In this document: piece after piece, positions 1 through 64,000 of the stretch | Layout: each line of letters opens with the position of its first letter | Numbering within the stretch: the first letter of the stretch is position 1 | NCBI GenBank assembly: GCA_947502635.1 | Contig: CANNAN010000003.1 | Coordinates: 310,001 to 374,000, forward strand | Direction of reading: 5' to 3' | Source of the DNA: an uncultured Flavobacteriaceae bacterium | GTDB taxonomy: Bacteria; Bacteroidota; Bacteroidia; Flavobacteriales; Flavobacteriaceae | DNA: 64,000 nt | Made by a program: the position numbers and the translations under genes | Notes under the pieces: generated by a model | Databases searched by the model: none | Told to the model about the DNA's origin: nothing | What the model saw: only the letters and a program-made list of their open reading frames with translations

Positions 1-241
1 CAAAAAAACGTTTGTAATGTTTTCGTTTTAGAGCAACTAAGGTTTCTGGAGTTTCAGTTAGATTAAAATGATCACATAAACGTTTGCAAATATTAATAGT
101 TGATTGCCCCGTAAATGATTCATAAAATTCGTCCGAAACGTCAATGCCAACTTCATCAAACATATCATGATAGGCTTTGTTATGCATGGGTTCACTATCA
201 ATAATAACCCCATCCATATCAAAAATAACGGCTTTTAACAT
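1..241 (-). CDS. HAD-family hydrolase, beta-phosphoglucomutase-like (N-terminal part)
   Basis: The gene reads leftward out of the window, so only its first 80 codons are present. Translation begins MLKAVIFDMDGVIIDSEPMH, which contains the HAD motif I (DxDGV) with its nucleophilic aspartate and the DSEP signature of the beta-phosphoglucomutase/phosphatase subgroup. The following helical stretch (about residues 25-80) matches the cap domain of that subgroup. Members dephosphorylate or isomerise small sugar phosphates in the cytoplasm; the substrate cannot be told from this fragment. It is divergent from the MATE gene, with 200 bp between them in which I see no clear promoter. The family call is safe; the substrate is unknown. 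Confidence 0.85.
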   Translation of the reverse strand, partial: MLKAVIFDMDGVIIDSEPMHNKAYHDMFDEVGIDVSDEFYESFTGQSTINICKRLCDHFNLTETPETLVALKRKHYKRFF

Positions 242-441
242 CTGTAATTTTTTTTCACGAAGATATAAGAATCACTTAATATAGCCTAAAAATCTATTTT
301 GTAGTTTTAAATAATTTTGTAATCTTTGTAGTATGATTGTTTAATTTCACTTCCGCAGCAGCGTCGGGGTTCTCTCGAGCAAAAAAGTACTAAACACGTT
401 TTATGTGTGTTTGGTAATCACTTATATTAAATACAATCATA

Positions 442-1848
442 ATGCAATCAAATAAAATTTCTTTAAAACAATTCATTCAATATTTTAAAATAGCAGTAAC
501 AGGAAAAGAACAAAATTTTACCTCTGGTAGTATTCGCCGAGCCGTATTCATGCTATCTATTCCCATGATTTTAGAAATGCTCATGGAGTCTATTTTTGCA
601 CTTGTAGATATCTTATATGTATCTCAGGTTAGTGTAAATGCCGTTGCTACGATAGGTTTAACAGAATCTGTTATTACTCTGGTATATGCAGTAGCCATTG
701 GTTTAAGTATGGCAGCTACTGCTATAGTTGCAAGACGTGTAGGTGAAAAAGATTTGAAAGGCGCTTCTAATGCAGCTGTTCAGGTTATCTTTCTAGGTGT
801 TTTTGTTGCCGTTGCTATTAGTGTGATAGGTATCCTATATCCTAAAGAAATTTTAGAGCTTATGGGCGCAGAACCAGATCTTATTGCAGAAGGTTATGGA
901 TATACCAAAATACTTTTAGGGGGGAACATAACCATTATGTTACTGTTTTTAATCAATGCTATTTTTCGAGGTGCTGGAGATGCTTCAGTAGCTATGTGGG
1001 CATTAATTTTATCAAACGGACTCAATATTATTTTGGATCCTATATTTATTTTTGGTTTAGGTCCCATTCCTGCTTTTGGAGTAGAAGGTGCGGCCATTGC
1101 TACGACTATAGGTAGAGGTACAGCAGTTATCTTTCAATTAGCTGTTTTGTTTTTCGGGTATAGTAAAATAAAAGTAGGTATTAAGGATTTGGTGATTCGT
1201 GTTGAGGTTATGTTTAACTTAGTTAAAGTATCATTAGGAGGGATTGGTCAGTTTTTAATAGGAACCTCTTCCTGGGTGTTTTTAATGCGTATTATGAGTG
1301 AGTTTGGAAGTGAGGTATTGGCAGGTTATACTATTGCAATTCGAGTGATGTTATTTACTTTAATGCCAGCATGGGGTATGAGTAACGCTGCTGCAACTTT
1401 AGTCGGACAAAATTTAGGAGCAAAAGAGCCAGAGCGTGCAGAGTTATCGGTTTGGAAAACAGGAAAATATAGTGCTATTTTTATGGGCTTCGTTTCTATT
1501 ATTTACTTAGTATTTGCACCTCAGATAATCGTGTTGTTTAATAAGACACCAGATGTCGTTAAATATGGAAGTTTATGTTTACGGGTTATTGCTGCTGGTT
1601 ATATATTTTATGGATATGCTATGGTTGTTGTTAATGCTTTTAATGGAGCAGGAGATACCAAAACACCTACATATATCAATTTTGTGTGCTTTTGGCTATT
1701 ACAATTACCCTTTGCTTATGTCATGGCGATTACTTTAGATTTTGGACCTGTGGGGGTGTTTTGGGCCATTACTTTAGCAGAAATCTTAATAGCGATTATT
1801 TCTATTATTTGGTTTAAAAAAGGGCACTGGAAAACTGTGAAAGTCTAA
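442..1848 (+). CDS. MATE family efflux transporter
   Basis: A 468-residue polytopic inner-membrane protein, the usual MATE length, with about twelve hydrophobic segments arranged as two repeats. The first repeat carries PMILEMLMESIFALVDILYV and the second QFLIGTSSWVFLMRIMSEFG, both typical of the NorM/DinF-like (MatE) fold. The family exports cationic drugs and metabolites in exchange for Na+ or H+; here the substrate is unknown. The start at 442 follows an A-rich leader and gives a cytoplasmic N-terminus of about 30 residues before the first helix. The DUF1801 and VOC genes follow on the same strand with short gaps and may be co-transcribed. Confidence 0.92.
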   Translation: MQSNKISLKQFIQYFKIAVTGKEQNFTSGSIRRAVFMLSIPMILEMLMESIFALVDILYVSQVSVNAVATIGLTESVITLVYAVAIGLSMAATAIVARRVGEKDLKGASNAAVQVIFLGVFVAVAISVIGILYPKEILELMGAEPDLIAEGYGYTKILLGGNITIMLLFLINAIFRGAGDASVAMWALILSNGLNIILDPIFIFGLGPIPAFGVEGAAIATTIGRGTAVIFQLAVLFFGYSKIKVGIKDLVIRVEVMFNLVKVSLGGIGQFLIGTSSWVFLMRIMSEFGSEVLAGYTIAIRVMLFTLMPAWGMSNAAATLVGQNLGAKEPERAELSVWKTGKYSAIFMGFVSIIYLVFAPQIIVLFNKTPDVVKYGSLCLRVIAAGYIFYGYAMVVVNAFNGAGDTKTPTYINFVCFWLLQLPFAYVMAITLDFGPVGVFWAITLAEILIAIISIIWFKKGHWKTVKV

Positions 1849-1880
1849 TAAATTAGCTGTTGCTTAGAGTTTTATAAATT

Positions 1881-2234
1881 ATGATGAAAGGAACAGATAC
1901 TTATTATCTAAATACAGTTGAACCCAATAGAAGTTGTTTACTTGCGCTAAGAACTATTATTTTAGACCAAGATAAAATGATTGTTGAATTTTTAAAATAT
2001 AATATTCCTTGTTTTAAGTATAGAGATAAGGTGTTTTGTTATTTATGGATTGATAAAGAAACGAAGAAGCCTTGCCTTCTTATGCAAGATGGAAAAAATA
2101 TTAATCATCCAGATTTAGAAAAAACAAAGCATAAACATATTGATGTTTTTAGAGTGAACCCAGAAGAAGATTTACCAATTAAAAAGATTATTTCAATTTT
2201 AACAAAAGGGCTAGAGTTTCTTAAAAAAGAATAA
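1881..2234 (+). CDS. DUF1801 (YdhG-like) domain protein
   Basis: A 117-residue cytoplasmic protein that fits the small alpha/beta DUF1801/YdhG fold: an N-terminal helix pair (about 1-35), the strand motif NIPCFKYRDKVFCYLW (about 41-56) and a C-terminal DLPIKKIISILTKGLEFL helix. The biochemical function of the family is not established. The gene lies 32 bp after the MATE gene and 6 bp before the VOC gene, which suggests one transcript. Codon use and base composition match the neighbours. Assignment to the family is likely; no role is proposed. Confidence 0.75.
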   Translation: MMKGTDTYYLNTVEPNRSCLLALRTIILDQDKMIVEFLKYNIPCFKYRDKVFCYLWIDKETKKPCLLMQDGKNINHPDLEKTKHKHIDVFRVNPEEDLPIKKIISILTKGLEFLKKE

Positions 2235-2240
2235 AATAAT

Positions 2241-2669
2241 ATGGAACAAAGATTATCAATAGTTGGATTAGGAGTGAACGATTTAAAAGTGTCAAATGAT
2301 TTTTATGAGAATAAATTTGGTTGGAAAAAGATGAAATCGAGTAACGATGATATTTCTTTTTTTCAATTAAATGGGCTTTTGTTATCACTTTACCCAAGAG
2401 AGAAATTAGCAGAGGACGCAGGGGTTAGTCATGAGGGAAGTGGGTTTAAAGCATTTTCGTTGGCTTTTAATACCAGAACGAAAGAAGCGGTTGATGTATT
2501 AATTGCTTCATTAGAAACAAAAGGAGTAAATATTGTAAAACAACCAGAAAGTGTTTTTTGGGGCGGATATAGTAGTTATATTTCAGACCCAGATGGAAAT
2601 CTATGGGAAATTGCTTTTAACCCTTATTTAGCATTAGATGAAAAAGGAAATATAATTGAAGAAGCATAG
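2241..2669 (+). CDS. VOC family protein (glyoxalase/bleomycin-resistance fold)
   Basis: A 142-residue single-chain vicinal-oxygen-chelate protein with two beta-alpha-beta-beta-beta modules: LSIVGLGVNDLKVSNDFYEN at the start, and the second-module pattern WGGYSSYISDPDGNLWEIAF near residues 106-128. The glutamate in LWEIAF and the usual N-terminal position are candidate metal ligands, as in glyoxalase I-like proteins. The family covers lyases, dioxygenases and antibiotic-binding proteins, and the sequence does not show which applies. The start is 6 bp after the DUF1801 stop, so the two genes are probably translated from the same mRNA. Confidence 0.85.
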   Translation: MEQRLSIVGLGVNDLKVSNDFYENKFGWKKMKSSNDDISFFQLNGLLLSLYPREKLAEDAGVSHEGSGFKAFSLAFNTRTKEAVDVLIASLETKGVNIVKQPESVFWGGYSSYISDPDGNLWEIAFNPYLALDEKGNIIEEA

Positions 2670-2756
2670 TTCGTTTAATTAAAAATAAAAACAATCAAAA
2701 CAAATCCAAACTTTCACGTAAATAACAAACATAAATCTGGATATGATTTAGATACT

Positions 2757-3584
2757 TTGTGCCATTCATATCCAGATTTAAAATTGTTTGTGTTTGAAAA
2801 CAAATATCAAACCCAAACAATCGATTTTGCCAATCCAAAAGCAGTAAAAGCATTAAATACAGCGCTGTTATTTGCTCATTACGATATTAAATTCTGGGAA
2901 TTTCCAGATACTAATTTATGTCCTCCAATTCCTGGGCGTGTCGATTATTTACATCATTTAGCAGATTTACTAAAACAATTAGGAATTAATAAAAATATAA
3001 CAGTTTTAGATATAGGAACTGGTGCTAGTTGTATTTACCCTATTCTTGGTAATGCTGAATATAATTGGAGTTTTGTAGGGACAGATATTGATGAGAAGTC
3101 ATTACAGTATGCGCAGGAAATTGTTTCAAAAAACAAATTAGAAAACGCCGTTACATTAAGGCATCAAATTAATAGTTCAAACATTTTTAAAGGTGTTTTA
3201 GAAACATCCGATAGATACTCTGCAGCTATTTGTAATCCTCCTTTTTATAAATCGGAAGCAGAAGCTTTAGCAGCTACCACACGAAAACTAAAAGGACTAA
3301 ATAAAGATAATATTCCTGTTGTTAGGAATTTTTCAGGAGTACATAACGAGCTTTGGTATCAGGGTGGTGAAAAAGCTTTTATTCATAATTATTTATATGA
3401 AAGTTCTTTGTTTAAAAATCAGTGCTTTTGGTTTACAACCTTAGTTTCAAAAAAAGATTTAGTAAGAGGGATGCAGGTGTCTTTGAAAAAATTAGGAGCC
3501 ACACAAGTTAAGGTTATTAATATGGGGCAGGGTCATAAAATATCGCGTATTGTAGCTTGGACGTTTTTAACAAAACAGGAATAA
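2757..3584 (+). CDS. rlmF: 23S rRNA (adenine(1618)-N6)-methyltransferase RlmF
   Basis: The enzyme methylates N6 of A1618 in 23S rRNA using S-adenosylmethionine. Family landmarks are IDFANPKAVKALN, CPPIPGRVDYLHHLADLL, the SAM-binding VLDIGTGASCIYP and the catalytic NPPF (ICNPPFY) of N6-adenine methyltransferases, ending in the conserved SRIVAWTF. The start is odd. The interval given begins at a TTG, but the same frame upstream (2700-2756) still reads like the family's N-terminus (FHVNNKHKSGYDLDTL resembles HPRNRHHSRYDLATLC of E. coli). It contains no ATG or GTG before an in-frame stop at 2676-2678; only TTA, ATA (2685) and ATC (2694) codons are available. The real start is therefore probably non-canonical and upstream, or has been damaged. 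Function call is firm. Confidence 0.9.
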   Translation: MCHSYPDLKLFVFENKYQTQTIDFANPKAVKALNTALLFAHYDIKFWEFPDTNLCPPIPGRVDYLHHLADLLKQLGINKNITVLDIGTGASCIYPILGNAEYNWSFVGTDIDEKSLQYAQEIVSKNKLENAVTLRHQINSSNIFKGVLETSDRYSAAICNPPFYKSEAEALAATTRKLKGLNKDNIPVVRNFSGVHNELWYQGGEKAFIHNYLYESSLFKNQCFWFTTLVSKKDLVRGMQVSLKKLGATQVKVINMGQGHKISRIVAWTFLTKQE

Positions 3585-3598
3585 GAAACGCATGATTA

Positions 3599-4276
3599 TT
3601 AGACTTTTTTCTTTCTATGGTCTGTTTTGATAAATAAACTGACTTGTAATCTGTGTAAGTTCAAATCGTTTATATAACGATATAAGTAACCTAATTGTAA
3701 ATTACAAGATTTGTTGAGGTTTATACCAAGTGCACCATAAAGCCTGTTTTCTGAAAAAAAGTCTTTTTGAATATGAGCAAGAACTTCATTATGAGCACGT
3801 ATAAAAAGTGTTTTATTTAATTTGACTTTTGTGCCCAATCGGTATCGTAACCTGTTTTTTACCGAGTTTCCTACTCTAAGATTGAATAAACGGTGCTCAA
3901 TTCTAAATCGATGACCAATAGGTAATTCACCTATTTTATGCTTAAAAGCAATTTGTTCTGATATTCTATTTTCAAATATATGATTGCCTTCTATGTTTTG
4001 TATACTTTTATCAATATCTAAAAAACTATAGCCTAGTTCAACCTTTAATTTATTGTTAATATGATAATTTAATCCTGCTTTAAGAAGTAATAAATTAAGG
4101 TTTGTTATAGGTTCGTAAGACCAAATTTGTCCACCAGCAACAATGCTTAATTTATCTGATATTCTATGATTTCCAAAGTATGTATACCATGTGCCTACTT
4201 TGTCTTCTGGAGAAGTTTGTGAATAACTTAGAGATATAGTTAGTATAAAAAGAAAGGTAATAATATAATACTTCAT
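3599..4276 (-). CDS. DUF2490 outer-membrane beta-barrel protein
   Basis: A 225-residue protein with a Sec signal peptide (hydrophobic 1-18, then SYSQT as a likely cleavage region) followed by alternating amphipathic strands such as GTWYTYFGNHRISDKLSIVAGGQ and NLQLGYLYRYINDLNLHR. The pattern and length fit the DUF2490 family, predicted small outer-membrane barrels common in Bacteroidetes, whose function is unknown. The KKKV tail is unusual for a barrel, which normally ends in an aromatic residue; the last strand may end a little earlier. The gene converges with rlmF with 14 bp between their ends and has no obvious operon partner. Confidence 0.75.
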   Translation of the reverse strand: MKYYIITFLFILTISLSYSQTSPEDKVGTWYTYFGNHRISDKLSIVAGGQIWSYEPITNLNLLLLKAGLNYHINNKLKVELGYSFLDIDKSIQNIEGNHIFENRISEQIAFKHKIGELPIGHRFRIEHRLFNLRVGNSVKNRLRYRLGTKVKLNKTLFIRAHNEVLAHIQKDFFSENRLYGALGINLNKSCNLQLGYLYRYINDLNLHRLQVSLFIKTDHRKKKV

Positions 4277-4357
4277 GATGTATGAATTTTAAATTTGGCT
4301 ATAAGATTTTTGCCTTTTCTTAAAGCTTAAATAGTAGTTGTAAAAAAGAAATAAGAT

Positions 4358-4384
4358 AAAAGGAGCTCCAAAAGAGCTCCTTTT
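4358..4384 (-). terminator. intrinsic terminator of pckA
   Basis: An 11-bp perfect stem (4358-4368 with 4374-4384, GGAGCTC core) around a 5-nt loop, with A/T flanks on both sides so that either strand ends the hairpin in TTTT. It lies 18 bp beyond the pckA stop codon and before the 5' side of the DUF2490 gene, where it would end the pckA transcript. Confidence 0.85.
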
Positions 4385-4402
4385 ATGGTTAATAAGAACC
4401 TA

Positions 4403-6040
4403 TTAAAAGTGTTCGTGTAAGTGATGATGCTCATCAATTAGTGGTCCACCTTCAATAATTTGTTCAGATGCCTGACCAGCAAATTTTTCAAAGTTCAAGT
4501 GGAATGAATGTGCTAACTGAATAGCTTTACCAACATAAGCACCTTTTTGTAACCATGTGTTCATAGGGTCTAAAATCTCTGATGGAACTCCTGGGCAATA
4601 TTTAGGCATGTATAAGCCAAAAATAAAGTTTTGTTCGTAATCTACATTGTCTAAGTCGCCATTAAGGATTGCAGTAATCATAGCTCTTGTATACTTTAAT
4701 TTTATACGAGAACCAACCCCGTAAGGTCCTGCACTCCATCCTGTATTAATTAACCATACATTTACTCCAGCTTCTTGCATTTTTTTGCTTAACATTTCGC
4801 CGTAAACAGTTGGGTGTAATGGCATAAATGGTTCTCCAAAACAAGCAGAGAAAGATGGTACAGGTTCTGTAATACCAGCTTCCGTTCCTGCAACTTTAGC
4901 AGTGTAACCTGAGATAAAGTGATAAGCAGCTTGACCTGGTGTTAATTTTGACACTGGAGGTAATACCCCAAAAGCATCACATGTTAAAAAGAATATGTTT
5001 TTAGGGTTGTCTGCATAAAGTGTTTCTTGAATATTATCAATGTGATAAATAGGGTAACTTACACGTGTATTTTGAGTAATACTACTATCTTCATAATCTA
5101 TTTCTCCATTATCTTTAAATACTACATTTTCTAGTATAGCTCCTGGTTTTACAGCTCTAAAAATGTCTGGTTCTTTTTCTTCTGTTAAGTCAATAACTTT
5201 AGCATAACATCCACCTTCAAAGTTAAAAATAGTATTATCTGCTGTCCATCCATGTTCATCATCACCAATTAGTTTTCTGTCTGGATCTGCAGATAGTGTT
5301 GTTTTTCCTGTTCCAGAAAGACCGAAGAAAATAGCAGTATCTCCATATTTTCCAACATTTGCAGAACAGTGCATTGGTAATACATTTTTCTCAACAGGTA
5401 AAATCATATTTAATGCAGAGAAAATACCTTTTTTCATTTCGCCTGTATAAGCAGAACCTCCAACTAAAGCTATTTTTTGAGTAAAGTTTAGGATTGAAAA
5501 ATTACCTTGACGAATACCATAAGCTTTTGGGTCTGGACAAACATATCCAGGAGCACAAAGAATTAACCAATCTTCTTCAAAGTTTTCTAACTCTTTTTCA
5601 CTAGGTCTTAAAAACATATTGTAAACAAATAAGTTAGACCAAGGTAATTCTGTTACAGTTCTAATGTTTGTTCTAAATTCTGGTTCAGCACATACATAAC
5701 CATCTCTTGCATAAATCTCTTTGCCAGAAAGATAGTTTGTTATTTCATTTTTAAGTTTATCGAAATTTTCGGGGGATACAGGTTTATTTGTTTTTCCCCA
5801 CCAAACTTTATCGGCAGTATAATCATCTTTTACTAGAAAACGATCTTTAGGAGAGCGTCCTGTAAATTTACCTGTATTAACAGCAAGTGTACCATTTGAA
5901 GTTTCTTTCCCCATGCCTTTCTCAACGGTAATCTGTTGAAGCTTCTCTGGAGATAAATTCCAATTCACTTTCACGTCTTTTAAGCCATACTGTTCTAAAC
6001 CTGTATGCTTAATTGTTGTTGCATCTTTCATTTTTTTCAA
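4403..6040 (-). CDS. pckA: phosphoenolpyruvate carboxykinase (ATP)
   Basis: Converts oxaloacetate plus ATP to phosphoenolpyruvate, CO2 and ADP, the entry to gluconeogenesis; cytoplasmic. At 545 residues it has the family's usual length. Visible signatures are GRSPKDRF (substrate arginine), the kinase-1a loop GLSGTGKTTLSADP (about 243-256) with the following LIGDDEHGW metal-binding segment, and SACFGEPFMPLHP. The start gives MKKMKDATT; Met4 is an alternative. It lies 33 bp after the SLC13 transporter gene on the same strand, so it may be expressed with it, and a strong hairpin ends the unit. Gluconeogenic capacity fits an organism living on acetate, amino acids and uronates, as other genes here suggest. 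Confidence 0.97.
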   Translation of the reverse strand: MKKMKDATTIKHTGLEQYGLKDVKVNWNLSPEKLQQITVEKGMGKETSNGTLAVNTGKFTGRSPKDRFLVKDDYTADKVWWGKTNKPVSPENFDKLKNEITNYLSGKEIYARDGYVCAEPEFRTNIRTVTELPWSNLFVYNMFLRPSEKELENFEEDWLILCAPGYVCPDPKAYGIRQGNFSILNFTQKIALVGGSAYTGEMKKGIFSALNMILPVEKNVLPMHCSANVGKYGDTAIFFGLSGTGKTTLSADPDRKLIGDDEHGWTADNTIFNFEGGCYAKVIDLTEEKEPDIFRAVKPGAILENVVFKDNGEIDYEDSSITQNTRVSYPIYHIDNIQETLYADNPKNIFFLTCDAFGVLPPVSKLTPGQAAYHFISGYTAKVAGTEAGITEPVPSFSACFGEPFMPLHPTVYGEMLSKKMQEAGVNVWLINTGWSAGPYGVGSRIKLKYTRAMITAILNGDLDNVDYEQNFIFGLYMPKYCPGVPSEILDPMNTWLQKGAYVGKAIQLAHSFHLNFEKFAGQASEQIIEGGPLIDEHHHLHEHF

Positions 6041-6073
6041 TTTTAAGGTTCCTATTAATAATTTTTTTAATTT

Positions 6074-7915
6074 CTAAAAAGGCCATATTATTGGCACTAG
6101 TATGAGTGTTATTATAAAAAATATGAGCAGTAATGGTGCTCCTACTTTTAGATAATTCATGAATTTATATCCGCCTGCGGTCATCACCATAGCATTTGTT
6201 GTTGTGCCTATTGGCGTTAAGAATGCTGTTGATGCACTTATAGCAACCACGATCATAAATGGTGCAGGGGATAGGTTTAATGAGTTGGCAGCAAGTATTG
6301 CAATGGGGGCCATTAAAACTGCAGTTGCCGAGTTGTTAATAACCTGACTAAAGGTTGTTGTTAGCAGAAATACACCACCTAATAATAATATAGGGTGAAT
6401 AGATCCTAAATAGCTTACCAAACCATTAGCGATAACTTGTGCTGTCCCCGTTTTTTGAAGCGCAACTCCCATAGGAATCATAGCTGCAATCATAACAACA
6501 CTTGTCCAGCTAATACCTTTGTATGCTTTAGAGATAGGGACACAGCCTGTTAGTAAAACAATGCCAGCAGAAATTAGAGCAGCAATTGACCCTGGTACTA
6601 TTTTGAAAACCATAAATATGATCATAAGTACTAAAGCCCCTAAAGCGATATAAGATTTTGAATTCAGGCTCTCAACATTTTTAGCCATGCCTTCAGGACT
6701 ACCAATAATAACTAAGTTTTCATGTTGCTTTTTTAAATCATCGATATGTTCCCAGGTACCCCGTATTAAAAAGGCATCACCTGCTTTTACTGTAATTTCT
6801 TTTTCCTGTAAAGGTTTGTTGTTCCTTGAAGCTGCTAAAAGTTGAATACCATAACGTTTAAAGTAATCACCTAATTTGTATTTTCTACCTACTATTATAG
6901 AGTTTGGGTTAACAATAATTTCGGTCATACCAACCTCTTGGTTTATTAGGTTGTGTTTCAACTCATCAGTAATGGGTTCAAGAGGTAGCAATCCTAATCG
7001 AAATGAAATCATTAATTTGTTAATAGCTTCAGTATCGCCTTTTACAGTTATAATGTCATGATAGTATAATTCTGTTTCAGGGCCTGGAAATTCTTCAAAA
7101 GCATGGATGCCTTTCAATACATTTGGGTGCCTTCTTTTTATACGAAGAATAGATATGTTATAATTTTTTTCAAATTGCCAGTCTTCAATTTTTGTGTTAA
7201 TTAACGGTGATAATGATCTTATACGTAATCTATAGTAACCATTATCAACTTTATAAGCTTCTATCCAATTGTGTAAGGTAGACTCAATGTTTACAGGCTT
7301 ATTATTTGTTTTGTTTTTTGGTAATAGTCTGTATCCTATGTATCTAAAATAAATTAATGCTATGATTAATAAAGGAATCCCTATTAACCCAAATTCAAAA
7401 AACGAAAATCCCTCAAAACCAGCATCTATTAAAGCATTACTGGCAATAATATTTGGAGGTGTTCCTGTTAGTGTTAGTAAGCCACCAGTATTAGAACCAA
7501 AAGCGACAGGCATTAACATTTTTGATGGCAATGTCCCTATGCTCCAAGCCGATGATATAGTAAGAGGCATTAAGGTGGCTACGGTACCTGTATTACTTAC
7601 AAATCCAGACAATACACCAGCACCCAATGTTACAATGACTAATAGTTTGGGAACACTTTTTCCTGCCCATTCTACAAATTTCTTACCAGCCAAAGCAGTC
7701 CAGCCTGTTTGAGCAATACCTTCTCCTATAATAAATAGCGCAGCAATCATAATAACGGTTGGATTGCTAAATCCACTTAATGTTTCGGTAGCCGTTAAAA
7801 TCCCTGTTAAGAATAAACTTATCATAGATATGAGAGCTACAATGTCTGGTGTAAACTTTCCCCAAACGAACAGACCAATAGTAATAACTAAAATGAGGAG
7901 CATTAAATAGATCAT
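6074..7915 (-). CDS. SLC13/DASS-family anion transporter with two RCK_C (TrkA-C) domains
   Basis: A 613-residue inner-membrane protein. The N-terminal half (about 1-195) and C-terminal half (about 420-613) are hydrophobic repeats with the DASS-type motifs SNTGTVATLMPL and NNSATAVLMAPIA. Between them lie about 200 soluble residues with two RCK_C-like segments (around 225-300 and 310-395). This layout is that of the SAC1/YfbS-like branch, whose members carry sulfate or dicarboxylates with Na+; which anion is moved here cannot be read. It precedes pckA by 33 bp on the same strand, which would suit C4-dicarboxylate uptake, but that is inference. A palindrome and -7 box stand upstream (7960-8003). 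Confidence 0.88.
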   Translation of the reverse strand: MIYLMLLILVITIGLFVWGKFTPDIVALISMISLFLTGILTATETLSGFSNPTVIMIAALFIIGEGIAQTGWTALAGKKFVEWAGKSVPKLLVIVTLGAGVLSGFVSNTGTVATLMPLTISSAWSIGTLPSKMLMPVAFGSNTGGLLTLTGTPPNIIASNALIDAGFEGFSFFEFGLIGIPLLIIALIYFRYIGYRLLPKNKTNNKPVNIESTLHNWIEAYKVDNGYYRLRIRSLSPLINTKIEDWQFEKNYNISILRIKRRHPNVLKGIHAFEEFPGPETELYYHDIITVKGDTEAINKLMISFRLGLLPLEPITDELKHNLINQEVGMTEIIVNPNSIIVGRKYKLGDYFKRYGIQLLAASRNNKPLQEKEITVKAGDAFLIRGTWEHIDDLKKQHENLVIIGSPEGMAKNVESLNSKSYIALGALVLMIIFMVFKIVPGSIAALISAGIVLLTGCVPISKAYKGISWTSVVMIAAMIPMGVALQKTGTAQVIANGLVSYLGSIHPILLLGGVFLLTTTFSQVINNSATAVLMAPIAILAANSLNLSPAPFMIVVAISASTAFLTPIGTTTNAMVMTAGGYKFMNYLKVGAPLLLIFFIITLILVPIIWPF

Positions 7916-7959
7916 ATCTTATAATTGTTTATTAGTTTTAGTGTTTTATAATTATATAG

Positions 7960-8003
7960 TAAAATTACTGTTGATTATCGCTAATAATTATGACGAATGT
8001 CAT
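7960..8003 (-). promoter_or_regulatory. Crp/Fnr-type palindrome with -7 box before the SLC13 gene
   Basis: The palindrome ATGAC-GAAT-GTCAT spans 7990-8003 (centre 7996.5). On the minus strand a TAATTTTA box (7967-7960), close to the Bacteroidetes -7 consensus TANNTTTG, lies downstream, ending 36.5 bp from the palindrome centre. This spacing would put an activator near -41.5, where Crp/Fnr proteins act as class II activators. The same palindrome and spacing recur before the usp gene at 12055-12098. The rest of the 371-bp divergent gap (7916-8286) holds nothing else I recognise. Confidence 0.6.
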
Positions 8004-8286
8004 GCTTTTCAGAGACGTATCATTTTTGGGAAATTGTGAAGATTTTGAGATATTAAGTGTCGAAAATGAATACGAAAACGTGAGAGTAATAATGAGTTTT
8101 TAATGATTTCTTATATATTTAATAAATTTAATCTTTGAAGTTGTTAAAATGGCAAAAAAAAATATTATTAATGGCTTAATAATGGCAGATTAGTTTATAA
8201 ATAAAAAGTATATATTTTGGTTGTTGTTAGGGAGATAATTGTAGTTGAATTGCATTTTGATAATAAAGAAATATAAAAATTAACAG

Positions 8287-9003
8287 ATGAAATTAGATAT
8301 TCTTGCTATTGGAGCACATCCTGATGATGTGGAATTAGGATGTGGCGGTACCATAGCAAAAGAAGTAGCCAATGGAAAACAAGTTGGTATAATAGATTTA
8401 ACAAGAGGTGAATTAGGTACTCGGGGAACTGCTGAAACCAGAGATATTGAAGCTCATGATGCTGCAAATATACTAGGAGTTGCTGTTCGGGTTAATATGG
8501 GGTTTGCAGATGGTTTTTTTATAAATGATAAAAAACACCAATTAGAAATTATTAAAATGATCCGTAAATATCAACCAGATATTGTGCTTTGTAATGCTAT
8601 TGATGATAGACATATAGATCACGGAAAAGGAAGTAAACTGGTAAGTGATGCTTGTTTTTTAAGCGGATTAATTAAAATTGAAACTCATAATGATAATGAT
8701 TTACAGCATCCATGGCGACCTAAACAAGTGTATCATTATATACAATGGAAAAATTTAGAACCAGATGTAACTGTTGATATATCTGGTTTTATAGATGAAA
8801 AAATGGCTTCTGTATTAGCTTATAAGACACAGTTTTATGACCATAATAGCAAAGAACCAGAAACACCTATTTCCAGTAAAAACTTTACAGATAGTATTAT
8901 TTATAGAGCTAAAGATTTAGGAAGATTGGTAGGTGTTGAACATGCTGAAGGTTTTACGGTTGAGCGCCATGTTGTGGTTGATAGTTTATTCGATATTAAA
9001 TAG
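8287..9003 (+). CDS. bshB1: bacillithiol biosynthesis deacetylase BshB1
   Basis: Removes the acetyl group from GlcNAc-malate in bacillithiol synthesis; a zinc-dependent LmbE/PIG-L-fold enzyme in the cytoplasm. The N-terminal metal motif AHPDD (residues 9-13) with the following VELGCGGT, the RGELGTRGT loop and the second motif DDRHIDHGKGS (HxxDH type) are all present, and the 238-residue length and C-terminal VGVEHAEGF match BshB1 rather than the mycothiol homologue. Other bsh genes are not in the window. No partner gene adjoins it: the SLC13 gene is divergent and a tRNA follows. Its presence implies bacillithiol as the low-molecular-weight thiol, as in other Bacteroidetes. Confidence 0.93.
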   Translation: MKLDILAIGAHPDDVELGCGGTIAKEVANGKQVGIIDLTRGELGTRGTAETRDIEAHDAANILGVAVRVNMGFADGFFINDKKHQLEIIKMIRKYQPDIVLCNAIDDRHIDHGKGSKLVSDACFLSGLIKIETHNDNDLQHPWRPKQVYHYIQWKNLEPDVTVDISGFIDEKMASVLAYKTQFYDHNSKEPETPISSKNFTDSIIYRAKDLGRLVGVEHAEGFTVERHVVVDSLFDIK

Positions 9004-9058
9004 TTAGAATTTTTAATAATTTTATTTTCAATATCAATACAAAATATTAAAAAAAGTC

Positions 9059-9090
9059 TTTGTAGAAAAGGTTTAAATCAATTACATTTG
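9059..9090 (+). promoter_or_regulatory. Bacteroidetes-type promoter of tRNA-His
   Basis: TTTG (9059-9062) and TACATTTG (9083-9090), a perfect TANNTTTG -7 box, are separated by 20 nt, the arrangement of housekeeping promoters in Bacteroidetes. The predicted start of transcription is about 20-25 nt before the tRNA. Confidence 0.75.
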
Positions 9091-9119
9091 CACACGCATT
9101 ACAAAATGTAAGTTACATG

Positions 9120-9193
9120 GTGGTTGTAGCTCAGTTGGTTAGAGCATTGGTTTGTGGTACCAAGGGTCGCCGGTTCGAATCCGGTCTTCCACC
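9120..9193 (+). tRNA. tRNA-His (anticodon GTG)
   Basis: A full cloverleaf: acceptor strand GTGGTTG, D arm GCTC...GAGC, anticodon stem TTGGT/ACCAA around TTGTGGT with anticodon GTG at 9154-9156, T loop TTCGAAT in a CCGG stem, and discriminator C (9193). A G at 9119 lies opposite this C, as expected for the extra G-1 of histidine tRNA. The acceptor stem contains two adjacent U-U oppositions (positions 5-68 and 6-67). The 3' CCA is not fully encoded. A promoter lies just upstream and a terminator just downstream, so it is a single-gene unit. Confidence 0.96.
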
Positions 9194-9201
9194 CAAAAAG
9201 T

Positions 9202-9234
9202 AAAAGCCTTTCAAGAAATTGAAAGGCTTTTTTT
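9202..9234 (+). terminator. intrinsic terminator of tRNA-His
   Basis: A 13-bp perfect stem (9202-9214 with 9219-9231) with a GAAA tetraloop and a run of seven T (9228-9234), eight bases beyond the tRNA 3' end. Confidence 0.93.
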
Positions 9235-9273
9235 GTTACTATAATATAAGTATATGATAATTAAAAGTTATTT

Positions 9274-10284
9274 TTAATCCACTTTAACCCGTTCCTCTCT
9301 ATTAGCTAATTCCCAAGCTGTATGAAAAATGAGTCGTGCTCGTTTTTCTAATAAATCGTATTGAATTTTGTCTGGAGTATCCGAAGGTCTGTGATAATCG
9401 GCATGCGTACCATTAAAATAGAAGATAACAGGGATGTTGTTTTTAGCAAAATTGTAATGATCTGAACGGTAGTAAAAACGATTCGGATCATCATCATCAT
9501 TAAAAGTATAATCAAACTCCATATTAATATGTTTTTTGTTCACTGCTTCAGAAATATTGTGCAATTCCTTACTTAACTTATCCGATCCTATCAAGTATAC
9601 ATAATTTCTATTGTCCTTATGTTTTGCATCCACACGACCAATCATATCTATATTTAAGTTAGCGACTGTATTTTTTAAAGGAAAAACAGGATCTTCATCT
9701 GTGTAATATCGAGAACCAAATAGGCCAATTTCTTCACCCGTAACGTGTAAAAACAATATAGAACGTATTGGTCCATGCCCTTTATCTGAAGCTGCTTTAA
9801 AGGCTTCAGCAATTTCTAAAATAGCTACCGTACCAGATCCGTCATCGTCTGCACCGTTATTGATATCTCCATTTCCAGAAATACCAATATGATCTAAGTG
9901 AGCCGAAATTATGATGACTTCATCAGGTTTTTCAGAACCTTTTATATATGCTAAAACATTTTCAGAATCATTTATATCACCAGAAAAATATGAAGCAGGA
10001 ATTTCTTGAAAATAGTCCCCTTCTGAAATCGGGGATGGAATTCCTGAAGCTACATAATGTTTTTTAATAAACTCGACAGCCTTTTTTTGTCCTGGCTCTC
10101 CAGTCTTTCTACCTTCATATTCATCTGAAGCATAGGTGTAAAGCGCTTCTTTTAATTCGTCTGCAGTAATGGTTTTTGCATAGTCTATTGCAACACCATC
10201 ATTTTTTGATTTTTTTTTATTTTGAGAAGAACTGCACGAAACTACTAGTATGGTAGCACATAGAAGAATTACTGTTTTTTTCAT
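9274..10284 (-). CDS. M28-family zinc aminopeptidase-like lipoprotein (paralogue 1)
   Basis: A 336-residue exported peptidase. The N-terminus is a lipoprotein signal (hydrophobic core, then VVSC at about residue 16). The M28 domain (about 105-320) shows all expected zinc ligands: SAHLDHIG (His, Asp), GADDDGSG (bridging Asp), TGEEIGLFGS (catalytic Glu plus ligand Glu), NIDMIGR (Asp) and RSDHYNF (His). Such enzymes remove N-terminal amino acids from peptides at the cell surface or in the periplasm. It lies 62 bp downstream of a close paralogue on the same strand, evidently a tandem duplication; the two may be co-transcribed. Confidence 0.92.
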   Translation of the reverse strand: MKKTVILLCATILVVSCSSSQNKKKSKNDGVAIDYAKTITADELKEALYTYASDEYEGRKTGEPGQKKAVEFIKKHYVASGIPSPISEGDYFQEIPASYFSGDINDSENVLAYIKGSEKPDEVIIISAHLDHIGISGNGDINNGADDDGSGTVAILEIAEAFKAASDKGHGPIRSILFLHVTGEEIGLFGSRYYTDEDPVFPLKNTVANLNIDMIGRVDAKHKDNRNYVYLIGSDKLSKELHNISEAVNKKHINMEFDYTFNDDDDPNRFYYRSDHYNFAKNNIPVIFYFNGTHADYHRPSDTPDKIQYDLLEKRARLIFHTAWELANREERVKVD

Positions 10285-10346
10285 TTTGTAAAATATATTT
10301 TGTACGATATTACAAAAATGAATTAATAGAATAACAATTTTTCAAC

Positions 10347-11399
10347 CTAATTTAACAGTTCATTGAATTCGTCGATAACGATACGATGCTCTTGATTAGC
10401 AATTTGCCATGCCGTAGTAAATATAAGTTTAGTACGTCTTTGTAGTAGGTCGTAGTCTATTTTATCAGGCGTATCTGTAGGTTGGTGATAATCATTATGT
10501 TCTCCGTTAAAATAAAAAATAACAGGTACGCCTTTTATTGCAAAGTTATAGTGATCTGATCGTGAGTAATATTGATGGCCTTCACCTTCTACATTATATC
10601 TGTAATCAATATTTATATTGAAATAGGTATTGTTTACTTTTTCAGATAAATAATGAAGCTCTTTACTGTGTCTATCAGAGCCTATTAAATAGATATAATC
10701 TTTATTGTTTTGATGTATCTCGTCAACTCTACCTATCATATCAATATTTAGATTGGTAACTGTTTTTTCTAAAGGAAACACAGGATGTTGTGTATAGAAT
10801 TCTGAGCCTTGCTTTCCTATTTCTTCTGCAGTTAAATGCAAAAATAATATAGAACGTTTTGGACCATGTCCTTCTTTTTTAGCTAAGTTAAAAGCTTGCG
10901 CCATTTCCATGATAGCAACGGTTCCAGAGCCATCATCATCTGCACCATGATTTATTTCTCCATTATCTGTAATACCAAGATGATCCAAATGTGCAGAAAT
11001 AATAATAATTTCATCAGGTTTTTCACTGCCTTTTATATACGCTAAAACATTTTCAGAACTTTTAATTTCTTCAGAAAAGAAATCTTTGGGAATGGTTTGA
11101 TAATAATTACTGCCTCCAAAAGGAGATTTTATATTTTCATTTATGTAATATGATTTTAAAAACTCGGCAGCCAATTTTTGACCTTTTTCACCAACTTTTC
11201 TACCTTCAAATTCATCTGAAGAAAATTTATATAAATGTGTCTTTAATTCTTTAACAGTAATCGTATTAGCGTAATTAATAACATGAGTGCTATCTACTAG
11301 TTGAATACTATTTTTAAGGTTTTGGATTTTTGCAGTATACTTTGGCGTTGAACAGGTCCCCACAAGCACAAATGCAGCTAGTATAAAAAAGGTTTTCAT
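10347..11399 (-). CDS. M28-family zinc aminopeptidase-like lipoprotein (paralogue 2)
   Basis: A 350-residue homologue of the gene at 9274-10284, with the same order of motifs: SAHLDHLG, GADDDGSG, LTAEEIGKQGS, NIDMIGR and RSDHYNF, so all zinc ligands and the catalytic Glu are kept. The signal peptide ends in VGTC (about residue 16), again a lipobox. It differs mostly in the N-terminal 50 residues and in a longer C-terminal tail (EFNELLN). It is upstream of its sister and could drive both. Duplicated surface peptidases suit growth on protein, but substrates cannot be inferred. Confidence 0.92.
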   Translation of the reverse strand: MKTFFILAAFVLVGTCSTPKYTAKIQNLKNSIQLVDSTHVINYANTITVKELKTHLYKFSSDEFEGRKVGEKGQKLAAEFLKSYYINENIKSPFGGSNYYQTIPKDFFSEEIKSSENVLAYIKGSEKPDEIIIISAHLDHLGITDNGEINHGADDDGSGTVAIMEMAQAFNLAKKEGHGPKRSILFLHLTAEEIGKQGSEFYTQHPVFPLEKTVTNLNIDMIGRVDEIHQNNKDYIYLIGSDRHSKELHYLSEKVNNTYFNINIDYRYNVEGEGHQYYSRSDHYNFAIKGVPVIFYFNGEHNDYHQPTDTPDKIDYDLLQRRTKLIFTTAWQIANQEHRIVIDEFNELLN

Positions 11400-11683
11400 G
11401 CGTTTATTAGTCAGATTTTACATGTAACTGATAGTCAAACCATTTTCAAGGGCGGGAAAACTTTTGGTTATAAGCTTTAAAATACAAATATATACAAAAA
11501 ACGGAGAAATTACTTACCTGTCAAGTTTAAATCTATATTATAAATTTAAAACTTTAGGTTTTTCTTCGAGTTCTGTTTCTGTGATTTCTAATGCTTTGGT
11601 GTTATTATTTTAGTTTCCATAAAAACTTATTTATAAGTAGTTGGCAATCATGTTGTAATACTTATAAGAGCTGAATTATTTTT

Positions 11684-11839
11684 TTATACGATCACCTTTT
11701 TTGATAAATAATAAGCAATCAATCCAAATACTAATCCTAAAATCCCAGGTATGATTTTTAAATTATAAATTAGAAGCCCTAATAATATTATTGCTAATAT
11801 TAAGGCTGTTATAGTTAAAAAAACAAAGATTTTTTTCAT
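11684..11839 (-). CDS. small two-helix membrane protein, unrecognised
   Basis: A 51-residue reading frame that starts MKKIFVFLTITALILAIILL and ends SKKVIV. Residues 4-24 and 29-45 are two hydrophobic helices separated by a short YNLK turn, with lysines at both ends, the pattern of a small inner-membrane hairpin protein. It stands alone in the otherwise gene-free interval 11400-12122. I do not recognise a family and see no promoter; the membrane-like composition is the only support. In the rest of this interval I see only the regulatory palindrome at 12055. Confidence 0.5.
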   Translation of the reverse strand: MKKIFVFLTITALILAIILLGLLIYNLKIIPGILGLVFGLIAYYLSKKVIV

Positions 11840-12054
11840 TTATATTCGTATTGTATTCTTTTAAACCTGCTACCGATTTAATTTTCACCAGAATTAATCG
11901 TATTAATTTTTTGATTGCTATTAGTAACAATCAATTAAAGTTAAATACATACGATTTTAGGGTGATACAGGTTCTACATCATTTATTGTGCCGAAAACAC
12001 CATGCTTCAAATTATTTTTAAACTTTTCTTTTTCATGTAAGAAATAGATCTCAA

Positions 12055-12098
12055 ATGACATTTGTCATATTTTTTTTTAAGTATAGCCTCTATATTTA
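12055..12098 (+). promoter_or_regulatory. Crp/Fnr-type palindrome with -7 box before usp
   Basis: ATGAC-ATTT-GTCAT (12055-12068, centre 12061.5) is followed by TATATTTA (12091-12098), a near-consensus -7 box whose end is 36.5 bp from the palindrome centre. The expected start of transcription is about 12103, putting the palindrome near -41.5. The motif and its spacing are the same as at 7960-8003. A Crp/Fnr-family activator is the natural candidate; which one is unknown. Confidence 0.62.
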
Positions 12099-12122
12099 CT
12101 TGAAATCCTATTCTGTATTTTA

Positions 12123-12962
12123 ATGAAAACAATATTGTTACCTACCGATTTTTCTAAAAATTCCATGAATTCAATTGATTTTGCAGCCATATTGTTTAAA
12201 GATATTGAATGTGATTTTTATTTACTTAATGTGCAGAAGGCCTCATCATTTATTTCGGATGATATGATGATAGTTTCATCATCAACAACCATTTATAATA
12301 CTATAATTGATGCCGCTAAAAAATCGCTGTCAAATATTGTATCTAAATTGAAGAAGTGCTATAAAAATGATAAACATCATTTTCACTCCATGGTTGATTA
12401 TGATAATTTTATAGATTCTATTAATCAAGTTTCTGAGAAAAATCAAGTTGATTTAATAATTATGGGAACCAAAGGTGCTTCAGGGTTACAAAAAGTAATT
12501 TTTGGAAGTAATACAGTTCGGGTTATACAACGTTGTAAAGCACCAGTATTTGCAATCCCTGATAATTGTGTCTTTACTAACTTAAATAAAGTAGTGTTTA
12601 TTACTAATAGTACGACCTCGTTTAATAGTGTTCATCTAAAACCTCTTATAGATTTAGTGGCATTAAATGATTCTAAATTGCATGTCTTGCACATTGCAGA
12701 CGAAAATCATTTGGCACATAAGCAAAGTGATAATATTGATTTTTTTAGTTCTCATTTTGTGAATCCTATTCATGATTACATAGATGTAAAAGCAAAAGAT
12801 ATGTATAATGTCGTGCATAAATATGTTATTAGGAATAATATAAAAGTGTTATGCATGATTGGCGAAGAGCATTCTTTTATAGAGCGTTTATTTAACAAGC
12901 ACTTAGTTGAAACTTTTGCATTTAGTATCGATGTCCCATTTCTGGTAATGAAAAACAATTAA
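12123..12962 (+). CDS. universal stress protein (tandem UspA domains)
   Basis: A 279-residue cytoplasmic protein of two UspA domains. The first (1-145) is well kept: ILLPTDFSKNS at the N-terminus and the nucleotide-loop pattern IMGTKGASGLQKVIFGSNT (about 117-135), which corresponds to the ATP-binding G-x2-G-x9-G(S/T) motif. The second (about 153-279) is degenerate, with MIGEEHSFIERLFNKHLVE in the equivalent place and no clear binding loop. Such proteins help cells through stress or low-oxygen states. It precedes a cytochrome c lipoprotein gene by 14 bp and follows a Crp/Fnr-type palindrome, so a redox or oxygen signal is a reasonable, unproven, inference. Confidence 0.9.
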   Translation: MKTILLPTDFSKNSMNSIDFAAILFKDIECDFYLLNVQKASSFISDDMMIVSSSTTIYNTIIDAAKKSLSNIVSKLKKCYKNDKHHFHSMVDYDNFIDSINQVSEKNQVDLIIMGTKGASGLQKVIFGSNTVRVIQRCKAPVFAIPDNCVFTNLNKVVFITNSTTSFNSVHLKPLIDLVALNDSKLHVLHIADENHLAHKQSDNIDFFSSHFVNPIHDYIDVKAKDMYNVVHKYVIRNNIKVLCMIGEEHSFIERLFNKHLVETFAFSIDVPFLVMKNN

Positions 12963-12976
12963 CTAAAATATGTGTC

Positions 12977-13438
12977 ATGAAGATAGTAACATTTTTATTA
13001 GTATTTATTTTTATGTTTATAGGCTGTAAAAAAACTAAAGATGAAACTAACCAAACATTAACAGAATCTTATAATAAAAATAGTCAGGAGCATCCTGGTA
13101 AAAAACTTATGGAGATACATTGTTATGTATGTCATGATGTTACGAGGCCCGAAGACAAAAGGCTAGCTCCTCCAATGGTAGCTATAAAAAAGCGCTATAT
13201 ATTTCAGAATACATCAAAAGAATCATTTATAAATGATATACAAAAGTGGATTAAAAACCCAAATGAGGAGGATGCTAAAATGTTTGGAGCAGTAAGACGT
13301 TTTGGAGTGATGCAAAAATTGCCATATCCAGAAGATGTCATTGAACAAATAGCAGATTATATGTTTGACAATGAAATTGAGCAACCAAAGTGGTTTGAGG
13401 AACATTATAAACAAATGAGAGGCCAGATAAAAAAATGA
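12977..13438 (+). CDS. monohaem cytochrome c lipoprotein
   Basis: A 153-residue exported protein. The signal peptide ends in FIGC (Cys at about residue 17), a lipobox, so it should be anchored to a membrane facing the periplasm. One haem c site, CYVCH (about residues 51-55), lies in KLMEIHCYVCHDVTRPED, and RLAPPMVAIK follows as in small class I cytochromes. A methionine in the RRFGVMQKLPYP segment is the likely axial ligand. It is 14 bp behind the usp gene and probably in the same transcript. Partner oxidase or reductase genes are not adjacent, so its place in electron transfer is unknown. Confidence 0.87.
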   Translation: MKIVTFLLVFIFMFIGCKKTKDETNQTLTESYNKNSQEHPGKKLMEIHCYVCHDVTRPEDKRLAPPMVAIKKRYIFQNTSKESFINDIQKWIKNPNEEDAKMFGAVRRFGVMQKLPYPEDVIEQIADYMFDNEIEQPKWFEEHYKQMRGQIKK

Positions 13439-13779
13439 TTCTTGGTTGCTTACAGAATAATCAATTTCTATATTTTAAAAAAAAGGGGAGCTAAAAAGTA
13501 CTTAGATGTCCGTCGGTTCGAGTGCTTTGACTGCGCTCTGCATAAACTAAAATTGAGAATTTTTAAGGTCTTTATTTTTAGTCATCTCTACTGTGTTCGA
13601 TGAGACAGTTTTTAGTTTCTAATACCATTTAAATAGTCCTTTTTTTAGGGTGTTAGTTAGGTCTTTTCTAGGTTGTAATTGTAAGCTAAACGGTTAATTA
13701 TTTCATGCAAATTTGTTCATTTTGAATTTTTACGCTTAACTTTATAAAAAGTTAATCCAACCAAACTCTCAACTTTAAA
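13439..13779 (+). other. intergenic region before the hybrid kinase gene
   Basis: This 341-bp gap has no reading frame that I can support. It is AT-rich except for a short patch at about 13507-13545 (GTCCGTCGGTTCGAGTGC and the GC-rich bases after it) that looks unlike its surroundings and may be a worn dispersed repeat. No convincing TTTG/TANNTTTG pair precedes the kinase gene. Confidence 0.4.
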
Positions 13780-16700
13780 ATGAAATACAAGATTTGTATA
13801 TTGTTTTTAATGCATTTTTATTGCACAATTTCTTTTTGTCAAACAGCTAAATTAGATAGTTTAAAGCTTGAGCTTAAAAATGCTGTAACAGATTCTTCTA
13901 AAGCTCTAGTTTTAAAAAATATTTCGTGGGAATACTTAAATAATAGGTCTAATAATGCTATGGCAGAATTGTACATAGATAGCCTTTATAATTTGAGTGA
14001 AAAGGCTGGATTAAAAGGGCGGAAAATATTAGCTAAATATCAATATGGGGTCTTAGAACGTCAAAGAGGTAATTACGACAAAGCGCTTAGTTATTTTGAA
14101 GAATATATTAAATATTCAGAAGATAATAAAGAAAAAAAAGAAGTGGCAAATGGTTTGTATCAAAAAGCTTTAATCCTTGATGATAAAGGTTCATTTGAAG
14201 AGAGCCTTAAAATTTATTATGATATCCTAAAAATTTATGAAGAGATTAAAGATGTTTTTGGAGAAGCCACTACACTTAATGCTATTGGTGAAGTTTTAAA
14301 ACGATCAGAGAAAATAGATTTTGCGTTAGATCATTATAATAGGGCTTTATTGATTTTTGAGCGCTTAGAAGATAAAACAGAAATGGCTAATTGTAATTAT
14401 AATATTGGTGATTCTTACATGCTTCTTAAAAACTATGATAAAGCTTTAATTTATTTTAATAAGTCTCTAAAATTAGATACCGAGTTAAAAAGCAAGTGGG
14501 GCATGGCATATGATTATGAATCGCTTGGCAAAGTATCTGGCTTACAAGGAAATTATAGCCTAGCGTTAGGCTACCATCAAAAAGCACTTGCTTTGAGAGG
14601 TCAACTTAACCAAAAACGAGAGCTATCAATGAGTTATTTTGAAATAGCAAAAAATCATTTCAAACTTAAAGAATATAGCCTAGCAGAGCAATTTGCAATC
14701 AAATCGTTAAGCATTTCAGAAAAAATAGGAGATAAAGAAAAGTCGAAAGATAATTATATCATTCTTTCAGAATTATATAGTGCAAGAGGAGACTATAAAA
14801 AAGCGTTTGAATTTAATTCAAAATTAATAGTTGTAAAGGATAGTTTATATAATAAAAATAAGTCTCAACAGATAGAAGAACTTCAAGCTAAGTTTGATAC
14901 TGAAAAAAAGCAGAATGTCATTACTGCTTTAGAAAAAGATTCTGAGATAAAAGATTTAAAGCTAAAGCGGCAAGCAACGTTTAGAAATATAATTGTAGGT
15001 TTAATGGTGGGGCTCGTTTTAATGTCTTTTATCTTTTTTAAAAGATTTAAATATAAGCAACAACTAAAGCAAGAAGAATTAGAAAAAAAACAACTAATAG
15101 CAGAAGCAGAAGTTGAAAAAGAACGTGTTAAAGAGCTTCAGAAAATAGATGAACTTAAAGATGAGTTTTTGGCAAACACATCGCACGAATTGCGCACACC
15201 ACTTAATGGTATTATAGGTTTGTCCGAATCCCTTAAAGATGGAGCAGCAGGGGAACTATCGTCTAAAGCCATTGAAAATTTAGATATGATTGTCAATAGT
15301 GGTAAACGCTTATCTAATTTGGTTAATGATATTCTCGATTTTTCTAAATTAAAAAATAAAGATCTAGCACTTTCACTTCAGCCTATAGATTTGTATTCGG
15401 TAACAGATTTGGTTTTGAAAGTTTCAGAATTTTTGGCAACAGGCAAAGCATTACGTTTAATTAATTCGATACCCAAAGATATTTCTCTGGTTGAGGCAGA
15501 CGAAAACAGGTTAGAACAAATTTTGTATAATCTTATAGGAAATGCTATTAAATTTACTGAAACAGGTAAAGTTGAGGTAAATGCATTAGAAAGTGACGGG
15601 ATGTTATCAATTTCAATTACAGATACAGGTATTGGAATCCCTGAAGAAAAATTTGAGAGTATTTTTCAATCATTTGAACAAACTGATGGTTCTACAGTTA
15701 GAGAATATGGGGGAACGGGATTAGGGCTTTCTGTTACAAAACAATTGGTTGAATTGCATGGAGGTACAATTTTGGTGAATTCTGAAATTAATAAAGGCTC
15801 GACTTTTACATTCACATTACCAATAAGTAAAAAGAACAGAAAAGAGTTTGATGCAACTATAACAGGGAAATTATCACAAAGAGTTCAGAAAATTGATGAT
15901 TCTAATGAGCTTATTCAAGAAACGATATCAAAAGAAAACAATGTCAGTATTCGCATTCTTATTGTCGATGATATGGTGGTTAACAGGCGTGTTTTGGATA
16001 ACCATTTAACTTTGGCAGGATATGATATTGTTGAAGCTAGTAATGGTAAAGAAGCCTTAAAACTTATTGAAACAGAAAATTTTGATTTGGTTCTTTTAGA
16101 TATTATGATGCCAAATATGTCTGGTTATGAAGTTTGTGAAAAGATTAGGGAACAGTATTTAACAAGTGAATTACCTGTTGTTTTATTAACTGCTAAAAAT
16201 CGGGTAAACGATTTGGTTATGGGCTTTAATGTTGGTGCAAACGATTATTTAACGAAACCATTCTCAAAAAATGAATTGCTTAGTAGAATCAAAACACATT
16301 TAAATCTTAATGGCATTCATAAAGCAACGAGCCGATTTGTGCCATCCGAATTTTTGAAATCTGTAGGAAGAGATGCTATAACAGATGTGGTTTTAGGAGA
16401 CCATATTCAAAAAAAAGTGACTGTTTTGTTTACCGACATTAGAGATTATACAAGTTTATCTGAGTCTATGACACCAGAGCAAAATTTTAAGTTTGTAAAT
16501 GCCTATGTAGGGAGAATGGGTCCCTTAATTCAAAACAATCATGGATTTGTAAATCAATATCTGGGAGATGGTATTATGGCATTGTTTCCACAAGATGCAA
16601 GCGATGCATTAAAGGCTTCCATAGACATGCAGAAGACCATACAAGATTACAATGTTAAACGTATAGAAGAAGGCTATAAACCCATTCATGTAGGTATGGG

Positions 16701-17184
16701 GTTGCATACAGGTGATCTGGTCATGGGTATTATTGGAGATCTTTATAGAAATGATACGGCTATTATTGCAGATACTGTAAATACAGCCTCAAGAATGGAA
16801 GGTGTTACCAAATATTATGGAGCTAATATTATTGTAAGTGAAGCTAGTTTGAATACGATAGAAAACAAGCAGGACTATAATTTTAGATATTTAGGAAAAG
16901 TAAAAGTAAAAGGAAAAAATAATACGATAGCGATATACGAATGTTTTGATGGAGATACAACCGAAAGTGTTCGTCTGAAAACAAAAACATTAAAGCATTT
17001 CGAAAAAGGACTAAATCATTTTTATAATAAGGAGTTTCCTAAAGCTTCGGCGGCTTTTGATACGGTATTGACCAAAAATCCAGACGATCTTGTTGCTAAA
17101 TATTTTATAACAAAATCTGCTGAATATACCATTTCAGGGACCCCTGAGAATTGGAATATGGTGAATACGATGAAAGCGAAATAA
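13780..17184 (+). CDS. TPR hybrid histidine kinase with receiver and class III nucleotide cyclase domains
   Basis: A 1134-residue signalling protein. Order: signal peptide (1-20), TPR repeats (about 60-370, probably periplasmic), one membrane helix (about 403-421), coiled coil, HisKA with SHELRTPLNG (H469), HATPase with NAIKFTETG, DTGIGIPEE and GGTGLGLS (about 570-685), receiver with VDD and phosphoacceptor D774 in LLDIMMPNMSG (about 725-840), then a class III cyclase domain (about 875-1050) and a short TPR-like tail. In the cyclase, metal-binding D886 and D930 and transition-state N1001 and R1005 are present, so it may be active. The substrate-selecting positions are unusual: Q926 where adenylate cyclases have Lys, and Ala near 994 where Asp or Thr is normal. 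Product (cAMP, cGMP or none) is uncertain. Confidence 0.9.
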   Translation: MKYKICILFLMHFYCTISFCQTAKLDSLKLELKNAVTDSSKALVLKNISWEYLNNRSNNAMAELYIDSLYNLSEKAGLKGRKILAKYQYGVLERQRGNYDKALSYFEEYIKYSEDNKEKKEVANGLYQKALILDDKGSFEESLKIYYDILKIYEEIKDVFGEATTLNAIGEVLKRSEKIDFALDHYNRALLIFERLEDKTEMANCNYNIGDSYMLLKNYDKALIYFNKSLKLDTELKSKWGMAYDYESLGKVSGLQGNYSLALGYHQKALALRGQLNQKRELSMSYFEIAKNHFKLKEYSLAEQFAIKSLSISEKIGDKEKSKDNYIILSELYSARGDYKKAFEFNSKLIVVKDSLYNKNKSQQIEELQAKFDTEKKQNVITALEKDSEIKDLKLKRQATFRNIIVGLMVGLVLMSFIFFKRFKYKQQLKQEELEKKQLIAEAEVEKERVKELQKIDELKDEFLANTSHELRTPLNGIIGLSESLKDGAAGELSSKAIENLDMIVNSGKRLSNLVNDILDFSKLKNKDLALSLQPIDLYSVTDLVLKVSEFLATGKALRLINSIPKDISLVEADENRLEQILYNLIGNAIKFTETGKVEVNALESDGMLSISITDTGIGIPEEKFESIFQSFEQTDGSTVREYGGTGLGLSVTKQLVELHGGTILVNSEINKGSTFTFTLPISKKNRKEFDATITGKLSQRVQKIDDSNELIQETISKENNVSIRILIVDDMVVNRRVLDNHLTLAGYDIVEASNGKEALKLIETENFDLVLLDIMMPNMSGYEVCEKIREQYLTSELPVVLLTAKNRVNDLVMGFNVGANDYLTKPFSKNELLSRIKTHLNLNGIHKATSRFVPSEFLKSVGRDAITDVVLGDHIQKKVTVLFTDIRDYTSLSESMTPEQNFKFVNAYVGRMGPLIQNNHGFVNQYLGDGIMALFPQDASDALKASIDMQKTIQDYNVKRIEEGYKPIHVGMGLHTGDLVMGIIGDLYRNDTAIIADTVNTASRMEGVTKYYGANIIVSEASLNTIENKQDYNFRYLGKVKVKGKNNTIAIYECFDGDTTESVRLKTKTLKHFEKGLNHFYNKEFPKASAAFDTVLTKNPDDLVAKYFITKSAEYTISGTPENWNMVNTMKAK

Positions 17185-17223
17185 TTTTTTTCTTATCAGC
17201 TGCTCTATTCTTTTTTGATGCTT

Positions 17224-20200
17224 TCATCTTTTATAAGCTAACTGCTGTTTTATTTTATTGTTTTGTAACAATTTGGCTCTGTTAATACTATGAGCTGAAG
17301 ACATTGCTAAATACTTGTCAAATCTTTTATCCACACGTTTTTGTATGTCACGCATTAAGAGACTGTGTTGTTCTTTATTTCTTTTGAATAATTTTGAGAA
17401 CCGTGCTTCAAGTTTTAAATAGTCTTGAATGGGCAGAGATGGTATTTCAGAATCAAGTTGTAAGGTGTTCAGCTTCATTGCTTCGCGTCTTGAATCGTTT
17501 CTATATAATAACCATTGACCAGATTGCACAGCTGCTTGATGATATTTACTTGGATGTTTCATATCAATGCCATGCGAATCACTATGCGAGTAAGCAATAA
17601 TTATGGAAGGCCCATTAAAATTTTCTGCCTCATTAAAAGCTTTTAATGTTTGTGCTTGATTCGCTCCAATAGCTACCGATGCGACATAAACATGGTCATA
17701 ATTCATAGCTGTAAGACCCAAATCTTTTTTCTGTTTTTGCTTCCCATTAAAAGCGAATTTAGCTTCAGCTCCAAAAGGTGTTGCTTTTGATGCTTGTCCG
17801 CCAGTATTGTCATAAACCTCATTGTCTAGAACCAATATGTTTACATTTTTTCCAGAAGCCATTACATGATCTAATCCACCATAACCAATGTCGTATGCCC
17901 AACCATCGCCACCTACAATCCAAACACTTTTTTTAACTAAGCTATCTGCTATATTAAGCAGTTGTTTTGCTTCGGGTGATGCTATGGTTTTAAGTTGCTT
18001 TTTTAGAGTTTCAACTCTAAATTGTTGTTCATTAATTTCTTTTTCTGTTACTTGTTTAGCTTTAATAATATCATGAATCAGGCCTAGGTTTAGTGATGCT
18101 AGTTTAACAAGTAATGTTTTAGCTTGTTTTTCTTGCTGGTCTATTGATAAACGATATCCTAAACCAAATTCGGCATTATCTTCAAACAAAGAGTTGGACC
18201 AGGTAGGACCTTGACCTTTTTTGTTTTTACTCCAGGGCGTAGTTGGCAAAGCACCGCCAAAAATAGAACTAGCGCCAGTGGCATTTGCAACTAAAAGTCG
18301 ATCCCCAAACAATTGCGATATCAGTTTTAAATAAGGTGCTTCACCACAACCTTCAACACCAATTGAATATTTAAATAAAGGTTCTTGTAGTTGTTGTTGA
18401 CTTACTTTTGTGGTATCAATTTTTTCTCTATCAAATTCAGGAATACTTTCAAAATACTCCCAGTTTTGTTTTTCAGATTCGAAAACAGATGGTTTATTAA
18501 TCATTGTTAACGCTTTTACAGCGCATGCATCTACACAATTATTACACCCATTACATTGCTCTGGATTTATTTGAATGGTATAATTTAATAGATCAACTTT
18601 CCAATCGGTTTCAACAGATTTTACAGACTTAAAACCAGAAGGAGCGCTTTTTAAATAACTATCTTTATATGCCTTAATTCTAAGAGAGCCTTGCGGGCAA
18701 GCCATACTGCAAGCACCACATTGTGTGCATAAACCTTGATGCCATTCGGGTAAGAACTTATTTTGTTGAATAGGATTGAATGTTGCTGTATTAGTAGGAT
18801 ATGTGCCATCTACAGGAAGCATACTTACAGGGATGTTATCACCTTTATTAGCAAGTAATTTTCCTAAAAGGGAATTGTTAAAACAAGCATCAAAATCGGA
18901 AAAGGATGCTTCATTTTGAGATGTTTCAGACGTGTTAATCCTATATATAAAGTCATCTAAATCTGCTATGCTATCAGAATATACCAAATCTTTTTTCAAT
19001 GCTAGAAAACAAGCGTGTAAGTCAGATAGTGAAATGTTTTTTAATATATTTAATTGTAATAGTTCGTTGCTATCTACTATGAATAAATGAATATTTTTAT
19101 TAATTATTTGCTGTTGTACTTTAATCGATAGTGACTGCCAAAATGCTTTCGACTTTAGTGATGTATTAACCAAAAGGGTGCCTGCTGGTTTTAATTGCTG
19201 TATGATGTTGTCGTTTTGTGTGACGTTTACATGCTGACAGCCTATAAAATTGGCTTGTTCTATTAAATATGGTGCTTTTATAGGTGTTTTGTCTATACGT
19301 AAGTGTACAATGTTTTGTGCGTTAGATTTTTTATAGTCACATTGTGTATAGCCTTGGATATAATTGTTTTTTTTCTTTCCAATGATATCTAGAGTATTCG
19401 TAAAACTTTGAGTGTCTTTTTTACTTTTTCCTTGGTAAAAAATAGCTTCATAGGCTTTGTTTTCAATTTGAATAGTTTCCGAAAAATCTAAGCTCAAATT
19501 TTTCACATCGTCATTAATGCCTATTGTGAAATTGTTTTTTGGTCGTTCTTGTTTTAGGTTGTTTAAAATAGCTTGAACCATGGTTGGCGTAAATTCTTTT
19601 GAAGATAAACCATAGCGCCCTCCAACGATTTTAGGAAATGATGCTATTTTATTATTTTGAAATGCTTCTGAAATCGATTGTATAATGTCTAAATATAAAG
19701 GTTCGCCAGTTGAACCAGGTTCTTTGGTTTTATCTAAAACAGCAATTGATTTTGTTGATTTTGGTAAGGCACTAATTAAATGATTTGTGCTAAATGGTCT
19801 AAATAACCGTACTTTAATTAGTCCAAGTTTTTCGCCATTTTTATTTAAATGTTTTATGGTTTCTTCTATGGTTTCGGTTGAAGAAGCCATAGAAATAATA
19901 ATATGTTCTGCGTTTAAATCGCCAATATAATCAAACAATTTATAGTGTCTACCTGTTAGTAAAGCAAACGTATCCATGTGTTTTTGAACGATCTCTGGAC
20001 AAATATCATAGAAAGGGTTGATAGCTTCTCGACTTTGAAAAAAAATGTCCGCATTTTGTGCTGTCCCTCTAATAACAGGACTGTTTGGGGTTAAAGCACG
20101 ATTTCTGTGTTTTTCGATGTCTTTTAAATCCATCATGAATTGGATGGTTTCATCTTGAATAGTTTCTATTTTGTTTATTTCATGGGAGGTTCTAAATCCA

Positions 20201-20718
20201 TCAAAAAAATGAATAAAGGGAATACGGGATTCTAAAGTGGCAGCTTGTGCTATTAATGCAAAATCTTGAGCTTCTTGTACAGAGGCACTGCCTAGCATGG
20301 CATACCCAGATTGGCGTACTGCCATAATATCACTATGGTCCCCAAAAACAGATAGGGCATGTGTTGCAATACTTCTGGTAGCAACATGAATAACATTAGG
20401 GGTTAGTTCGCCTGCAATTTTATACATATTTGGTAGCATGAGAAGCAACCCTTGGGATGCTGTAAAAGTTGTTGATAAAGCGCCTGTTTGTAACGCGCCA
20501 TGCATAGTACCAGCAACACCAGCTTCGCTTTGCATTTGAAAGACAGATGGTATGTTACCAAAGCTATTTTGTTTTTTTTCTGAACACCATTGTTCTACCA
20601 ATTCACTCATTTCTGAGGAAGGCGTGATAGGATAAATAGGGAAGACCTCATTCGTTTTGTATGCTATACTTGCTACAGCCTGATTGGCATTTAATATGCG
20701 ATATGTTGAAGTTTTCAT
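17224..20718 (-). CDS. nifJ: pyruvate:ferredoxin (flavodoxin) oxidoreductase, single chain
   Basis: Oxidises pyruvate with CoA to acetyl-CoA and CO2, reducing ferredoxin or flavodoxin. The 1164-residue chain has all fused domains: an N-terminal pyrimidine-binding domain (NQAVASIAYKTNEVFPIYPI), transketolase-C-like and gamma domains in the middle, two 4Fe-4S motifs CTQCGACSMACP and CNGCNNCVDACA (about 680-745) and the C-terminal TPP site WIVGGDGWAYDIGYGGLDHV with DNEVYDNTGGQASK. The middle region (about 400-620) is more variable than in well-known NifJ proteins. It converges with the hybrid kinase gene and lies 79 bp downstream of osmC, a hairpin between them. An oxygen-sensitive enzyme suggests use when oxygen is low. 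Confidence 0.95.
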   Translation of the reverse strand: MKTSTYRILNANQAVASIAYKTNEVFPIYPITPSSEMSELVEQWCSEKKQNSFGNIPSVFQMQSEAGVAGTMHGALQTGALSTTFTASQGLLLMLPNMYKIAGELTPNVIHVATRSIATHALSVFGDHSDIMAVRQSGYAMLGSASVQEAQDFALIAQAATLESRIPFIHFFDGFRTSHEINKIETIQDETIQFMMDLKDIEKHRNRALTPNSPVIRGTAQNADIFFQSREAINPFYDICPEIVQKHMDTFALLTGRHYKLFDYIGDLNAEHIIISMASSTETIEETIKHLNKNGEKLGLIKVRLFRPFSTNHLISALPKSTKSIAVLDKTKEPGSTGEPLYLDIIQSISEAFQNNKIASFPKIVGGRYGLSSKEFTPTMVQAILNNLKQERPKNNFTIGINDDVKNLSLDFSETIQIENKAYEAIFYQGKSKKDTQSFTNTLDIIGKKKNNYIQGYTQCDYKKSNAQNIVHLRIDKTPIKAPYLIEQANFIGCQHVNVTQNDNIIQQLKPAGTLLVNTSLKSKAFWQSLSIKVQQQIINKNIHLFIVDSNELLQLNILKNISLSDLHACFLALKKDLVYSDSIADLDDFIYRINTSETSQNEASFSDFDACFNNSLLGKLLANKGDNIPVSMLPVDGTYPTNTATFNPIQQNKFLPEWHQGLCTQCGACSMACPQGSLRIKAYKDSYLKSAPSGFKSVKSVETDWKVDLLNYTIQINPEQCNGCNNCVDACAVKALTMINKPSVFESEKQNWEYFESIPEFDREKIDTTKVSQQQLQEPLFKYSIGVEGCGEAPYLKLISQLFGDRLLVANATGASSIFGGALPTTPWSKNKKGQGPTWSNSLFEDNAEFGLGYRLSIDQQEKQAKTLLVKLASLNLGLIHDIIKAKQVTEKEINEQQFRVETLKKQLKTIASPEAKQLLNIADSLVKKSVWIVGGDGWAYDIGYGGLDHVMASGKNVNILVLDNEVYDNTGGQASKATPFGAEAKFAFNGKQKQKKDLGLTAMNYDHVYVASVAIGANQAQTLKAFNEAENFNGPSIIIAYSHSDSHGIDMKHPSKYHQAAVQSGQWLLYRNDSRREAMKLNTLQLDSEIPSLPIQDYLKLEARFSKLFKRNKEQHSLLMRDIQKRVDKRFDKYLAMSSAHSINRAKLLQNNKIKQQLAYKR

Positions 20719-20747
20719 TGGTGGTGTTGAGATTAGTGAAGGATGAT

Positions 20748-20793
20748 AAAAAAATGGCTACTTCTATGTAATCTTTCAAGTAGCCATTTTTTT
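20748..20793 (-). terminator. hairpin terminator between osmC and nifJ
   Basis: A 16-bp perfect stem (20748-20763 with 20778-20793, TGGCTACTT core) around a 14-nt loop, with seven A and seven T forming the base, so it can end transcription on either strand. It lies only 4 bp beyond the osmC stop codon, and would separate osmC from nifJ unless read through. Confidence 0.88.
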
Positions 20794-20797
20794 GAGT

Positions 20798-21349
20798 TTA
20801 CTTTACAATTTCGATTGAAACTGGAGTCGGGTTTGTGATCATATCGAACACAGGAGAGAATTTTGCTAAGTTTTCTAATTGTTCAACAGATGCATCAGAT
20901 TTTACTTTAAGTACAACTTTGATACCATCAAAACCTTTACGTATTTCAGGATTTAATCCTAAAAACCCGTGTAAATCAACACCACCAGCTAAAGTAGATT
21001 CTGCGCTTTCAATGTCAATGCCATTAGCAGCTGCATGATAAGTCATTGCTGCGGTTAAGCAAGACCCTAAAGCATGTAATACAACTTCTGGTGGGGTAGC
21101 TGCTTTGTCATTTCCTAATAATACGTTAGGATGGTCGCATTCCATTGTGAATGTTTCTTGACGCGATGTGTCTTCCGCACCAACACCATAAAAACTTTTG
21201 ATGTTTGTTACACAATGTCCGCCATCAATCCAGTCATTTTTAGATCTGAATTCGAATTTTGCTAATTCTGGGTTTTGTTGAACTGCTCCAATGGTTTCTA
21301 CTAATTGGTCTACGTTTACGCCGTTTTTTACATTTGCTGTTGTAATCAT
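20798..21349 (-). CDS. OsmC/Ohr-family protein
   Basis: A 183-residue member of the OsmC superfamily, whose best-known members reduce organic hydroperoxides through two cysteines. The expected elements are here: TMECDHPNVLLG with the first Cys (about residue 69) and VVLHALGSCLTAAMTYHAA with the second (about residue 93), both reactive positions filled. The longer N-terminus (VKNGVNVDQLVETIGAVQQNPEL) places it with OsmC-like proteins rather than short Ohr. It is preceded by an excellent sigma-54 promoter (21397-21412) and three palindromes, with a sigma-54 activator gene next upstream, so its expression is probably switched by that activator. Confidence 0.9.
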   Translation of the reverse strand: MITTANVKNGVNVDQLVETIGAVQQNPELAKFEFRSKNDWIDGGHCVTNIKSFYGVGAEDTSRQETFTMECDHPNVLLGNDKAATPPEVVLHALGSCLTAAMTYHAAANGIDIESAESTLAGGVDLHGFLGLNPEIRKGFDGIKVVLKVKSDASVEQLENLAKFSPVFDMITNPTPVSIEIVK

Positions 21350-21396
21350 TTTTTCTAATTTTTAAATTGTTAAATATTATTGTTTGGCTAGTAGTA

Positions 21397-21412
21397 TGCT
21401 AATGGCGTGCCA
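21397..21412 (-). promoter_or_regulatory. sigma-54 promoter of osmC
   Basis: Minus-strand TGGCACGCCATTAGCA (21412 to 21397) matches the sigma-54 -24/-12 consensus TGGCACG-N4-TTGCA with one mismatch (TAGC for TTGC). The invariant GG and GC dinucleotides have the required spacing. Predicted transcription starts near 21386, leaving a leader of about 37 nt before osmC. Confidence 0.82.
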
Positions 21413-21471
21413 AAACATGTAACTATTTGTTAATTAGTATTTTATGATTAAAATAAGATTAAGTGTATGTA

Positions 21472-21523
21472 ACGATAATTCGTTTATTTACGAAATGTCG
21501 TTATCTTATTTACGAGATTTCGT
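21472..21523 (-). promoter_or_regulatory. three ACGA-N4-TCGT palindromes, putative enhancer sites
   Basis: ACGATAATTCGT (21472-21483), ACGAAATGTCGT (21490-21501) and ACGAGATTTCGT (21512-21523) share the inverted repeat ACGA-N4-TCGT, spaced 18 and 22 bp apart. They lie about 60-110 bp upstream of the sigma-54 promoter, the usual place for binding of enhancer-binding activators, and right behind the stop codon of such an activator gene. Recognition by that protein is inferred. Confidence 0.72.
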
Positions 21524-21527
21524 GAAT

Positions 21528-23354
21528 TTATATGGGCCGTTCTATATCTAAGGCCTTAATCCTGGAAGTTAATGTGGTGGGAGGGACTTGTAATAAAGCG
21601 GCAGCACCGTTTATTCCAGATATTTTCCATTTGGTTTGTTTGAGGGCTTTTAAAATATTCTCTTTTTCTAAGGCAATAAGTTCCTGGGATGTTAAGATGT
21701 TTTCTTTAGCTGTTTCTTTCGGTAGGTTTTTCGAATTAGTATCACTTGGAATAATCGCTTGCCAATTTATAATTCCGTTTTGTGAAACGATGACAGCACG
21801 TTCAATTAAATTTTGTAGTTCCCGAACATTGCCTGGCCAGTTATATGAAGTCAGTAATGCTTTATCGTTTTCTGATAGTTCAACAATAGGCTTATTTAAT
21901 TTTTTAGAAAACAGAGTGATCATTTCGCTGGCAATCAAACAAATATCATTGCCTCTGTTTCTAAGTGCGGGAACTTCTATAGGGAAAACGTTTAGTCTAT
22001 AGTACAAGTCTTCTCTAAACTTACCTTCTTTAGAAAATTCAAAAAGGTTTCTATGTGTGGCTGCAATAATTCTAACATCCACTTTAATGGTTTTAGAACT
22101 TCCAACAGGATCAAATTCGCCTTCTTGAATAATGCGCAATAATTTAGGTTGTAATTCTAATGGCATTTCGCCTATTTCATCTAAAAAAATAGTCCCTTTA
22201 TCTGCTAGTAAAAAACGTCCTTTTCTACTAATGGTAGCCCCAGTAAAAGCCCCTTTTTCATGTCCGAATAATTCACTTTCTATAAGATTTACAGGTATGG
22301 CACCACAATTAATACGAATTAAAGGTTTGTCATTTCTATGACTTTCTTTGTGAATCGCTCTGGCGACTAGTTCTTTACCTGTTCCTGTTTCTCCATTTAT
22401 TAAAACAGTGGCATCTGTTTTTGCTACTTGATGAATGAGGTTAAGCGCAGCTTTCATACTTTTATCCTCAGCTATAATCCCATAGCTGCTGGTGAGCTCT
22501 TGAATTTCTTCGGCTAAATATTGGGTTTGTTTTGTAAGTAAATTTATTTTGTCTTCGGCTACCAAGCGTTCTTCAATATTTCTTAGAATAAGGGTATAGA
22601 AGGTTTTGGTACTGGTGCCATATTTGCTTATGGTGCCTTCATTTAAAGTTTCAGTATCGTTAGACCCTATGACTTTTACAATATTTGGAAGATAGTTGTT
22701 TATTGATTTTTTATCATCTTTAACTATCGATTCTATTAAGTTGGCACTGTCTTCATCAAAGAAGAATAAAACATTGCGTTGTAATGTGTCATTGTTCTCT
22801 AGTAATGTGTTTGCTGATGGATTTGTAAGTACAATTCTAAAGTCGTCGCTAAACATAATAATGGCGTCCATTGCACCATCAATAAGGCCGCTCATTTTGC
22901 TATTTGCTATTTCAATATCTTGTTTAGATGATGCTAACCGCTCTTGGATGGTATCTAATTCGCGATGACGCTTTATCATGACCGACAAGATACCTTGAGC
23001 AAAGCCGCTATCATTTTTAATCAAATTAAGAAAATGTTCCCGCTCAATTTTTAAAACCTTAGTGCTTTCTATGGCAGTTACAGAGGCAGAGCGTGTTTCA
23101 TTATCTATTAAAGCATATTCACCAAAGCAGTCTCCAATGCTTAGGGTATCATAAATATGGTTTTTGTCATGGATTTTTACCGCACCTTTTAAAACAGCAT
23201 ACATAGAATTTCCAATGGTGTCTTTTTCGAAAATGACTTCATTTTTTATATAAGTTTCTTCAGAAATATGGTCACACAGGTGTTGAAGCGATTCTAGAGA
23301 AACTTCAGAGAAAAAAGAAATTTCGGATAAAAAACTTATGAGGTTTTTGGCCAC
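21528..23354 (-). CDS. sigma-54-dependent activator with cNMP-binding and PAS-like domains
   Basis: A 608-residue enhancer-binding protein. Residues about 10-125 form a cyclic-nucleotide-binding domain ([20 protein letters not shown], close to the phosphate-binding cassette), 150-265 a PAS-like domain, then a sigma-54 AAA+ domain with Walker A GETGTGKE (321-328), GAFTGA (368-373) that contacts sigma-54, and Walker B GTIFLDE. The C-terminus (about 565-608) is a Fis-type helix-turn-helix. GAFTGA intact means it can activate. It probably drives osmC through the palindromes at 21472-21523. A nucleotide cyclase domain encoded at 13780-17184 could supply a ligand, but the phosphate-binding arginine and ligand are not proven. 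Confidence 0.92.
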
Positions 23355-23536
23355 TTTTACTAATATATGGTTAGATAATGATTGTTAAAGATATTAATAA
23401 TTATAATAGTTTTATAACTCAGTGTTTTAAAACCTTATTTATTAAAGTAATCGTGTTTTAATAGAATAATTTTTTAAAAATGTAACATTTTGATAAATAC
23501 TGCGTCAGATAAGTATCAATCAAAAACATAATCATC

Positions 23537-23878
23537 ATGAAGCGAGAAGATAATCAACTTTTAGTCATTACCCATTTAAGTCAATTAATAACCTTAGTTA
23601 CAGGCTTTGGTGGTTTATTGCTACCCTTAGTTTTATGGCTTACACAAAAAGAAAAAGTGTATCAAATGGATGCACATGGTAAAAATATTATAAACTTCCA
23701 ATTGAGTTTAATTGTTAACTTTTTAATATGTATTCCTTTAATATTATTATTTGGATTAGGATTGTTAGGCTTTGTGATATTGGGAATTATATCAATAATT
23801 TTTCCAATTATTAATGCAATTAAAGCAAGTAATGGAGAAGTACCAACATACCCTTTTACTTTTAATTTTGTGAATTAA
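23537..23878 (+). CDS. DUF4870 small membrane protein
   Basis: A 113-residue inner-membrane protein with the DUF4870 pattern: a charged N-terminus (MKREDNQLLVITHLSQLI), a first helix (about 16-34), the conserved link VYQMDAHGKNIINFQLS and two helices in the C-terminal half ending VPTYPFTFNFV. The function of the family is unknown. It stands alone between the divergent sigma-54 activator gene and a convergent SDR gene, with a shared terminator downstream. Confidence 0.85.
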   Translation: MKREDNQLLVITHLSQLITLVTGFGGLLLPLVLWLTQKEKVYQMDAHGKNIINFQLSLIVNFLICIPLILLFGLGLLGFVILGIISIIFPIINAIKASNGEVPTYPFTFNFVN

Positions 23879-23976
23879 AATTTGAAGAATAAATACAAGA
23901 TAACGAATAACTGTCGATTCAAAATACACTTTATCTCTAGATTTTTTATTAGTTAATTAGGTTGTATGAGATAAAT

Positions 23977-24006
23977 AAAACGCTCACTGGTTTGTGGGCG
24001 TTTTTT
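23977..24006 (+). terminator. terminator between DUF4870 and SDR genes
   Basis: AAAACGCTCAC (23977-23987) pairs with GTGGGCGTTTT (23994-24004) with one T-G wobble and a 6-nt loop, followed by T-rich sequence (six T, 24001-24006). It lies between converging genes and could serve both. Confidence 0.8.
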
Positions 24007-24008
24007 AT

Positions 24009-24740
24009 TTATGGGAACTCATTCATTATTCTGTCAGCTATTTTTGGACTAATTCTATTTATGATTCTCAATAGTTTTACTTTGTGAATATTTACTTCAT
24101 ATTTGTTGTTCTTAAATGCTTTTATAAACTCATCGACTAATTTTTGTGGTGAAATTTTTCCTTTTCCTCTGCCTTTAGTCATTTCAGTATCAACTAAAGG
24201 AGGGATTATTTCAAAAACTTTTACTTTATCCAATTGATATCGTAATGATTTTGAAAAAATATGAATTGCTGCTTTTGTTCCACAATAAACAGCCGATTTA
24301 ACTTTAGGAACAATAGCTAATCCAGAGGAAACATTTACAATGGCCGAATTAGAATTGCTTTGTAGTACGGGAATCAATGAGAAAATAAGTTTTATAGGCG
24401 CAGTTAAATTTGTGCTTATTTCATCTTCTATTTTTTGCAGTGAATAAGTTTTGTCTAACAGCGTTTGATTATATTGAATACCTGCATTGTTTATTAATAC
24501 ATTTAAATCATTGTGTTCTTGTTTTATAAAGGCTACAAGTCGGTTTAATTCCGTTTGAGAAGAAATATCGCATTTAAAAGAAGTGATACGATTGCTGTAC
24601 TTACTAAGTTTCTTTAATCTAATTTCGTTTCTACCAACAGCTATTATTTCGTTGTCTAATTTGTAAAACGCTTCAACTAATGTTTTACCTATTCCAGATG
24701 TAGCACCTGTGATAAGGATTTTGTTATTGTTTAATTTCAT
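24009..24740 (-). CDS. short-chain dehydrogenase/reductase (DltE-like)
   Basis: A 243-residue classical SDR oxidoreductase: cofactor loop ITGATSGIGKTL (about 10-21), the NNAG motif at about 85-88, catalytic Ser in NVSSGLA, and YCGTK (Y..K pair, about 154-158). The residues after the first beta strands (GRNEIRLKKL) favour NADP(H). The order of motifs and the C-terminal PPLVDTEMTKGRG segment match the DltE-like group; its substrate cannot be deduced. It lies 65 bp after a Crp-like regulator gene on the same strand, with a perfect 14-bp palindrome in the gap. Confidence 0.9.
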   Translation of the reverse strand: MKLNNNKILITGATSGIGKTLVEAFYKLDNEIIAVGRNEIRLKKLSKYSNRITSFKCDISSQTELNRLVAFIKQEHNDLNVLINNAGIQYNQTLLDKTYSLQKIEDEISTNLTAPIKLIFSLIPVLQSNSNSAIVNVSSGLAIVPKVKSAVYCGTKAAIHIFSKSLRYQLDKVKVFEIIPPLVDTEMTKGRGKGKISPQKLVDEFIKAFKNNKYEVNIHKVKLLRIINRISPKIADRIMNEFP

Positions 24741-24787
24741 TCATGTGATTTTTTTGTCAAAATTCACGAGAATAAAACTGGAAACAA

Positions 24788-24801
24788 TTTACATATGTAA
24801 A
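24788..24801. promoter_or_regulatory. perfect palindrome between the crp-like and SDR genes
   Basis: TTTACATATGTAAA is a perfect 14-bp inverted repeat 5 bp from the crp-like stop codon and 48 bp before the SDR start. Its place suggests an operator for the SDR gene, possibly bound by the regulator just upstream; AT-rich chance occurrence is possible. Confidence 0.4.
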
Positions 24802-24805
24802 GATT

Positions 24806-25372
24806 TTATCTTTTAGCTCTAATTCTGCTTAATTGAGTTGGTGTAATACCTAAATATGAAGCAATATGGTATTGACTAATTTGGTTTTCTAAATTGGGAT
24901 ATTCTTTTTTGAAGATTTCATAACGTTCTTTTGCTTCTAGGGTTACGAGTTCAATTTCTCTTTTTTCTTTTATAGCGAACTTACGCTCTGCTAGTATTCT
25001 GGCAAGACTTTCAATTTTTGAATAATCTTTATAAAGCGAAGTGATTTTGTCAAAATCTGTAACTTGAAGCGTGCAATCTGTCAAGCATTGAATATTTATT
25101 AGATTTTTTTGTTTGGTTATTATAGAGGAATAGGCAGCAACAAAGTTTGAGGGTGTAAAAAAAGTCTTATTGTATTCATTTCCTGATTTGTTGCGAAAAA
25201 ATGCACGGATTACACCTGTATTCAAAAAGGCTAACTTATGTGAATATTCCCCTTCTTTAGCAAGGTAGTCCTTCTTTTTAAGTTTAATTTGTGAAAACAA
25301 AGAAGTGAAAATTGTCATCTCGTTTTCTGTAAAAGGGATTAGATTTTCTAAATATATTTTCAGTTCATTCAT
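24806..25372 (-). CDS. Crp/Fnr-family transcriptional regulator
   Basis: A 188-residue regulator with an N-terminal cNMP-binding-like barrel (about 10-120, YLAKEGEYSHKLAFLNTGVI) and a C-terminal winged helix (about 145-188). The recognition helix reads ITPTQLSRIRAKR, the form widespread in Bacteroidetes Crp-like proteins; it lacks the Glu of the ExxSR signature of E. coli Fnr. There are no clustered cysteines for an iron-sulfur centre, and the typical cAMP cassette (GExxxR) is not kept, so cAMP is unlikely to be the ligand. The SDR gene follows 65 bp downstream and is a likely target. Confidence 0.88.
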   Translation of the reverse strand: MNELKIYLENLIPFTENEMTIFTSLFSQIKLKKKDYLAKEGEYSHKLAFLNTGVIRAFFRNKSGNEYNKTFFTPSNFVAAYSSIITKQKNLINIQCLTDCTLQVTDFDKITSLYKDYSKIESLARILAERKFAIKEKREIELVTLEAKERYEIFKKEYPNLENQISQYHIASYLGITPTQLSRIRAKR

Positions 25373-25480
25373 CTTTGATTTGGAAGGTTTTTTTTCTAAG
25401 ACTGTTTATTTCACGTTTATACTCAAGGTAAAAATAAAGATCAAATAAGCCTTATTACTAAAAGGTATAAAATACAAAGG

Positions 25481-25526
25481 AAAAGACTTCCATTAAATAG
25501 TAATTAATGAAAGTCTTTTTGTTTTT
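25481..25526. terminator. hairpin downstream of dnaN
   Basis: Stem 25481-25496 with 25504-25519 (16 positions, one C-A mismatch) and a 7-nt loop. The plus-strand side ends in T5GT6, while on the minus strand, where dnaN ends 47 bp away, the flank is CTTTTCCTTTG. It probably terminates dnaN transcription and insulates it from the crp-like gene. Confidence 0.65.
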
Positions 25527-25572
25527 TATATGTATTATCAAATTTTTGCTTCTACATCAAAGCAAAGTGTAT

Positions 25573-26691
25573 TTAGCTATTCAACATAACAGGCATCACA
25601 AGCATAGTGATTTGTTCACCTTCATCAAGCCCATCAATAGGGGTTAATATTCCAGCTCTATTAGGCATACTCATTTCTAATTGTACCTCGTCTGAACTTA
25701 AGTTATTAAGCATTTCAGTTAAAAAACGTGAGTTGAAACCTATTTGCATATCATCACCTTGGTAATCACAAGTTAAACGTTCTTCTGCTTTATTACTGTA
25801 ATCGATATCTTCTGCCGAAATATTAAGTTCTGCTCCAGCAATTTTTAAACGTATCTGATGGGTTGTTTTATTAGAAAATATACTCACACGTCTCACAGAA
25901 TTTAAAAACTGTGTTCTGTCGATAACTAACTTATTTGGGTTTTCTTTAGGAATAACCGCTTCATAATTAGGGTATTTCCCATCAATTAATCGGCAAATCA
26001 ATATCGAATTTTCAAATGTAAATTTGGCATTCGATTCGTTATACTCAATGGTTACATCATCTTCACTAGCAGCCAAAATACCTTTTAAAAGATTTAAAGG
26101 CTTTTTAGGCATTATGAATTCTGCAACTTGGCTTGCTTTAATATCTTCACGCGTATATTTTACTAATTTATGAGCATCTGTAGCAACAAAAGTTAAACCT
26201 TCTGTCGAGAATTGAAAAAATACACCACTCATTACAGGGCGTAAATCATCATTTCCAGCGGCAAAAATAGTTTTGCTAATAGCAGTTGCTAAGACATCTC
26301 CAGTGACAACTGTTTTACTAGGGTCTTCAAGAGCTACAGCTTTAGGAAATTCGTTACCATCTGCATAAGCTAAAGCATATTTACCATGATTAGAGCTAAT
26401 TTCAATGGTATTGTTCTCTTCAACAACAAATGTAAGTGGTTGCTCAGGAAATGTTTTTAAAGTATCTAATAACAAACGAGCAGGAATAGCAACACTACCT
26501 TTACTATCACTTTCAACATCAAGAGATGATGCCATAGTGGTTTCTAAATCGCTTGCAGAAACAATCAATTTAGTATGATCTAATTCGAATAAAAAATTAT
26601 CTAAGATAGGTAGGGTATTAGAGCTATTAATGACGCCTCCTAAAACTTGCAATTGTTTTAATAGATAAGTGCTGGATACTATAAATTTCAT
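25573..26691 (-). CDS. dnaN: DNA polymerase III sliding clamp (beta subunit)
   Basis: The processivity clamp that encircles DNA and tethers polymerase III. The 372-residue length and three repeated clamp domains are standard: MKFIVSSTYLLKQLQVLGGVI at the start, the middle-domain pattern DDLRPVMSGVFFQFSTEGLTFVATDAHKL, and LVMPVMLN at the C-terminus, which forms part of the partner-binding pocket. It is not next to dnaA or recF, normal for Bacteroidetes where these genes are scattered. A -7 box TATATTTG (minus strand, 26736-26729) stands about 40 bp before the start codon. Confidence 0.97.
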   Translation of the reverse strand: MKFIVSSTYLLKQLQVLGGVINSSNTLPILDNFLFELDHTKLIVSASDLETTMASSLDVESDSKGSVAIPARLLLDTLKTFPEQPLTFVVEENNTIEISSNHGKYALAYADGNEFPKAVALEDPSKTVVTGDVLATAISKTIFAAGNDDLRPVMSGVFFQFSTEGLTFVATDAHKLVKYTREDIKASQVAEFIMPKKPLNLLKGILAASEDDVTIEYNESNAKFTFENSILICRLIDGKYPNYEAVIPKENPNKLVIDRTQFLNSVRRVSIFSNKTTHQIRLKIAGAELNISAEDIDYSNKAEERLTCDYQGDDMQIGFNSRFLTEMLNNLSSDEVQLEMSMPNRAGILTPIDGLDEGEQITMLVMPVMLNS

Positions 26692-26728
26692 GTATTTTTA
26701 TAGGGTTTAAATTTTAATAAGCTACTTA

Positions 26729-26760
26729 CAAATATATTCGAAACGGACTAAAATTCGAAA
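26729..26760 (-). promoter_or_regulatory. putative promoter of dnaN
   Basis: On the minus strand TTTC (26760-26757, one mismatch to TTTG) and a perfect -7 box TATATTTG (26736-26729) are 20 nt apart, the same spacing as the tRNA-His promoter. The predicted leader is about 30 nt. Confidence 0.55.
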
Positions 26761-26775
26761 GAAACTTATTAACAT

Positions 26776-28443
26776 TTATGAAGTAAATTTTTTCTTTCTG
26801 AAGTAATTAAATCCTAATCCAAAGAAGGTTAATAATGCCAATGGGAGCGCAATGTTTATAAGCTGCCACTTAGTTTTTTGTGCTGCTATTTTTTTTTGAT
26901 CAAGAAAAGTAATGGCAATTTCTTTAGATCGAATGTTTATAAGTCCATCGTCGTCCAGTAGATAATTAACGGTATTCAGTAAAAATTCTTTGTTGCCATA
27001 AGTTTTTCCTGTCCAACGATCAAAACCTAATTCCTGAGGTTTATTTTTTAGAACGTCATTTTTAATGACATCGCCATCAGCTATTACGATCATTTTGGTA
27101 GGAGTACTTTTATTTTTTTCTTCTGAAAGCTGAAAAGGTTTTAAACGATTGTTAAAGACCGAAGTAAATTCACCTTCTAATAAAACAGCTAGTGTTTGAT
27201 TGCCTTTATTGAAAAGTGTTGGATCTGGTTCTTGAGTTACCAAATCTAAACTTATTTCTTTTGGTGTCCCTTCTAACTTTGTTAAAGGTGCTGTTTCTAA
27301 AAGAATTGTTTTATTTATGTCGTTTTTAAGTGTATCGATTTGGTTAGCAAAATCGAATTTGACGAGATTTAAATTATTTACAATAGGGTGGTTGCTATTA
27401 GAAGACGCTAATGGGGAATAAGGCCACCGTAAAGGTTGAAATTGCGATTCGCTCCCAGCTCCTATAGCCAGTGTAATAGGTGCGGAGTAGAGTGTGCTTA
27501 TCATAACTGGATTGACACGAACACCATACTTAAAAAAGAAATCGGTTAAATTTAAATCTCTGGAGACGGCAACGTTTTTACCTGTATCATTATACAAGCT
27601 ATCTTTTTCCATAGCTACGGCATCAATGAGCCATAAACTTTTGCCACCATTCATGGTAAATTGATCCAAGACCAATTTTTCTTCTTCCGAGAATGCTTCA
27701 GTAGGCTTTGCGGAAATGATTAAATCAAAAACTTTGATGTCTTTAAGTGTCTTTTGTGGATTCCTGGCAACACTATCTAAAGTAAAAGGCGCAATAAAAT
27801 AGTATTCTCCTAGTTTCTTTGCAAAGTCTGCAATGTATTTATCCTCTAACTGATTGTTGCCTTTTAAAATCGCAATTTTTTTGCGTTTAGGTTTCGTTAA
27901 TTTGTTAAATCCATCTGAGAAAGCATACTCTAAATGCTGTACTGAATTGCTGACTAATTCTTGTTGGGATGCGCCTATTTTGTTTTTAATTAGAGGGATA
28001 ACAACAGTTTGGTCATTATAACTAGCCAAAGCCCAGGGAAAGATAATAGCTTGCGTGGCTTTTCCATTTTCTTGAACACTTAATTGCATGGGGGTTAATC
28101 CACGTTGCGTAAGTTGTTGTATGTTTTGTTCTCGTGTAGATTCGTCTTCTAACGGATTAATAAACTTAAAAATAATGTGACTGTTTTTTGCCGAGAATTC
28201 TTCAAGTAATTGTTTGGTTTCTTTTTGAAGACGCCTAAATTCCGAAGGAAAATCATCACCACTTAAAAAGATATCTACGATGATAGGAGATTCAATATCT
28301 TTTACAATATTTATAGCAGATTCACTTAATGTATATCGTTTATCTGTAGTTAAATCAAAGCGTTTGAAAACTTTATTGCCTAAAAAATTAATTGCAAATA
28401 GTACAACTAAGAGTATGGTTATATGTTTAATATTTTTATTCAA
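26776..28443 (-). CDS. gldG: gliding motility ABC transporter auxiliary protein GldG
   Basis: A 555-residue protein with one N-terminal membrane helix (about 8-25), a large extracytoplasmic ABC-type auxiliary domain (IVDIFLSGDDFPSEFRRLQKET, KFINPLEDES) and a C-terminal membrane helix (about 530-547) followed by KKK. This is the layout of GldG, which works with permease GldF and ATPase GldA in gliding of Flavobacteriia. It overlaps the 3' end of an unrecognised gene by 8 bp, and that gene overlaps gldF by 4 bp, so the three are translationally coupled. gldA is not in the window. The exact part played by this transporter in gliding is unsettled. Confidence 0.93.
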   Translation of the reverse strand: MNKNIKHITILLVVLFAINFLGNKVFKRFDLTTDKRYTLSESAINIVKDIESPIIVDIFLSGDDFPSEFRRLQKETKQLLEEFSAKNSHIIFKFINPLEDESTREQNIQQLTQRGLTPMQLSVQENGKATQAIIFPWALASYNDQTVVIPLIKNKIGASQQELVSNSVQHLEYAFSDGFNKLTKPKRKKIAILKGNNQLEDKYIADFAKKLGEYYFIAPFTLDSVARNPQKTLKDIKVFDLIISAKPTEAFSEEEKLVLDQFTMNGGKSLWLIDAVAMEKDSLYNDTGKNVAVSRDLNLTDFFFKYGVRVNPVMISTLYSAPITLAIGAGSESQFQPLRWPYSPLASSNSNHPIVNNLNLVKFDFANQIDTLKNDINKTILLETAPLTKLEGTPKEISLDLVTQEPDPTLFNKGNQTLAVLLEGEFTSVFNNRLKPFQLSEEKNKSTPTKMIVIADGDVIKNDVLKNKPQELGFDRWTGKTYGNKEFLLNTVNYLLDDDGLINIRSKEIAITFLDQKKIAAQKTKWQLINIALPLALLTFFGLGFNYFRKKKFTS

Positions 28444-28921
28444 AGGTTTTTTCTAATTGATATTGTTTTACACTTTCAACAGTATTGTTATTGAATATTA
28501 GCTCAATACATTCTTGCTTATTATTAAAAGCACCAGGCTTAAAACCTAAATTGTAATTCCACTTTTCTGAGGAATTAGCTTTAATGTTATCGTCCCAACC
28601 GTACCATTCACTTTTGCCTAGAACTGTTTCCACCTCTTTTTTACTTTTGCTAAGAAACAAATTTTTATCTAGTATTTCTTTACTCATTTCATAGCGTAAT
28701 GCAGGTTTATCTTTCCAATCTTCAACATTAAAATGTTTTTGATGGTGGTAACTGCTAAAAATATTTAGTATTGGGTAAAATATATAAAAATAGACTACGG
28801 GTGTAAATGCTAAACTGATTAATAAACTGACCCATTTGCGTTTATCTATCGTACTCGCAAATAACCAAACCAATGCAAAAACAAGCACTAAAAAAACAAC
28901 AAATAGAGGTGTTATAATCAT
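28436..28921 (-). CDS. unrecognised membrane-anchored protein between gldF and gldG
   Basis: A 161-residue protein with two hydrophobic helices (about 4-22 and 31-53), then about 105 hydrophilic residues. The tail holds SKSKKEVETVLGKSEWYGW and, further on, CIELIFNNNTVESVKQYQ, a strand-and-turn pattern that reminds me of the small BamE/SmpA-like fold; this is a weak resemblance only. It overlaps gldF by 4 bp (ATGA) and gldG by 8 bp, so it is made together with them. In the gldF-gldG pairs I know, the two genes adjoin directly, so the inserted gene is notable. Function unknown; a role beside the GldFG transporter is an inference from position. Confidence 0.8.
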   Translation of the reverse strand: MIITPLFVVFLVLVFALVWLFASTIDKRKWVSLLISLAFTPVVYFYIFYPILNIFSSYHHQKHFNVEDWKDKPALRYEMSKEILDKNLFLSKSKKEVETVLGKSEWYGWDDNIKANSSEKWNYNLGFKPGAFNNKQECIELIFNNNTVESVKQYQLEKTFE

Positions 28922-29637
28922 TTCTTTTCTCTGTTGATATTTACTTTGGTTAACATTAAAAAGAAAATAGTAACACTTAAAAAGTACAAAATATCGCGTG
29001 TATCAAGGACACCACGACTCATACTTTTATAGTGGACACTCATGCCCAATTGTTCTATGAAATCACTTGAAGCAAAATCAGCAATACCTTCAAATCCTAC
29101 ATAAAATAGAAAGCAAATAAAAACAGCTATGATAAACGCTACAATTTGATTGTCTGAAAGGGAAGACGCATAAATACCAATAGCAGTGTAAGCTGCAATT
29201 AAGAATAAGAGTCCAAAATAGGAACCAAGCGTACTGCCCATATCTAAATTACCAATAGGACTTCCTAGTCGGTAAATGGTGTAAACATAGAGTAGGGTTG
29301 GTAAAAGTGCAATTAATATTAAAATAAAAGCACCAAAATATTTACCTAAAACAATATTTATATAAGATATTGGTTTTGTGAGTAAGAGCTCCAGAGTACC
29401 TTGTTTTTTTTCATCAGAAAAGCTACGCATCGTAACGGCTGGAATTAAGAATATTAAAATCCAGGGCGTTAATAAAAAGAAAGGCGACAAATCTGCGAAT
29501 CCATAATCCAGAATATTAAATTCTCCTTTAAAGAGCCATAAGAATAAGCCATTTAAAACTAAAAAAATGGCAATGACTAAATAGCCAATAGGGGATGCAA
29601 AAAATGAATTTATTTCTTTCTTAAGTATTGCTAACAT
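28918..29637 (-). CDS. gldF: gliding motility ABC transporter permease GldF
   Basis: A 239-residue permease with six hydrophobic segments, beginning MLAILKKEINSFFASPIGYL, and with the conserved cytoplasmic MRSFSDEKKQGTLELLLTKP loop (about 66-85) found in ABC-2 type permeases. It is the GldF component of the GldAFG transporter tied to gliding motility. First gene of the gldF-unknown-gldG set; the 161 bp upstream hold no promoter I can support. Confidence 0.93.
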   Translation of the reverse strand: MLAILKKEINSFFASPIGYLVIAIFLVLNGLFLWLFKGEFNILDYGFADLSPFFLLTPWILIFLIPAVTMRSFSDEKKQGTLELLLTKPISYINIVLGKYFGAFILILIALLPTLLYVYTIYRLGSPIGNLDMGSTLGSYFGLLFLIAAYTAIGIYASSLSDNQIVAFIIAVFICFLFYVGFEGIADFASSDFIEQLGMSVHYKSMSRGVLDTRDILYFLSVTIFFLMLTKVNINREKK

Positions 29638-29798
29638 TTATTTTATTTTGTACGTCATGTCTAGTAATCTTTTCGGTTTCCGTTTAAGATAATCCAAAGT
29701 GACGCGCTAATCTAAATAATTTTATTTTCTATTTGAAAGATCGTCAAAACAAATTTATCAATTTGTATCACAATGAGGGTTTATCATGGATTAAAATT

Positions 29799-30344
29799 TT
29801 AAAATGAGTCCGATATGGTTTCAAAACTCTCAACTTTAATCATCCCTTTTGTTGGAATCATATTCTGCCAAACCCAATTATAATGTTCAATAACTTTTAC
29901 AGCACTTAGGTGCGGTTTGTTTCCTGTTGTATGAGCATCTTTTACTACAGTAATGTTATAATCTTTTGCCAAAGCAGATTGTATGGTGGCTTCTACACAA
30001 AAATCTGTAGCACAACCAGAAATAAATAATTCATTGATATTATAAGTATCTAATTGAGATTTAAGATTTGAATTGTAAAATACATCATTTGCATATTTAC
30101 TTATCAATATATCTTTTTTGGATACCTGTAATTCTGATAATATTTCCCATGCTTCGGTATTAGGAATAAACTCGTTGTCTCTAGTACCATCATGTTGAAT
30201 GTAAAAAACGTGATTTCCTGAAGTTCTAAACTTGTTAGCTAAAAAATTAATTCTGTTTATTACACCAATTGTATCGTGTCTTGGGGTTTCTGGAATAAAA
30301 GATCCCTTTTGCATATCGATTATTAAAAGTGCTTTTTGGCTCAT
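29799..30344 (-). CDS. isochorismatase-like cysteine hydrolase
   Basis: A 181-residue cytoplasmic hydrolase of the isochorismatase-like fold. Catalytic residues are visible: Asp in LLIDMQKGS (about residue 9), Lys in KDILISKYAND (K about 82) and the nucleophilic Cys in ELFISGCATDFCVEATIQSA (about 114-118; GCATDFCV is the family signature). Members hydrolyse small amides or esters (nicotinamide, biuret and others). The substrate is not evident. It is the last of three genes separated by only 2 bp each. Confidence 0.9.
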   Translation of the reverse strand: MSQKALLIIDMQKGSFIPETPRHDTIGVINRINFLANKFRTSGNHVFYIQHDGTRDNEFIPNTEAWEILSELQVSKKDILISKYANDVFYNSNLKSQLDTYNINELFISGCATDFCVEATIQSALAKDYNITVVKDAHTTGNKPHLSAVKVIEHYNWVWQNMIPTKGMIKVESFETISDSF

Positions 30345-30346
30345 TA

Positions 30347-30643
30347 TTAATTTAAAGTTTCTAATTTATCTACACTCCATGCCATTGGCGGAATATTAAA
30401 TAAGGGTTTGGTTTTAGCCCAAACGTTTTTAAAGACATCAGATTGCCTATAATTTTCTAAATCATCTTCAGTTTCCCAATAACTATAAGTAAAAAATATA
30501 GTTGGGTCGTTTTTATCTCTATAAAGTTCTAAAAACTGACAACCTTTAAAATTTCTAATTTTTTCTTTATTAGCTTCAAAATTAGAAAGAAAAACTTCTA
30601 TGTTTTGTTCGTGAAATCCCATTTTTACAATTCTAACAAACAT
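30347..30643 (-). CDS. antibiotic-biosynthesis-monooxygenase (ABM) domain protein
   Basis: A 98-residue ferredoxin-like-fold protein with the ABM pattern: MFVRIVKMGFHEQNIEVFLSN at the start, GCQFLELYRDKNDPTIFFTYSYWE (about 33-56) and KPLFNIPPMAWSVDKLE at the end. Proteins of this size include quinol monooxygenases and haem-degrading enzymes, and others with no known activity; the sequence does not settle it. It sits 2 bp from each neighbour in an operon of SAM hydrolase, ABM and cysteine hydrolase genes. Confidence 0.85.
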   Translation of the reverse strand: MFVRIVKMGFHEQNIEVFLSNFEANKEKIRNFKGCQFLELYRDKNDPTIFFTYSYWETEDDLENYRQSDVFKNVWAKTKPLFNIPPMAWSVDKLETLN

Positions 30644-30645
30644 AA

Positions 30646-31488
30646 TTATGTTTTTATAAAATTAACACTAATAGCATCCATCAAGCCAAGCCCCATAAGT
30701 GTTGATGCACTACCTACAGTACCACTATTACTTTTATAAACCGCAATTTCTAAAAAATCTCCCGAATTAAAAACCACCAAGCCTCTGCCTTCATCATTAC
30801 GTTTGTTTTCTTCTATTTCAAAGTTTACAAAATCGCTGTATTTTTTATAAATGGTCTTAAATTTATTATTTCTTGCCGAAATTTCAAAAGCACGTCCTTT
30901 CTGTATCGTTTCAAAAAAACTTCTTTTAATATTGGTAATAACATTACCATAGTTGTCAATGTAAACAACACTACCTATAATTTGTGTTTTATCGTCATTC
31001 ACATAAGGCACAATATTCTTAATAGGTTTTATTTCATGAATCGTTTTTCCTATAACTTCTAAAGTACCCCCACGGGCAATATGACAGGCAGCTTTTACAA
31101 ACACATCTAAAACAGGAAAGCTTGTTTGTATTTTGTCGTGAATGTTGATTTCTACAATTTTTTCGGGTGCAATTTCTGTACAAATCATACTCATGATACC
31201 ATTATTGGCGCAGATGAAAAAATGATCATCAAGTTTTACTGCGATATGTTTGTTTTCTGGATTTATTTCAGAATCAATTCCAATAATATGGATGGTGCCT
31301 TTAGGAAAACTACTGTACGCATTTTTAATAATGTAAGCTGCTTCAGGAATACTGAAAGGTGAGATGGAATGTGAGATATCAACAATTCTAACATCTTGAA
31401 GTTCGCTGTAAATAGCTCCTTTTGTCGCGCCAGCAAAGTGATCTTTTTCACCAAAATCAGTAGTTAATGTTATTATCGCCATTGGCAA
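30646..31488 (-). CDS. SAM hydroxide adenosyltransferase (DUF62/SAM hydrolase)
   Basis: Splits S-adenosylmethionine with water (hydroxide) into adenosine and methionine. The 280-residue protein shows the family's N-terminus ITLTTDFGEKDHFAGATKGA (Asp and following loop bind SAM), DISHSISPFSIPEAAY, the IHIIGIDSE segment and the C-terminal GRGLVVFNSGDFLEIAV. The catalytic Asp-Arg-His set is present in part; the Arg is not obvious to me. First gene of a three-gene operon with 2-bp gaps. Its physiological role in bacteria is poorly known. The start at 31488 gives MPMAII; Met3 is an alternative. Confidence 0.9.
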   Translation of the reverse strand: MPMAIITLTTDFGEKDHFAGATKGAIYSELQDVRIVDISHSISPFSIPEAAYIIKNAYSSFPKGTIHIIGIDSEINPENKHIAVKLDDHFFICANNGIMSMICTEIAPEKIVEINIHDKIQTSFPVLDVFVKAACHIARGGTLEVIGKTIHEIKPIKNIVPYVNDDKTQIIGSVVYIDNYGNVITNIKRSFFETIQKGRAFEISARNNKFKTIYKKYSDFVNFEIEENKRNDEGRGLVVFNSGDFLEIAVYKSNSGTVGSASTLMGLGLMDAISVNFIKT

Positions 31489-31510
31489 AATTGTTGATAT
31501 GTTTTTAGCG

Positions 31511-31538
31511 TTTGGTCACTCAAATTTATGTATTTTTG
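31511..31538 (+). promoter_or_regulatory. putative promoter of phoH
   Basis: TTTG (31511-31514) and the perfect -7 box TATTTTTG (31531-31538) are 16 nt apart, on the short side of the usual range. They lie in the 138-bp gap between the divergent SAM hydrolase gene and phoH, about 90 bp before the phoH start. Confidence 0.5.
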
Positions 31539-31626
31539 AGTTTTAACAAAACTAATGAAATCATTTCATCGATTAAATATTATTTTGATTTAAATCGGAT
31601 GAAAAATAAAAATTAAATTCACGCCT

Positions 31627-32580
31627 TTGAACGAAATTATAATCGAACTTGAAGAAATTACTCCAAAAGAGTTTTTTGGAGCACAAAATGTCAATATTGA
31701 ACTCCTTAAAAAGTACTTTCCTAAACTAAAAATAGTTGCTCGAGGTAATAAAATTAAAGCCTTTGGAGATGAAGAATTATTAGAAGAGTTCGATCGTAGG
31801 ATTACCATGCTACTAAAACATTTTGCAAAATATAACAAGCTAGATGAGAATGTTATTGAGCGTGTTTTAACAAGTCAAAGTAGTGACGATTATACCACTT
31901 CAAAACAAAGCGGTGAAGTTATAGTACATGGTGTTGGTGGTAAACTTATAAAAGCGCAAACAGCAAACCAACGCAAAATGGTAGAGCTTATGCGTAAAAA
32001 TGATATGGTTTTTGCTATCGGTCCTGCTGGAACGGGTAAAACCTATACGGGTGTTGCATTAGCGGTTCAGGCTCTAAAAAATAAGGAAGTAAAGCGAATT
32101 ATTTTAACGCGTCCAGCAGTGGAAGCAGGAGAGAATTTAGGATTTCTGCCAGGAGATTTAAAAGAAAAACTAGACCCATATATGCAACCATTATATGATG
32201 CATTGCGTGATATGATTGCTCCCGAAAAGTTGGCACATTATATAGAAAATGGCACCATTCAAATAGCTCCATTGGCTTTTATGCGTGGTCGTACGCTTGA
32301 TAATGCTTTTGTGATTTTAGATGAAGGTCAAAATACAACACATGCCCAAATGAAAATGTTTTTAACGCGTATGGGTAAGCATGCTAAGTTTTTATTAACA
32401 GGAGATCCTGGGCAAATAGATTTACCACGTCGTACCATTTCTGGTTTAAAAGAAGCACTTTTAATTTTAAAGAATGTAGATGGTGTGGGTATGATATTTT
32501 TAGATGATAAAGATGTGATTCGTCATAAACTAGTTAAAAAGGTTATTGAAGCATATAAAGGGATAGAAAATAGAGATTAA
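31627..32580 (+). CDS. phoH: PhoH-family ATPase
   Basis: A 317-residue cytoplasmic P-loop protein. An N-terminal KH-like segment (about 1-90, IKAFGDEELLEEFDRRI) precedes the PhoH core: Walker A GPAGTGKTYTGVALA (about 137-151), RPAVEAGENLGFLPGD, Walker B FVILDEGQN and TGDPGQIDLP. In other bacteria homologues are linked to RNA metabolism through YbeY/YbeZ. The frame opens with TTG at 31627; upstream in the same frame there is no ATG or GTG before a stop at 31600-31602, so TTG is the likely start. purC follows at 153 bp. Confidence 0.93.
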   Translation: MNEIIIELEEITPKEFFGAQNVNIELLKKYFPKLKIVARGNKIKAFGDEELLEEFDRRITMLLKHFAKYNKLDENVIERVLTSQSSDDYTTSKQSGEVIVHGVGGKLIKAQTANQRKMVELMRKNDMVFAIGPAGTGKTYTGVALAVQALKNKEVKRIILTRPAVEAGENLGFLPGDLKEKLDPYMQPLYDALRDMIAPEKLAHYIENGTIQIAPLAFMRGRTLDNAFVILDEGQNTTHAQMKMFLTRMGKHAKFLLTGDPGQIDLPRRTISGLKEALLILKNVDGVGMIFLDDKDVIRHKLVKKVIEAYKGIENRD

Positions 32581-32733
32581 TCCCTATGTCCCTTTGGAGA
32601 TTTCCCAGAGGTGAAAATTTGCGGATTACAATAGTATAATAAATATTAATTTAAAAAGCGTTTTTCTATAATTCAAATGTTTAATTTGAGTTTCTCTTCC
32701 TTAAGAAGAGATGTCTGAAAGACAGAGAGGGAT

Positions 32734-33681
32734 ATGAGTAACACTATAATAGACACCAATTTCAATTTTCCAAACCAGAAAAGTGTTTACAAAGGAAAAG
32801 TAAGAGAAGTATATAATATCAATGATAATGAATTGGTTATGATTGCAACCGATAGACTTTCTGCATTTGATGTTGTCATGCCAAAAGGGATTCCGTATAA
32901 AGGACAAATTTTAAATCAGATAGCCACTAAAATGATGGCTGCAACCGAAGATTTGGTTCCTAATTGGTTAACTGCCACACCAGATCCAAATGTAGCGGTA
33001 GGACATTTATGTGAGCCCTTTAAGGTAGAAATGGTTATTCGAGGGTATATGTCTGGTCATGCAGCACGTGAATATAAGGCTGGTAAGCGTATGCTTTGTG
33101 GTGTACCGATGCCAGAAGGCATGAAAGAAAATGACCAATTTCCTCAACCTATTATTACACCAGCTACTAAAGCTGAAATGGGGGATCATGATGAGGATAT
33201 TTCACGTGAGGATATTTTAAAGCAAGGTATTGTTTCGGAAGCAGATTATGTAGTGTTAGAGGACTATACGCGTAAATTATTCCAACGAGGAAGTGAAATT
33301 GCTGCATCTCGCGGACTTATTTTAGTGGACACTAAATATGAGTTTGGAAAAACTAAGGATGGACAAATTGTACTCATTGACGAAATACATACACCAGATT
33401 CTTCACGTTACTTTTATGCAGATGGCTATCAAGAGCGTCAGGATAAAGGCGAAAATCAAAAGCAATTATCTAAAGAATTCGTACGTCAGTGGTTGATAGA
33501 AAATAACTTTCAAGGATTAGAAGGTCAAACGGTTCCTTTTATGAGTGATGCCTATATAGAAACTGTTAGCGAACGTTATATTGAACTTTATGAGAATATT
33601 ACGGGTGAAACTTTTGTGAAGGCAAATGTTTCTAATATACAGGAACGTATTGAAGGGAATGTGTTGGCGTATTTGGGGTGA
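32734..33681 (+). CDS. purC: phosphoribosylaminoimidazole-succinocarboxamide synthase (SAICAR synthase)
   Basis: Joins aspartate to CAIR with ATP in purine biosynthesis. The 315-residue length and sequence match the longer bacterial/eukaryotic-like type: [25 protein letters not shown] near the start, [13 protein letters not shown]-like text ([16 protein letters not shown]), and LVDTKYEFG plus the [12 protein letters not shown] signature. The 153-bp leader holds a short hairpin (TCTCTTC 32693-32699 with GAAGAGA 32705-32711), of unknown meaning. It is not in a purine operon here, as is usual in flavobacteria. Confidence 0.96.
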
Positions 33682-33704
33682 GTTACCTTTTTTTGCTAAA
33701 CATG

Positions 33705-33744
33705 TCTAGTCCTAAATAATCTGTATTGTTTATTTAGGACTAGA
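33705..33744. terminator. hairpin between purC and the convergent coiled-coil gene
   Basis: A 15-bp perfect stem (33705-33719 with 33730-33744, CTAGTCCTAAAT core) with a 10-nt loop in the 83-bp gap between converging genes. There is no long T run immediately behind the stem, so termination may be modest, but position and stability fit a two-way terminator. Confidence 0.6.
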
Positions 33745-33764
33745 TACTAATATTTTAAAGTTTT

Positions 33765-34352
33765 TTACTTTTTCGTCTCTATTAGTTCTTTAACTAAAGA
33801 TTTTAATTCCTCAATTTCCTTTTGTTGTTGGATGGTGTAAAGAGTCAATTCTTCAATTTTTTTAAGAAGATTCATATCCATTTCTGCTTGCAATATTCCA
33901 TTTTGTTCAAACTCCTTAGCGGATGGGATTTCTGGTAGATGGTTATTTTTATCTATGAACTTTTCTACTTCTTCTAAGCTTTTTAGATTATAATCATTTC
34001 TAAAAACATAATCTGGAGCTGGAACACTTAGGTCTATTTTTACTTCTTGCGCATGTATGTTGCCTTTTACGGTTAGTTTTGTGTCTGGATTAAGCGTTCC
34101 AATTCCAACATTTCCATTATCTAATATTGTGAAATATCGTTTGTAAGTTCCATCGTTCCAAAAAACAGAGAAGTTATTATTAGTTTCATAAGACCTAGGG
34201 CCACTTAAATGCCAAAAACCAATAGGATTTTTTAAATTTAGTGAAGTGGAGGTGTTGTCATTTTTTTCTAAGGTAAGTGTAGAAGGGGTTTGAGCTTGAA
34301 CAGTGAAAAAAATAGTGGTGCTAAAAGCGAAAATTAAAATTGTTTTTCTCAT
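33765..34352 (-). CDS. secreted protein with Bacteroidetes tail-fibre-like coiled-coil C-terminus
   Basis: A 195-residue exported protein with a signal peptide (1-20, cleaved near VQAQT). The middle (about 60-100) reads GNVGIGTLNPDTKLTVKGNI, then comes the block PDYVFRNDYNLKSLEEVEKF, NHLPEIPSAKEFEQNG and EMDMNLLKKIEELTLYTIQQ, ending in a coiled coil. This C-terminal block is very common in Bacteroidetes exported proteins with phage-tail-like repeats, where it probably mediates trimer formation. No catalytic motif is seen. It is shorter than many relatives, having little repeat region. Function unknown. Confidence 0.78.
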   Translation of the reverse strand: MRKTILIFAFSTTIFFTVQAQTPSTLTLEKNDNTSTSLNLKNPIGFWHLSGPRSYETNNNFSVFWNDGTYKRYFTILDNGNVGIGTLNPDTKLTVKGNIHAQEVKIDLSVPAPDYVFRNDYNLKSLEEVEKFIDKNNHLPEIPSAKEFEQNGILQAEMDMNLLKKIEELTLYTIQQQKEIEELKSLVKELIETKK

Positions 34353-34511
34353 TTTATACTTATTGTTTTAATTATATTCTTTACAATTTGTTAGAATTAT
34401 TTATAATAAAATTATAAATTTAGTGTTTAGTTCCACTTTATTACAAAAAATTAAAGTTAATTTTTATAAAATTCAAAAAAGAGTGGTTTATAACAAAAAT
34501 TAAAAGAGAAA

Positions 34512-34598
34512 TTATTGAAGTTTTATTTTTACCAAACTCAATAAAAATCTAAACACCACACCTCCCAAAACAATAAAAGCACTATTTAGTTTTTTATA
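34512..34598 (-). pseudogene. 3' fragment of a second chrA-like gene
   Basis: The minus-strand frame ends in YKKLNSAFIVLGGVVFRFLL and SLVKIKLQ before a stop at 34514-34512. It closely matches the C-terminus of the intact ChrA at 36366-37487 (KKLNSAFIVIGGAVFGFLLT), and the DNA is alike over about 65 bp. No upstream part of chrA can be followed beyond 34598. It is a detached remnant on the same strand, about 1.8 kb from the full gene, in a 1.2-kb interval (34353-35582) that has no intact gene. Confidence 0.75.
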
Positions 34599-34777
34599 CT
34601 ATAAGTAGAAATTGTCTGTTAGTCTCAAATATCGTTAAAACTATTTGCTTTAGTGGAGTTCGTTTTCAGCTTCTAAAAACTTTAGACACGAATTTCACGA
34701 ATTCAGTTTTAAAATATTTATTCTTTTATATTTTGTTATTTCACGAAGCAGACTTTTAGTCTACCGAAATGATTTAA

Positions 34778-35307
34778 CTAATAATCTAGACATTGATAAT
34801 AATCTGTTCTATTCGTTTTTTCAAATTTAAAATTGCAGTTGTTTATAACTATAGAATCACTTTTATCATTTTTATTATACAAAACTCCAGAAAACACACC
34901 TTTTATACCACCTAGGAATGAGTCTTTAGTAGAAGGCATTATTTCTTCAATGATTACTTTAGAAGTGTTTTTAGAGTTGCTGTTTTTGTAAATTTTAATT
35001 TTACCATTTTCGTTGATAATAAAACGAGCAAAAGAATTAAATCGCCATATTCATCATTCAAATAATAAGTGCCTGTTTCTTTTTCTCTAATAGCAGTAAT
35101 GGTATAAAATGGCATTGAATTTAATTCTGAGAGAGAACATTTAAATTTTGAGTAGCATTTATCATTGTCTATTAATGCAGGTGTACATTGTGAATTATCA
35201 ATACGCATAGTAAAAGTATTCACTGCTTGTGGGGAAGGAATTGATTAGTCGTTGGAATTACATCCAAAAATTATTGCTAAAATTAATACGAGTAAGGTTT
35301 TTTTTAT
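34778..35307 (-). pseudogene. lipoprotein gene with three disabling lesions
   Basis: Reading the minus strand with repairs gives a protein of about 175 residues. It has a lipoprotein signal (IKKTLLVLILAIIFGCNSND), a middle part (CTPALIDNDKCYSKFKCSLS, TITAIREKETGTYYLNDEYG) and a tail (FARFIINENGKIKIYKN and TDYYQCLDY). Three defects are visible: the expected ATG start is ATA (35307-35305); an in-frame TAA occurs at 35247-35245 right after the signal; and one base is missing near 35035-35041, where restoring an A joins the two frames. Three separate lesions argue for true decay rather than a sequencing error. No family recognised. Confidence 0.82.
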
Positions 35308-35492
35308 GCTATTTAGGGCTTATAATTTGAATTAATTATTTACTATAATTATTGAAAGAAAAGTAAACAAATATTATACCAAACTCAATGAAATACAAAT
35401 AGCATTTCTTAAGACAACTGTAACGTATTTAAAATAGAATTATCGGTTTGAGTGTTATACTTTGATATCACTGTCGAGAATTTATATAAACT

Positions 35493-35524
35493 AAAAGACC
35501 TCACAATTTGTAAGGTCTTTTTTT
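35493..35524 (-). terminator. hairpin downstream of the 35583 lipoprotein gene
   Basis: AAAAGACCT-C-ACA (35493-35505) pairs with TGT-A-AGGTCTTTT (35509-35521) with a single C-A mismatch and a 3-nt loop; seven T follow on the plus strand and AAAA/TTTT on the other. It lies 59 bp beyond the lipoprotein stop codon. Confidence 0.7.
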
Positions 35525-35582
35525 GTAAGCTTTTTGTATAAACACAACCTGTTTATAATATAATTATAATGCTGTGGGAATA

Positions 35583-36266
35583 TTATTTTAAGTTTTTATA
35601 CAATTGCGAATCGCTTAAAATTTCTTGCTCCTTTTTTTTTGTTTCTGCACTATTCAGGTCGATTTGTGCTTTTTGATGATCAAGCCATTTAATCAATTTA
35701 TTATTTTGAAAGTAAAATCTATTTTCAATCTTTTTGGCATCAGATTCATTAAAATGATCAGACCACTTAGCTTTTGAGTAGTTAATTTTCGTTTTAAAAA
35801 CAAAAAAGATCTTATCATTCCAATAATAATACTCTGAAATCAAATCTTCTTGACTCCCTTCAAATTTTACAATAGCCTTTTTTAAAGTAGCATCTTCATA
35901 GAACCTATTTACATTTGTAACAGCTAATCGATAGATATTTTCGCTTTCAAAAGCATAATTGTCGGGATTAGTATCTTTGGAGATGCTTATGTCCTTATTT
36001 TCTTTTTTTGTAAAGTTTGAAATGGAAGCATTAATGTTGTTAAATCGCTCTCTGATTATTTTTATTTCTTCTGAATCTTTACTTGCATTTAAAGCTGTTG
36101 ATGCTATTGATTTAGCAACTTGAGATTCTTTTTTCGTAGGATCATTCTCTTTCTGAATTTCCTTAGAGACTTTAGTATTATTAGTTACAGCCTCATTGTT
36201 TTTTTTATCACTATTACAGGAAACTATAAGCATAGTTAATCCTAATAAGGATAGGTGGTATTTCAT
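35583..36266 (-). CDS. unrecognised lipoprotein
   Basis: A 227-residue protein with a lipoprotein signal (MKYHLSLLGLTMLIVSCNS; Cys17). Residues about 20-75 are rich in Lys, Glu, Asn and Thr and look like a flexible linker or coiled segment. The C-terminal part (about 105-205) is a compact region with FEGSQEDLISEYYYWNDKIFFV and ENRFYFQNNKLIKWLD, alternating strands that suggest a small beta-rich domain. I recognise no family. Nothing in the flanking pseudogenes or chrA points to a function. Confidence 0.7.
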   Translation of the reverse strand: MKYHLSLLGLTMLIVSCNSDKKNNEAVTNNTKVSKEIQKENDPTKKESQVAKSIASTALNASKDSEEIKIIRERFNNINASISNFTKKENKDISISKDTNPDNYAFESENIYRLAVTNVNRFYEDATLKKAIVKFEGSQEDLISEYYYWNDKIFFVFKTKINYSKAKWSDHFNESDAKKIENRFYFQNNKLIKWLDHQKAQIDLNSAETKKKEQEILSDSQLYKNLK

Positions 36267-36365
36267 TCGATTTGGGTTTAAATTATCATAACGATAGGCA
36301 AAATTAATTTTTTCCTATAGAAAAGTGAGTATTTTCTCTGAAATTAAAAAAAAGTTTTTAACAGT

Positions 36366-37487
36366 TTAGATGAGAGTCAAAAGAAACCCAAACACAGCAC
36401 CACCTATAACAATAAAAGCACTATTCAGCTTTTTAAATATAAAAACGATGATTAAACTTACTGCAGCAATTAAAACAGTTCTCCAGTCTGTAACCGTATC
36501 TTTTATCATGTCGATACATACAGTTAGTATTAAAGCAACTGCGGCCACATTTACGGCATCTAAAAACGCTCTAATAATTTTTGATTTCCGCATTTTAGGA
36601 ATCAAAGGGTTTAAAATTAAAACGAAAAGAAAGGAGGGAAGGAAAATTCCAAGGGTAGCTGCAATGGCACCCCAAATACCATTCATTTGCCAACCAATAA
36701 ATGTTGCTGTCGATAAAACAGGACCAGGAGTTATTTGTCCGATAGCAACAGCATCAATGAGTGCTTGTCTGGTAAGCCAGCCATTTGCAACTAATTCAGC
36801 ATCCAGAAAGGCAAATAAAACATAACCGCTACCATATAAAATGGCGCCCACTTTTAAAAAGGTAAGAAATATTTTTAGAGTTCCTACTTTTAAAGGATTT
36901 GTTAGCTGAAATATTAAAAGCGGAATGAAACTATTTATATTGGTTCTGTTTTTTTTAATAAAATAGACTACTAAACCTAATATACCAGCACTAAAGAGTG
37001 CTACTATTTCGTTGATCCCAAGTAAACAAGCAACAATGATTATACTCCCTAAAATAGCCAGTTCTATATTTTTAATAGCTTTTTTTCCCAGGCGAAATGC
37101 TGCCATTAAAATAATAGCTATAACTGCAGGTTTAATACCATAAATAAAAGGTTCTACTTTAGGTAGTTGCCCATATTCTTGATAGAGGTAAGCCAATACA
37201 GAAGTAATAACAACTGCAGGGAAAATAAAGCAAATACCAGCAACAAAGAGCCCTTTCCATCCTGCACGTTCGTGTCCGCAATGCATGGTCATTTCTGTAG
37301 AGTTTGGACCAGGAATTAAGTTTGTAGCACCAACAAGATCAAGAAAGTGTTCTTGTGTCATCCACTTTCGTTTCTTAACAACTTCATCTTCCATCATGGC
37401 GATATGTGCAGCTGGGCCACCAAATGCAATACTGCCTAATTTGAAAAATAACTTGGCAATTTCAATTAGTTTTGCTTTTTGAGACAT
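36366..37487 (-). CDS. chrA: ChrA-family chromate transporter
   Basis: A 373-residue inner-membrane protein with two homologous halves. The first half has LGSIAFGGPAAHIAMMEDEVV and GATNLIPGPNSTEMTMHCGH; the second has LKVGAILYGSGYVLFAFL and DAVAIGQITPGPVLSTATFI. These FGG/GPG motifs mark the two-domain chromate ion transporter (CHR) family, which exports chromate; many homologues in unpolluted marine bacteria may carry other anions. The tfoX-like gene lies 27 bp upstream on the same strand and may be co-expressed. A fragment of its 3' end is repeated at 34512-34598. Confidence 0.93.
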   Translation of the reverse strand: MSQKAKLIEIAKLFFKLGSIAFGGPAAHIAMMEDEVVKKRKWMTQEHFLDLVGATNLIPGPNSTEMTMHCGHERAGWKGLFVAGICFIFPAVVITSVLAYLYQEYGQLPKVEPFIYGIKPAVIAIILMAAFRLGKKAIKNIELAILGSIIIVACLLGINEIVALFSAGILGLVVYFIKKNRTNINSFIPLLIFQLTNPLKVGTLKIFLTFLKVGAILYGSGYVLFAFLDAELVANGWLTRQALIDAVAIGQITPGPVLSTATFIGWQMNGIWGAIAATLGIFLPSFLFVLILNPLIPKMRKSKIIRAFLDAVNVAAVALILTVCIDMIKDTVTDWRTVLIAAVSLIIVFIFKKLNSAFIVIGGAVFGFLLTLI

Positions 37488-37514
37488 GTTATAACGTTCA
37501 GAAGAGAATAGTAT

Positions 37515-37889
37515 TTATTTGATCTTTTTCTTTTTTGGTTTACTCGCTTTTGCTAATGGATTAAAAGTGATACATAAATCTAACCAATATGATAAATCAT
37601 CATCGGTATCAAAACCGTCTGGTGTTACAAAAATGTATCCTCGCATCGGACGACCAGTAAAGTCCATAGGTAAACATTCTGGTTTACCTAGTTCATTTTC
37701 ATAAACAGATTCACCAATGCGAGCCATTAATAAATTATCGCCATATTTTTTATCTAAATGAATCCCACAAAGCATCTTATTATCAACCTTGAAACATAAA
37801 CCTCCCATCATTTTAAGTTCTGTGAAAGCAGTTCGTTTTTCTTTTAACTGGCGTCGTATTCTATCTGCTAAATATTCGTCGTAAGCCAT
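37515..37889 (-). CDS. TfoX/Sxy N-terminal domain protein
   Basis: A 124-residue cytoplasmic protein made of the TfoX N-terminal domain only: YLADRIRRQLKEKRTAFTEL, KMMGGLCFKVDNKMLCGIHL and MARIGESVYENEL follow the family's beta-alpha pattern, with a lysine-rich C-terminal tail. In gammaproteobacteria full-length TfoX/Sxy controls competence, but single-domain proteins in Bacteroidetes have no known role and should not be read as competence regulators. It precedes chrA by 27 bp. Confidence 0.85.
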   Translation of the reverse strand: MAYDEYLADRIRRQLKEKRTAFTELKMMGGLCFKVDNKMLCGIHLDKKYGDNLLMARIGESVYENELGKPECLPMDFTGRPMRGYIFVTPDGFDTDDDLSYWLDLCITFNPLAKASKPKKKKIK

Positions 37890-37918
37890 CGTTTTTAGTA
37901 TTAAATATTACTCTAAAT

Positions 37919-38028
37919 TAAACTTGGAGTAAATTTAATACATTTATGAATTCATCTAACAAAGCATTATGAATCAATTGGAACAAATTGTTAAACCTTT
38001 TTCAGATGATACCTAAGGGGTGACTCGT
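37919..38028 (+). pseudogene. decayed copy of the 5' end of the alanine symporter gene
   Basis: About 105 bp here match 39064-39170, the leader and first codons of the intact symporter gene, at roughly 85 per cent identity. The copy keeps the ATG (37969-37971) and reads MNQLEQIVKPFSDDT, then hits TAA where the intact gene has Trp (MNQLEQIVKSFSDYAWG). Nothing of the remaining 440 codons is found; the carbonic anhydrase gene begins at once on the other strand. It is therefore a 5' remnant in the same orientation as the full gene, the two copies flanking the carbonic anhydrase gene as direct repeats. Confidence 0.82.
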
Positions 38029-38033
38029 TTATT

Positions 38034-38819
38034 CTAGAAATGATAAGTCACAACCCGCTCATTCAAAGGTTGTTCATTACGATAATTATTAATAGGCATA
38101 TTATTTTTAAGTTTAAGGACTTCTTCAACTGATAAAATAATGGACTCTTTAAATACAATCCAATTTACATTTTCAGTACAAGGAGGAGTGGTTAATGAAC
38201 CGCTATAAGAGTAATAATGTTTATCCTCTAAAAACAAACTTGATAGATCAATTTTTTGATGAATGTCTTTTACTACGTTTTCTTTAATTGGTAAAAAGCT
38301 TTCAAAGAACTCAAATAATTGACTGTCATCACCTTCTTCACCCAAAAGACCTAAAACGGTTATTTCCCCAGCTTTACTAATATGTACCAGATGCATTTCA
38401 ATAGGGTAAATAATCCCATTTATTTTATGTTCTGAAGGTTCATGAAAATGTATTTGCTTTAAATAATATGTTTCGTTATTGTAGTTTATAGAATCACCAG
38501 TTTCAAAATCAAACTGTATGGAATGTCCGTTGTTCTCAACCTCACTTATAAGCGTAACAGGAGAGTATTGTATTTTTAAATTCTCCTGAATTTTTACAGA
38601 GTCTACATTTTTATGGATGATATTAATTGGTGATTGATGTTTACCATCACAATTTGAGCCCTTTTCAATTTCTATCCAGTATTTAGGTGATGTTTCCCCA
38701 GAATAACTCCAGTGATGTTCGTTTTCTTGATAGTTTTCGTGTATGTGTTTTTTAGAATTTGTACAAGAAATTGCAGCTATTAAAACAATACTTAAACGTA
38801 AAGTGATTTTTACATTCAT
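38034..38819 (-). CDS. alpha-carbonic anhydrase lipoprotein
   Basis: A 261-residue exported carbonic anhydrase that interconverts CO2 and bicarbonate. The signal peptide ends AAISC (Cys about 19), a lipoprotein. The alpha-class signature is complete: HQSPINI (about 61-67), zinc ligands in IHFHEPSEH and MHLVH, and the GSLTTPPCTENVNW segment with the conserved Thr near the active site. It would act in the periplasm or at the surface. The gene lies alone on the minus strand between two direct copies of the 5' region of the alanine symporter gene (37919-38028 and 39064-39170), so it may have arrived by insertion or been trapped by a duplication. Confidence 0.94.
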   Translation of the reverse strand: MNVKITLRLSIVLIAAISCTNSKKHIHENYQENEHHWSYSGETSPKYWIEIEKGSNCDGKHQSPINIIHKNVDSVKIQENLKIQYSPVTLISEVENNGHSIQFDFETGDSINYNNETYYLKQIHFHEPSEHKINGIIYPIEMHLVHISKAGEITVLGLLGEEGDDSQLFEFFESFLPIKENVVKDIHQKIDLSSLFLEDKHYYSYSGSLTTPPCTENVNWIVFKESIILSVEEVLKLKNNMPINNYRNEQPLNERVVTYHF

Positions 38820-39063
38820 GATATAAATATTTAATCATTTGTATAATAAACTCATCTTGACTTTTTATTTAAGTGAAAAGTCAAAAAAATTAATACAAAA
38901 TTACACATGGCATAATTTTAAAACCTAACTTTTGTTAGCTTTTGGAAGTATTGAATTTAAAGTTATTAACTATTTCGTTTTCGAGATTAAAAGGCAATCT
39001 TTTAAACTATTGTAAGTGTTATCTGTAAAATAGTGTCATAAACTATAAATATAATTTGTTGGG

Positions 39064-39170
39064 TTGAACTTGGAGTAATTTTAATACATTTATGAATTCA
39101 ACTAATAAAGTATTATGAACCAATTGGAGCAAATTGTTAAATCCTTTTCAGATTATGCCTGGGGACTGCC
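39064..39170 (+). repeat. direct repeat of 37919-38028 (intact side)
   Basis: The leader and first 18 codons of the alanine symporter gene; the second, decayed copy is at 37919-38028. Matching begins about 50 bp before the ATG (AACTTGGAGTAA...) and fades after the codons for FSD. The 295-bp gap before the gene shows no further feature. Confidence 0.75.
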
Positions 39171-40503
39171 TTTAGTAATACTGCTTATAGGCGGCGGTTT
39201 ATATCTTTTAGTTTTGTCAAGGTTTTTACCATTTAGGTTTATTGGTCATGCCATTCAAGTATTAAGAGGTAAGTATGATGATCCTAATGATCCAGGACAA
39301 ATTAGTCATTTCAAAGCCTTGACTACAGCACTTTCCTCAACCATTGGGATGGGAAATATTGCAGGTGTAGCAGTCGCAATTTCTGTAGGTGGTCCTGGAG
39401 CCATGTTTTGGATGTGGGTAAGTGCAGTGGTGGGTATGTCGACCAAATTTTTCACCTCGTCATTGGCTATCATGTATCGCGGTAAGGATAGTAAAGGGGA
39501 TTTACAAGGAGGGCCTATGTATTTTATTATGGAAGGCCTCGGAAAACATTGGAAACCCCTAGCTGTCATGTTTAGTTTTTTTGGAATGATTGGCGCATTG
39601 CCAGTTGTTAATGTGAATCAATTAACACAAGCTATAAACGATATCATACTCATACCAAATGGCGTTGTTGTTGGTTTAAAGTCTAATCTAATTATTGCAT
39701 TTGTTCTGGTCTCATTAACTTCTGTTATTATCCTTGGCGGATTAAAGCGTATTAGTAATGCGGCTTCTAAGATGGTCCCTTCGATGGTATTGCTGTATTT
39801 TGTATTGGTCTTATTTATTTTGATATCTAATTATGATGTGGTTCCTAAATATTTTATGATGATTTTTACAGATGCTTTTGCTGCTAATCATTATACAGAT
39901 TCACCTTTTTTGGGCGGTGTACTAGGAGCCCTTATTTTATTAGGAATTCGTCGTGGTGCCTTTTCAAATGAAGCAGGTATTGGTACAGCTCCTATGGCAC
40001 ATGGTGCAGCAAAAACCGATGAGCCAGTACGCGAAGGTTTGGTAGCTATGTTGGGACCTGCTATAGATACATTGGTTGTTTGTACGCTTACAGCTTTAGC
40101 CATTCTGGTAACTGGCGTTTGGGAAACAACCTCAGATAATGGGGTTAGTTTAACGGCTTCTGCATTTTCCTATGCTATGCCTGTTTATGGGAAATATTTA
40201 TTAATGCTTTGTGTTTTAATCTTTAGTGTATCTTCATTGTTTTCATATGCCTATTATGGTACAAAATGTATGTCGTTTTTAATAGGCGCAGAGAAAAAAC
40301 ACTACTATAATTATATCTATATAATAAGTATTGTATTAGCAGCGACTACTCCTTTTAGTGCCATGCTTAATTTAATTGATGGTACGTTTGCGCTTATGGC
40401 CATTCCAACGATGGTAGCGACATTGATTTTAGCACCTAAAGTTGTTAAAGAGTTTAAACGATATAGTAACCAACTAAACCATAATAAACATGACAAAAAG
40501 TAA
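39115..40503 (+). CDS. sodium:alanine/glycine symporter (AGCS family)
   Basis: A 462-residue inner-membrane transporter that takes up alanine or glycine with Na+. Features of the AGCS family: GGGLYLLVLSRFLPFR near the start, TALSSTIGMGNIAGVAVAIS (about 72-91), GGPMYFIMEGLG, and the signature RRGAFSNEAGIGTAPMAHG (about 279-297). About ten or eleven helices are predicted. The 3' end overlaps the DUF4212 gene by 14 bp, so it is translated together with the acetate-type symporter genes that follow; a Na+-coupled uptake cluster. A decayed copy of its 5' end is at 37919-38028. Confidence 0.93.
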   Translation: MNQLEQIVKSFSDYAWGLPLVILLIGGGLYLLVLSRFLPFRFIGHAIQVLRGKYDDPNDPGQISHFKALTTALSSTIGMGNIAGVAVAISVGGPGAMFWMWVSAVVGMSTKFFTSSLAIMYRGKDSKGDLQGGPMYFIMEGLGKHWKPLAVMFSFFGMIGALPVVNVNQLTQAINDIILIPNGVVVGLKSNLIIAFVLVSLTSVIILGGLKRISNAASKMVPSMVLLYFVLVLFILISNYDVVPKYFMMIFTDAFAANHYTDSPFLGGVLGALILLGIRRGAFSNEAGIGTAPMAHGAAKTDEPVREGLVAMLGPAIDTLVVCTLTALAILVTGVWETTSDNGVSLTASAFSYAMPVYGKYLLMLCVLIFSVSSLFSYAYYGTKCMSFLIGAEKKHYYNYIYIISIVLAATTPFSAMLNLIDGTFALMAIPTMVATLILAPKVVKEFKRYSNQLNHNKHDKK

Positions 40504-40744
40504 TGCAAAAGCCTATTGGAAGGAAAATATAAGATATGTACTTATATTATTGTTAGTTTGGTTCTTGGTGTCTTATGGCGCAGGAATTATATTTAAAGAT
40601 GCTCTTAATAACATAAAAATAGGTGGTTTTAAGTTAGGTTTTTGGTTTGCGCAACAGGGAGCTATGTATGTGTTTGTCATACTTATATTTGTATATGTTC
40701 GCCTGATGAATAAACTTGATAAAAAATATGGTTATGACGCATAG
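40490..40744 (+). CDS. DUF4212 small subunit of a sodium:solute symporter
   Basis: An 84-residue protein with two membrane helices (about 13-32 and 48-70) and the family pattern YWKENIRYVLILLLVWFLVS and GFKLGFWFAQQGAMYVFV. DUF4212 proteins accompany ActP-like symporters of the VC_2705 subfamily in many bacteria and are thought to be their small subunit. It overlaps the alanine symporter gene by 14 bp and the next symporter gene by about 11 bp. Confidence 0.93.
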   Translation: MTKSNAKAYWKENIRYVLILLLVWFLVSYGAGIIFKDALNNIKIGGFKLGFWFAQQGAMYVFVILIFVYVRLMNKLDKKYGYDA

Positions 40745-42461
40745 TATCATGTTGGTGGAATCGTTAGGCGTTCAAAACTGGACCTATATTTTAGTCGGTG
40801 TTACATTTGCCATATATATAGGCATTGCCATATGGTCTAGAGCGAGCTCTACACAAGAATTTTATGTTGCTGGTGGCGGTGTTTCTCCGTTAGCTAATGG
40901 TATGGCGACTGCTGCAGATTGGATGAGTGCTGCATCTTTTATATCTATGGCAGGTATTATATCTTTTGCAGGTTACGACGGTGCTGTTTATTTAATGGGC
41001 TGGACAGGAGGTTATGTACTGCTAGCATTATTATTAGCGCCTTATTTACGGAAATTTGGAAAGTTTACAGTACCCGATTTTATTGGTGATCGGTATTATT
41101 CAAAAACAGCACGACTTGTTGCTGTGTTCTGTGCTTTATTAGTGTCCTTTACTTATGTTGCAGGTCAAATGCGAGGTGTCGGTATTGTGTTTTCCCGATT
41201 TTTAGAAGTTGATATTAACACTGGTGTCATCATTGGGATGCTAATCGTTTTATTTTATGCGGTTCTTGGAGGTATGAAGGGGATCACTTATACTCAAGTA
41301 GCTCAATATTGCGTCCTTATTTTTGCTTTTATGGTACCAGCTATTTTTATATCTATTCAGATGACAGGGAACCCCATCCCACAATTAGGATTTGGTAGTG
41401 AATTAGCGGATGGATCTGGAACTTATTTACTGGATAAATTAGATGGTTTAAGTACCGAACTTGGATTTGCAGAGTATACCGAAGGTTCTAAATCGTTAAT
41501 AGATGTTTTTGCTATTACGCTAGCGCTAATGGTTGGAACAGCAGGATTACCTCATGTTATTGTACGCTTTTTCACAGTAAAACGTGTTAAAGATGCACGT
41601 AAGTCCGCTGGAATAGCTTTATTGCTAATAGCCATATTATATACTGCAGCGCCAGCAGTGGCCGTATTTGCCAGAACAAATATGATTGAAACAGTGTCAA
41701 ATCAGCCGTATGCTAATGTTCCAGGATGGTTTAAGAAATGGGAAACAACAGGACTGATTGCATTTACGGATAAAAATAATGATGGCCTGATTCAGTATGT
41801 AGCAGATGCCTCTAAAAATGAATTAGTGATTGATAGAGATATTATGGTACTTGCAAATCCAGAAATAGCCAATTTACCAGATTGGGTTATTGCATTAGTG
41901 GCGGCTGGAGGATTGGCAGCTGCTTTATCTACAGCAGCTGGATTATTATTGGTTATTTCTTCGTCTGTATCTCACGATTTAATTAAAAAGATTTTAAAAC
42001 CTACAATTTCAGAGAAAGGAGAATTGGTAGCTGCCCGTTTATCGGCGGTTGGAGCCGTTTGTGTTGCTGGATATTTTGGGATTAATCCACCTGGTTTTGT
42101 CGCAGCAGTTGTTGCTTTAGCTTTTGGGCTAGCAGCAGCATCTTTTTTCCCAGCTATTATTTTAGGAATTTTTTATAAGCGTATGAATAAGGAAGGTGCC
42201 ATTGCAGGTATGGTTGTTGGTATTACTGCTATGTTATTATATATGATTAAATATAAATTGGGTTGGTTTGATAACGTGCTTCCCGATAAAAGCGACTGGT
42301 GGTTTGGTATTTCGCCAGAAGGTTTTGGAACGATAGCGATGATTTTAAACTTTATAGTATCTATAGTCATTATGAAGTTTACACCAGAACCGCCAAAAGA
42401 TGTTCAGGAAATAGTAGAAAATATTAGAATTCCGAGCGGGGCAGGGGGAGCTACACATTAA
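40734..42461 (+). CDS. ActP-like sodium:solute symporter (VC_2705 subfamily)
   Basis: An inner-membrane symporter of about 575 residues, predicted to take up acetate or another short carboxylate with Na+. SSS-family landmarks: NWTYILVGVTFAIYIGIAIW, FYVAGGGVSPLANGMATAAD, WMSAASFISMAGIISFAGYD and GTAGLPHVIVRFFTV. A long soluble insert with KNNDGLIQYVADASKNELVI (about 335-375) is typical of this subfamily. The frame is open further upstream to a TTG at 40716; ATG at 40734 gives an 11-bp overlap with the DUF4212 gene, and ATG at 40749 is also possible. acs follows 113 bp later. Confidence 0.9.
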   Translation: MTHSIMLVESLGVQNWTYILVGVTFAIYIGIAIWSRASSTQEFYVAGGGVSPLANGMATAADWMSAASFISMAGIISFAGYDGAVYLMGWTGGYVLLALLLAPYLRKFGKFTVPDFIGDRYYSKTARLVAVFCALLVSFTYVAGQMRGVGIVFSRFLEVDINTGVIIGMLIVLFYAVLGGMKGITYTQVAQYCVLIFAFMVPAIFISIQMTGNPIPQLGFGSELADGSGTYLLDKLDGLSTELGFAEYTEGSKSLIDVFAITLALMVGTAGLPHVIVRFFTVKRVKDARKSAGIALLLIAILYTAAPAVAVFARTNMIETVSNQPYANVPGWFKKWETTGLIAFTDKNNDGLIQYVADASKNELVIDRDIMVLANPEIANLPDWVIALVAAGGLAAALSTAAGLLLVISSSVSHDLIKKILKPTISEKGELVAARLSAVGAVCVAGYFGINPPGFVAAVVALAFGLAAASFFPAIILGIFYKRMNKEGAIAGMVVGITAMLLYMIKYKLGWFDNVLPDKSDWWFGISPEGFGTIAMILNFIVSIVIMKFTPEPPKDVQEIVENIRIPSGAGGATH

Positions 42462-42574
42462 ATACTTATGTCTATAATTTTATGTTACTGATATAAATTA
42501 TTGAGCCAATTAGATATTATTTTTATTATTTTAGGCATTCAGAATTAATTTTTAGAATAGCAGGTATAAGTCAT

Positions 42575-44485
42575 ATGAGCAATTATCACATAAAGCATTT
42601 AGAGGAATACTATCAAGTTTATAGAAAATCAATAAGAGAGCCAGAAAATTTTTGGGAAGAAGTTGCGGAAGAACATTTTATGTGGCAACGAAAATGGAGC
42701 CATGTTTTAAGTTGGGATTTTTCTAAACCAGAAGTTAAATGGTTTGAAGGGGCGCAATTAAATATCACCGAAAACTGTATTGATAGGCACTTGGCAACTC
42801 GTGGTGACAAAACGGCTATTTTATTTGAACCCAATGATCCGAAAGATGCTGCTGAGCATATTACTTATAATCAACTACATCAACGTGTTAATCAATTTGC
42901 CAATGTATTAAAAGATCAGGGTATCAAAAAAGGAGACCGCGTCTGTATTTATTTACCTATGATTCCCGAATTGGCAATTTCAGTTTTGGCCTGTGCCAGA
43001 ATAGGCGCTATACATTCGGTTGTGTTTGCAGGTTTTTCGGCAACAGCATTATCTACAAGAATTAATGATAGTGATTGTAAAATGGTTATTACCAGTGATG
43101 GATCTTATAGAGGAGCAAAAACAATTGATTTAAAAGGCATTGTTGATGATGCTTTAAATGATTGTGTATGTGTTGAAACCGTTTTGGTTGCAAAACGAAT
43201 TCATTCAGATATACAAATGACATCTGGTCGTGATAAATGGTTGCAACCACTTTTAGATGCTGCTTCTACAGCTTGCGAAGCTGAGGTTATGGATGCTGAA
43301 GATCCCTTATTTATATTATACACATCGGGTTCTACGGGGTTACCAAAAGGCATGGTACATACCACTGCTGGTTATATGGTTTATACTGCTTATACATTTA
43401 AAAATGTTTTTCAATATAGAGAAGATGATGTGTACTGGTGTACTGCAGATATTGGTTGGATTACTGGGCACAGTTATATTGTTTATGGTCCTTTAGCAAA
43501 TGGAGCGACTACTGTTATGTTTGAAGGGGTACCGAGTTATCCTGATTTTGGACGTTTTTGGGAGATCGTTGAAAAGCATAAAGTAAATCAGTTTTATACA
43601 GCACCAACAGCTATTCGTGCTTTGGCTAAACAAGGTTTAGAATTGGTTGAAAAATATGATTTATCGTCGCTTAAAGTTTTAGGATCTGTAGGTGAATCTA
43701 TAAACGAAGAAGCATGGCATTGGTATAATGATAATATTGGTAAAAAGAAAAGTCCGATAGTAGATACCTGGTGGCAAACCGAAACTGGAGGTATTATGAT
43801 TACACCCATTCCATTTGTAACACCAACAAAACCAACATACGCCACGTTGCCTTTTATTGGTATTCAACCTGCTTTAATGGATGAAAACGGAAAGGAATTA
43901 AAAAATAATCAAGTAGATGGACGTTTATGTATAAAATTTCCATGGCCAAGTATGGCACGTACTATTTGGGGAAATCATCAACGTTATAAGGATACCTATT
44001 TTTCAGCCTATGAAAACATGTATTTTACAGGAGATGGGGCTTTAAGGGATGAGGTAGGTTATTACAGAATTACGGGACGTGTTGATGATGTTATTATTGT
44101 ATCTGGTCATAATTTGGGAACAGCACCAATTGAAGATGCCATTAACGAACACCCAGCAGTTGCAGAATCTGCAATTGTCGGTTTTCCACATGATGTAAAA
44201 GGAAATGCTTTATATGGTTATGTGATTTTAAAGGATGTTGGAGAAACGAGAGATCAGGATAATTTGCGTAAAGAGATTAATCAAATTATAACCGAACATA
44301 TCGGGCCTATTGCAAAACTAGACCAAATCCAGTTTACTCAAGGCTTACCAAAAACACGTTCTGGTAAAATTATGAGGCGCATTTTGAGGAAAATTGCTCA
44401 TAAAGACACGAGTAATATAGGAGATACTAGCACACTTTTAAATCCTGAAGTGGTTCAAGATATTATGGATAATGCCTTAGTTTAA
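42575..44485 (+). CDS. acs: acetyl-CoA synthetase
   Basis: Activates acetate to acetyl-CoA through acetyl-AMP. The 636-residue enzyme has the ANL-superfamily motifs in order: AMP-binding YTSGSTGLPKGMVHTTAGY (about 249-267), WWQTETGG (about 398-405), YFTGDGALRDEVGYYRITGR, and the C-terminal PKTRSGKIMRRILRKI with the catalytic lysine that is regulated by acetylation in other bacteria. Full length is normal. It follows an ActP-like symporter gene, giving an uptake-plus-activation pair for acetate. Confidence 0.97.
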   Translation: MSNYHIKHLEEYYQVYRKSIREPENFWEEVAEEHFMWQRKWSHVLSWDFSKPEVKWFEGAQLNITENCIDRHLATRGDKTAILFEPNDPKDAAEHITYNQLHQRVNQFANVLKDQGIKKGDRVCIYLPMIPELAISVLACARIGAIHSVVFAGFSATALSTRINDSDCKMVITSDGSYRGAKTIDLKGIVDDALNDCVCVETVLVAKRIHSDIQMTSGRDKWLQPLLDAASTACEAEVMDAEDPLFILYTSGSTGLPKGMVHTTAGYMVYTAYTFKNVFQYREDDVYWCTADIGWITGHSYIVYGPLANGATTVMFEGVPSYPDFGRFWEIVEKHKVNQFYTAPTAIRALAKQGLELVEKYDLSSLKVLGSVGESINEEAWHWYNDNIGKKKSPIVDTWWQTETGGIMITPIPFVTPTKPTYATLPFIGIQPALMDENGKELKNNQVDGRLCIKFPWPSMARTIWGNHQRYKDTYFSAYENMYFTGDGALRDEVGYYRITGRVDDVIIVSGHNLGTAPIEDAINEHPAVAESAIVGFPHDVKGNALYGYVILKDVGETRDQDNLRKEINQIITEHIGPIAKLDQIQFTQGLPKTRSGKIMRRILRKIAHKDTSNIGDTSTLLNPEVVQDIMDNALV

Positions 44486-44592
44486 AGTGATTATTCGATG
44501 AAATGACTAATTAAAAACATTAGTTGCCCATTACAAAACATATGTTGCAGATATTAAATTTATGCTTCATAGCTTTGTAAAAAAATAGAATA

Positions 44593-45774
44593 ATGTTAAA
44601 AAAAACCTTTTCGATCAAGTTAATTATCCTTTCATTTATATCTATTAGTACATTCCTAATTAGTTGTAGTAATGATGGTGACAGTGTTGAAACAGAACGA
44701 TCTATAGACAATATAGATCCTACCATAGCATGTGTTTCAAATATTAATGAAACTGTAGATGCTTTATCAAATGGTAAAGAAATAACATATACAACTCCTG
44801 TTGGCTCAGATAACGTACCAGGAGCTATTACTTCGCAAACTGAAGGTTTAGCATCTGGAGAGATGTTCCCTGTTGGAACTACTACAAATACATTTCAAGT
44901 AAAAGACGTTGCTGGCAATATAGTGCTTTGTAGTTTTGATGTTATTATTACAAGAAACGAACCTTCGTCAAATTTGCCTTATTTTATTGAAGTTGATCCT
45001 ACACCTTCAGGTAAAACATGGAGTAAAATTGAAAACTTATCAGATGAGTTTAATGATGGTAGTCTTGATGAGAGTAAATGGTTAAATACAGATCCAAATA
45101 GATGGATTGGAAGAGCACCAGGAATTTTTAAGAAAAATACTGTAATTGAGGCTGAAAATAATCTTATGCTTACAGCTTATCAGTTAGATACTCCAGAAGT
45201 AGTAAATGGTAATACATTTACACATGCAGGATCTAATATTTACTCTAAAGAAGCCGCTCAAGTTGGGTATTATTTTGAATGTAAAATGAAGGCTAATAAA
45301 ACGTTTATGTCTTCTACATTTTGGTTAATTAATAATAGGAATGATGGAACTGGTTGTGATAAAAGAGTTACTGAATTGGATATTCAAGAGTGTGTAGGAC
45401 AAATTACTGGGACTGCAAATTTTGCTCAAAAATTTGATGAAACAATTCATTCTAACACCCACAGTAGACAAACAGATTGTACCGCTACACCAACAGGGTC
45501 TGCAGGAGATGATAGTGAAGTAGGGGCAAAAGTTTGGGAAGATTATCATGTTTATGGTGCATGGTGGAAAAGTGCTACCGAAATTGAATTTTACTTAGAT
45601 GGTAAAAAAGTGTATACTATTACTCCTAAGGCTAATTTTGATTTACCATTGTATTTAAGAATGGTTGTTGAAACCTATGATTGGAACCCTGTTCCTTCTG
45701 ATGGGGGTATGACAGGAAATGAAGAAGAGCGTACTACTTATTATGACTGGATAAGGACATGGGAATTAAAATAA
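44593..45774 (+). CDS. GH16 family glycoside hydrolase with HYR domain
   Basis: A 393-residue exported enzyme. A lipoprotein-like signal (FLISCSND, Cys about 25) is followed by an HYR-type immunoglobulin-like domain (about 40-120, EMFPVGTTTNTFQVKDVAGN) and a GH16 catalytic domain (about 140-393). The catalytic motif ExDxxE is at 261-266 (ELDIQE), and FKKNTVIEAENNLMLTAYQL and YDWNPVPSDGG are typical of the agarase/porphyranase/laminarinase clan. The 3' sequence is followed by a strong terminator. It is likely to cut a marine galactan or beta-glucan at the cell surface; sequence alone does not tell which. It is not part of the alginate locus by position. Confidence 0.88.
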   Translation: MLKKTFSIKLIILSFISISTFLISCSNDGDSVETERSIDNIDPTIACVSNINETVDALSNGKEITYTTPVGSDNVPGAITSQTEGLASGEMFPVGTTTNTFQVKDVAGNIVLCSFDVIITRNEPSSNLPYFIEVDPTPSGKTWSKIENLSDEFNDGSLDESKWLNTDPNRWIGRAPGIFKKNTVIEAENNLMLTAYQLDTPEVVNGNTFTHAGSNIYSKEAAQVGYYFECKMKANKTFMSSTFWLINNRNDGTGCDKRVTELDIQECVGQITGTANFAQKFDETIHSNTHSRQTDCTATPTGSAGDDSEVGAKVWEDYHVYGAWWKSATEIEFYLDGKKVYTITPKANFDLPLYLRMVVETYDWNPVPSDGGMTGNEEERTTYYDWIRTWELK

Positions 45775-45810
45775 AAGGCTTTGTAAAATAAGTTACACTA
45801 AATAAATTTC

Positions 45811-45842
45811 AAAAAAGAACCGATTAAATTCGGTTCTTTTTT
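45811..45842 (+). terminator. intrinsic terminator after the GH16 gene
   Basis: A 13-bp perfect stem (45811-45823 with 45830-45842, GAACCGA core) around TTAAAT, with six T at the 3' side, 37 bp beyond the GH16 stop codon. Being symmetric, it may also end the convergent exonuclease transcript. Confidence 0.92.
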
Positions 45843-45924
45843 CTTTACATTTTAATATAAAATATAATTCAAATTTTTAATCAATCATATTAATATGTAA
45901 ATCATCAAGAATTCAATAGCTCTA

Positions 45925-46587
45925 TTATTTCAGTAAATAGTCCCATTCCAAATGCTTTCGCTTATCTAATCGAGATAGGATTTTTAGAAACACAATAGCA
46001 GTTATAAGGGCGTCTCCATTAGCTGTGTGCCTATCGACTTTTGGTACATTAAGCTCTTTGCATAAATCGTCTAATGTGTAATGTTTTTTTAAGTTTTCTT
46101 GATAAATAATATGTTTCGATTTATTGAACAAATAACCCGTATCAATAAATCTGTTTTTTAGTTTACCAAGTCCATGCCTTGATAGCATTTCATTCATCAT
46201 GTTTTTATCAAAATTGGCATGGTGTGCTATTAAAACAGCATTTTTTACATAAGATAAAAAGGCCTTGATCGCTTCAAGTTCGGTGACTTTTTCTAAAGCA
46301 CCTTTTTTCATTAATCCATGAATTTTAACGGTATCTGGATTAAATATTTCTTGTTCTAAATAGAGCTCTAGGCTTTCATTTACTTGAATGGATTTACCAA
46401 CAAAACTAACAGCACCAATAGAGAGAACCCTATCATTTTTTCTATCGAAACCAGTGGTTTCAGTATCAAATGCTACAAAGCGGGTTTCTCCAATCGGATT
46501 TTTATTAATATTTTTAAAGCTTTCAATATAATCAATCCAAAAATCAGGATACACTTTTTTGTTTTTATGAAACCATTTAAAAATCAT
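45925..46587 (-). CDS. DnaQ-like 3'-5' exonuclease
   Basis: A 220-residue DEDDh exonuclease of the type found in the epsilon subunit and PolC: motif I FVAFDTETTGFD (about 42-53), motif II VLIAHHANFDKNMM (Asp about 124) and motif III HTANGDALITA with the catalytic His and Asp (about 189-199). In many bacteria a gene of this kind is paired with a DUF294/CBS gene beside acetate symporter and acs genes. Here too the start codon abuts the stop of the DUF294 gene with no base between. Its contribution to acetate metabolism is unknown. Confidence 0.9.
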   Translation of the reverse strand: MIFKWFHKNKKVYPDFWIDYIESFKNINKNPIGETRFVAFDTETTGFDRKNDRVLSIGAVSFVGKSIQVNESLELYLEQEIFNPDTVKIHGLMKKGALEKVTELEAIKAFLSYVKNAVLIAHHANFDKNMMNEMLSRHGLGKLKNRFIDTGYLFNKSKHIIYQENLKKHYTLDDLCKELNVPKVDRHTANGDALITAIVFLKILSRLDKRKHLEWDYLLK

Positions 46588-48504
46588 TTATATAAAGTTT
46601 TTTAAGTCAAATCTGATTTTTAAAATTTCTTGAATTTTTTGAATAGGCTTAAAGCAACGTCTTAGTTTTAGCTTTTCTTCCTTTGTTAAGGTTTCTAAAT
46701 CAATAAACTTACCAGAATTATCGCGTAATAAACCCTGTTTGGTTTTAAATTTAGACAAGGCTTTAAAGGCATAGGAACAGGATTCGTATAATTCCTTGTT
46801 ATTAGGTTCTAGTTCTGCTAATTTTTCGAAACGTTCGTAAGTATTATTAACCCCTTTTATTTGTTTGCTCAATATGAGTAATCTAGCAGCATCAATAAGT
46901 GGCATTAAAGCTCTGTGTTTAATATTGAAAAGCTCCTTTTGATCACCATTTTGTTCCACTAAAAACTGTTTGAAAAAACCAAGAGGAGAAGGGCTTTTAA
47001 CAGCATCTCGTCCTAAGAATTTATAAAATAAATCCGTTTGTCCCAGAGTTGAATAAATAGTGTCGGTAAGGTCATCAACTAATTCTTTATTTCCAAAAGC
47101 ACGATTATAATCAAAAAATATGGAAGACAATAAAATAGCCTTTTCATCTGGTTTTAAAATCCAATCTTTAAATTGAGTTTTCCACTCTGTTAAAGATTTA
47201 CACCATTCAGGATTGCTCGCCATCATATCGGCTTCACAATATTCGAATCCAATTTTATTTAAAGATTTGGTAATCAGTTTAGAGAGTTCTAAAAAATAAG
47301 CTTGTGTTTCTTCATAGTGTTCTTTAGGGACATCTTCAAATACCAAAGCATTATCCTGATCGGTGAAAAGTAATTGTTCACTACGTCCTTGACTGCCTAA
47401 AGCCAACCAAGAAAAAGCCACAGGAGGTGTTGTGGGCATTTTTTTTAAAGCCAATTCTACAGTACGAATTGTAACGGCATCATTAATTTGAGAAATGACG
47501 TTTATAATGTGTGATAAAGGGATGTTTTGCTCAATATAATTTTTTAATAAAGCATGCCCCTTAAGTCTTGCTGCACGTAACTTTTTAGTTCGTTTGGCAC
47601 GTTTTATCTCTTTAAGAATAACGGTTGGATTATTACCCAAAGTCACTAAAACATCGTGGTGGGTTAAAACCCCAATAAGCTTAGAATTAATGGTACCATC
47701 TTTAGTAATACACAAATGCCCAATACTATTCTTAATCATTTGTAATTGCCCATCTGCTATCGTTAAATTTTTCTTACCTGTCATTACAGGCGAACTCATA
47801 ATATTGGTTACTGGAGTTTCAATAGGGAATAGGCCTGTTGCTATTTTATTCTTAATATCACTATTAGTAATAATACCCACTGGTTTTTTTTCGGTATCTA
47901 TAACTATAATACAACCAATTTTATGAGCACTCATTTTTTTTGCAGCTTCTTTTAAAGAGGTTTGCATGGAACAAGTAATTGGTGATTTTGTGTAATTAGC
48001 TGTTTGAAAATTTACCATGTCTTGAGACTTGTTAGGTAAATAATCAACAAAAATTTCATCAGCTACTTCTGTTGAATAAGGATCGTAAGCATTGGATGCG
48101 AACGCGGTAATTAAATATTTATGAACTTGAGTATTATAATCTGTTACCGATTGAAAAATGGCAATAGGGATGGCATAAACTATAGATTCTTCGTTAGCAG
48201 CAGCGGTTAGCTTATAAGGTTCTTTAATTATAAGTGGGCGTAATCCAAAAACATCACCAGTATCATGAATATTCATAATATCTTTAACATCGCCGTTACT
48301 GTAATAGAGATTTATAGCACCATTTCTTACGATATAAAAACTGTCATGACAGACATCATCCTTTTTAAATATAGTATCTCCTTTTTCTAAATAAGTTATA
48401 GTAACCTCTGTAGCAATTTGTAACAAGGTTTTATTAGAAAGCATATTAAAAGGCGGATAGCCATTTAAAAAATCTGCAACGCGTTCAGCTATAGAATTCT
48501 TCAT
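46588..48504 (-). CDS. cNMP-binding, CBS and DUF294 nucleotidyltransferase-like protein
   Basis: A 638-residue cytoplasmic protein: cNMP-binding-like domain (about 10-125, VCHDSFYIVRNGAINLYYSN), a CBS pair (about 165-285, IGCIIVIDTEKKPVGIITNSD), then DUF294 with the nucleotidyltransferase-like core SWLALGSQGRSEQLLFTDQDNAL (about 366-388; GSxGRxE and DQD), and DUF294_C. The form is like GlnD-type regulatory nucleotidyltransferases; it is thought to adjust a partner in response to bound nucleotides. It lies 34 bp behind the FAH gene and directly before the exonuclease gene; the DUF4212, ActP-like and acs partners of this module are in the opposite strand at 40.5-44.5 kb. Confidence 0.9.
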   Translation of the reverse strand: MKNSIAERVADFLNGYPPFNMLSNKTLLQIATEVTITYLEKGDTIFKKDDVCHDSFYIVRNGAINLYYSNGDVKDIMNIHDTGDVFGLRPLIIKEPYKLTAAANEESIVYAIPIAIFQSVTDYNTQVHKYLITAFASNAYDPYSTEVADEIFVDYLPNKSQDMVNFQTANYTKSPITCSMQTSLKEAAKKMSAHKIGCIIVIDTEKKPVGIITNSDIKNKIATGLFPIETPVTNIMSSPVMTGKKNLTIADGQLQMIKNSIGHLCITKDGTINSKLIGVLTHHDVLVTLGNNPTVILKEIKRAKRTKKLRAARLKGHALLKNYIEQNIPLSHIINVISQINDAVTIRTVELALKKMPTTPPVAFSWLALGSQGRSEQLLFTDQDNALVFEDVPKEHYEETQAYFLELSKLITKSLNKIGFEYCEADMMASNPEWCKSLTEWKTQFKDWILKPDEKAILLSSIFFDYNRAFGNKELVDDLTDTIYSTLGQTDLFYKFLGRDAVKSPSPLGFFKQFLVEQNGDQKELFNIKHRALMPLIDAARLLILSKQIKGVNNTYERFEKLAELEPNNKELYESCSYAFKALSKFKTKQGLLRDNSGKFIDLETLTKEEKLKLRRCFKPIQKIQEILKIRFDLKNFI

Positions 48505-48538
48505 AAAACAATCTTGATTAGGAGGGCTTATGATTTTG

Positions 48539-49153
48539 TTAAATCATTTTAAAATCCAGCAATAATTCACCTTCAATAGAAGCTTGTAAATGGTCGCCTT
48601 TAAAAATTTCACCAGCACCTAAAGCAGGTGTTCCAGTAAAAATTAAATCGCCAGGAACTAAAGTCATAAAGTTAGAAACAAAGCTGATAATCTCACTAAA
48701 ATTATAAATCATAAAGTCCGTATTACCGACTTGCTTTTGTTCTCCATTAATGACCAAATCAAAATTAATATTATTTAATTCTGGAAAATTAGAAACAGGT
48801 TTAAAACTAGATATTGGCGATGCGCCATCAAAACCTTTCGCTAACGCCCATGGTCCTTTACCAGCTCTACTTGCAGTTAGAACATCTTTGGCAGTGTAGT
48901 CTATACCAACAGCAATCTCAGAGATATACGAAGCAGCATCAGCCAGCGCTATATCCTTGCCTGTTTTACCAATTTTAGCAACTAATTCAACCTCATAAAC
49001 CAACTCATTGGTAATTGATGGAAATACCACATCTTTATTGTTCGTTACTAAGGTGCTTTCTGGTTTTGTAAATATTAATTGTGCACCGTTTTTAATGCCT
49101 TCAATTTCTGCTTCATCACTTACGTAATTTTTACCAATGCCTATAATTTTCAT
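48539..49153 (-). CDS. fumarylacetoacetate hydrolase-family protein (acylpyruvase-like)
   Basis: A 204-residue enzyme of the FAH superfamily. Metal ligands of the family are visible: ELVYEVELVAKIGK (Glu pair, about 50-63) and the following GIDYTAKDV with Asp (about 90), and the C-terminal MTLVPGDLIFTGTPALGAGE. The short length is like YcgM/FAHD1-type acylpyruvases or oxaloacetate decarboxylases. It probably splits or decarboxylates a small keto acid in the cytoplasm. First of three genes on this strand with the DUF294 and exonuclease genes. Confidence 0.92.
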   Translation of the reverse strand: MKIIGIGKNYVSDEAEIEGIKNGAQLIFTKPESTLVTNNKDVVFPSITNELVYEVELVAKIGKTGKDIALADAASYISEIAVGIDYTAKDVLTASRAGKGPWALAKGFDGASPISSFKPVSNFPELNNINFDLVINGEQKQVGNTDFMIYNFSEIISFVSNFMTLVPGDLIFTGTPALGAGEIFKGDHLQASIEGELLLDFKMI

Positions 49154-49295
49154 CCTTTTTTATCGTTATTTTTTAATGGTTAATTTAAGCCAATAAAAGT
49201 AATAAATTAAGTAGACTACTGTATAGATTTAAAAATAATAATTTTAAGCATTTTTATACTAAAATATAATCGTATTTGATTATTTCTGTTTTCTT

Positions 49296-50351
49296 TTACT
49301 TATTAAGTTCCGTTTTGAGTTTATTTAAATAGACCAAAATGACTTTTCGCATTTCCAAATCAGTTCCGTTTATACCTTTTTTTAGTAAATCAGAATAAGT
49401 GTTCACAAAAAGCAGCTCATTGTCTGAAAGAAAATATGTTAATAAGCTTAGCTGGTTTAATTTGGAATTTGTGAAATTAGGTTTATAAATTTTATCCTTC
49501 CTATCAAAATTATAGGTGACCTCTGTTGAATCATTTATAAACTCCATTTGATTACCCAAAGTATCTGTAAACTGATTATTAAAAACAAATTTGAGTTTCA
49601 AAGGTTTGGTATTCGTAATTATAGATTCAATCCAATAAGATCTAATACTCCAAGGATATTGAAGATTTATATTTTTGATTTCTGTTAATGTTGGAAGTAG
49701 TTTATCATTGTTATAGTTATAAAAATTGAATTGGTGCCACCAAATTCCTGATCCGCTACCATAATTTACTTTGTAATAAACTATGGTTTCATTGGTTTCA
49801 TTTTTAAAATGTTTTAATTCAAGCCCGTAGCGGTGAAATATCTTGTGCTTGGCAATTACTTTGTTTGCTTTGAAAAAATAAACATCATTATTCCAAGAAA
49901 ACCCACTGTCAAGACCAATTGAAATTGCAAATTCATTGAAGTCATTTTCATTTTTATCGAAGGAGTAAAAACTAATTGGTATTGTGTTATTATCTAGGTT
50001 ACTTATTAAATTAATATCAAACTCGGCTTGTGGGAAAATTTGCTTGGCAAAATCAAAATCTATTTCTCCACTTTTTGCTGCTACTTTTAATTTTTCAAAG
50101 TCTAAAGCGTTTAATTTGTTATTCAGATTTACTTGTCCATGTAATGTTGAGTCTACTTGGAATAAAAGTGTTTTAGTCCAATTATTAGGGTTTAGTTTTC
50201 CAATGCTATCGAGAAAAGAAATGAGTTCTTTTTCTGAATATTGAATTGTCTTAATGGTGTCATTATCGACTGAAACTAGCTGTTCTTTGTCTGTTTGAGA
50301 ATTACAAACCGGTACATTTAGTAAAACAATAAATATTAATGTCCATTTCAT
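49296..50351 (-). CDS. unrecognised exported protein
   Basis: A 351-residue protein with a signal peptide (1-18; VPVCNSQT could be a lipobox at Cys16 or a cleavage site). The mature part is mostly beta-prone, with repeats of aromatic residues (NYGSGSGIWWHQFNFYNYNN at about 200-220) and no cysteine motif or catalytic pattern that I can name. The interval behind it (50352-50647) shows no gene or clear signal. I can give no family; the only context is the divergent alginate locus, which need not be related. Confidence 0.7.
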   Translation of the reverse strand: MKWTLIFIVLLNVPVCNSQTDKEQLVSVDNDTIKTIQYSEKELISFLDSIGKLNPNNWTKTLLFQVDSTLHGQVNLNNKLNALDFEKLKVAAKSGEIDFDFAKQIFPQAEFDINLISNLDNNTIPISFYSFDKNENDFNEFAISIGLDSGFSWNNDVYFFKANKVIAKHKIFHRYGLELKHFKNETNETIVYYKVNYGSGSGIWWHQFNFYNYNNDKLLPTLTEIKNINLQYPWSIRSYWIESIITNTKPLKLKFVFNNQFTDTLGNQMEFINDSTEVTYNFDRKDKIYKPNFTNSKLNQLSLLTYFLSDNELLFVNTYSDLLKKGINGTDLEMRKVILVYLNKLKTELNK

Positions 50352-50647
50352 TTTTAATGATGTTTTGTTATAGCTACAGCGATATAAATTACTACTATAC
50401 GTACTCGTTTATTTCTCTTCTTTGATATTGTATAGAACCAATTGAAATATCTATTATGTAAAACCTACTAAATTAAATAGTTTAAACGACATAATATTAA
50501 TTTCAAGAAATTTAAATAGTACTTTCCTGTATCGACTTAATTATTTCAGTCACAAATTAAGCTAACTATATTGGCTATTATTAATTGCCTTTTTGGATTT
50601 CTTCAGGTAAAATTTCATTAAAAACATTTTTATTACTGTTAAAATTA

Positions 50648-50735
50648 TTTGGATATCAAATAAATATGATTATATTTGGTTAACCAATTTGGAAAACCAA
50701 TTTGGAAAACCAATTTGGAAAACCAAATAAATTTG
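50648..50735 (+). promoter_or_regulatory. promoter and four-copy TTGG-N4-CCAA operator array of alginate unit 1
   Basis: A Bacteroidetes promoter, TTTG (50648-50651) and TATATTTG (50671-50678) 19 nt apart, runs into four tandem inverted repeats: TTGGTTAACCAA at 50676-50687 and TTGGAAAACCAA at 50689, 50702 and 50715, with exact 13-bp period. The first operator shares its TTGG with the -7 box, so a bound protein would block RNA polymerase. TTGGTNNACCAA is close to operators of FadR-like GntR regulators (such as UxuR, TTGGTATACCAA). A second TANNTTTG (50728-50735) follows the array. The first gene starts at 50795. Confidence 0.82.
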
Positions 50736-50794
50736 AATATTAACCTTGAAATTGTTAGTTAAATATTAAGTACTAATTGTTAAAAAACTAAATT

Positions 50795-51790
50795 ATGAAA
50801 ACAACATTACTTTTTACATTACTTATTTTGAGTGTTTTTTTATCCTATGGACAAGGAACAGGAGAGGTTATTATTACTGAAATTCATAATAGACCTAGTA
50901 AGCCATCTCAAGAGTTATTAGATGCTGCTTTATTATTAGCAGAGAATAGTGGTTTTTCTGGTGATACATCTCCAAATGAAGGGCATACAGAATGGTTTGA
51001 AATTTATAATACTACAGGTGCTCCAGTGGTCATGGATAATTGGACGCTAACAGATGGCTCAAGCTCATCTAAAATAACTACTATTGGAAGTTTTACATTA
51101 GGTGCCAATGAATACGCTATATTTTCTGGGTTTCATATTCCAGATGCACAAGGTGGTATTGCACCCGATTATATATACGATTATAAAGAACCGAGTTTTA
51201 ATAATGAGAGTACATATTCTGGTGGTTCAACATCTAACTGCCCAGATGGAATAATTATTAAAAAAGGAGATGGGACTCTTGTTGATCAAGTTTTATATGA
51301 TTACGGATATGGATCTTATATTGTTGGTGGGGTAAGCAATTGTTCAAATAACCCAGGAACAACTTCTTATGGTTTTCCGGGTATGAGTGGATCTTCAAAA
51401 ACATCTTTTATGTTAAAAGCTGGAGCACCCATAACATCCGCAGCAAATGATATGGCATCAAATTGGGAATATTCAACCTTAACCTATGATGGTGATCAAA
51501 AAGGAACACCAGGAACTGCAAATAATGTAGATGCAACCTTATCAAATGAGAACTTTATTTTTTCTAATTTTAAGATCTATCCAAATCCAGCAAAAGATTT
51601 TATTACAATTAAATCTAATGATTTTAAAATCAATTCAGTAGAAATGTTTAGTGTTTTAGGAGAAAAATTACTTTCTAAAACTAATATAACTAATAATTTA
51701 TTACGTGTATCTCAGTTTAACGCTGGTATCTATTTACTTAAAATAAATGCCAAAGATGGTAGTTTAATAAAAAAAATAATAATAAAATAA
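50795..51790 (+). CDS. lamin-tail-domain protein with T9SS sorting signal
   Basis: A 331-residue exported protein: signal peptide (1-19, LSYGQG), a lamin-tail (LTD) beta-sandwich domain (about 22-165, EVIITEIHNRP and TEWFEIYNTTGAPVVMDNWT) and a type A C-terminal type IX secretion signal (about 255-331, FKIYPNPAKDFITIKS and the KKIIIK end). It should be exported across the outer membrane and may stay at the surface. It is the first gene behind the unit 1 operator array and precedes the PL6 gene by 84 bp, so it is likely to be induced by alginate. LTD domains bind or scaffold in various surface enzymes; a part in alginate binding is an inference. Confidence 0.82.
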   Translation: MKTTLLFTLLILSVFLSYGQGTGEVIITEIHNRPSKPSQELLDAALLLAENSGFSGDTSPNEGHTEWFEIYNTTGAPVVMDNWTLTDGSSSSKITTIGSFTLGANEYAIFSGFHIPDAQGGIAPDYIYDYKEPSFNNESTYSGGSTSNCPDGIIIKKGDGTLVDQVLYDYGYGSYIVGGVSNCSNNPGTTSYGFPGMSGSSKTSFMLKAGAPITSAANDMASNWEYSTLTYDGDQKGTPGTANNVDATLSNENFIFSNFKIYPNPAKDFITIKSNDFKINSVEMFSVLGEKLLSKTNITNNLLRVSQFNAGIYLLKINAKDGSLIKKIIIK

Positions 51791-51874
51791 TTAATCACTA
51801 TACTTAAAGTAAGTTTTTTATTAAAAAATAATATTACTTTTTCTTACCTTTTGTAGATAATTTCAAATACTAAT

Positions 51875-54214
51875 ATGAATAAAGTTTTTTGCATTCCTAT
51901 TCTCGTGTTATTAATTTTTTCTTGCGTTAATATGGAAGAGAAAAAAGGTGCTTTGGTTAAGAATAATGATGAATTAAAAAGAGCAATTGAAAAGGCAAAA
52001 CCTGGAGATGTTATAACCATGAAAAATGGTGTTTGGAAAGATACCGAACTATTATTTGAAGCAATTGGTACTGAAGAAGCCCCAATTACTTTAACAGTTG
52101 AAGAAAAAGGAAAAGTAATACTAGAAGGACAATCAAACTTAAGAATTGCTGGAGAATATCTTATAATAGATGGTCTGGTTTTTAAAAACGGGTATACACC
52201 AACAAACGAGGTTATTTCATTTAAAAAGAATAATAATGCACTGGCTAATAATTGTAGATTAACTGAATGCATAATTGATGATTTTAGTCAAATAGAAAGG
52301 CATGAACCTGATACTTGGGTTGCTGTTTATGGTAAAAATAATAGAATAGATCATAATCACTTAGTAGATAAAAAAAATAGAGGAGTGACTATGACTGTTA
52401 GATTAAATACCAAAGAAAGTCAGGAAAATAATCATAAAATAGATCATAACTATTTTGGACCACGTCAAAATTTAGGATCTAATGGCGGAGAAACTTTAAG
52501 GATAGGCACTAGTCATTACTCCAGAACCAATTCAAATACAATAGTAGAAGCAAACTATTTTGATAGATGTAACGGAGAGCATGAAATTATATCTAATAAA
52601 TCGTGTCAAAATACTTATAAAAACAATGTTTTTTACGAATGCACAGGCACGCTAACAATGCGCCACGGGAACAGAACATTGGTTGATGGGAATATATTTA
52701 TAGGAAATAATAAACCAAGTACAGGTGGTATTCGTGTAATAAACGGACAGCAAATAGTTACTAATAATTATGGTATTGGTTTAAAGGGGTATCGTTTTAG
52801 AGGCGCATTTGTTATCATGAATGGTATTTATAATTCGCCAATTAACAGATACGATCAAGCTAAAGATGCCATAGTTAAAAACAACACTTTTGTAAACTGT
52901 GATCATATTCAGTTATGTGCTGGTAGTGATGTTGAACGTAGTGCGCCACCAGAGGATTGTATTATGGAAAATAATATTTTTTACAACGAAGCTAAAAATG
53001 ATGTGTTTACCGTTTACGATGATATTACAGGAATAGCTTTTAAAAATAATCTGATTAGTGAAAATATTAAAACAATTAGTGCTACTGGTTTTAATAAACA
53101 AAAGTTAGATTGGGTAGTAAATGATTTTGGATTGTTAGTTCCTGAAGGTTTAAGTTTAAATGTTGGAGCAAAGCTGCCTAAGGCTGTTTTAACAAAAGAA
53201 GAAACGGGGGTTGGCTGGTATTCGAAAGACAATCCATATGCTCTTTTAAATTCAGGAAAAATAATAAAAGTAGAAGCGGGTTTAAATAGTCTATATGATG
53301 CTGTTAATAAAGCCTCTTCAGGAGATATAATTGAATTGGTTTCAGATGAAGCTTATACCTTGTCTAAAACCATTCCTATAAAATACGCTTTAAGTTTTGT
53401 ATCTAGATTAAAAGAAAAACCAACTATTTTATTTGAGAAAAAAGCACTTTTCGAAATTCAAAATGGAGGTAGTTTATCTATAGAAGGTATTCGTTTTGAT
53501 GGTGAAAACTCGCCAGATAGAACAGGAAATTCAGTTGTCACTACCAGTAAATATTCTATGAATAAAAATTACAAATTATTTATTGATAATTGTGATTTTG
53601 TCAATCTGGATGTTAATCATTCATTTGATGTAATAAGAGTGTATAAAAATACATTTGCAGATACCATTAGTATTAAAAACTCTCATTTTAAAACCATTAG
53701 TGGTCATGTAATGGCCTTAGATAAAGAAACTGATGACATAGGTATTTATAATGCAGAATATGTTATTATGAAAAACAATAGCTATAGGGATATTGGTGGT
53801 GCTGCATTACGATTACATAGAGGAGGAAAAGATGAAAGTACTTTTGGACCATTCTTAGAAATTGATCATTGTGTTTTTGACAATGTAGGACAAAACCAAA
53901 GAAATAAATATGAAGCTGCTATCTCTTTATACGGTGTTCAGGTTAATGATATTACTAATAATATTTTTAGCAATTCAAAAGCAATAGCCATGCACCTGGT
54001 AGTCGGAGAACCTATTGTGAATATCTTCAATAATACGTTGTATAACTCCGAAACATTAAAAGTTTCGGGAGATCAGAAATATAATGTTAAAAATTTATGG
54101 AAACTAAAACCAGATTTTAAAGAAGGGATGTATGAATTATCAAAAACATCTCCACTAAAAGGAAAAGGGACTGATAATCTAGATTTAGGAATAACTTCTA
54201 ATTTAGAAAGATGA
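51875..54214 (+). CDS. PL6 family alginate lyase, two beta-helix domains, lipoprotein
   Basis: Cleaves alginate (or oligomers) by beta-elimination. The 779-residue protein has a lipobox (LLIFSCVN, Cys15). The N-terminal beta-helix (about 27-400) carries the PL6 active site: K242 in EIISNKS and R263 in TLTMRHG, 21 residues apart as in characterised PL6 enzymes, and NGGETLRIGTSHYSR with Ca2+- or substrate-binding residues. A second beta-helix-like domain (about 455-760) follows, as in the two-domain dimeric PL6 enzymes. The gene overlaps the PL17 gene by 4 bp (ATGA). Whether it prefers G, M or mixed blocks cannot be told. Confidence 0.94.
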   Translation: MNKVFCIPILVLLIFSCVNMEEKKGALVKNNDELKRAIEKAKPGDVITMKNGVWKDTELLFEAIGTEEAPITLTVEEKGKVILEGQSNLRIAGEYLIIDGLVFKNGYTPTNEVISFKKNNNALANNCRLTECIIDDFSQIERHEPDTWVAVYGKNNRIDHNHLVDKKNRGVTMTVRLNTKESQENNHKIDHNYFGPRQNLGSNGGETLRIGTSHYSRTNSNTIVEANYFDRCNGEHEIISNKSCQNTYKNNVFYECTGTLTMRHGNRTLVDGNIFIGNNKPSTGGIRVINGQQIVTNNYGIGLKGYRFRGAFVIMNGIYNSPINRYDQAKDAIVKNNTFVNCDHIQLCAGSDVERSAPPEDCIMENNIFYNEAKNDVFTVYDDITGIAFKNNLISENIKTISATGFNKQKLDWVVNDFGLLVPEGLSLNVGAKLPKAVLTKEETGVGWYSKDNPYALLNSGKIIKVEAGLNSLYDAVNKASSGDIIELVSDEAYTLSKTIPIKYALSFVSRLKEKPTILFEKKALFEIQNGGSLSIEGIRFDGENSPDRTGNSVVTTSKYSMNKNYKLFIDNCDFVNLDVNHSFDVIRVYKNTFADTISIKNSHFKTISGHVMALDKETDDIGIYNAEYVIMKNNSYRDIGGAALRLHRGGKDESTFGPFLEIDHCVFDNVGQNQRNKYEAAISLYGVQVNDITNNIFSNSKAIAMHLVVGEPIVNIFNNTLYNSETLKVSGDQKYNVKNLWKLKPDFKEGMYELSKTSPLKGKGTDNLDLGITSNLER

Positions 54215-56484
54215 AATTTAAACTTCTATTAATTTGTTGTTGTGTTATTATACATTCTTGTAAAAAAGAAGATATTAATAGGGAGCTTAAACAAAAGGCG
54301 AACACTGCAGAGCATCCTTGCTTAATACTAACAAAAAAAGGAGTTGTTCAAATAAAATCTCAACTGGGAAACGTGCCTTTGTTTGATGAGACATTAGCTA
54401 AAACAAAAACAGAAGTAGATGCAGAAATAGCAACAGGAATTCATGTGCCAATTCCTAAAGATTTTTCTGGAGGTTATACGCATGAGCGGCATAAGCGTAA
54501 TTTTTTATTCTTACAAAAAGCAGGTGTTTTGTTTCAAATTTTGGAGGACGAAAAATATGCTATATATGTGCGTGATGTTTTAATGGCATATACTAAAATG
54601 TATCCAACATTGCCATTACATCCTCAAACACGTTCTTACGCTAGAGGTAAAATTTTCTGGCAATGTTTAAACGATTCAAATTGGTTGGTATATACAAGTC
54701 AAGCTTACGATTGTATTTACGAATGGTTATCAGAAGGAGAAAGGAATACACTTGAAAACAATTTGTTCAAACCTTTAGCTAATTTCCTTAGCGAGGGATC
54801 GCCTCAATTTTTTAATCGAGTACATAATCATAGTACATGGGGAAATGCAGCGGTAGGTATGATTGGGTTAGTGATGAATGATGAAGATTTAATAACAAAA
54901 GCTTTATACGGGTTAAGAGAAGATAATATAAAAGAAGGCTCTAAAGATAATGATGGTGGTTTAATAAAAAAGGTGGGAGAAAAAACAGGGTTTTTAGCTA
55001 ATATAGAAGCGCCATTTTCACCAGATGGTTATTATACAGAGGCTCCCTATTATCAAAGATATGCAATGTATCCTTTTATGCTATTTGCGCAAGGTTTGCA
55101 TAATGTAAAACCAGAGTTAAAAATATATGAGTATAAAAATGGAGTTCTTTTAAAAGCTGTAGATGCTCTTTTAAATCTAACTGATTCTGATGGTGAATTT
55201 TATCCGTTAAATGATGCCCAAAAAGGGATGTCTTATTATTCCAGAGAGTTAGTATCTGCTGTAGATATTGCGTATTATGTTGGTGGTAATGATCCTGCTT
55301 TATTGTCAATTATAAAAAAACAAGGTCAGGTTTTGTTAGATGATTCAGGAATTGCTGCAGCTTTAGCTATTAGAGACGGAAAATCGAAACCATTTCTCAA
55401 AAAATCTATAGAAATCAGTGACGGTCCAGATGGTTTAGAAGGAGGCATTGGAGTTATTAGATTTGGTAATCCAGATAAGGAATTAAACCTTGTCATGAAA
55501 TATACAGCGCATGGTAACAGTCATGGACACTATGATAAATTATCATTTTCATTATATAATAAAGGACATGAAGTTATTCAAGATTACGGAATGGCGCGTT
55601 TTGTTAATATTGAACAAAAAGGAGGAGGAAACTATTTAAAAGAAAATACTACTTGGGCAAAACAAAGTATTGCACATAATACGATTGTTAAAAATGAAAC
55701 CTCACATTTTAAAGGTGATTTTGAAACAGGAAGTAAACACCATTCTGAAGGCTATATTTTTGATGCGTCTCATCCTAACTTTCAAATAGTAAGTGCTAAA
55801 GAACATAATGCTTATCAAGGCACTCAACTTCATAGAACCATGGTTGTTGTAAAAGAGGAAACTTTTGATAATCCTTTCATTATTGATATTTTTAAAGTAG
55901 ACTCTCAGACTAATAGTCAATACGATCTTCCTTTTTATTATTTGGGACAAATTATGTCAACTAATTTCTCATACCAAGCACCAAAACAATTACAAGCATT
56001 AGGTGAAGATAATGGCTATCAGCACTTATGGGAAGAAGGTTTTGGGAAAAATGATGAGGTAAATACTAAAGTTTCATGGTTTTCAAATCATAGCTTTTAT
56101 ACGCTCACTACCTTAACATCAAAAGGAGATGATTTAATTTTTGCACGTATTGGTGCTAATGATCCAGAGTTTAATTTGCGAAGAGATCCCGTGTTCATTA
56201 TCAGAAAAAAGAACACAAATGCAGTAACTTTTGTGAGTACCATTGAAACTCATGGTAATTACGATCCAGTAAGTGAAATTGCAAAAAATGCTTCAGGGAA
56301 TATTTTAGAAGTTAAGTTAGTTCATGATGAGGCAGATTACACAGCAGTAAAAATTATAGATAAACGAAAAGAGGAATTTTTGTTGATATTGTCAAATCAG
56401 GATAATTCTAAGGAAACACAGCATACCTTAACTGTAAAAGGTGTTCCATATAAATGGAATGGCCCTTTTAATTTTATTAAATAA
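54211..56484 (+). CDS. PL17 family exolytic alginate lyase, lipoprotein
   Basis: Releases unsaturated monouronate from alginate oligomers. A 757-residue protein with a lipobox (IIHSCKK, Cys16), an N-terminal alpha-toroid (about 25-370) and a C-terminal heparinase II/III-like beta-sandwich (about 400-757). Catalytic-site residues of PL17 are in place: N206 and H207 in VHNHSTWGNAA, Tyr in YTEAPYYQRYA (about 276-286) and His in HGNSHGHYDKLSF (about 434-446). It overlaps PL6 by 4 bp and is followed by kdgF after 18 bp, the order expected for depolymerisation then monomer opening. Confidence 0.95.
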   Translation: MKFKLLLICCCVIIHSCKKEDINRELKQKANTAEHPCLILTKKGVVQIKSQLGNVPLFDETLAKTKTEVDAEIATGIHVPIPKDFSGGYTHERHKRNFLFLQKAGVLFQILEDEKYAIYVRDVLMAYTKMYPTLPLHPQTRSYARGKIFWQCLNDSNWLVYTSQAYDCIYEWLSEGERNTLENNLFKPLANFLSEGSPQFFNRVHNHSTWGNAAVGMIGLVMNDEDLITKALYGLREDNIKEGSKDNDGGLIKKVGEKTGFLANIEAPFSPDGYYTEAPYYQRYAMYPFMLFAQGLHNVKPELKIYEYKNGVLLKAVDALLNLTDSDGEFYPLNDAQKGMSYYSRELVSAVDIAYYVGGNDPALLSIIKKQGQVLLDDSGIAAALAIRDGKSKPFLKKSIEISDGPDGLEGGIGVIRFGNPDKELNLVMKYTAHGNSHGHYDKLSFSLYNKGHEVIQDYGMARFVNIEQKGGGNYLKENTTWAKQSIAHNTIVKNETSHFKGDFETGSKHHSEGYIFDASHPNFQIVSAKEHNAYQGTQLHRTMVVVKEETFDNPFIIDIFKVDSQTNSQYDLPFYYLGQIMSTNFSYQAPKQLQALGEDNGYQHLWEEGFGKNDEVNTKVSWFSNHSFYTLTTLTSKGDDLIFARIGANDPEFNLRRDPVFIIRKKNTNAVTFVSTIETHGNYDPVSEIAKNASGNILEVKLVHDEADYTAVKIIDKRKEEFLLILSNQDNSKETQHTLTVKGVPYKWNGPFNFIK

Positions 56485-56502
56485 TAAAAACGAAACTATA
56501 TT

Positions 56503-56850
56503 ATGAAAATATTTGGAACAAGTAAAGAATTTATAAAAAGTGATGATGTTGAATGGGAAGTTGTTGGAGAGAGAGTAAAGCGCAAAATAATGGGTTATGA
56601 TGATAAAATTATGCTCGTTAAAGTTCATTTTGAAACAGGCGGTATTGGCTATATGCATGAACATTATCATTCACAAGTGACTTATGTTGAAAGTGGCGAG
56701 TTTGAAGTTACTATAAATGGAGAAACCAATACTTTAAAAAAAGGTGATTGTTTTTATATTCCACCACACCTTATTCATGGTGCTACGTGTACCAAAGCAG
56801 GTGTTCTAATTGATGTTTTTAGTCCAATTAGAGAAGATTTCATGGAATAA
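56503..56850 (+). CDS. kdgF: KdgF-like cupin, unsaturated uronate ring-opening enzyme
   Basis: Converts the 4,5-unsaturated monouronate made by exolytic lyases to its open-chain keto form (DEH). The 115-residue cupin has metal ligands in MHEHYHSQVTYVESGEFEV (His-x-His plus Gln/Glu, cupin motif 1) and PPHLIHGATC (cupin motif 2 His), and ends VFSPIREDFM, all typical of KdgF. Placed 18 bp behind the PL17 exolyase, its natural supplier of substrate. It is the last gene of unit 1. Confidence 0.9.
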   Translation: MKIFGTSKEFIKSDDVEWEVVGERVKRKIMGYDDKIMLVKVHFETGGIGYMHEHYHSQVTYVESGEFEVTINGETNTLKKGDCFYIPPHLIHGATCTKAGVLIDVFSPIREDFME

Positions 56851-56871
56851 TTTTGTTAAAATGTTGAATTA

Positions 56872-56938
56872 CTTGGATTTAACAAAAAATTAATATATAT
56901 TTGGTAAACCAATCTGGAAAACCAATTTGGTTTTCCAG
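56872..56938 (+). promoter_or_regulatory. promoter and three-copy TTGG-N4-CCAA operator array of alginate unit 2
   Basis: CTTG (56872-56875) and a perfect -7 box TATATTTG (56896-56903) are 20 nt apart. The -7 box runs into TTGGTAAACCAA (56901-56912); CTGGAAAACCAA (56914-56925) and TTGGTTTTCCAG (56927-56938) follow, again with exact 13-bp period. The layout copies that of 50648-50735, including the TATATTTGGTWAACCAA junction. Predicted transcription starts near 56908 and faces susC (57248), leaving a leader of about 340 nt. Confidence 0.8.
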
Positions 56939-57011
56939 AAATAACAAAACAACTAAACTAAATGTATAACACTTCAAAAAACTTAAAATTATTATGAAAA
57001 TATAATACAAA

Positions 57012-57043
57012 AAAAAAGGACAGGTGCACGCCTATCCTTTTTA
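57012..57043 (+). terminator. intrinsic terminator in the susC leader
   Basis: AAAAAGGACAGG (57013-57024) pairs with CCTATCCTTTTT (57031-57042) with one C-A mismatch around a TGCACG loop; five T close the 3' side. It lies between the unit 2 promoter and susC. It can be a terminator for kdgF read-through, or, since it is downstream of the -7 box at 56896, an attenuator of susC or the 3' end of a small RNA of about 135 nt. A second weaker hairpin (TTTACTTC/GAAGTAAA) follows at 57050-57075. The gap to 57247 has nothing else. Confidence 0.75.
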
Positions 57044-57247
57044 AAACTATTTACTTCTTTTAGGAGGGAAGTAAAATTCAACACATGTAATTACTTTATA
57101 AAAACATGCGCTCTTCAAAATTACAAAAATTTATACGAAGATTGGGTTTTTGTAGAGTGAATAATGATGATTAAGTGATATTAATTATCTGGTTAGTCAA
57201 AATAAAGACTAATCAACTTTACAATTTTAAACATAAAAAAACCAATT

Positions 57248-60200
57248 ATGAATTTAAAAAACAAGCTAACATTAATAGTCATGTTGTTATGCAGCATTAC
57301 TTTATTTGCCCAAAAGATTACTGTAAAAGGAACGGTTGTTTCTTCGACAGATAATTTTGGAATTCCAGGAGTCAATGTAGTGGTATTAAAGACTTCAAAT
57401 GGAACTACTACAGATTTTGATGGGAATTATAAAATTCAAGTAAATGAGGGCGATGTACTTCAATTTTCTTATATAGGATTTGTATCCCAAACAGTCATAA
57501 TAAGTAATCAAGCATCCATCAATATCGTTCTTGTTGAAGATTTATCAAAACTAGATGAGGTTGTAGTGATTGGGTATGGTACTCAAAAAAAATCACATTT
57601 AACAGGATCTATTTCTAAAGTTGTGAATGACGACTTAGATCAAATAGCAGTATCAAGAATTGATGATGCTTTAGTTGGTCAAGTATCTGGTGTTAATATA
57701 CAAGCTACAGATGGAGAAGCTGGTGCTGCACCTACCATTAATATTAGAGGGGTAGGTTCAATGGCAGGAGATTCTACACCGTTAATTGTAGTTGATGGTG
57801 TTATTGTAGACTCAGATTTCTTAGGCTCTTTAAATATGAATGATGTACAATCTTTTGAAATATTAAAAGATGCGGCCTCTTCTTCTATATATGGTTCAAA
57901 AGGATCAAATGGAATAATTATGATATCTATGAAACCTGGCATAGAAGGTAAAGCCAGAATTAATTATAGTACGTTCACAGGTTTTAAAGAAGCCAGACAT
58001 AGTGATGCTTATACCTTTTCAATAGCAGAAACTGCTGCAGCTGAATTAGCTGCTAATGGAGTGCTTTCAGATAGAACATTATATAAGCAACGTATAGGTG
58101 TAGACCGTTCTTGGCAAGATGTAATTTTTGACGGAGGAACCATTACCAGTCATTCACTTTCTGTAAGAGGAGGGAATGATAAAACAAAATATACTTCGAG
58201 TATAAATTACTCTGATGATGAAGGTGTTTTGTTAACTGATAACTTTAAGAAATATGGTTTACGCCTTAAAGTAGATACTAAATTGAGTGATAAATTTTCG
58301 TTCGGAGCTAGTTTTAGCCCTTCATACACAAAAAGAAGACGTTTTGATGGTTCTACACATGATATTTTAAGACAAACTAACTGGTTACCAGTATATCATG
58401 ATACTAATACGATTCAGTATGTTGATAGAAACGTGTATCCAGATGTGCAAATTGGGGATTATGCTTTACAACGTCATTTTGATAATTTCGATTTGTACGG
58501 TGATGGCAGTACTTTGGTAGATATTAGTAATACATCCAATACCAATCCTGCAGCTAAAGTTTTAGAGCGTGAACGTTTTGACAAAAAATTTAAAATGTTT
58601 GGTAGTATTTATGGGCAATATAAAATAATTGATGGTTTAAGTTTTAGAACGATGTTATCTGGATCTTATCAAGATACAAAACGATCAAGATGGCAGGGAG
58701 TATTGTCGAACAGAAATGGTGCTTCTGCAGCGTCTATGAATGAAATTACACAAAGAGATATCTATTTAATATCTGATAACTTTTTCAATTACAATAAAAC
58801 AATAGGAAATCATGATATTGGAGCAACAGTTGGTGTTGTTTTTGAATCAAGAGATAGCTTTTTCTCAAGTATTTCAGGAACAGGATATACTAATGATGCA
58901 GTAAAACAAATTACAAACGCAGCATTGATATCTGCATCTGATGCTTTCGAATGGGAAAAAAATGGAATTTCATATGTGTCAAGACTTAATTATGCATATA
59001 ATAATAAGTATTTAGCATCTATAAGTTTTAGACGAGATGGGAGTTCAATCTTTGGTTCAGATTTTAAATATGGTAACTTTCCTGCTGCATCAATAGGGTG
59101 GAATATATCTAATGAAGGCTTTTTACAAGACAGTGAAGTTATAAATAATTTAAAATTTAGAGTGAGCTATGGTGTTACAGGTAACGACCGTTTAAATACA
59201 GGAAGTGTAGATCCAGATGTAAGTAGTAGTACCAGCAGTTTAAGTACAGGAAATGTTTTAGTAGATTACTATCCGTCTTTAGCATTATTACAAGCAACAA
59301 CATCAAGCATAGGTGGTGGTATACAATCTGGTTTTTCGCCATTAAATATTGCAAACCCAGAATTACAATGGGAACGCCTAATTGAAATTAACCCAGGAAT
59401 AGATTTTGGCTTGTTTAATAATAGAATTTCTGGTTCTGTAGATTATTATCAAAGAACAAGTGATCAATTACTTTTAAACAACCCAGTGTCTTTTACAACA
59501 GGCTTTAATAGTGCTTTAGTAAACTTAGGCGAAGTTAAAAATGAAGGTTTTGAGTTTGAATTAAGAACTAAAAATGTGGCTTCAGAAAAATTTAGCTGGG
59601 GCTCTACTTTAATCGTTACCACTAATAAAAATACACTTGTAGATTTTGCAGATTCTAATGGTCAAATACAAAATGTAGATCCTAAAAGAGCTGCAGAGTG
59701 GATTAATTTAGAAGGACAGCCAATATCAACCTATTATGGATGGGTAGTAGACAGAGACATTCCATTAGAATATCTGTCTAATGCGTATCACCCAGTAGGA
59801 GGGCAGGCTCAAGATGTATATGTTAAAGATTTAAATGGTGATGGCATCATTGACGATGAAGATAAAGCGCCATTAGGAGACCCTTATCCAGAGTTAGTAT
59901 GGAGTTTTTCAAACATGTTTAAAATTGGAAATGTAGACTTTAGTTTTATGTTTCAGGGTTCTCATGGTGCCGAAATTAGAAATATGGGAGATCAGTACAT
60001 TTTTAATCAATTTAATAGTGCTCAAGATTTTATTTCAAGCACACCAGGCCAAGAGTTTATAAAAGAGAAAATTTTTACAGACGCTATTATTCAAGATGCT
60101 TCATACATCGCATTAAGGAATGTTAATATAGGTTATAATTTCTCTAAAGATTTCTTATCTAAATATAATATATCTGGGTTAAGAATTTATGCAACAGGAC

Positions 60201-60346
60201 AGAATTTAATGTATAAAACAGCAGATAATTATACAGGTTTTAATCCAGAGTCAATTGATAGAACTAGTCCAACCAGTTATGGATACCAGAGAGCAGGATC
60301 ACCAATTTTTAGAACGATATCTTTTGGGTTAAATCTAGATTTTTAA
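57248..60346 (+). CDS. susC: SusC/RagA-type TonB-dependent outer-membrane transporter
   Basis: The barrel that imports oligosaccharides through the outer membrane with energy from TonB. 1032 residues: signal peptide (1-21, SITLFAQ), a carboxypeptidase-D-regulatory-like domain (about 24-95, GIPGVNVVVLKTSNGTTTDF), TonB-box region DEVVVIGYGTQKKSHLTGSI, a plug domain (ALVGQVSGVNIQ, STPLIVVDGVIVD, KDAASSSIYGSKGSNGII) and a 22-strand barrel ending in LNLDF with the terminal Phe. SusD follows after 31 bp. By neighbours, the substrate is probably alginate oligosaccharide. Confidence 0.95.
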   Translation: MNLKNKLTLIVMLLCSITLFAQKITVKGTVVSSTDNFGIPGVNVVVLKTSNGTTTDFDGNYKIQVNEGDVLQFSYIGFVSQTVIISNQASINIVLVEDLSKLDEVVVIGYGTQKKSHLTGSISKVVNDDLDQIAVSRIDDALVGQVSGVNIQATDGEAGAAPTINIRGVGSMAGDSTPLIVVDGVIVDSDFLGSLNMNDVQSFEILKDAASSSIYGSKGSNGIIMISMKPGIEGKARINYSTFTGFKEARHSDAYTFSIAETAAAELAANGVLSDRTLYKQRIGVDRSWQDVIFDGGTITSHSLSVRGGNDKTKYTSSINYSDDEGVLLTDNFKKYGLRLKVDTKLSDKFSFGASFSPSYTKRRRFDGSTHDILRQTNWLPVYHDTNTIQYVDRNVYPDVQIGDYALQRHFDNFDLYGDGSTLVDISNTSNTNPAAKVLERERFDKKFKMFGSIYGQYKIIDGLSFRTMLSGSYQDTKRSRWQGVLSNRNGASAASMNEITQRDIYLISDNFFNYNKTIGNHDIGATVGVVFESRDSFFSSISGTGYTNDAVKQITNAALISASDAFEWEKNGISYVSRLNYAYNNKYLASISFRRDGSSIFGSDFKYGNFPAASIGWNISNEGFLQDSEVINNLKFRVSYGVTGNDRLNTGSVDPDVSSSTSSLSTGNVLVDYYPSLALLQATTSSIGGGIQSGFSPLNIANPELQWERLIEINPGIDFGLFNNRISGSVDYYQRTSDQLLLNNPVSFTTGFNSALVNLGEVKNEGFEFELRTKNVASEKFSWGSTLIVTTNKNTLVDFADSNGQIQNVDPKRAAEWINLEGQPISTYYGWVVDRDIPLEYLSNAYHPVGGQAQDVYVKDLNGDGIIDDEDKAPLGDPYPELVWSFSNMFKIGNVDFSFMFQGSHGAEIRNMGDQYIFNQFNSAQDFISSTPGQEFIKEKIFTDAIIQDASYIALRNVNIGYNFSKDFLSKYNISGLRIYATGQNLMYKTADNYTGFNPESIDRTSPTSYGYQRAGSPIFRTISFGLNLDF

Positions 60347-60377
60347 GAAGACACAGTTAATAAAAAATATACATATT

Positions 60378-61802
60378 ATGAAACAAATAAAATATATAGT
60401 TTTACTAATAATGGGAAGTATAGCTACTTCTTGCAGTAGTGACTTTTTAGAGCCTGTTCCTAGTTCTGGAATTACATCAGGGGCTTATTTTACAAATGCC
60501 GATGAAGTTGAAACAGCCCTTATTAGTATTTATGATGCCTTACAAGGGGTAAATAGTAATGATTTAGATGATAATCATGCCATTATGTACGAGTTTTATC
60601 TTACGGAGATGCGTAGTGATAATACCAGAACTAAGAGTCAAGAAGGAGAAGCAGCCCAGTTTGAGTTTTACAATGTTCAAGCGACTAATGGGATTGTTGC
60701 AAATTATTATTCAAGCTTTTTTAATGTTATTTTTAGAGCGAATATCGTTCTAGAAAACTTAGATGTTATAAATGATGCTAGTACAGCTACAGCTTTTGAA
60801 GCTGAAGCTAAATTTAATAGAGCATATGCCTATTTTAATTTAGTAAGATTGTTTGGTGATATACCCTTAATAGATAAAGTTATTACACCATTAGATACTG
60901 AAACACAATTTACAAGAGTTGCAACATCTTCAATTTATGATTTGATTGTAAGCGATTTAACAACGGCAGTAGCAGGTTTAGATAATACTTATAAAACAAG
61001 AGCATCTAAAGCAGCAGCACAAGCTATGCTAGCAAAAGTCTATTTAACACTTGGAAACTATGTCTTAGCACAAGGGCTTTGTGAAGATGTGATGAGTAGT
61101 GGTTTTTCTTTACAATCCAACTTTAATGATATCTTTTATAACGAAAGAAATAGTGAAATCATTTTTGCTATTGGTTATGAAGCTTCATTAAGTGCCGACA
61201 GCCAAAATTTTTCTGCAGAATGGATGAATGGAGTAGGCAGAACTTCTGGAGTAAATTATGTAACAACAGATGTAATAAACGCATTGACTGATTTTGGAGG
61301 AGACAGAACACAATATTCTTACAGAATAGACCCTAGTCAAACAACCCAAAATCAAGTAACAAAGTATTTACCTAATGGAGAGTCAGGAGGTGCAGATGGA
61401 AAAACATTTGTTGCAGATGCTACTTTAGCAGGAAATGATTGGATTGTATTACGTTATGCAGATGTATTATTAATGCATGTAGAGGCTATCTTAGCAGGAG
61501 GAACAGATACTTCTAGTTCAACTGCAATTGCATCTTTCCAAGCTATAAGAGATAGAGCAGGTATAACAACACCAGTTACAAATATTACTAAAGATGATTT
61601 GTTGTTAGAAAGACGTGTAGAGCTAGCGTTCGAAAATCATAGATTTTTCGATTTGTTAAGATTTGATAGAGCAGAATCAGTGCTTTCAGAATTTTCAACA
61701 ACCAATAGTTTAGGATACTCATCATCAGACTTATTACTCCCTATTCCTCAAAGAGAAATAAATTTAAGTAAAGGTTTGATGAGTCAGAATCCTGGCTATT
61801 AA
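60378..61802 (+). CDS. susD: SusD/RagB family surface glycan-binding lipoprotein
   Basis: Forms the lid of the SusC barrel and binds oligosaccharide. The 474-residue protein has a lipobox (IATSCSSD, Cys18), then the SusD helical core (about 25-270, with ETALISIYDALQG and the TPR-like NRAYAYFNLVRLFGDIPLI) and the C-terminal part with RRVELAFENHRFFDLLRFDRA and IPQREINLSKGLMSQNPGY, which close the family's fold. It pairs with the susC gene 31 bp upstream and precedes the PKD lipoprotein gene by 34 bp. Confidence 0.95.
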   Translation: MKQIKYIVLLIMGSIATSCSSDFLEPVPSSGITSGAYFTNADEVETALISIYDALQGVNSNDLDDNHAIMYEFYLTEMRSDNTRTKSQEGEAAQFEFYNVQATNGIVANYYSSFFNVIFRANIVLENLDVINDASTATAFEAEAKFNRAYAYFNLVRLFGDIPLIDKVITPLDTETQFTRVATSSIYDLIVSDLTTAVAGLDNTYKTRASKAAAQAMLAKVYLTLGNYVLAQGLCEDVMSSGFSLQSNFNDIFYNERNSEIIFAIGYEASLSADSQNFSAEWMNGVGRTSGVNYVTTDVINALTDFGGDRTQYSYRIDPSQTTQNQVTKYLPNGESGGADGKTFVADATLAGNDWIVLRYADVLLMHVEAILAGGTDTSSSTAIASFQAIRDRAGITTPVTNITKDDLLLERRVELAFENHRFFDLLRFDRAESVLSEFSTTNSLGYSSSDLLLPIPQREINLSKGLMSQNPGY

Positions 61803-61836
61803 GAAGTCATCATTTTAATTTAAAAAAAAGTAAAAC

Positions 61837-62793
61837 ATGAAAAATATAAGTAAATTTAAAATACGTATTTCTACTGTGATTTTGAGTGCCATTTTATTTA
61901 CTATGGTTATCTCTTTATCATCATGTGACCCAACTCTAGAATCATTATCTTATGATTTACCTGAATCAAATTCAAAAGAAGATTTAACACCACCTTCTGC
62001 AGGCTTTTCAGCTTCTGTAACAGATGATTTCTTAACATATACCTTTGGCAATACATCGTCCAGTTCTACAGATTATGTTTGGGATTATGGAGATGGTAAT
62101 ACATCAACAGGAGTTGATGGTGAAAACACATTTCCAGATGAAGGTTCTTATACCGTAACATTAACAGCATCAGATAAACTAGGAGCTTCTAGTATATTTT
62201 CTTTAAATATAGAAGTTGTAGAGCCTCCAACTCCTGCTGCTATAACTCCTGAGATTATAAATGGAGATTTTGACGATAAGTTTACGGGTTGGCAAATTGA
62301 TACTTTTTCTGATGGTAATACCAGAAATCCTTTTAACTCTAGTAGTGATGGTGACCCTCTTAATTATGACGGATCAGATTCAGGAGGATCCAAAACACCT
62401 GGAGCAAAATGGACTGGTTCTACCTCTGCAGGTCCATCCATAAGCAGTAGTACCAGATATGCATACCAAGCTATAAACGTTACTCCAAACCATGATTATT
62501 TTATAGAATTTAGTTATGCAATAAAAACAGATGTAGCCGATATAGAAGGTGGAGATCGTGTGATAGTTGAAATTTTGGATGGTCATTTTACAGATGGGGT
62601 TGATGCCAGAGCTAGCTCTGATGGAGGCCCTTTAGTTCAGGCAATTGGAAATGTAGCTAATGGGAAGGGAAATTTCACTGTTAAAACGCAGTCATTTACT
62701 GCGAACGCTACTGGAGAAATTGCTATATGGATTTATGGTATAACAAAAGATGAATTATATGTAGATAATGTCAAAGTATACCCATTCGAATAA
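61837..62793 (+). CDS. PKD-domain lipoprotein of the alginate locus
   Basis: A 318-residue surface lipoprotein (signal ISLSSCDP, Cys about 30). A PKD domain (about 50-128, DYVWDYGDGNTSTG and EGSYTVTLTAS) is followed by a jelly-roll-like domain (about 135-318, ITPEIINGDFDDKFTGWQID, IAIWIYGITKDELYVDNVKV) resembling carbohydrate-binding modules of the discoidin or CBM group. It lies in the SusE/SusF position between susD and the PL7 genes, and so probably helps to capture alginate at the cell surface. The ligand is inferred from context. Confidence 0.86.
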   Translation: MKNISKFKIRISTVILSAILFTMVISLSSCDPTLESLSYDLPESNSKEDLTPPSAGFSASVTDDFLTYTFGNTSSSSTDYVWDYGDGNTSTGVDGENTFPDEGSYTVTLTASDKLGASSIFSLNIEVVEPPTPAAITPEIINGDFDDKFTGWQIDTFSDGNTRNPFNSSSDGDPLNYDGSDSGGSKTPGAKWTGSTSAGPSISSSTRYAYQAINVTPNHDYFIEFSYAIKTDVADIEGGDRVIVEILDGHFTDGVDARASSDGGPLVQAIGNVANGKGNFTVKTQSFTANATGEIAIWIYGITKDELYVDNVKVYPFE

Positions 62794-62806
62794 ATTTAAA
62801 AGATAA

Positions 62807-63709
62807 ATGAAGTTTATCCAAAAAGAAATATTAGTTGTTATAGTGCTCATTTTTATATCTGCAAACGTTGCTTGTCAAACAACAAGCAGCGCTGCAAAAA
62901 AAAATGCTAAAACAGAAAGGAAAAAGAAGAAAAAGGTGAAGCTTCCTAATATTAATTTAAGCCACTGGAAAGTAACCTTACCAGTGGCAAATGAAGAAGG
63001 AAAGCCTTATGAAATTGAACCGCCAGAAATTTTAGATTTTGCTAAAATGGATATTGCAAAACCTTATATGTATATAGATTCAACAAAGGGAGCTATAGTA
63101 TTTCATGCGATGCCAACCAATTCAAAAACTAGGAATACTAAGTATACCCGTTCAGAATTAAGAGAGCAATTGGTTCCTGGAGATAATAATACAAATTGGA
63201 CCTTTAAACAAGGTGCTTATATGAAAGGAAAATTAGCAATGGAGGCTTCAACTAAGGATTCAAATGGAAAATATCATAGAACTATTATCATGCAAATCCA
63301 TGGACGCTTAACCAATGAACAACGCGATTTGATAGGAGAAGATGATAATAATGCACCACCCATTTTAAAAATATATTGGGATAAAGGGAAGATAAGGGTA
63401 AAAACCAAAGTTCTTAAAAACTTAAACGCCTCCGATACAGAAATTTTACATGAAGATGCCTGGGGAGATGATCAAGGGTTTAGTTTTGAACAAGAAGTGG
63501 GTTTTGGAAAATTTACTTTAGAAGTAAAAGTGTCTGATGGAAAACTGGTAGTCATATTGAATAAAAATGAATATAAAGTTTATGAAAGTATACATATGAA
63601 ACGCTGGGGGATATTTGAAAACTATTTTAAAGCAGGAAACTATTTTCAATCAAGAGATAAAGGGGCCTTTTCTAAGGTTAGATATTACGAACTGGAAGTA
63701 AGTCATTAG
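62807..63709 (+). CDS. PL7 family alginate lyase, lipoprotein
   Basis: An endolytic alginate lyase of the jelly-roll (alginate lyase 2) type, 300 residues. The signal ends NVACQTT (Cys21), a lipobox. A Lys-rich linker (28-45) precedes the catalytic domain, which starts INLSHWKVTLPV. Catalytic motifs: RSELRE (R115-E120), QIH (Q163-H165) and YFKAGNYFQS (Y273-S282), so all catalytic residues are present. QIH, in contrast to QVH, is usually linked with preference for poly-G or mixed blocks. Six bases separate it from the second PL7 gene. Confidence 0.95.
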   Translation: MKFIQKEILVVIVLIFISANVACQTTSSAAKKNAKTERKKKKKVKLPNINLSHWKVTLPVANEEGKPYEIEPPEILDFAKMDIAKPYMYIDSTKGAIVFHAMPTNSKTRNTKYTRSELREQLVPGDNNTNWTFKQGAYMKGKLAMEASTKDSNGKYHRTIIMQIHGRLTNEQRDLIGEDDNNAPPILKIYWDKGKIRVKTKVLKNLNASDTEILHEDAWGDDQGFSFEQEVGFGKFTLEVKVSDGKLVVILNKNEYKVYESIHMKRWGIFENYFKAGNYFQSRDKGAFSKVRYYELEVSH

Positions 63710-63715
63710 AACAAA

Positions 63716-64000
63716 ATGGTAGAAACAAAACGACATATAAATAATTTAATAAGATTGTTTTTAGTAATGATACTTTTTACATTGGTTTGTTGTGAAAAAA
63801 GCAATTCTGACGTACCTGATGTTAAGGTTGAAGAAACCAATGAAACAGTAGATGAAGTGCCTAACTATAAATTACCAAATATAGATTTAAATCATTGGAA
63901 AGTAACCTTGCCAATAGGTAACCCAACAGAAGTAAAACCACCAGAGATTTTAAACTATGGAACTAACGAAACATTAAAACCATTTTTTTATAACGATTCT
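63716..64000 (+). CDS. second PL7-like alginate lyase (5' part, cut by window end)
   Basis: The first 95 codons of a gene that continues beyond the window. It begins MVETKRHINNLIRLFLVMIL, with a lipobox at FTLVCC (Cys25 or 26), an acidic linker, then NIDLNHWKVTLPIGNPTEVK and PPEILNY, which aligns with INLSHWKVTLPV and PPEILDF of the neighbouring PL7 enzyme. The linker is acidic (VKVEETNETVDEVP) where its neighbour's is basic. It is 6 bp behind the first PL7 gene, a tandem pair. The catalytic motifs lie beyond the edge, so activity cannot be checked. Confidence 0.87.
   Translation, partial: MVETKRHINNLIRLFLVMILFTLVCCEKSNSDVPDVKVEETNETVDEVPNYKLPNIDLNHWKVTLPIGNPTEVKPPEILNYGTNETLKPFFYNDS

Follow-up and report, generated by a model that had tools for sequence, protein, structure and literature searches.

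The window, a stretch of 64,000 nucleotides from an uncultured Flavobacteriaceae bacterium, carries at 13780–17184 (+ strand) an ATG-initiated open reading frame of 1,134 residues. Pfam assigns to this single chain TPRs, a histidine kinase, a receiver, and a class III cyclase, in the order that an earlier note on this DNA had read from the letters. The TPR region (residues ~80–345) is followed by a predicted transmembrane stretch (residues ~402–421; 14983–15042), placed by hydropathy alone as the single strong hydrophobic stretch besides a hydrophobic N terminus. HisKA spans residues 460–526 (15157–15357; H469 at 15184–15186), HATPase_c residues 574–682 (15499–15825), and the Response_reg receiver residues 726–838 (15955–16293; D774 at 16099–16101); the cyclase homology domain, located by Pfam, alignment, AlphaFold2, and Foldseek, occupies 16411–16926, all on the + strand.

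The cyclase domain matches Guanylate_cyc (PF00211) over residues 878–1049 with 77.1 bits (cut-off, 21.9). An AlphaFold2 monomer model of residues 851–1134 reached a mean pLDDT of 88.5 and a pTM of 0.86, and its top Foldseek matches are class III cyclases: the Cya2 guanylyl cyclase (2w01; E = 1.1e-15), OaPAC, CyaB, and Spirulina CyaC (1wc1). The structural comparison that the earlier note had proposed thus agrees with Pfam and with the metal and Asn–Arg residues in assigning the domain to the class III nucleotide cyclases. Script-checked numbering confirmed D886, Q926 (codon 16555–16557, + strand), D930, A994 (codon 16759–16761, + strand), N1001, R1005, H469, and D774, as the note had given the cyclase residues, and all are invariant in 46/46 full-length rows. 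The metal Asp pair and Asn–Arg are complete in 86 of 88 clade rows, the remaining 2 being masked or cut. Kinase His and receiver Asp share one chain with the cyclase, an arrangement of the CyaC-like phosphotransfer type, and direct control of the fused cyclase by phosphotransfer, already suggested in the note, is the natural reading.

The base-choosing residues are as unusual as the note had said, and they are conserved. The canonical adenylate cyclase pair (Lys with Asp/Thr) is absent, as is the Glu that guanylate cyclases carry at the Lys position; Gln926 and Ala994 stand instead. Gln occupies the first site in 86/88 clade rows (2 masked) and Ala the second in 82/88, with Thr in 5/88. The closest cyclases outside the clade mostly have Lys/Thr; from this, the Gln926 clade probably lost its Lys in a single event. 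Gln at the Lys position also turns up repeatedly, in several bacterial cyclase families, and the genome encodes two further Gln cyclases; the three class III cyclases found in it all lack Lys at the base site. The note's rule that guanylate cyclases need Glu and Cys held for Glu only: in excerpts of PMC4215837 the second residue is variable and may be Ala, so A994 does not exclude GTP.

Downstream, on the − strand, lie a NifJ-like pyruvate:ferredoxin/flavodoxin oxidoreductase (17224–20718; POR_N, PFOR_II, TPP_enzyme_C, Fer4) and an OsmC-like protein (20798–21349; Pfam OsmC), with which the predicted target operon begins. A predicted sigma-54 −24/−12 promoter, TGGCACGCCATTAGCA (21397–21412), sits 47 nt upstream of osmC, and a putative enhancer of three ACGA-N4-TCGT palindromes (21472–21483, 21490–21501, and 21512–21523; together 21472–21523) separates it from the gene at 21528–23354, all on the − strand. 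That gene encodes a cNMP-binding domain, a weak PAS (PAS_9, 21.0 bits, below the Pfam cut-off of 27), an AAA+ domain with GAFTGA, and a Fis-type HTH (HTH_8, 20.0 bits, just below the cut-off of 22). The nifJ–osmC–activator cluster downstream of the cyclase is conserved in Flavobacteriaceae: among 46 loci of this cyclase type, nifJ follows in 36, every time on the opposite strand, osmC in 34, and the activator in 27, the loci spanning at most ~13 kb and many ending before or within the activator. The wider neighborhood is partly conserved, with Usp and M28 peptidase genes in 13/46 loci each. Ferredoxin–cyclase–globin genes adjoin nifJ in three related loci, and a Lys–Arg cyclase adjoins the cluster in some relatives.

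Conservation upstream of osmC supports the predicted control elements. A sigma-54 site scoring at least 9/11 lies at 43–58 nt in 30 of 34 osmC upstream regions (window included), the exact ACGA-N4-TCGT palindrome in 32/34, and CGA-N4-TCG in 34/34. Across the whole window, the sigma-54 consensus with 2 mismatches gave 23 matches against 23.5 expected, a chance level, so the evidence for the promoter is its conservation at this site. The exact palindrome pair, at either spacing, occurs upstream of osmC and nowhere else in the bacterium's own genome; relaxed pairs (3 mismatches) were rarer there than in a reversed control (8 vs. 15 and 3 vs. 15), and we therefore claim no additional targets in the genome. 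Palindromes and −24/−12 promoter together fit a sigma-54 enhancer-binding protein, and the GAFTGA AAA+ domain, the Fis-type HTH, and an RpoN encoded in the genome identify the 21528–23354 product as one by sequence.

This activator is a conserved neighbor whose role the earlier note had missed. The note had listed cNMP-binding proteins at 21528 and 46588 and a Crp-like one at 24806; Pfam finds the domains in all of them, and the phosphate-binding cassette Glu and Arg were seen only at 21528 (cassette at ~23082–23126, − strand). We rejected the DUF294/CBS protein at 46588 as a receptor, since sequence and alignment show neither cassette Glu nor Arg, and likewise the Crp-like protein at 24806, in whose sequence no cassette motif was seen and which is not alignable at the cassette. 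Of the three, the sigma-54 activator alone appears equipped for cyclic-nucleotide binding. Of 32 cNMP-binding proteins found in the genome, 30 were examined, and no other among these has a complete cassette, which makes the activator the genome's best candidate reader of the cyclase's messenger; the two other Gln cyclases could feed it as well. Cassette Glu and Arg are kept in 15/15 activator orthologues. The adenine contacts of CRP, Thr127 and Ser128, are not: Leu or Val stands at the first, and Asp134 at the second in 15/15 orthologues, in a register that extends without gaps past the aligned block of a CRP profile comparison (BLASTP against CRP was uninformative). In an AlphaFold2 model of residues 1–275 (mean pLDDT 61.6), the cNMP domain is good and the PAS part poor; the cNMP fold resembles cAMP and cGMP receptors equally.

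Activator and cyclase also co-occur across genomes. The activator is present in 15 of 149 family genomes, all 15 of which encode a close cyclase orthologue or a Gln cyclase of another family, often adjoining the activator. A close orthologue of the Q926 cyclase occurs in 8/149, with the activator in 8/8; a close orthologue or a 680-residue type occurs in 17/149, with the activator in 15/17 (Fisher P = 9e-19, with thresholds chosen afterwards, kinship uncorrected, and relatives that are not independent of one another). The exact double palindrome was found in 10/149 genomes, 10/10 among the 15 with the activator, and lies upstream of osmC in 9/10 (reversed control, 0). The best activator tree implies 3 changes of cyclase type, of which the firmest branches alone force 1. 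Among 27 genomes reached via loci carrying the Q926 cyclase, at least 5 of them overlapping with the 149, 25 have the activator; the cyclase stands without it in G550 (L049) and G552 (L051).

The partnership does not extend through the whole clade. A clear activator orthologue was found in 0/22 genomes with more distant clade members, with one weak match (E = 5e-23), and none in the family genomes G024, G025, G037, G079, and G104, whose clade members are also distant (43–55% identity). Receiver and kinase ATPase precede the cyclase in 6 of 8 distant clade proteins scanned. Gln/Ala therefore looks older than the activator partnership and not tied to it. We rejected the rule that a Gln cyclase implies this receptor, since Gln cyclases exist without the activator, the 680-residue type among them (G005, G024). 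In G148, the activator and its 680-residue cyclases lie on separate contigs, and the double palindrome precedes a different operon.

We consider it reasonably probable that these elements form one circuit. A membrane sensor kinase, its receiver fused to a cyclase with a catalytically competent residue set, would detect a signal; a changed phosphorylation state would lead to synthesis of a cyclic nucleotide; the neighboring activator would read it, bind the three palindromes, and fire the osmC–nifJ promoter. Oxygen or redox state as the input is a guess from nifJ and the ferredoxin–cyclase–globin genes that adjoin it in three related loci. We favor the circuit because of the domain order, the fixed catalytic and phosphotransfer residues with Gln926, the intact cassette, and the conserved cluster; because enhancer and promoter exist and cyclase, receptor, and enhancer co-occur; and because a Gln cyclase of another family replaces the Q926 cyclase beside the same receptor. 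That cyclase and sigma-54 operon are instead unlinked neighbors sharing a redox island is unlikely: the partly conserved wider neighborhood and the clade members that manage without the activator would fit, but co-occurrence persists through exchange of the cyclase type, within this genome the enhancer is confined to the osmC site, and a single receptor bears the cassette. A degenerate cyclase acting solely as a nucleotide sensor, which the note had raised on the strength of two altered base-choosing residues, is extremely improbable, since all readable clade rows retain the metal Asp pair together with the Asn and the Arg.

As to the messenger, Gln matches neither of the two classic residue pairs, and at an adenine-contacting position of CRP the receptor invariably carries Asp; we therefore give cGMP and cAMP roughly equal odds and a pyrimidine product lower ones. 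A plain adenylate cyclase, with Gln926 substituting for Lys, is a serious candidate short of an even chance. The mostly Lys/Thr outside relatives and the recurrence of Gln across families favor it, and among mycobacterial enzymes the adenylyl cyclase Rv0386 carries a Gln–Asn pair (excerpts of PMC6027212 and PMC10745434 do not mention its base residues); against it, Ala994 offers adenine N6 no acceptor, Asp stands at the Ser128 position of the receptor, and none of the genome's three class III cyclases has Lys. A guanylate or mixed purine cyclase, in which Gln926 is an isostere of Glu and Asp134 reads guanine, is a tentative possibility. Excerpts of PMC4215837 and PMC7384201 hold the Glu–N1/N2 contact dominant in guanylate cyclases, the cGMP-specific XC_0249 has Glu where the receptor has Asp (PMC11224242, in part), and among solved cyclases Cya2 is the closest in both sequence and fold; but Gln is not Glu, Ser1004 replaces Cya2's activity-boosting Tyr, the Asp134 register depends on the ungapped extension, the receptor fold does not discriminate, and the 680-residue cyclase next to the same receptor has Asp at its second site. 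A Pycsar-type pyrimidine cyclase with a defense effector is very unlikely. In a PADLOC scan covering cyclase and activator only, PycC models match the cyclase domain, at up to 59.4 bits, while the activator's domain is matched by PycTIR models, and EaPycC uses a Gln two residues off the Q926 site (PMC11224242, in part); yet the characterized PycCs named in that part, counted by hand, have Asp, Arg, or Lys at the Lys position, the partner is a transcription activator and neither a TIR nor a membrane effector, and the cyclase belongs to a multidomain kinase sensor. A Bacteroidota pathway without cAMP is conceivable, and we would rate it somewhat below probable: Gln cyclases of several families would make cGMP, mixed, or pyrimidine cNMPs, and an Asp-bearing sigma-54 receptor would act via the three palindromes on a single redox operon.

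This marine bacterium thus probably has a membrane sensor that turns on and off the messenger-synthesizing enzyme fused to it, and a sigma-54 activator that appears to control one neighboring operon. Cyclic mononucleotide signaling seems to have received little study in Bacteroidota, to judge from the few papers found, and it is rare that sequence suffices to match a cyclase to both a receptor and a target. At this locus every component can be named, from sensor and cyclase through receptor and enhancer to promoter and operon, which opens to direct tests both how Gln cyclases choose their substrate and how cyclic nucleotides might control sigma-54 transcription. With cyclases of different families taking each other's place next to one receptor, nature has in effect set up an experiment on what the messenger is. 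Among the papers listed in the literature searched, judged by title or abstract start, we found no cyclic mononucleotide gating a sigma-54 activator.

Several known systems share features with this locus. Cya2 shares a small second residue but has Glu at the Lys position and ~28% identity; Rv0386, an active class III cyclase, shares Gln at the Lys position but differs in its second residue, other domains, and family. CyaC of Spirulina and Anabaena, an adenylate cyclase, carries kinase and receiver domains in the same chain. Both CyaC and the protein here join a kinase–receiver phosphotransfer module to a class III cyclase; unlike CyaC, the protein here has a TPR sensor, a single receiver, Gln/Ala for the adenine pair, a Bacteroidota host, and a linked sigma-54 receptor. 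Phosphorylation of CyaC by AphC has been proposed (PMC4284465, in part). RtcR-type sigma-54 activators likewise place an AAA+ and HTH module beneath a nucleotide-responsive domain, and RtcR-type CARF_AAA_HTH models match activator residues 273–605, but RtcR has a CARF domain where the activator has a cNMP-binding one. With CRP and other cNMP-binding receptors the activator shares an intact phosphate-binding cassette; unlike CRP, it carries Asp134 at the Ser128 position, and its output would run through sigma-54, with no CRP winged helix.

The ORF at 13780–17184 (+) of the window (G000:C3:310001–374000; assembly size 5.44 Mb) encodes 1134 aa, to which Pfam assigns TPRs, HisKA, HATPase_c, a receiver, and a class III cyclase domain (PF00211) in that order. 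This is the one-chain arrangement read in the earlier note, and every residue cited there lies where it had been placed. A hydrophobic N terminus and a single strong hydrophobic stretch at ~402–421 suggest that the TPRs of this kinase-cyclase are periplasmic. Named relatives are mostly Flavobacteriaceae. Across 46 sequences (45 full-length orthologues plus the window), the kinase His (H469), receiver Asp (D774), metal Asp residues (D886 and D930), N1001, R1005, and the base-choosing pair—Q926 at the Lys position and A994 at the second position—are each conserved in 46/46; in the same rows, majority identity averages 53% over the TPR region versus means of 81–90% for HisKA, receiver, and cyclase.

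The wider clade comprised 88 rows (122 aligned, minus two window copies and 32 rows below 200 bits from other families or fragments), some representing one gene reached via two collections. The Lys position holds Gln in 86 and is masked in two, so the check on Q926 proposed earlier came out in favor of conservation. At the second position, 82 rows have Ala, five Thr, and one Gly. The catalytic four (both metal Asp residues, Asn, and Arg) are complete in 86/88, with masking or truncation accounting for the remaining two. Structure prediction, also proposed earlier, gave an AF2 cyclase model (pLDDT 88.5) matching class III cyclases, including Cya2 and CyaC. Invariant catalytic residues together with an invariant, odd base-choosing pair argue for an active enzyme.

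Gene neighborhoods were compared across 46 loci carrying the kinase-cyclase at ≥61% identity. These contain nifJ (17224–20718, −; confirmed by Pfam) in 36, osmC (20798–21349, −) in 34, and a cNMP-binding sigma-54 activator (21528–23354, −) in 27, on the opposite strand every time; the loci span at most ~13 kb, and many end before or inside the activator. All three genes occur together in 26/46 loci and none in 9/46. By genome, the activator was found in 25 of the 27 reached via kinase-cyclase loci, some coinciding with genomes of the 149-genome family sample. A tandem pair of M28 peptidases upstream of the kinase-cyclase (9274–11399) is conserved in part. Three loci (L171:12390–13928, L057, and L075) carry a 505–513 aa cyclase nearby, with Lys and, at the second base position, Arg.

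The region before osmC has the features of a sigma-54 enhancer. Exact ACGA-N4-TCGT palindromes number four in the window (expected, 0.13), of which three are upstream of osmC and the fourth is within another ORF at 44957. The predicted sigma-54 site TGGCACGCCATTAGCA follows the palindromes, 47 nt ahead of the osmC start. Among 34 osmC upstream regions, 30 have such a site (≥9/11 matches) at 43–58 nt, the exceptions being L044, L045, L050, and L058, with a variant site in L045 under a looser pattern; the exact palindrome occurs in 32/34 and CGA-N4-TCG in 34/34. Where a region holds multiple palindromes, they are stepped by 22, 18, or 40, and in the window's own genome an exact pair at those spacings occurs only at the osmC enhancer. 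The exact double palindrome was present in 10/149 family genomes, all among the 15 with the activator (reversed-palindrome control, 0/149), and precedes osmC in nine; in G148 it precedes another operon, and osmC there has a single exact copy. That G148 pair (L260:6311–6344) is accompanied by a sigma-54-like site, and the first gene of the operon encodes 261 aa, methyltransferase-like by the appearance of its sequence.

The activator was present in 15/149 family genomes (E < 1e-200, excluding G083, matched at 5e-105 over residues 195–607 only), and a close kinase-cyclase orthologue (≥69% identity) in 8/149. The remaining activator genomes carry a different cyclase of ~680 aa (cyclase-FlgO-TPR) with a Gln-Asp base-choosing pair, counted at E < 1e-140 in 10 genomes, excluding a Lys-Asp relative in G037 (8e-82). 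It adjoins the activator divergently in G006, G034, G044, G059, G077, and G115, shares its contig in G102, and lies on a separate contig in G148. Either cyclase type occurs in 17/149 genomes, 15 of them with the activator, an association for which tests are inflated by kinship and by thresholds set afterwards. The enhancer is alike whichever cyclase is present: All 13 loci checked have at least one exact palindrome, and in 9/13 a sigma-54 site lies between −61 and −74. The best activator tree has three changes between cyclase types; starred branches alone force one. Because a clear activator orthologue was found in 0/22 genomes of distant clade members, and the activator was absent too from five family genomes with such members, the Gln/Ala pair looks older than its pairing with the activator. 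A ferredoxin-cyclase-globin gene with Gln-Ala lies beside nifJ in three loci: in L163 (2202–3557, −; Fer2, Guanylate_cyc, and Globin by Pfam) it separates usp from nifJ, and in L045 and L052 it separates the kinase-cyclase from nifJ. The presence of this gene suggests that the input is oxygen or redox state.

In a cyclase-domain tree of 107 rows, built by a quick method with the two trait columns left out, Gln/Ala rows group together in a single clade (SH-aLRT 95) that also includes one His/Asn row. Its nearest outgroups are mostly Lys/Thr, and 12 "sister" rows have Lys (nine), Ser (two), or His (one). The whole tree requires at least four Lys/Gln changes, and since long branches meet in several places, trust is limited to the nearest relations. 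Six of eight distant clade members scanned have a receiver and kinase ATPase ahead of the cyclase, with differing sensors (7TMR-DISM, propeller/Y_Y_Y, TPR, or none found); the other two are a GAF-cyclase and a propeller-cyclase. By domain content, the kinase-receiver-cyclase unit thus extends beyond the window's cyclase family, with varying sensors. Gln-clade chains of this kind at L081, L085, L090, L091, and L102, with 7TMR-DISM, propeller/Y_Y_Y, or TPR sensors, come from Saprospiraceae and other Bacteroidota. Two further class III cyclases were found in G000, L002 (C6:68389–68904; open frame 370 aa) and L003 (C3:537306–537848; 358 aa); in both, Gln occupies the Lys position, and the canonical Lys is thus missing from all three found in this genome.

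Our account of cyclase, receptor, and enhancer as a whole is read from sequence. As to the product, Gln926 matches neither the Lys associated with ATP nor the Glu associated with GTP, and Rv0386 is an adenylyl cyclase with Gln. Guanylate cyclases accept Ala at the second site (PMC4215837), and for RhGC the Glu contact alone is visible (PMC7384201). Together, these points leave cAMP and cGMP near even as predicted products, with pyrimidines less likely.

The activator carries a cNMP_binding domain (70.1 bits) and AAA+ with GAFTGA; PAS and Fis-HTH fall below the Pfam cut-off. Its cassette (F77 G78 E79 Y80 A81 and R88 S89 A90 S91) and the next-helix residues K128, R129, H130, R131, and D134 are invariant in 15/15 activators. 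Of 32 cNMP-binding matches in G000, 30 were examined, about half being unalignable at the cassette and covered by motif scan only; the full cassette appeared only in the activator, and L272 keeps Glu and Arg but lacks the small residue after Arg. By profile alignment, R129 corresponds to R123 of CRP (numbered without Met), and ungapped extension places D134 at Ser128, an adenine contact in CRP. At that position, PMC11224242 gives Asn for cUMP and Glu in the cGMP-specific XC_0249.
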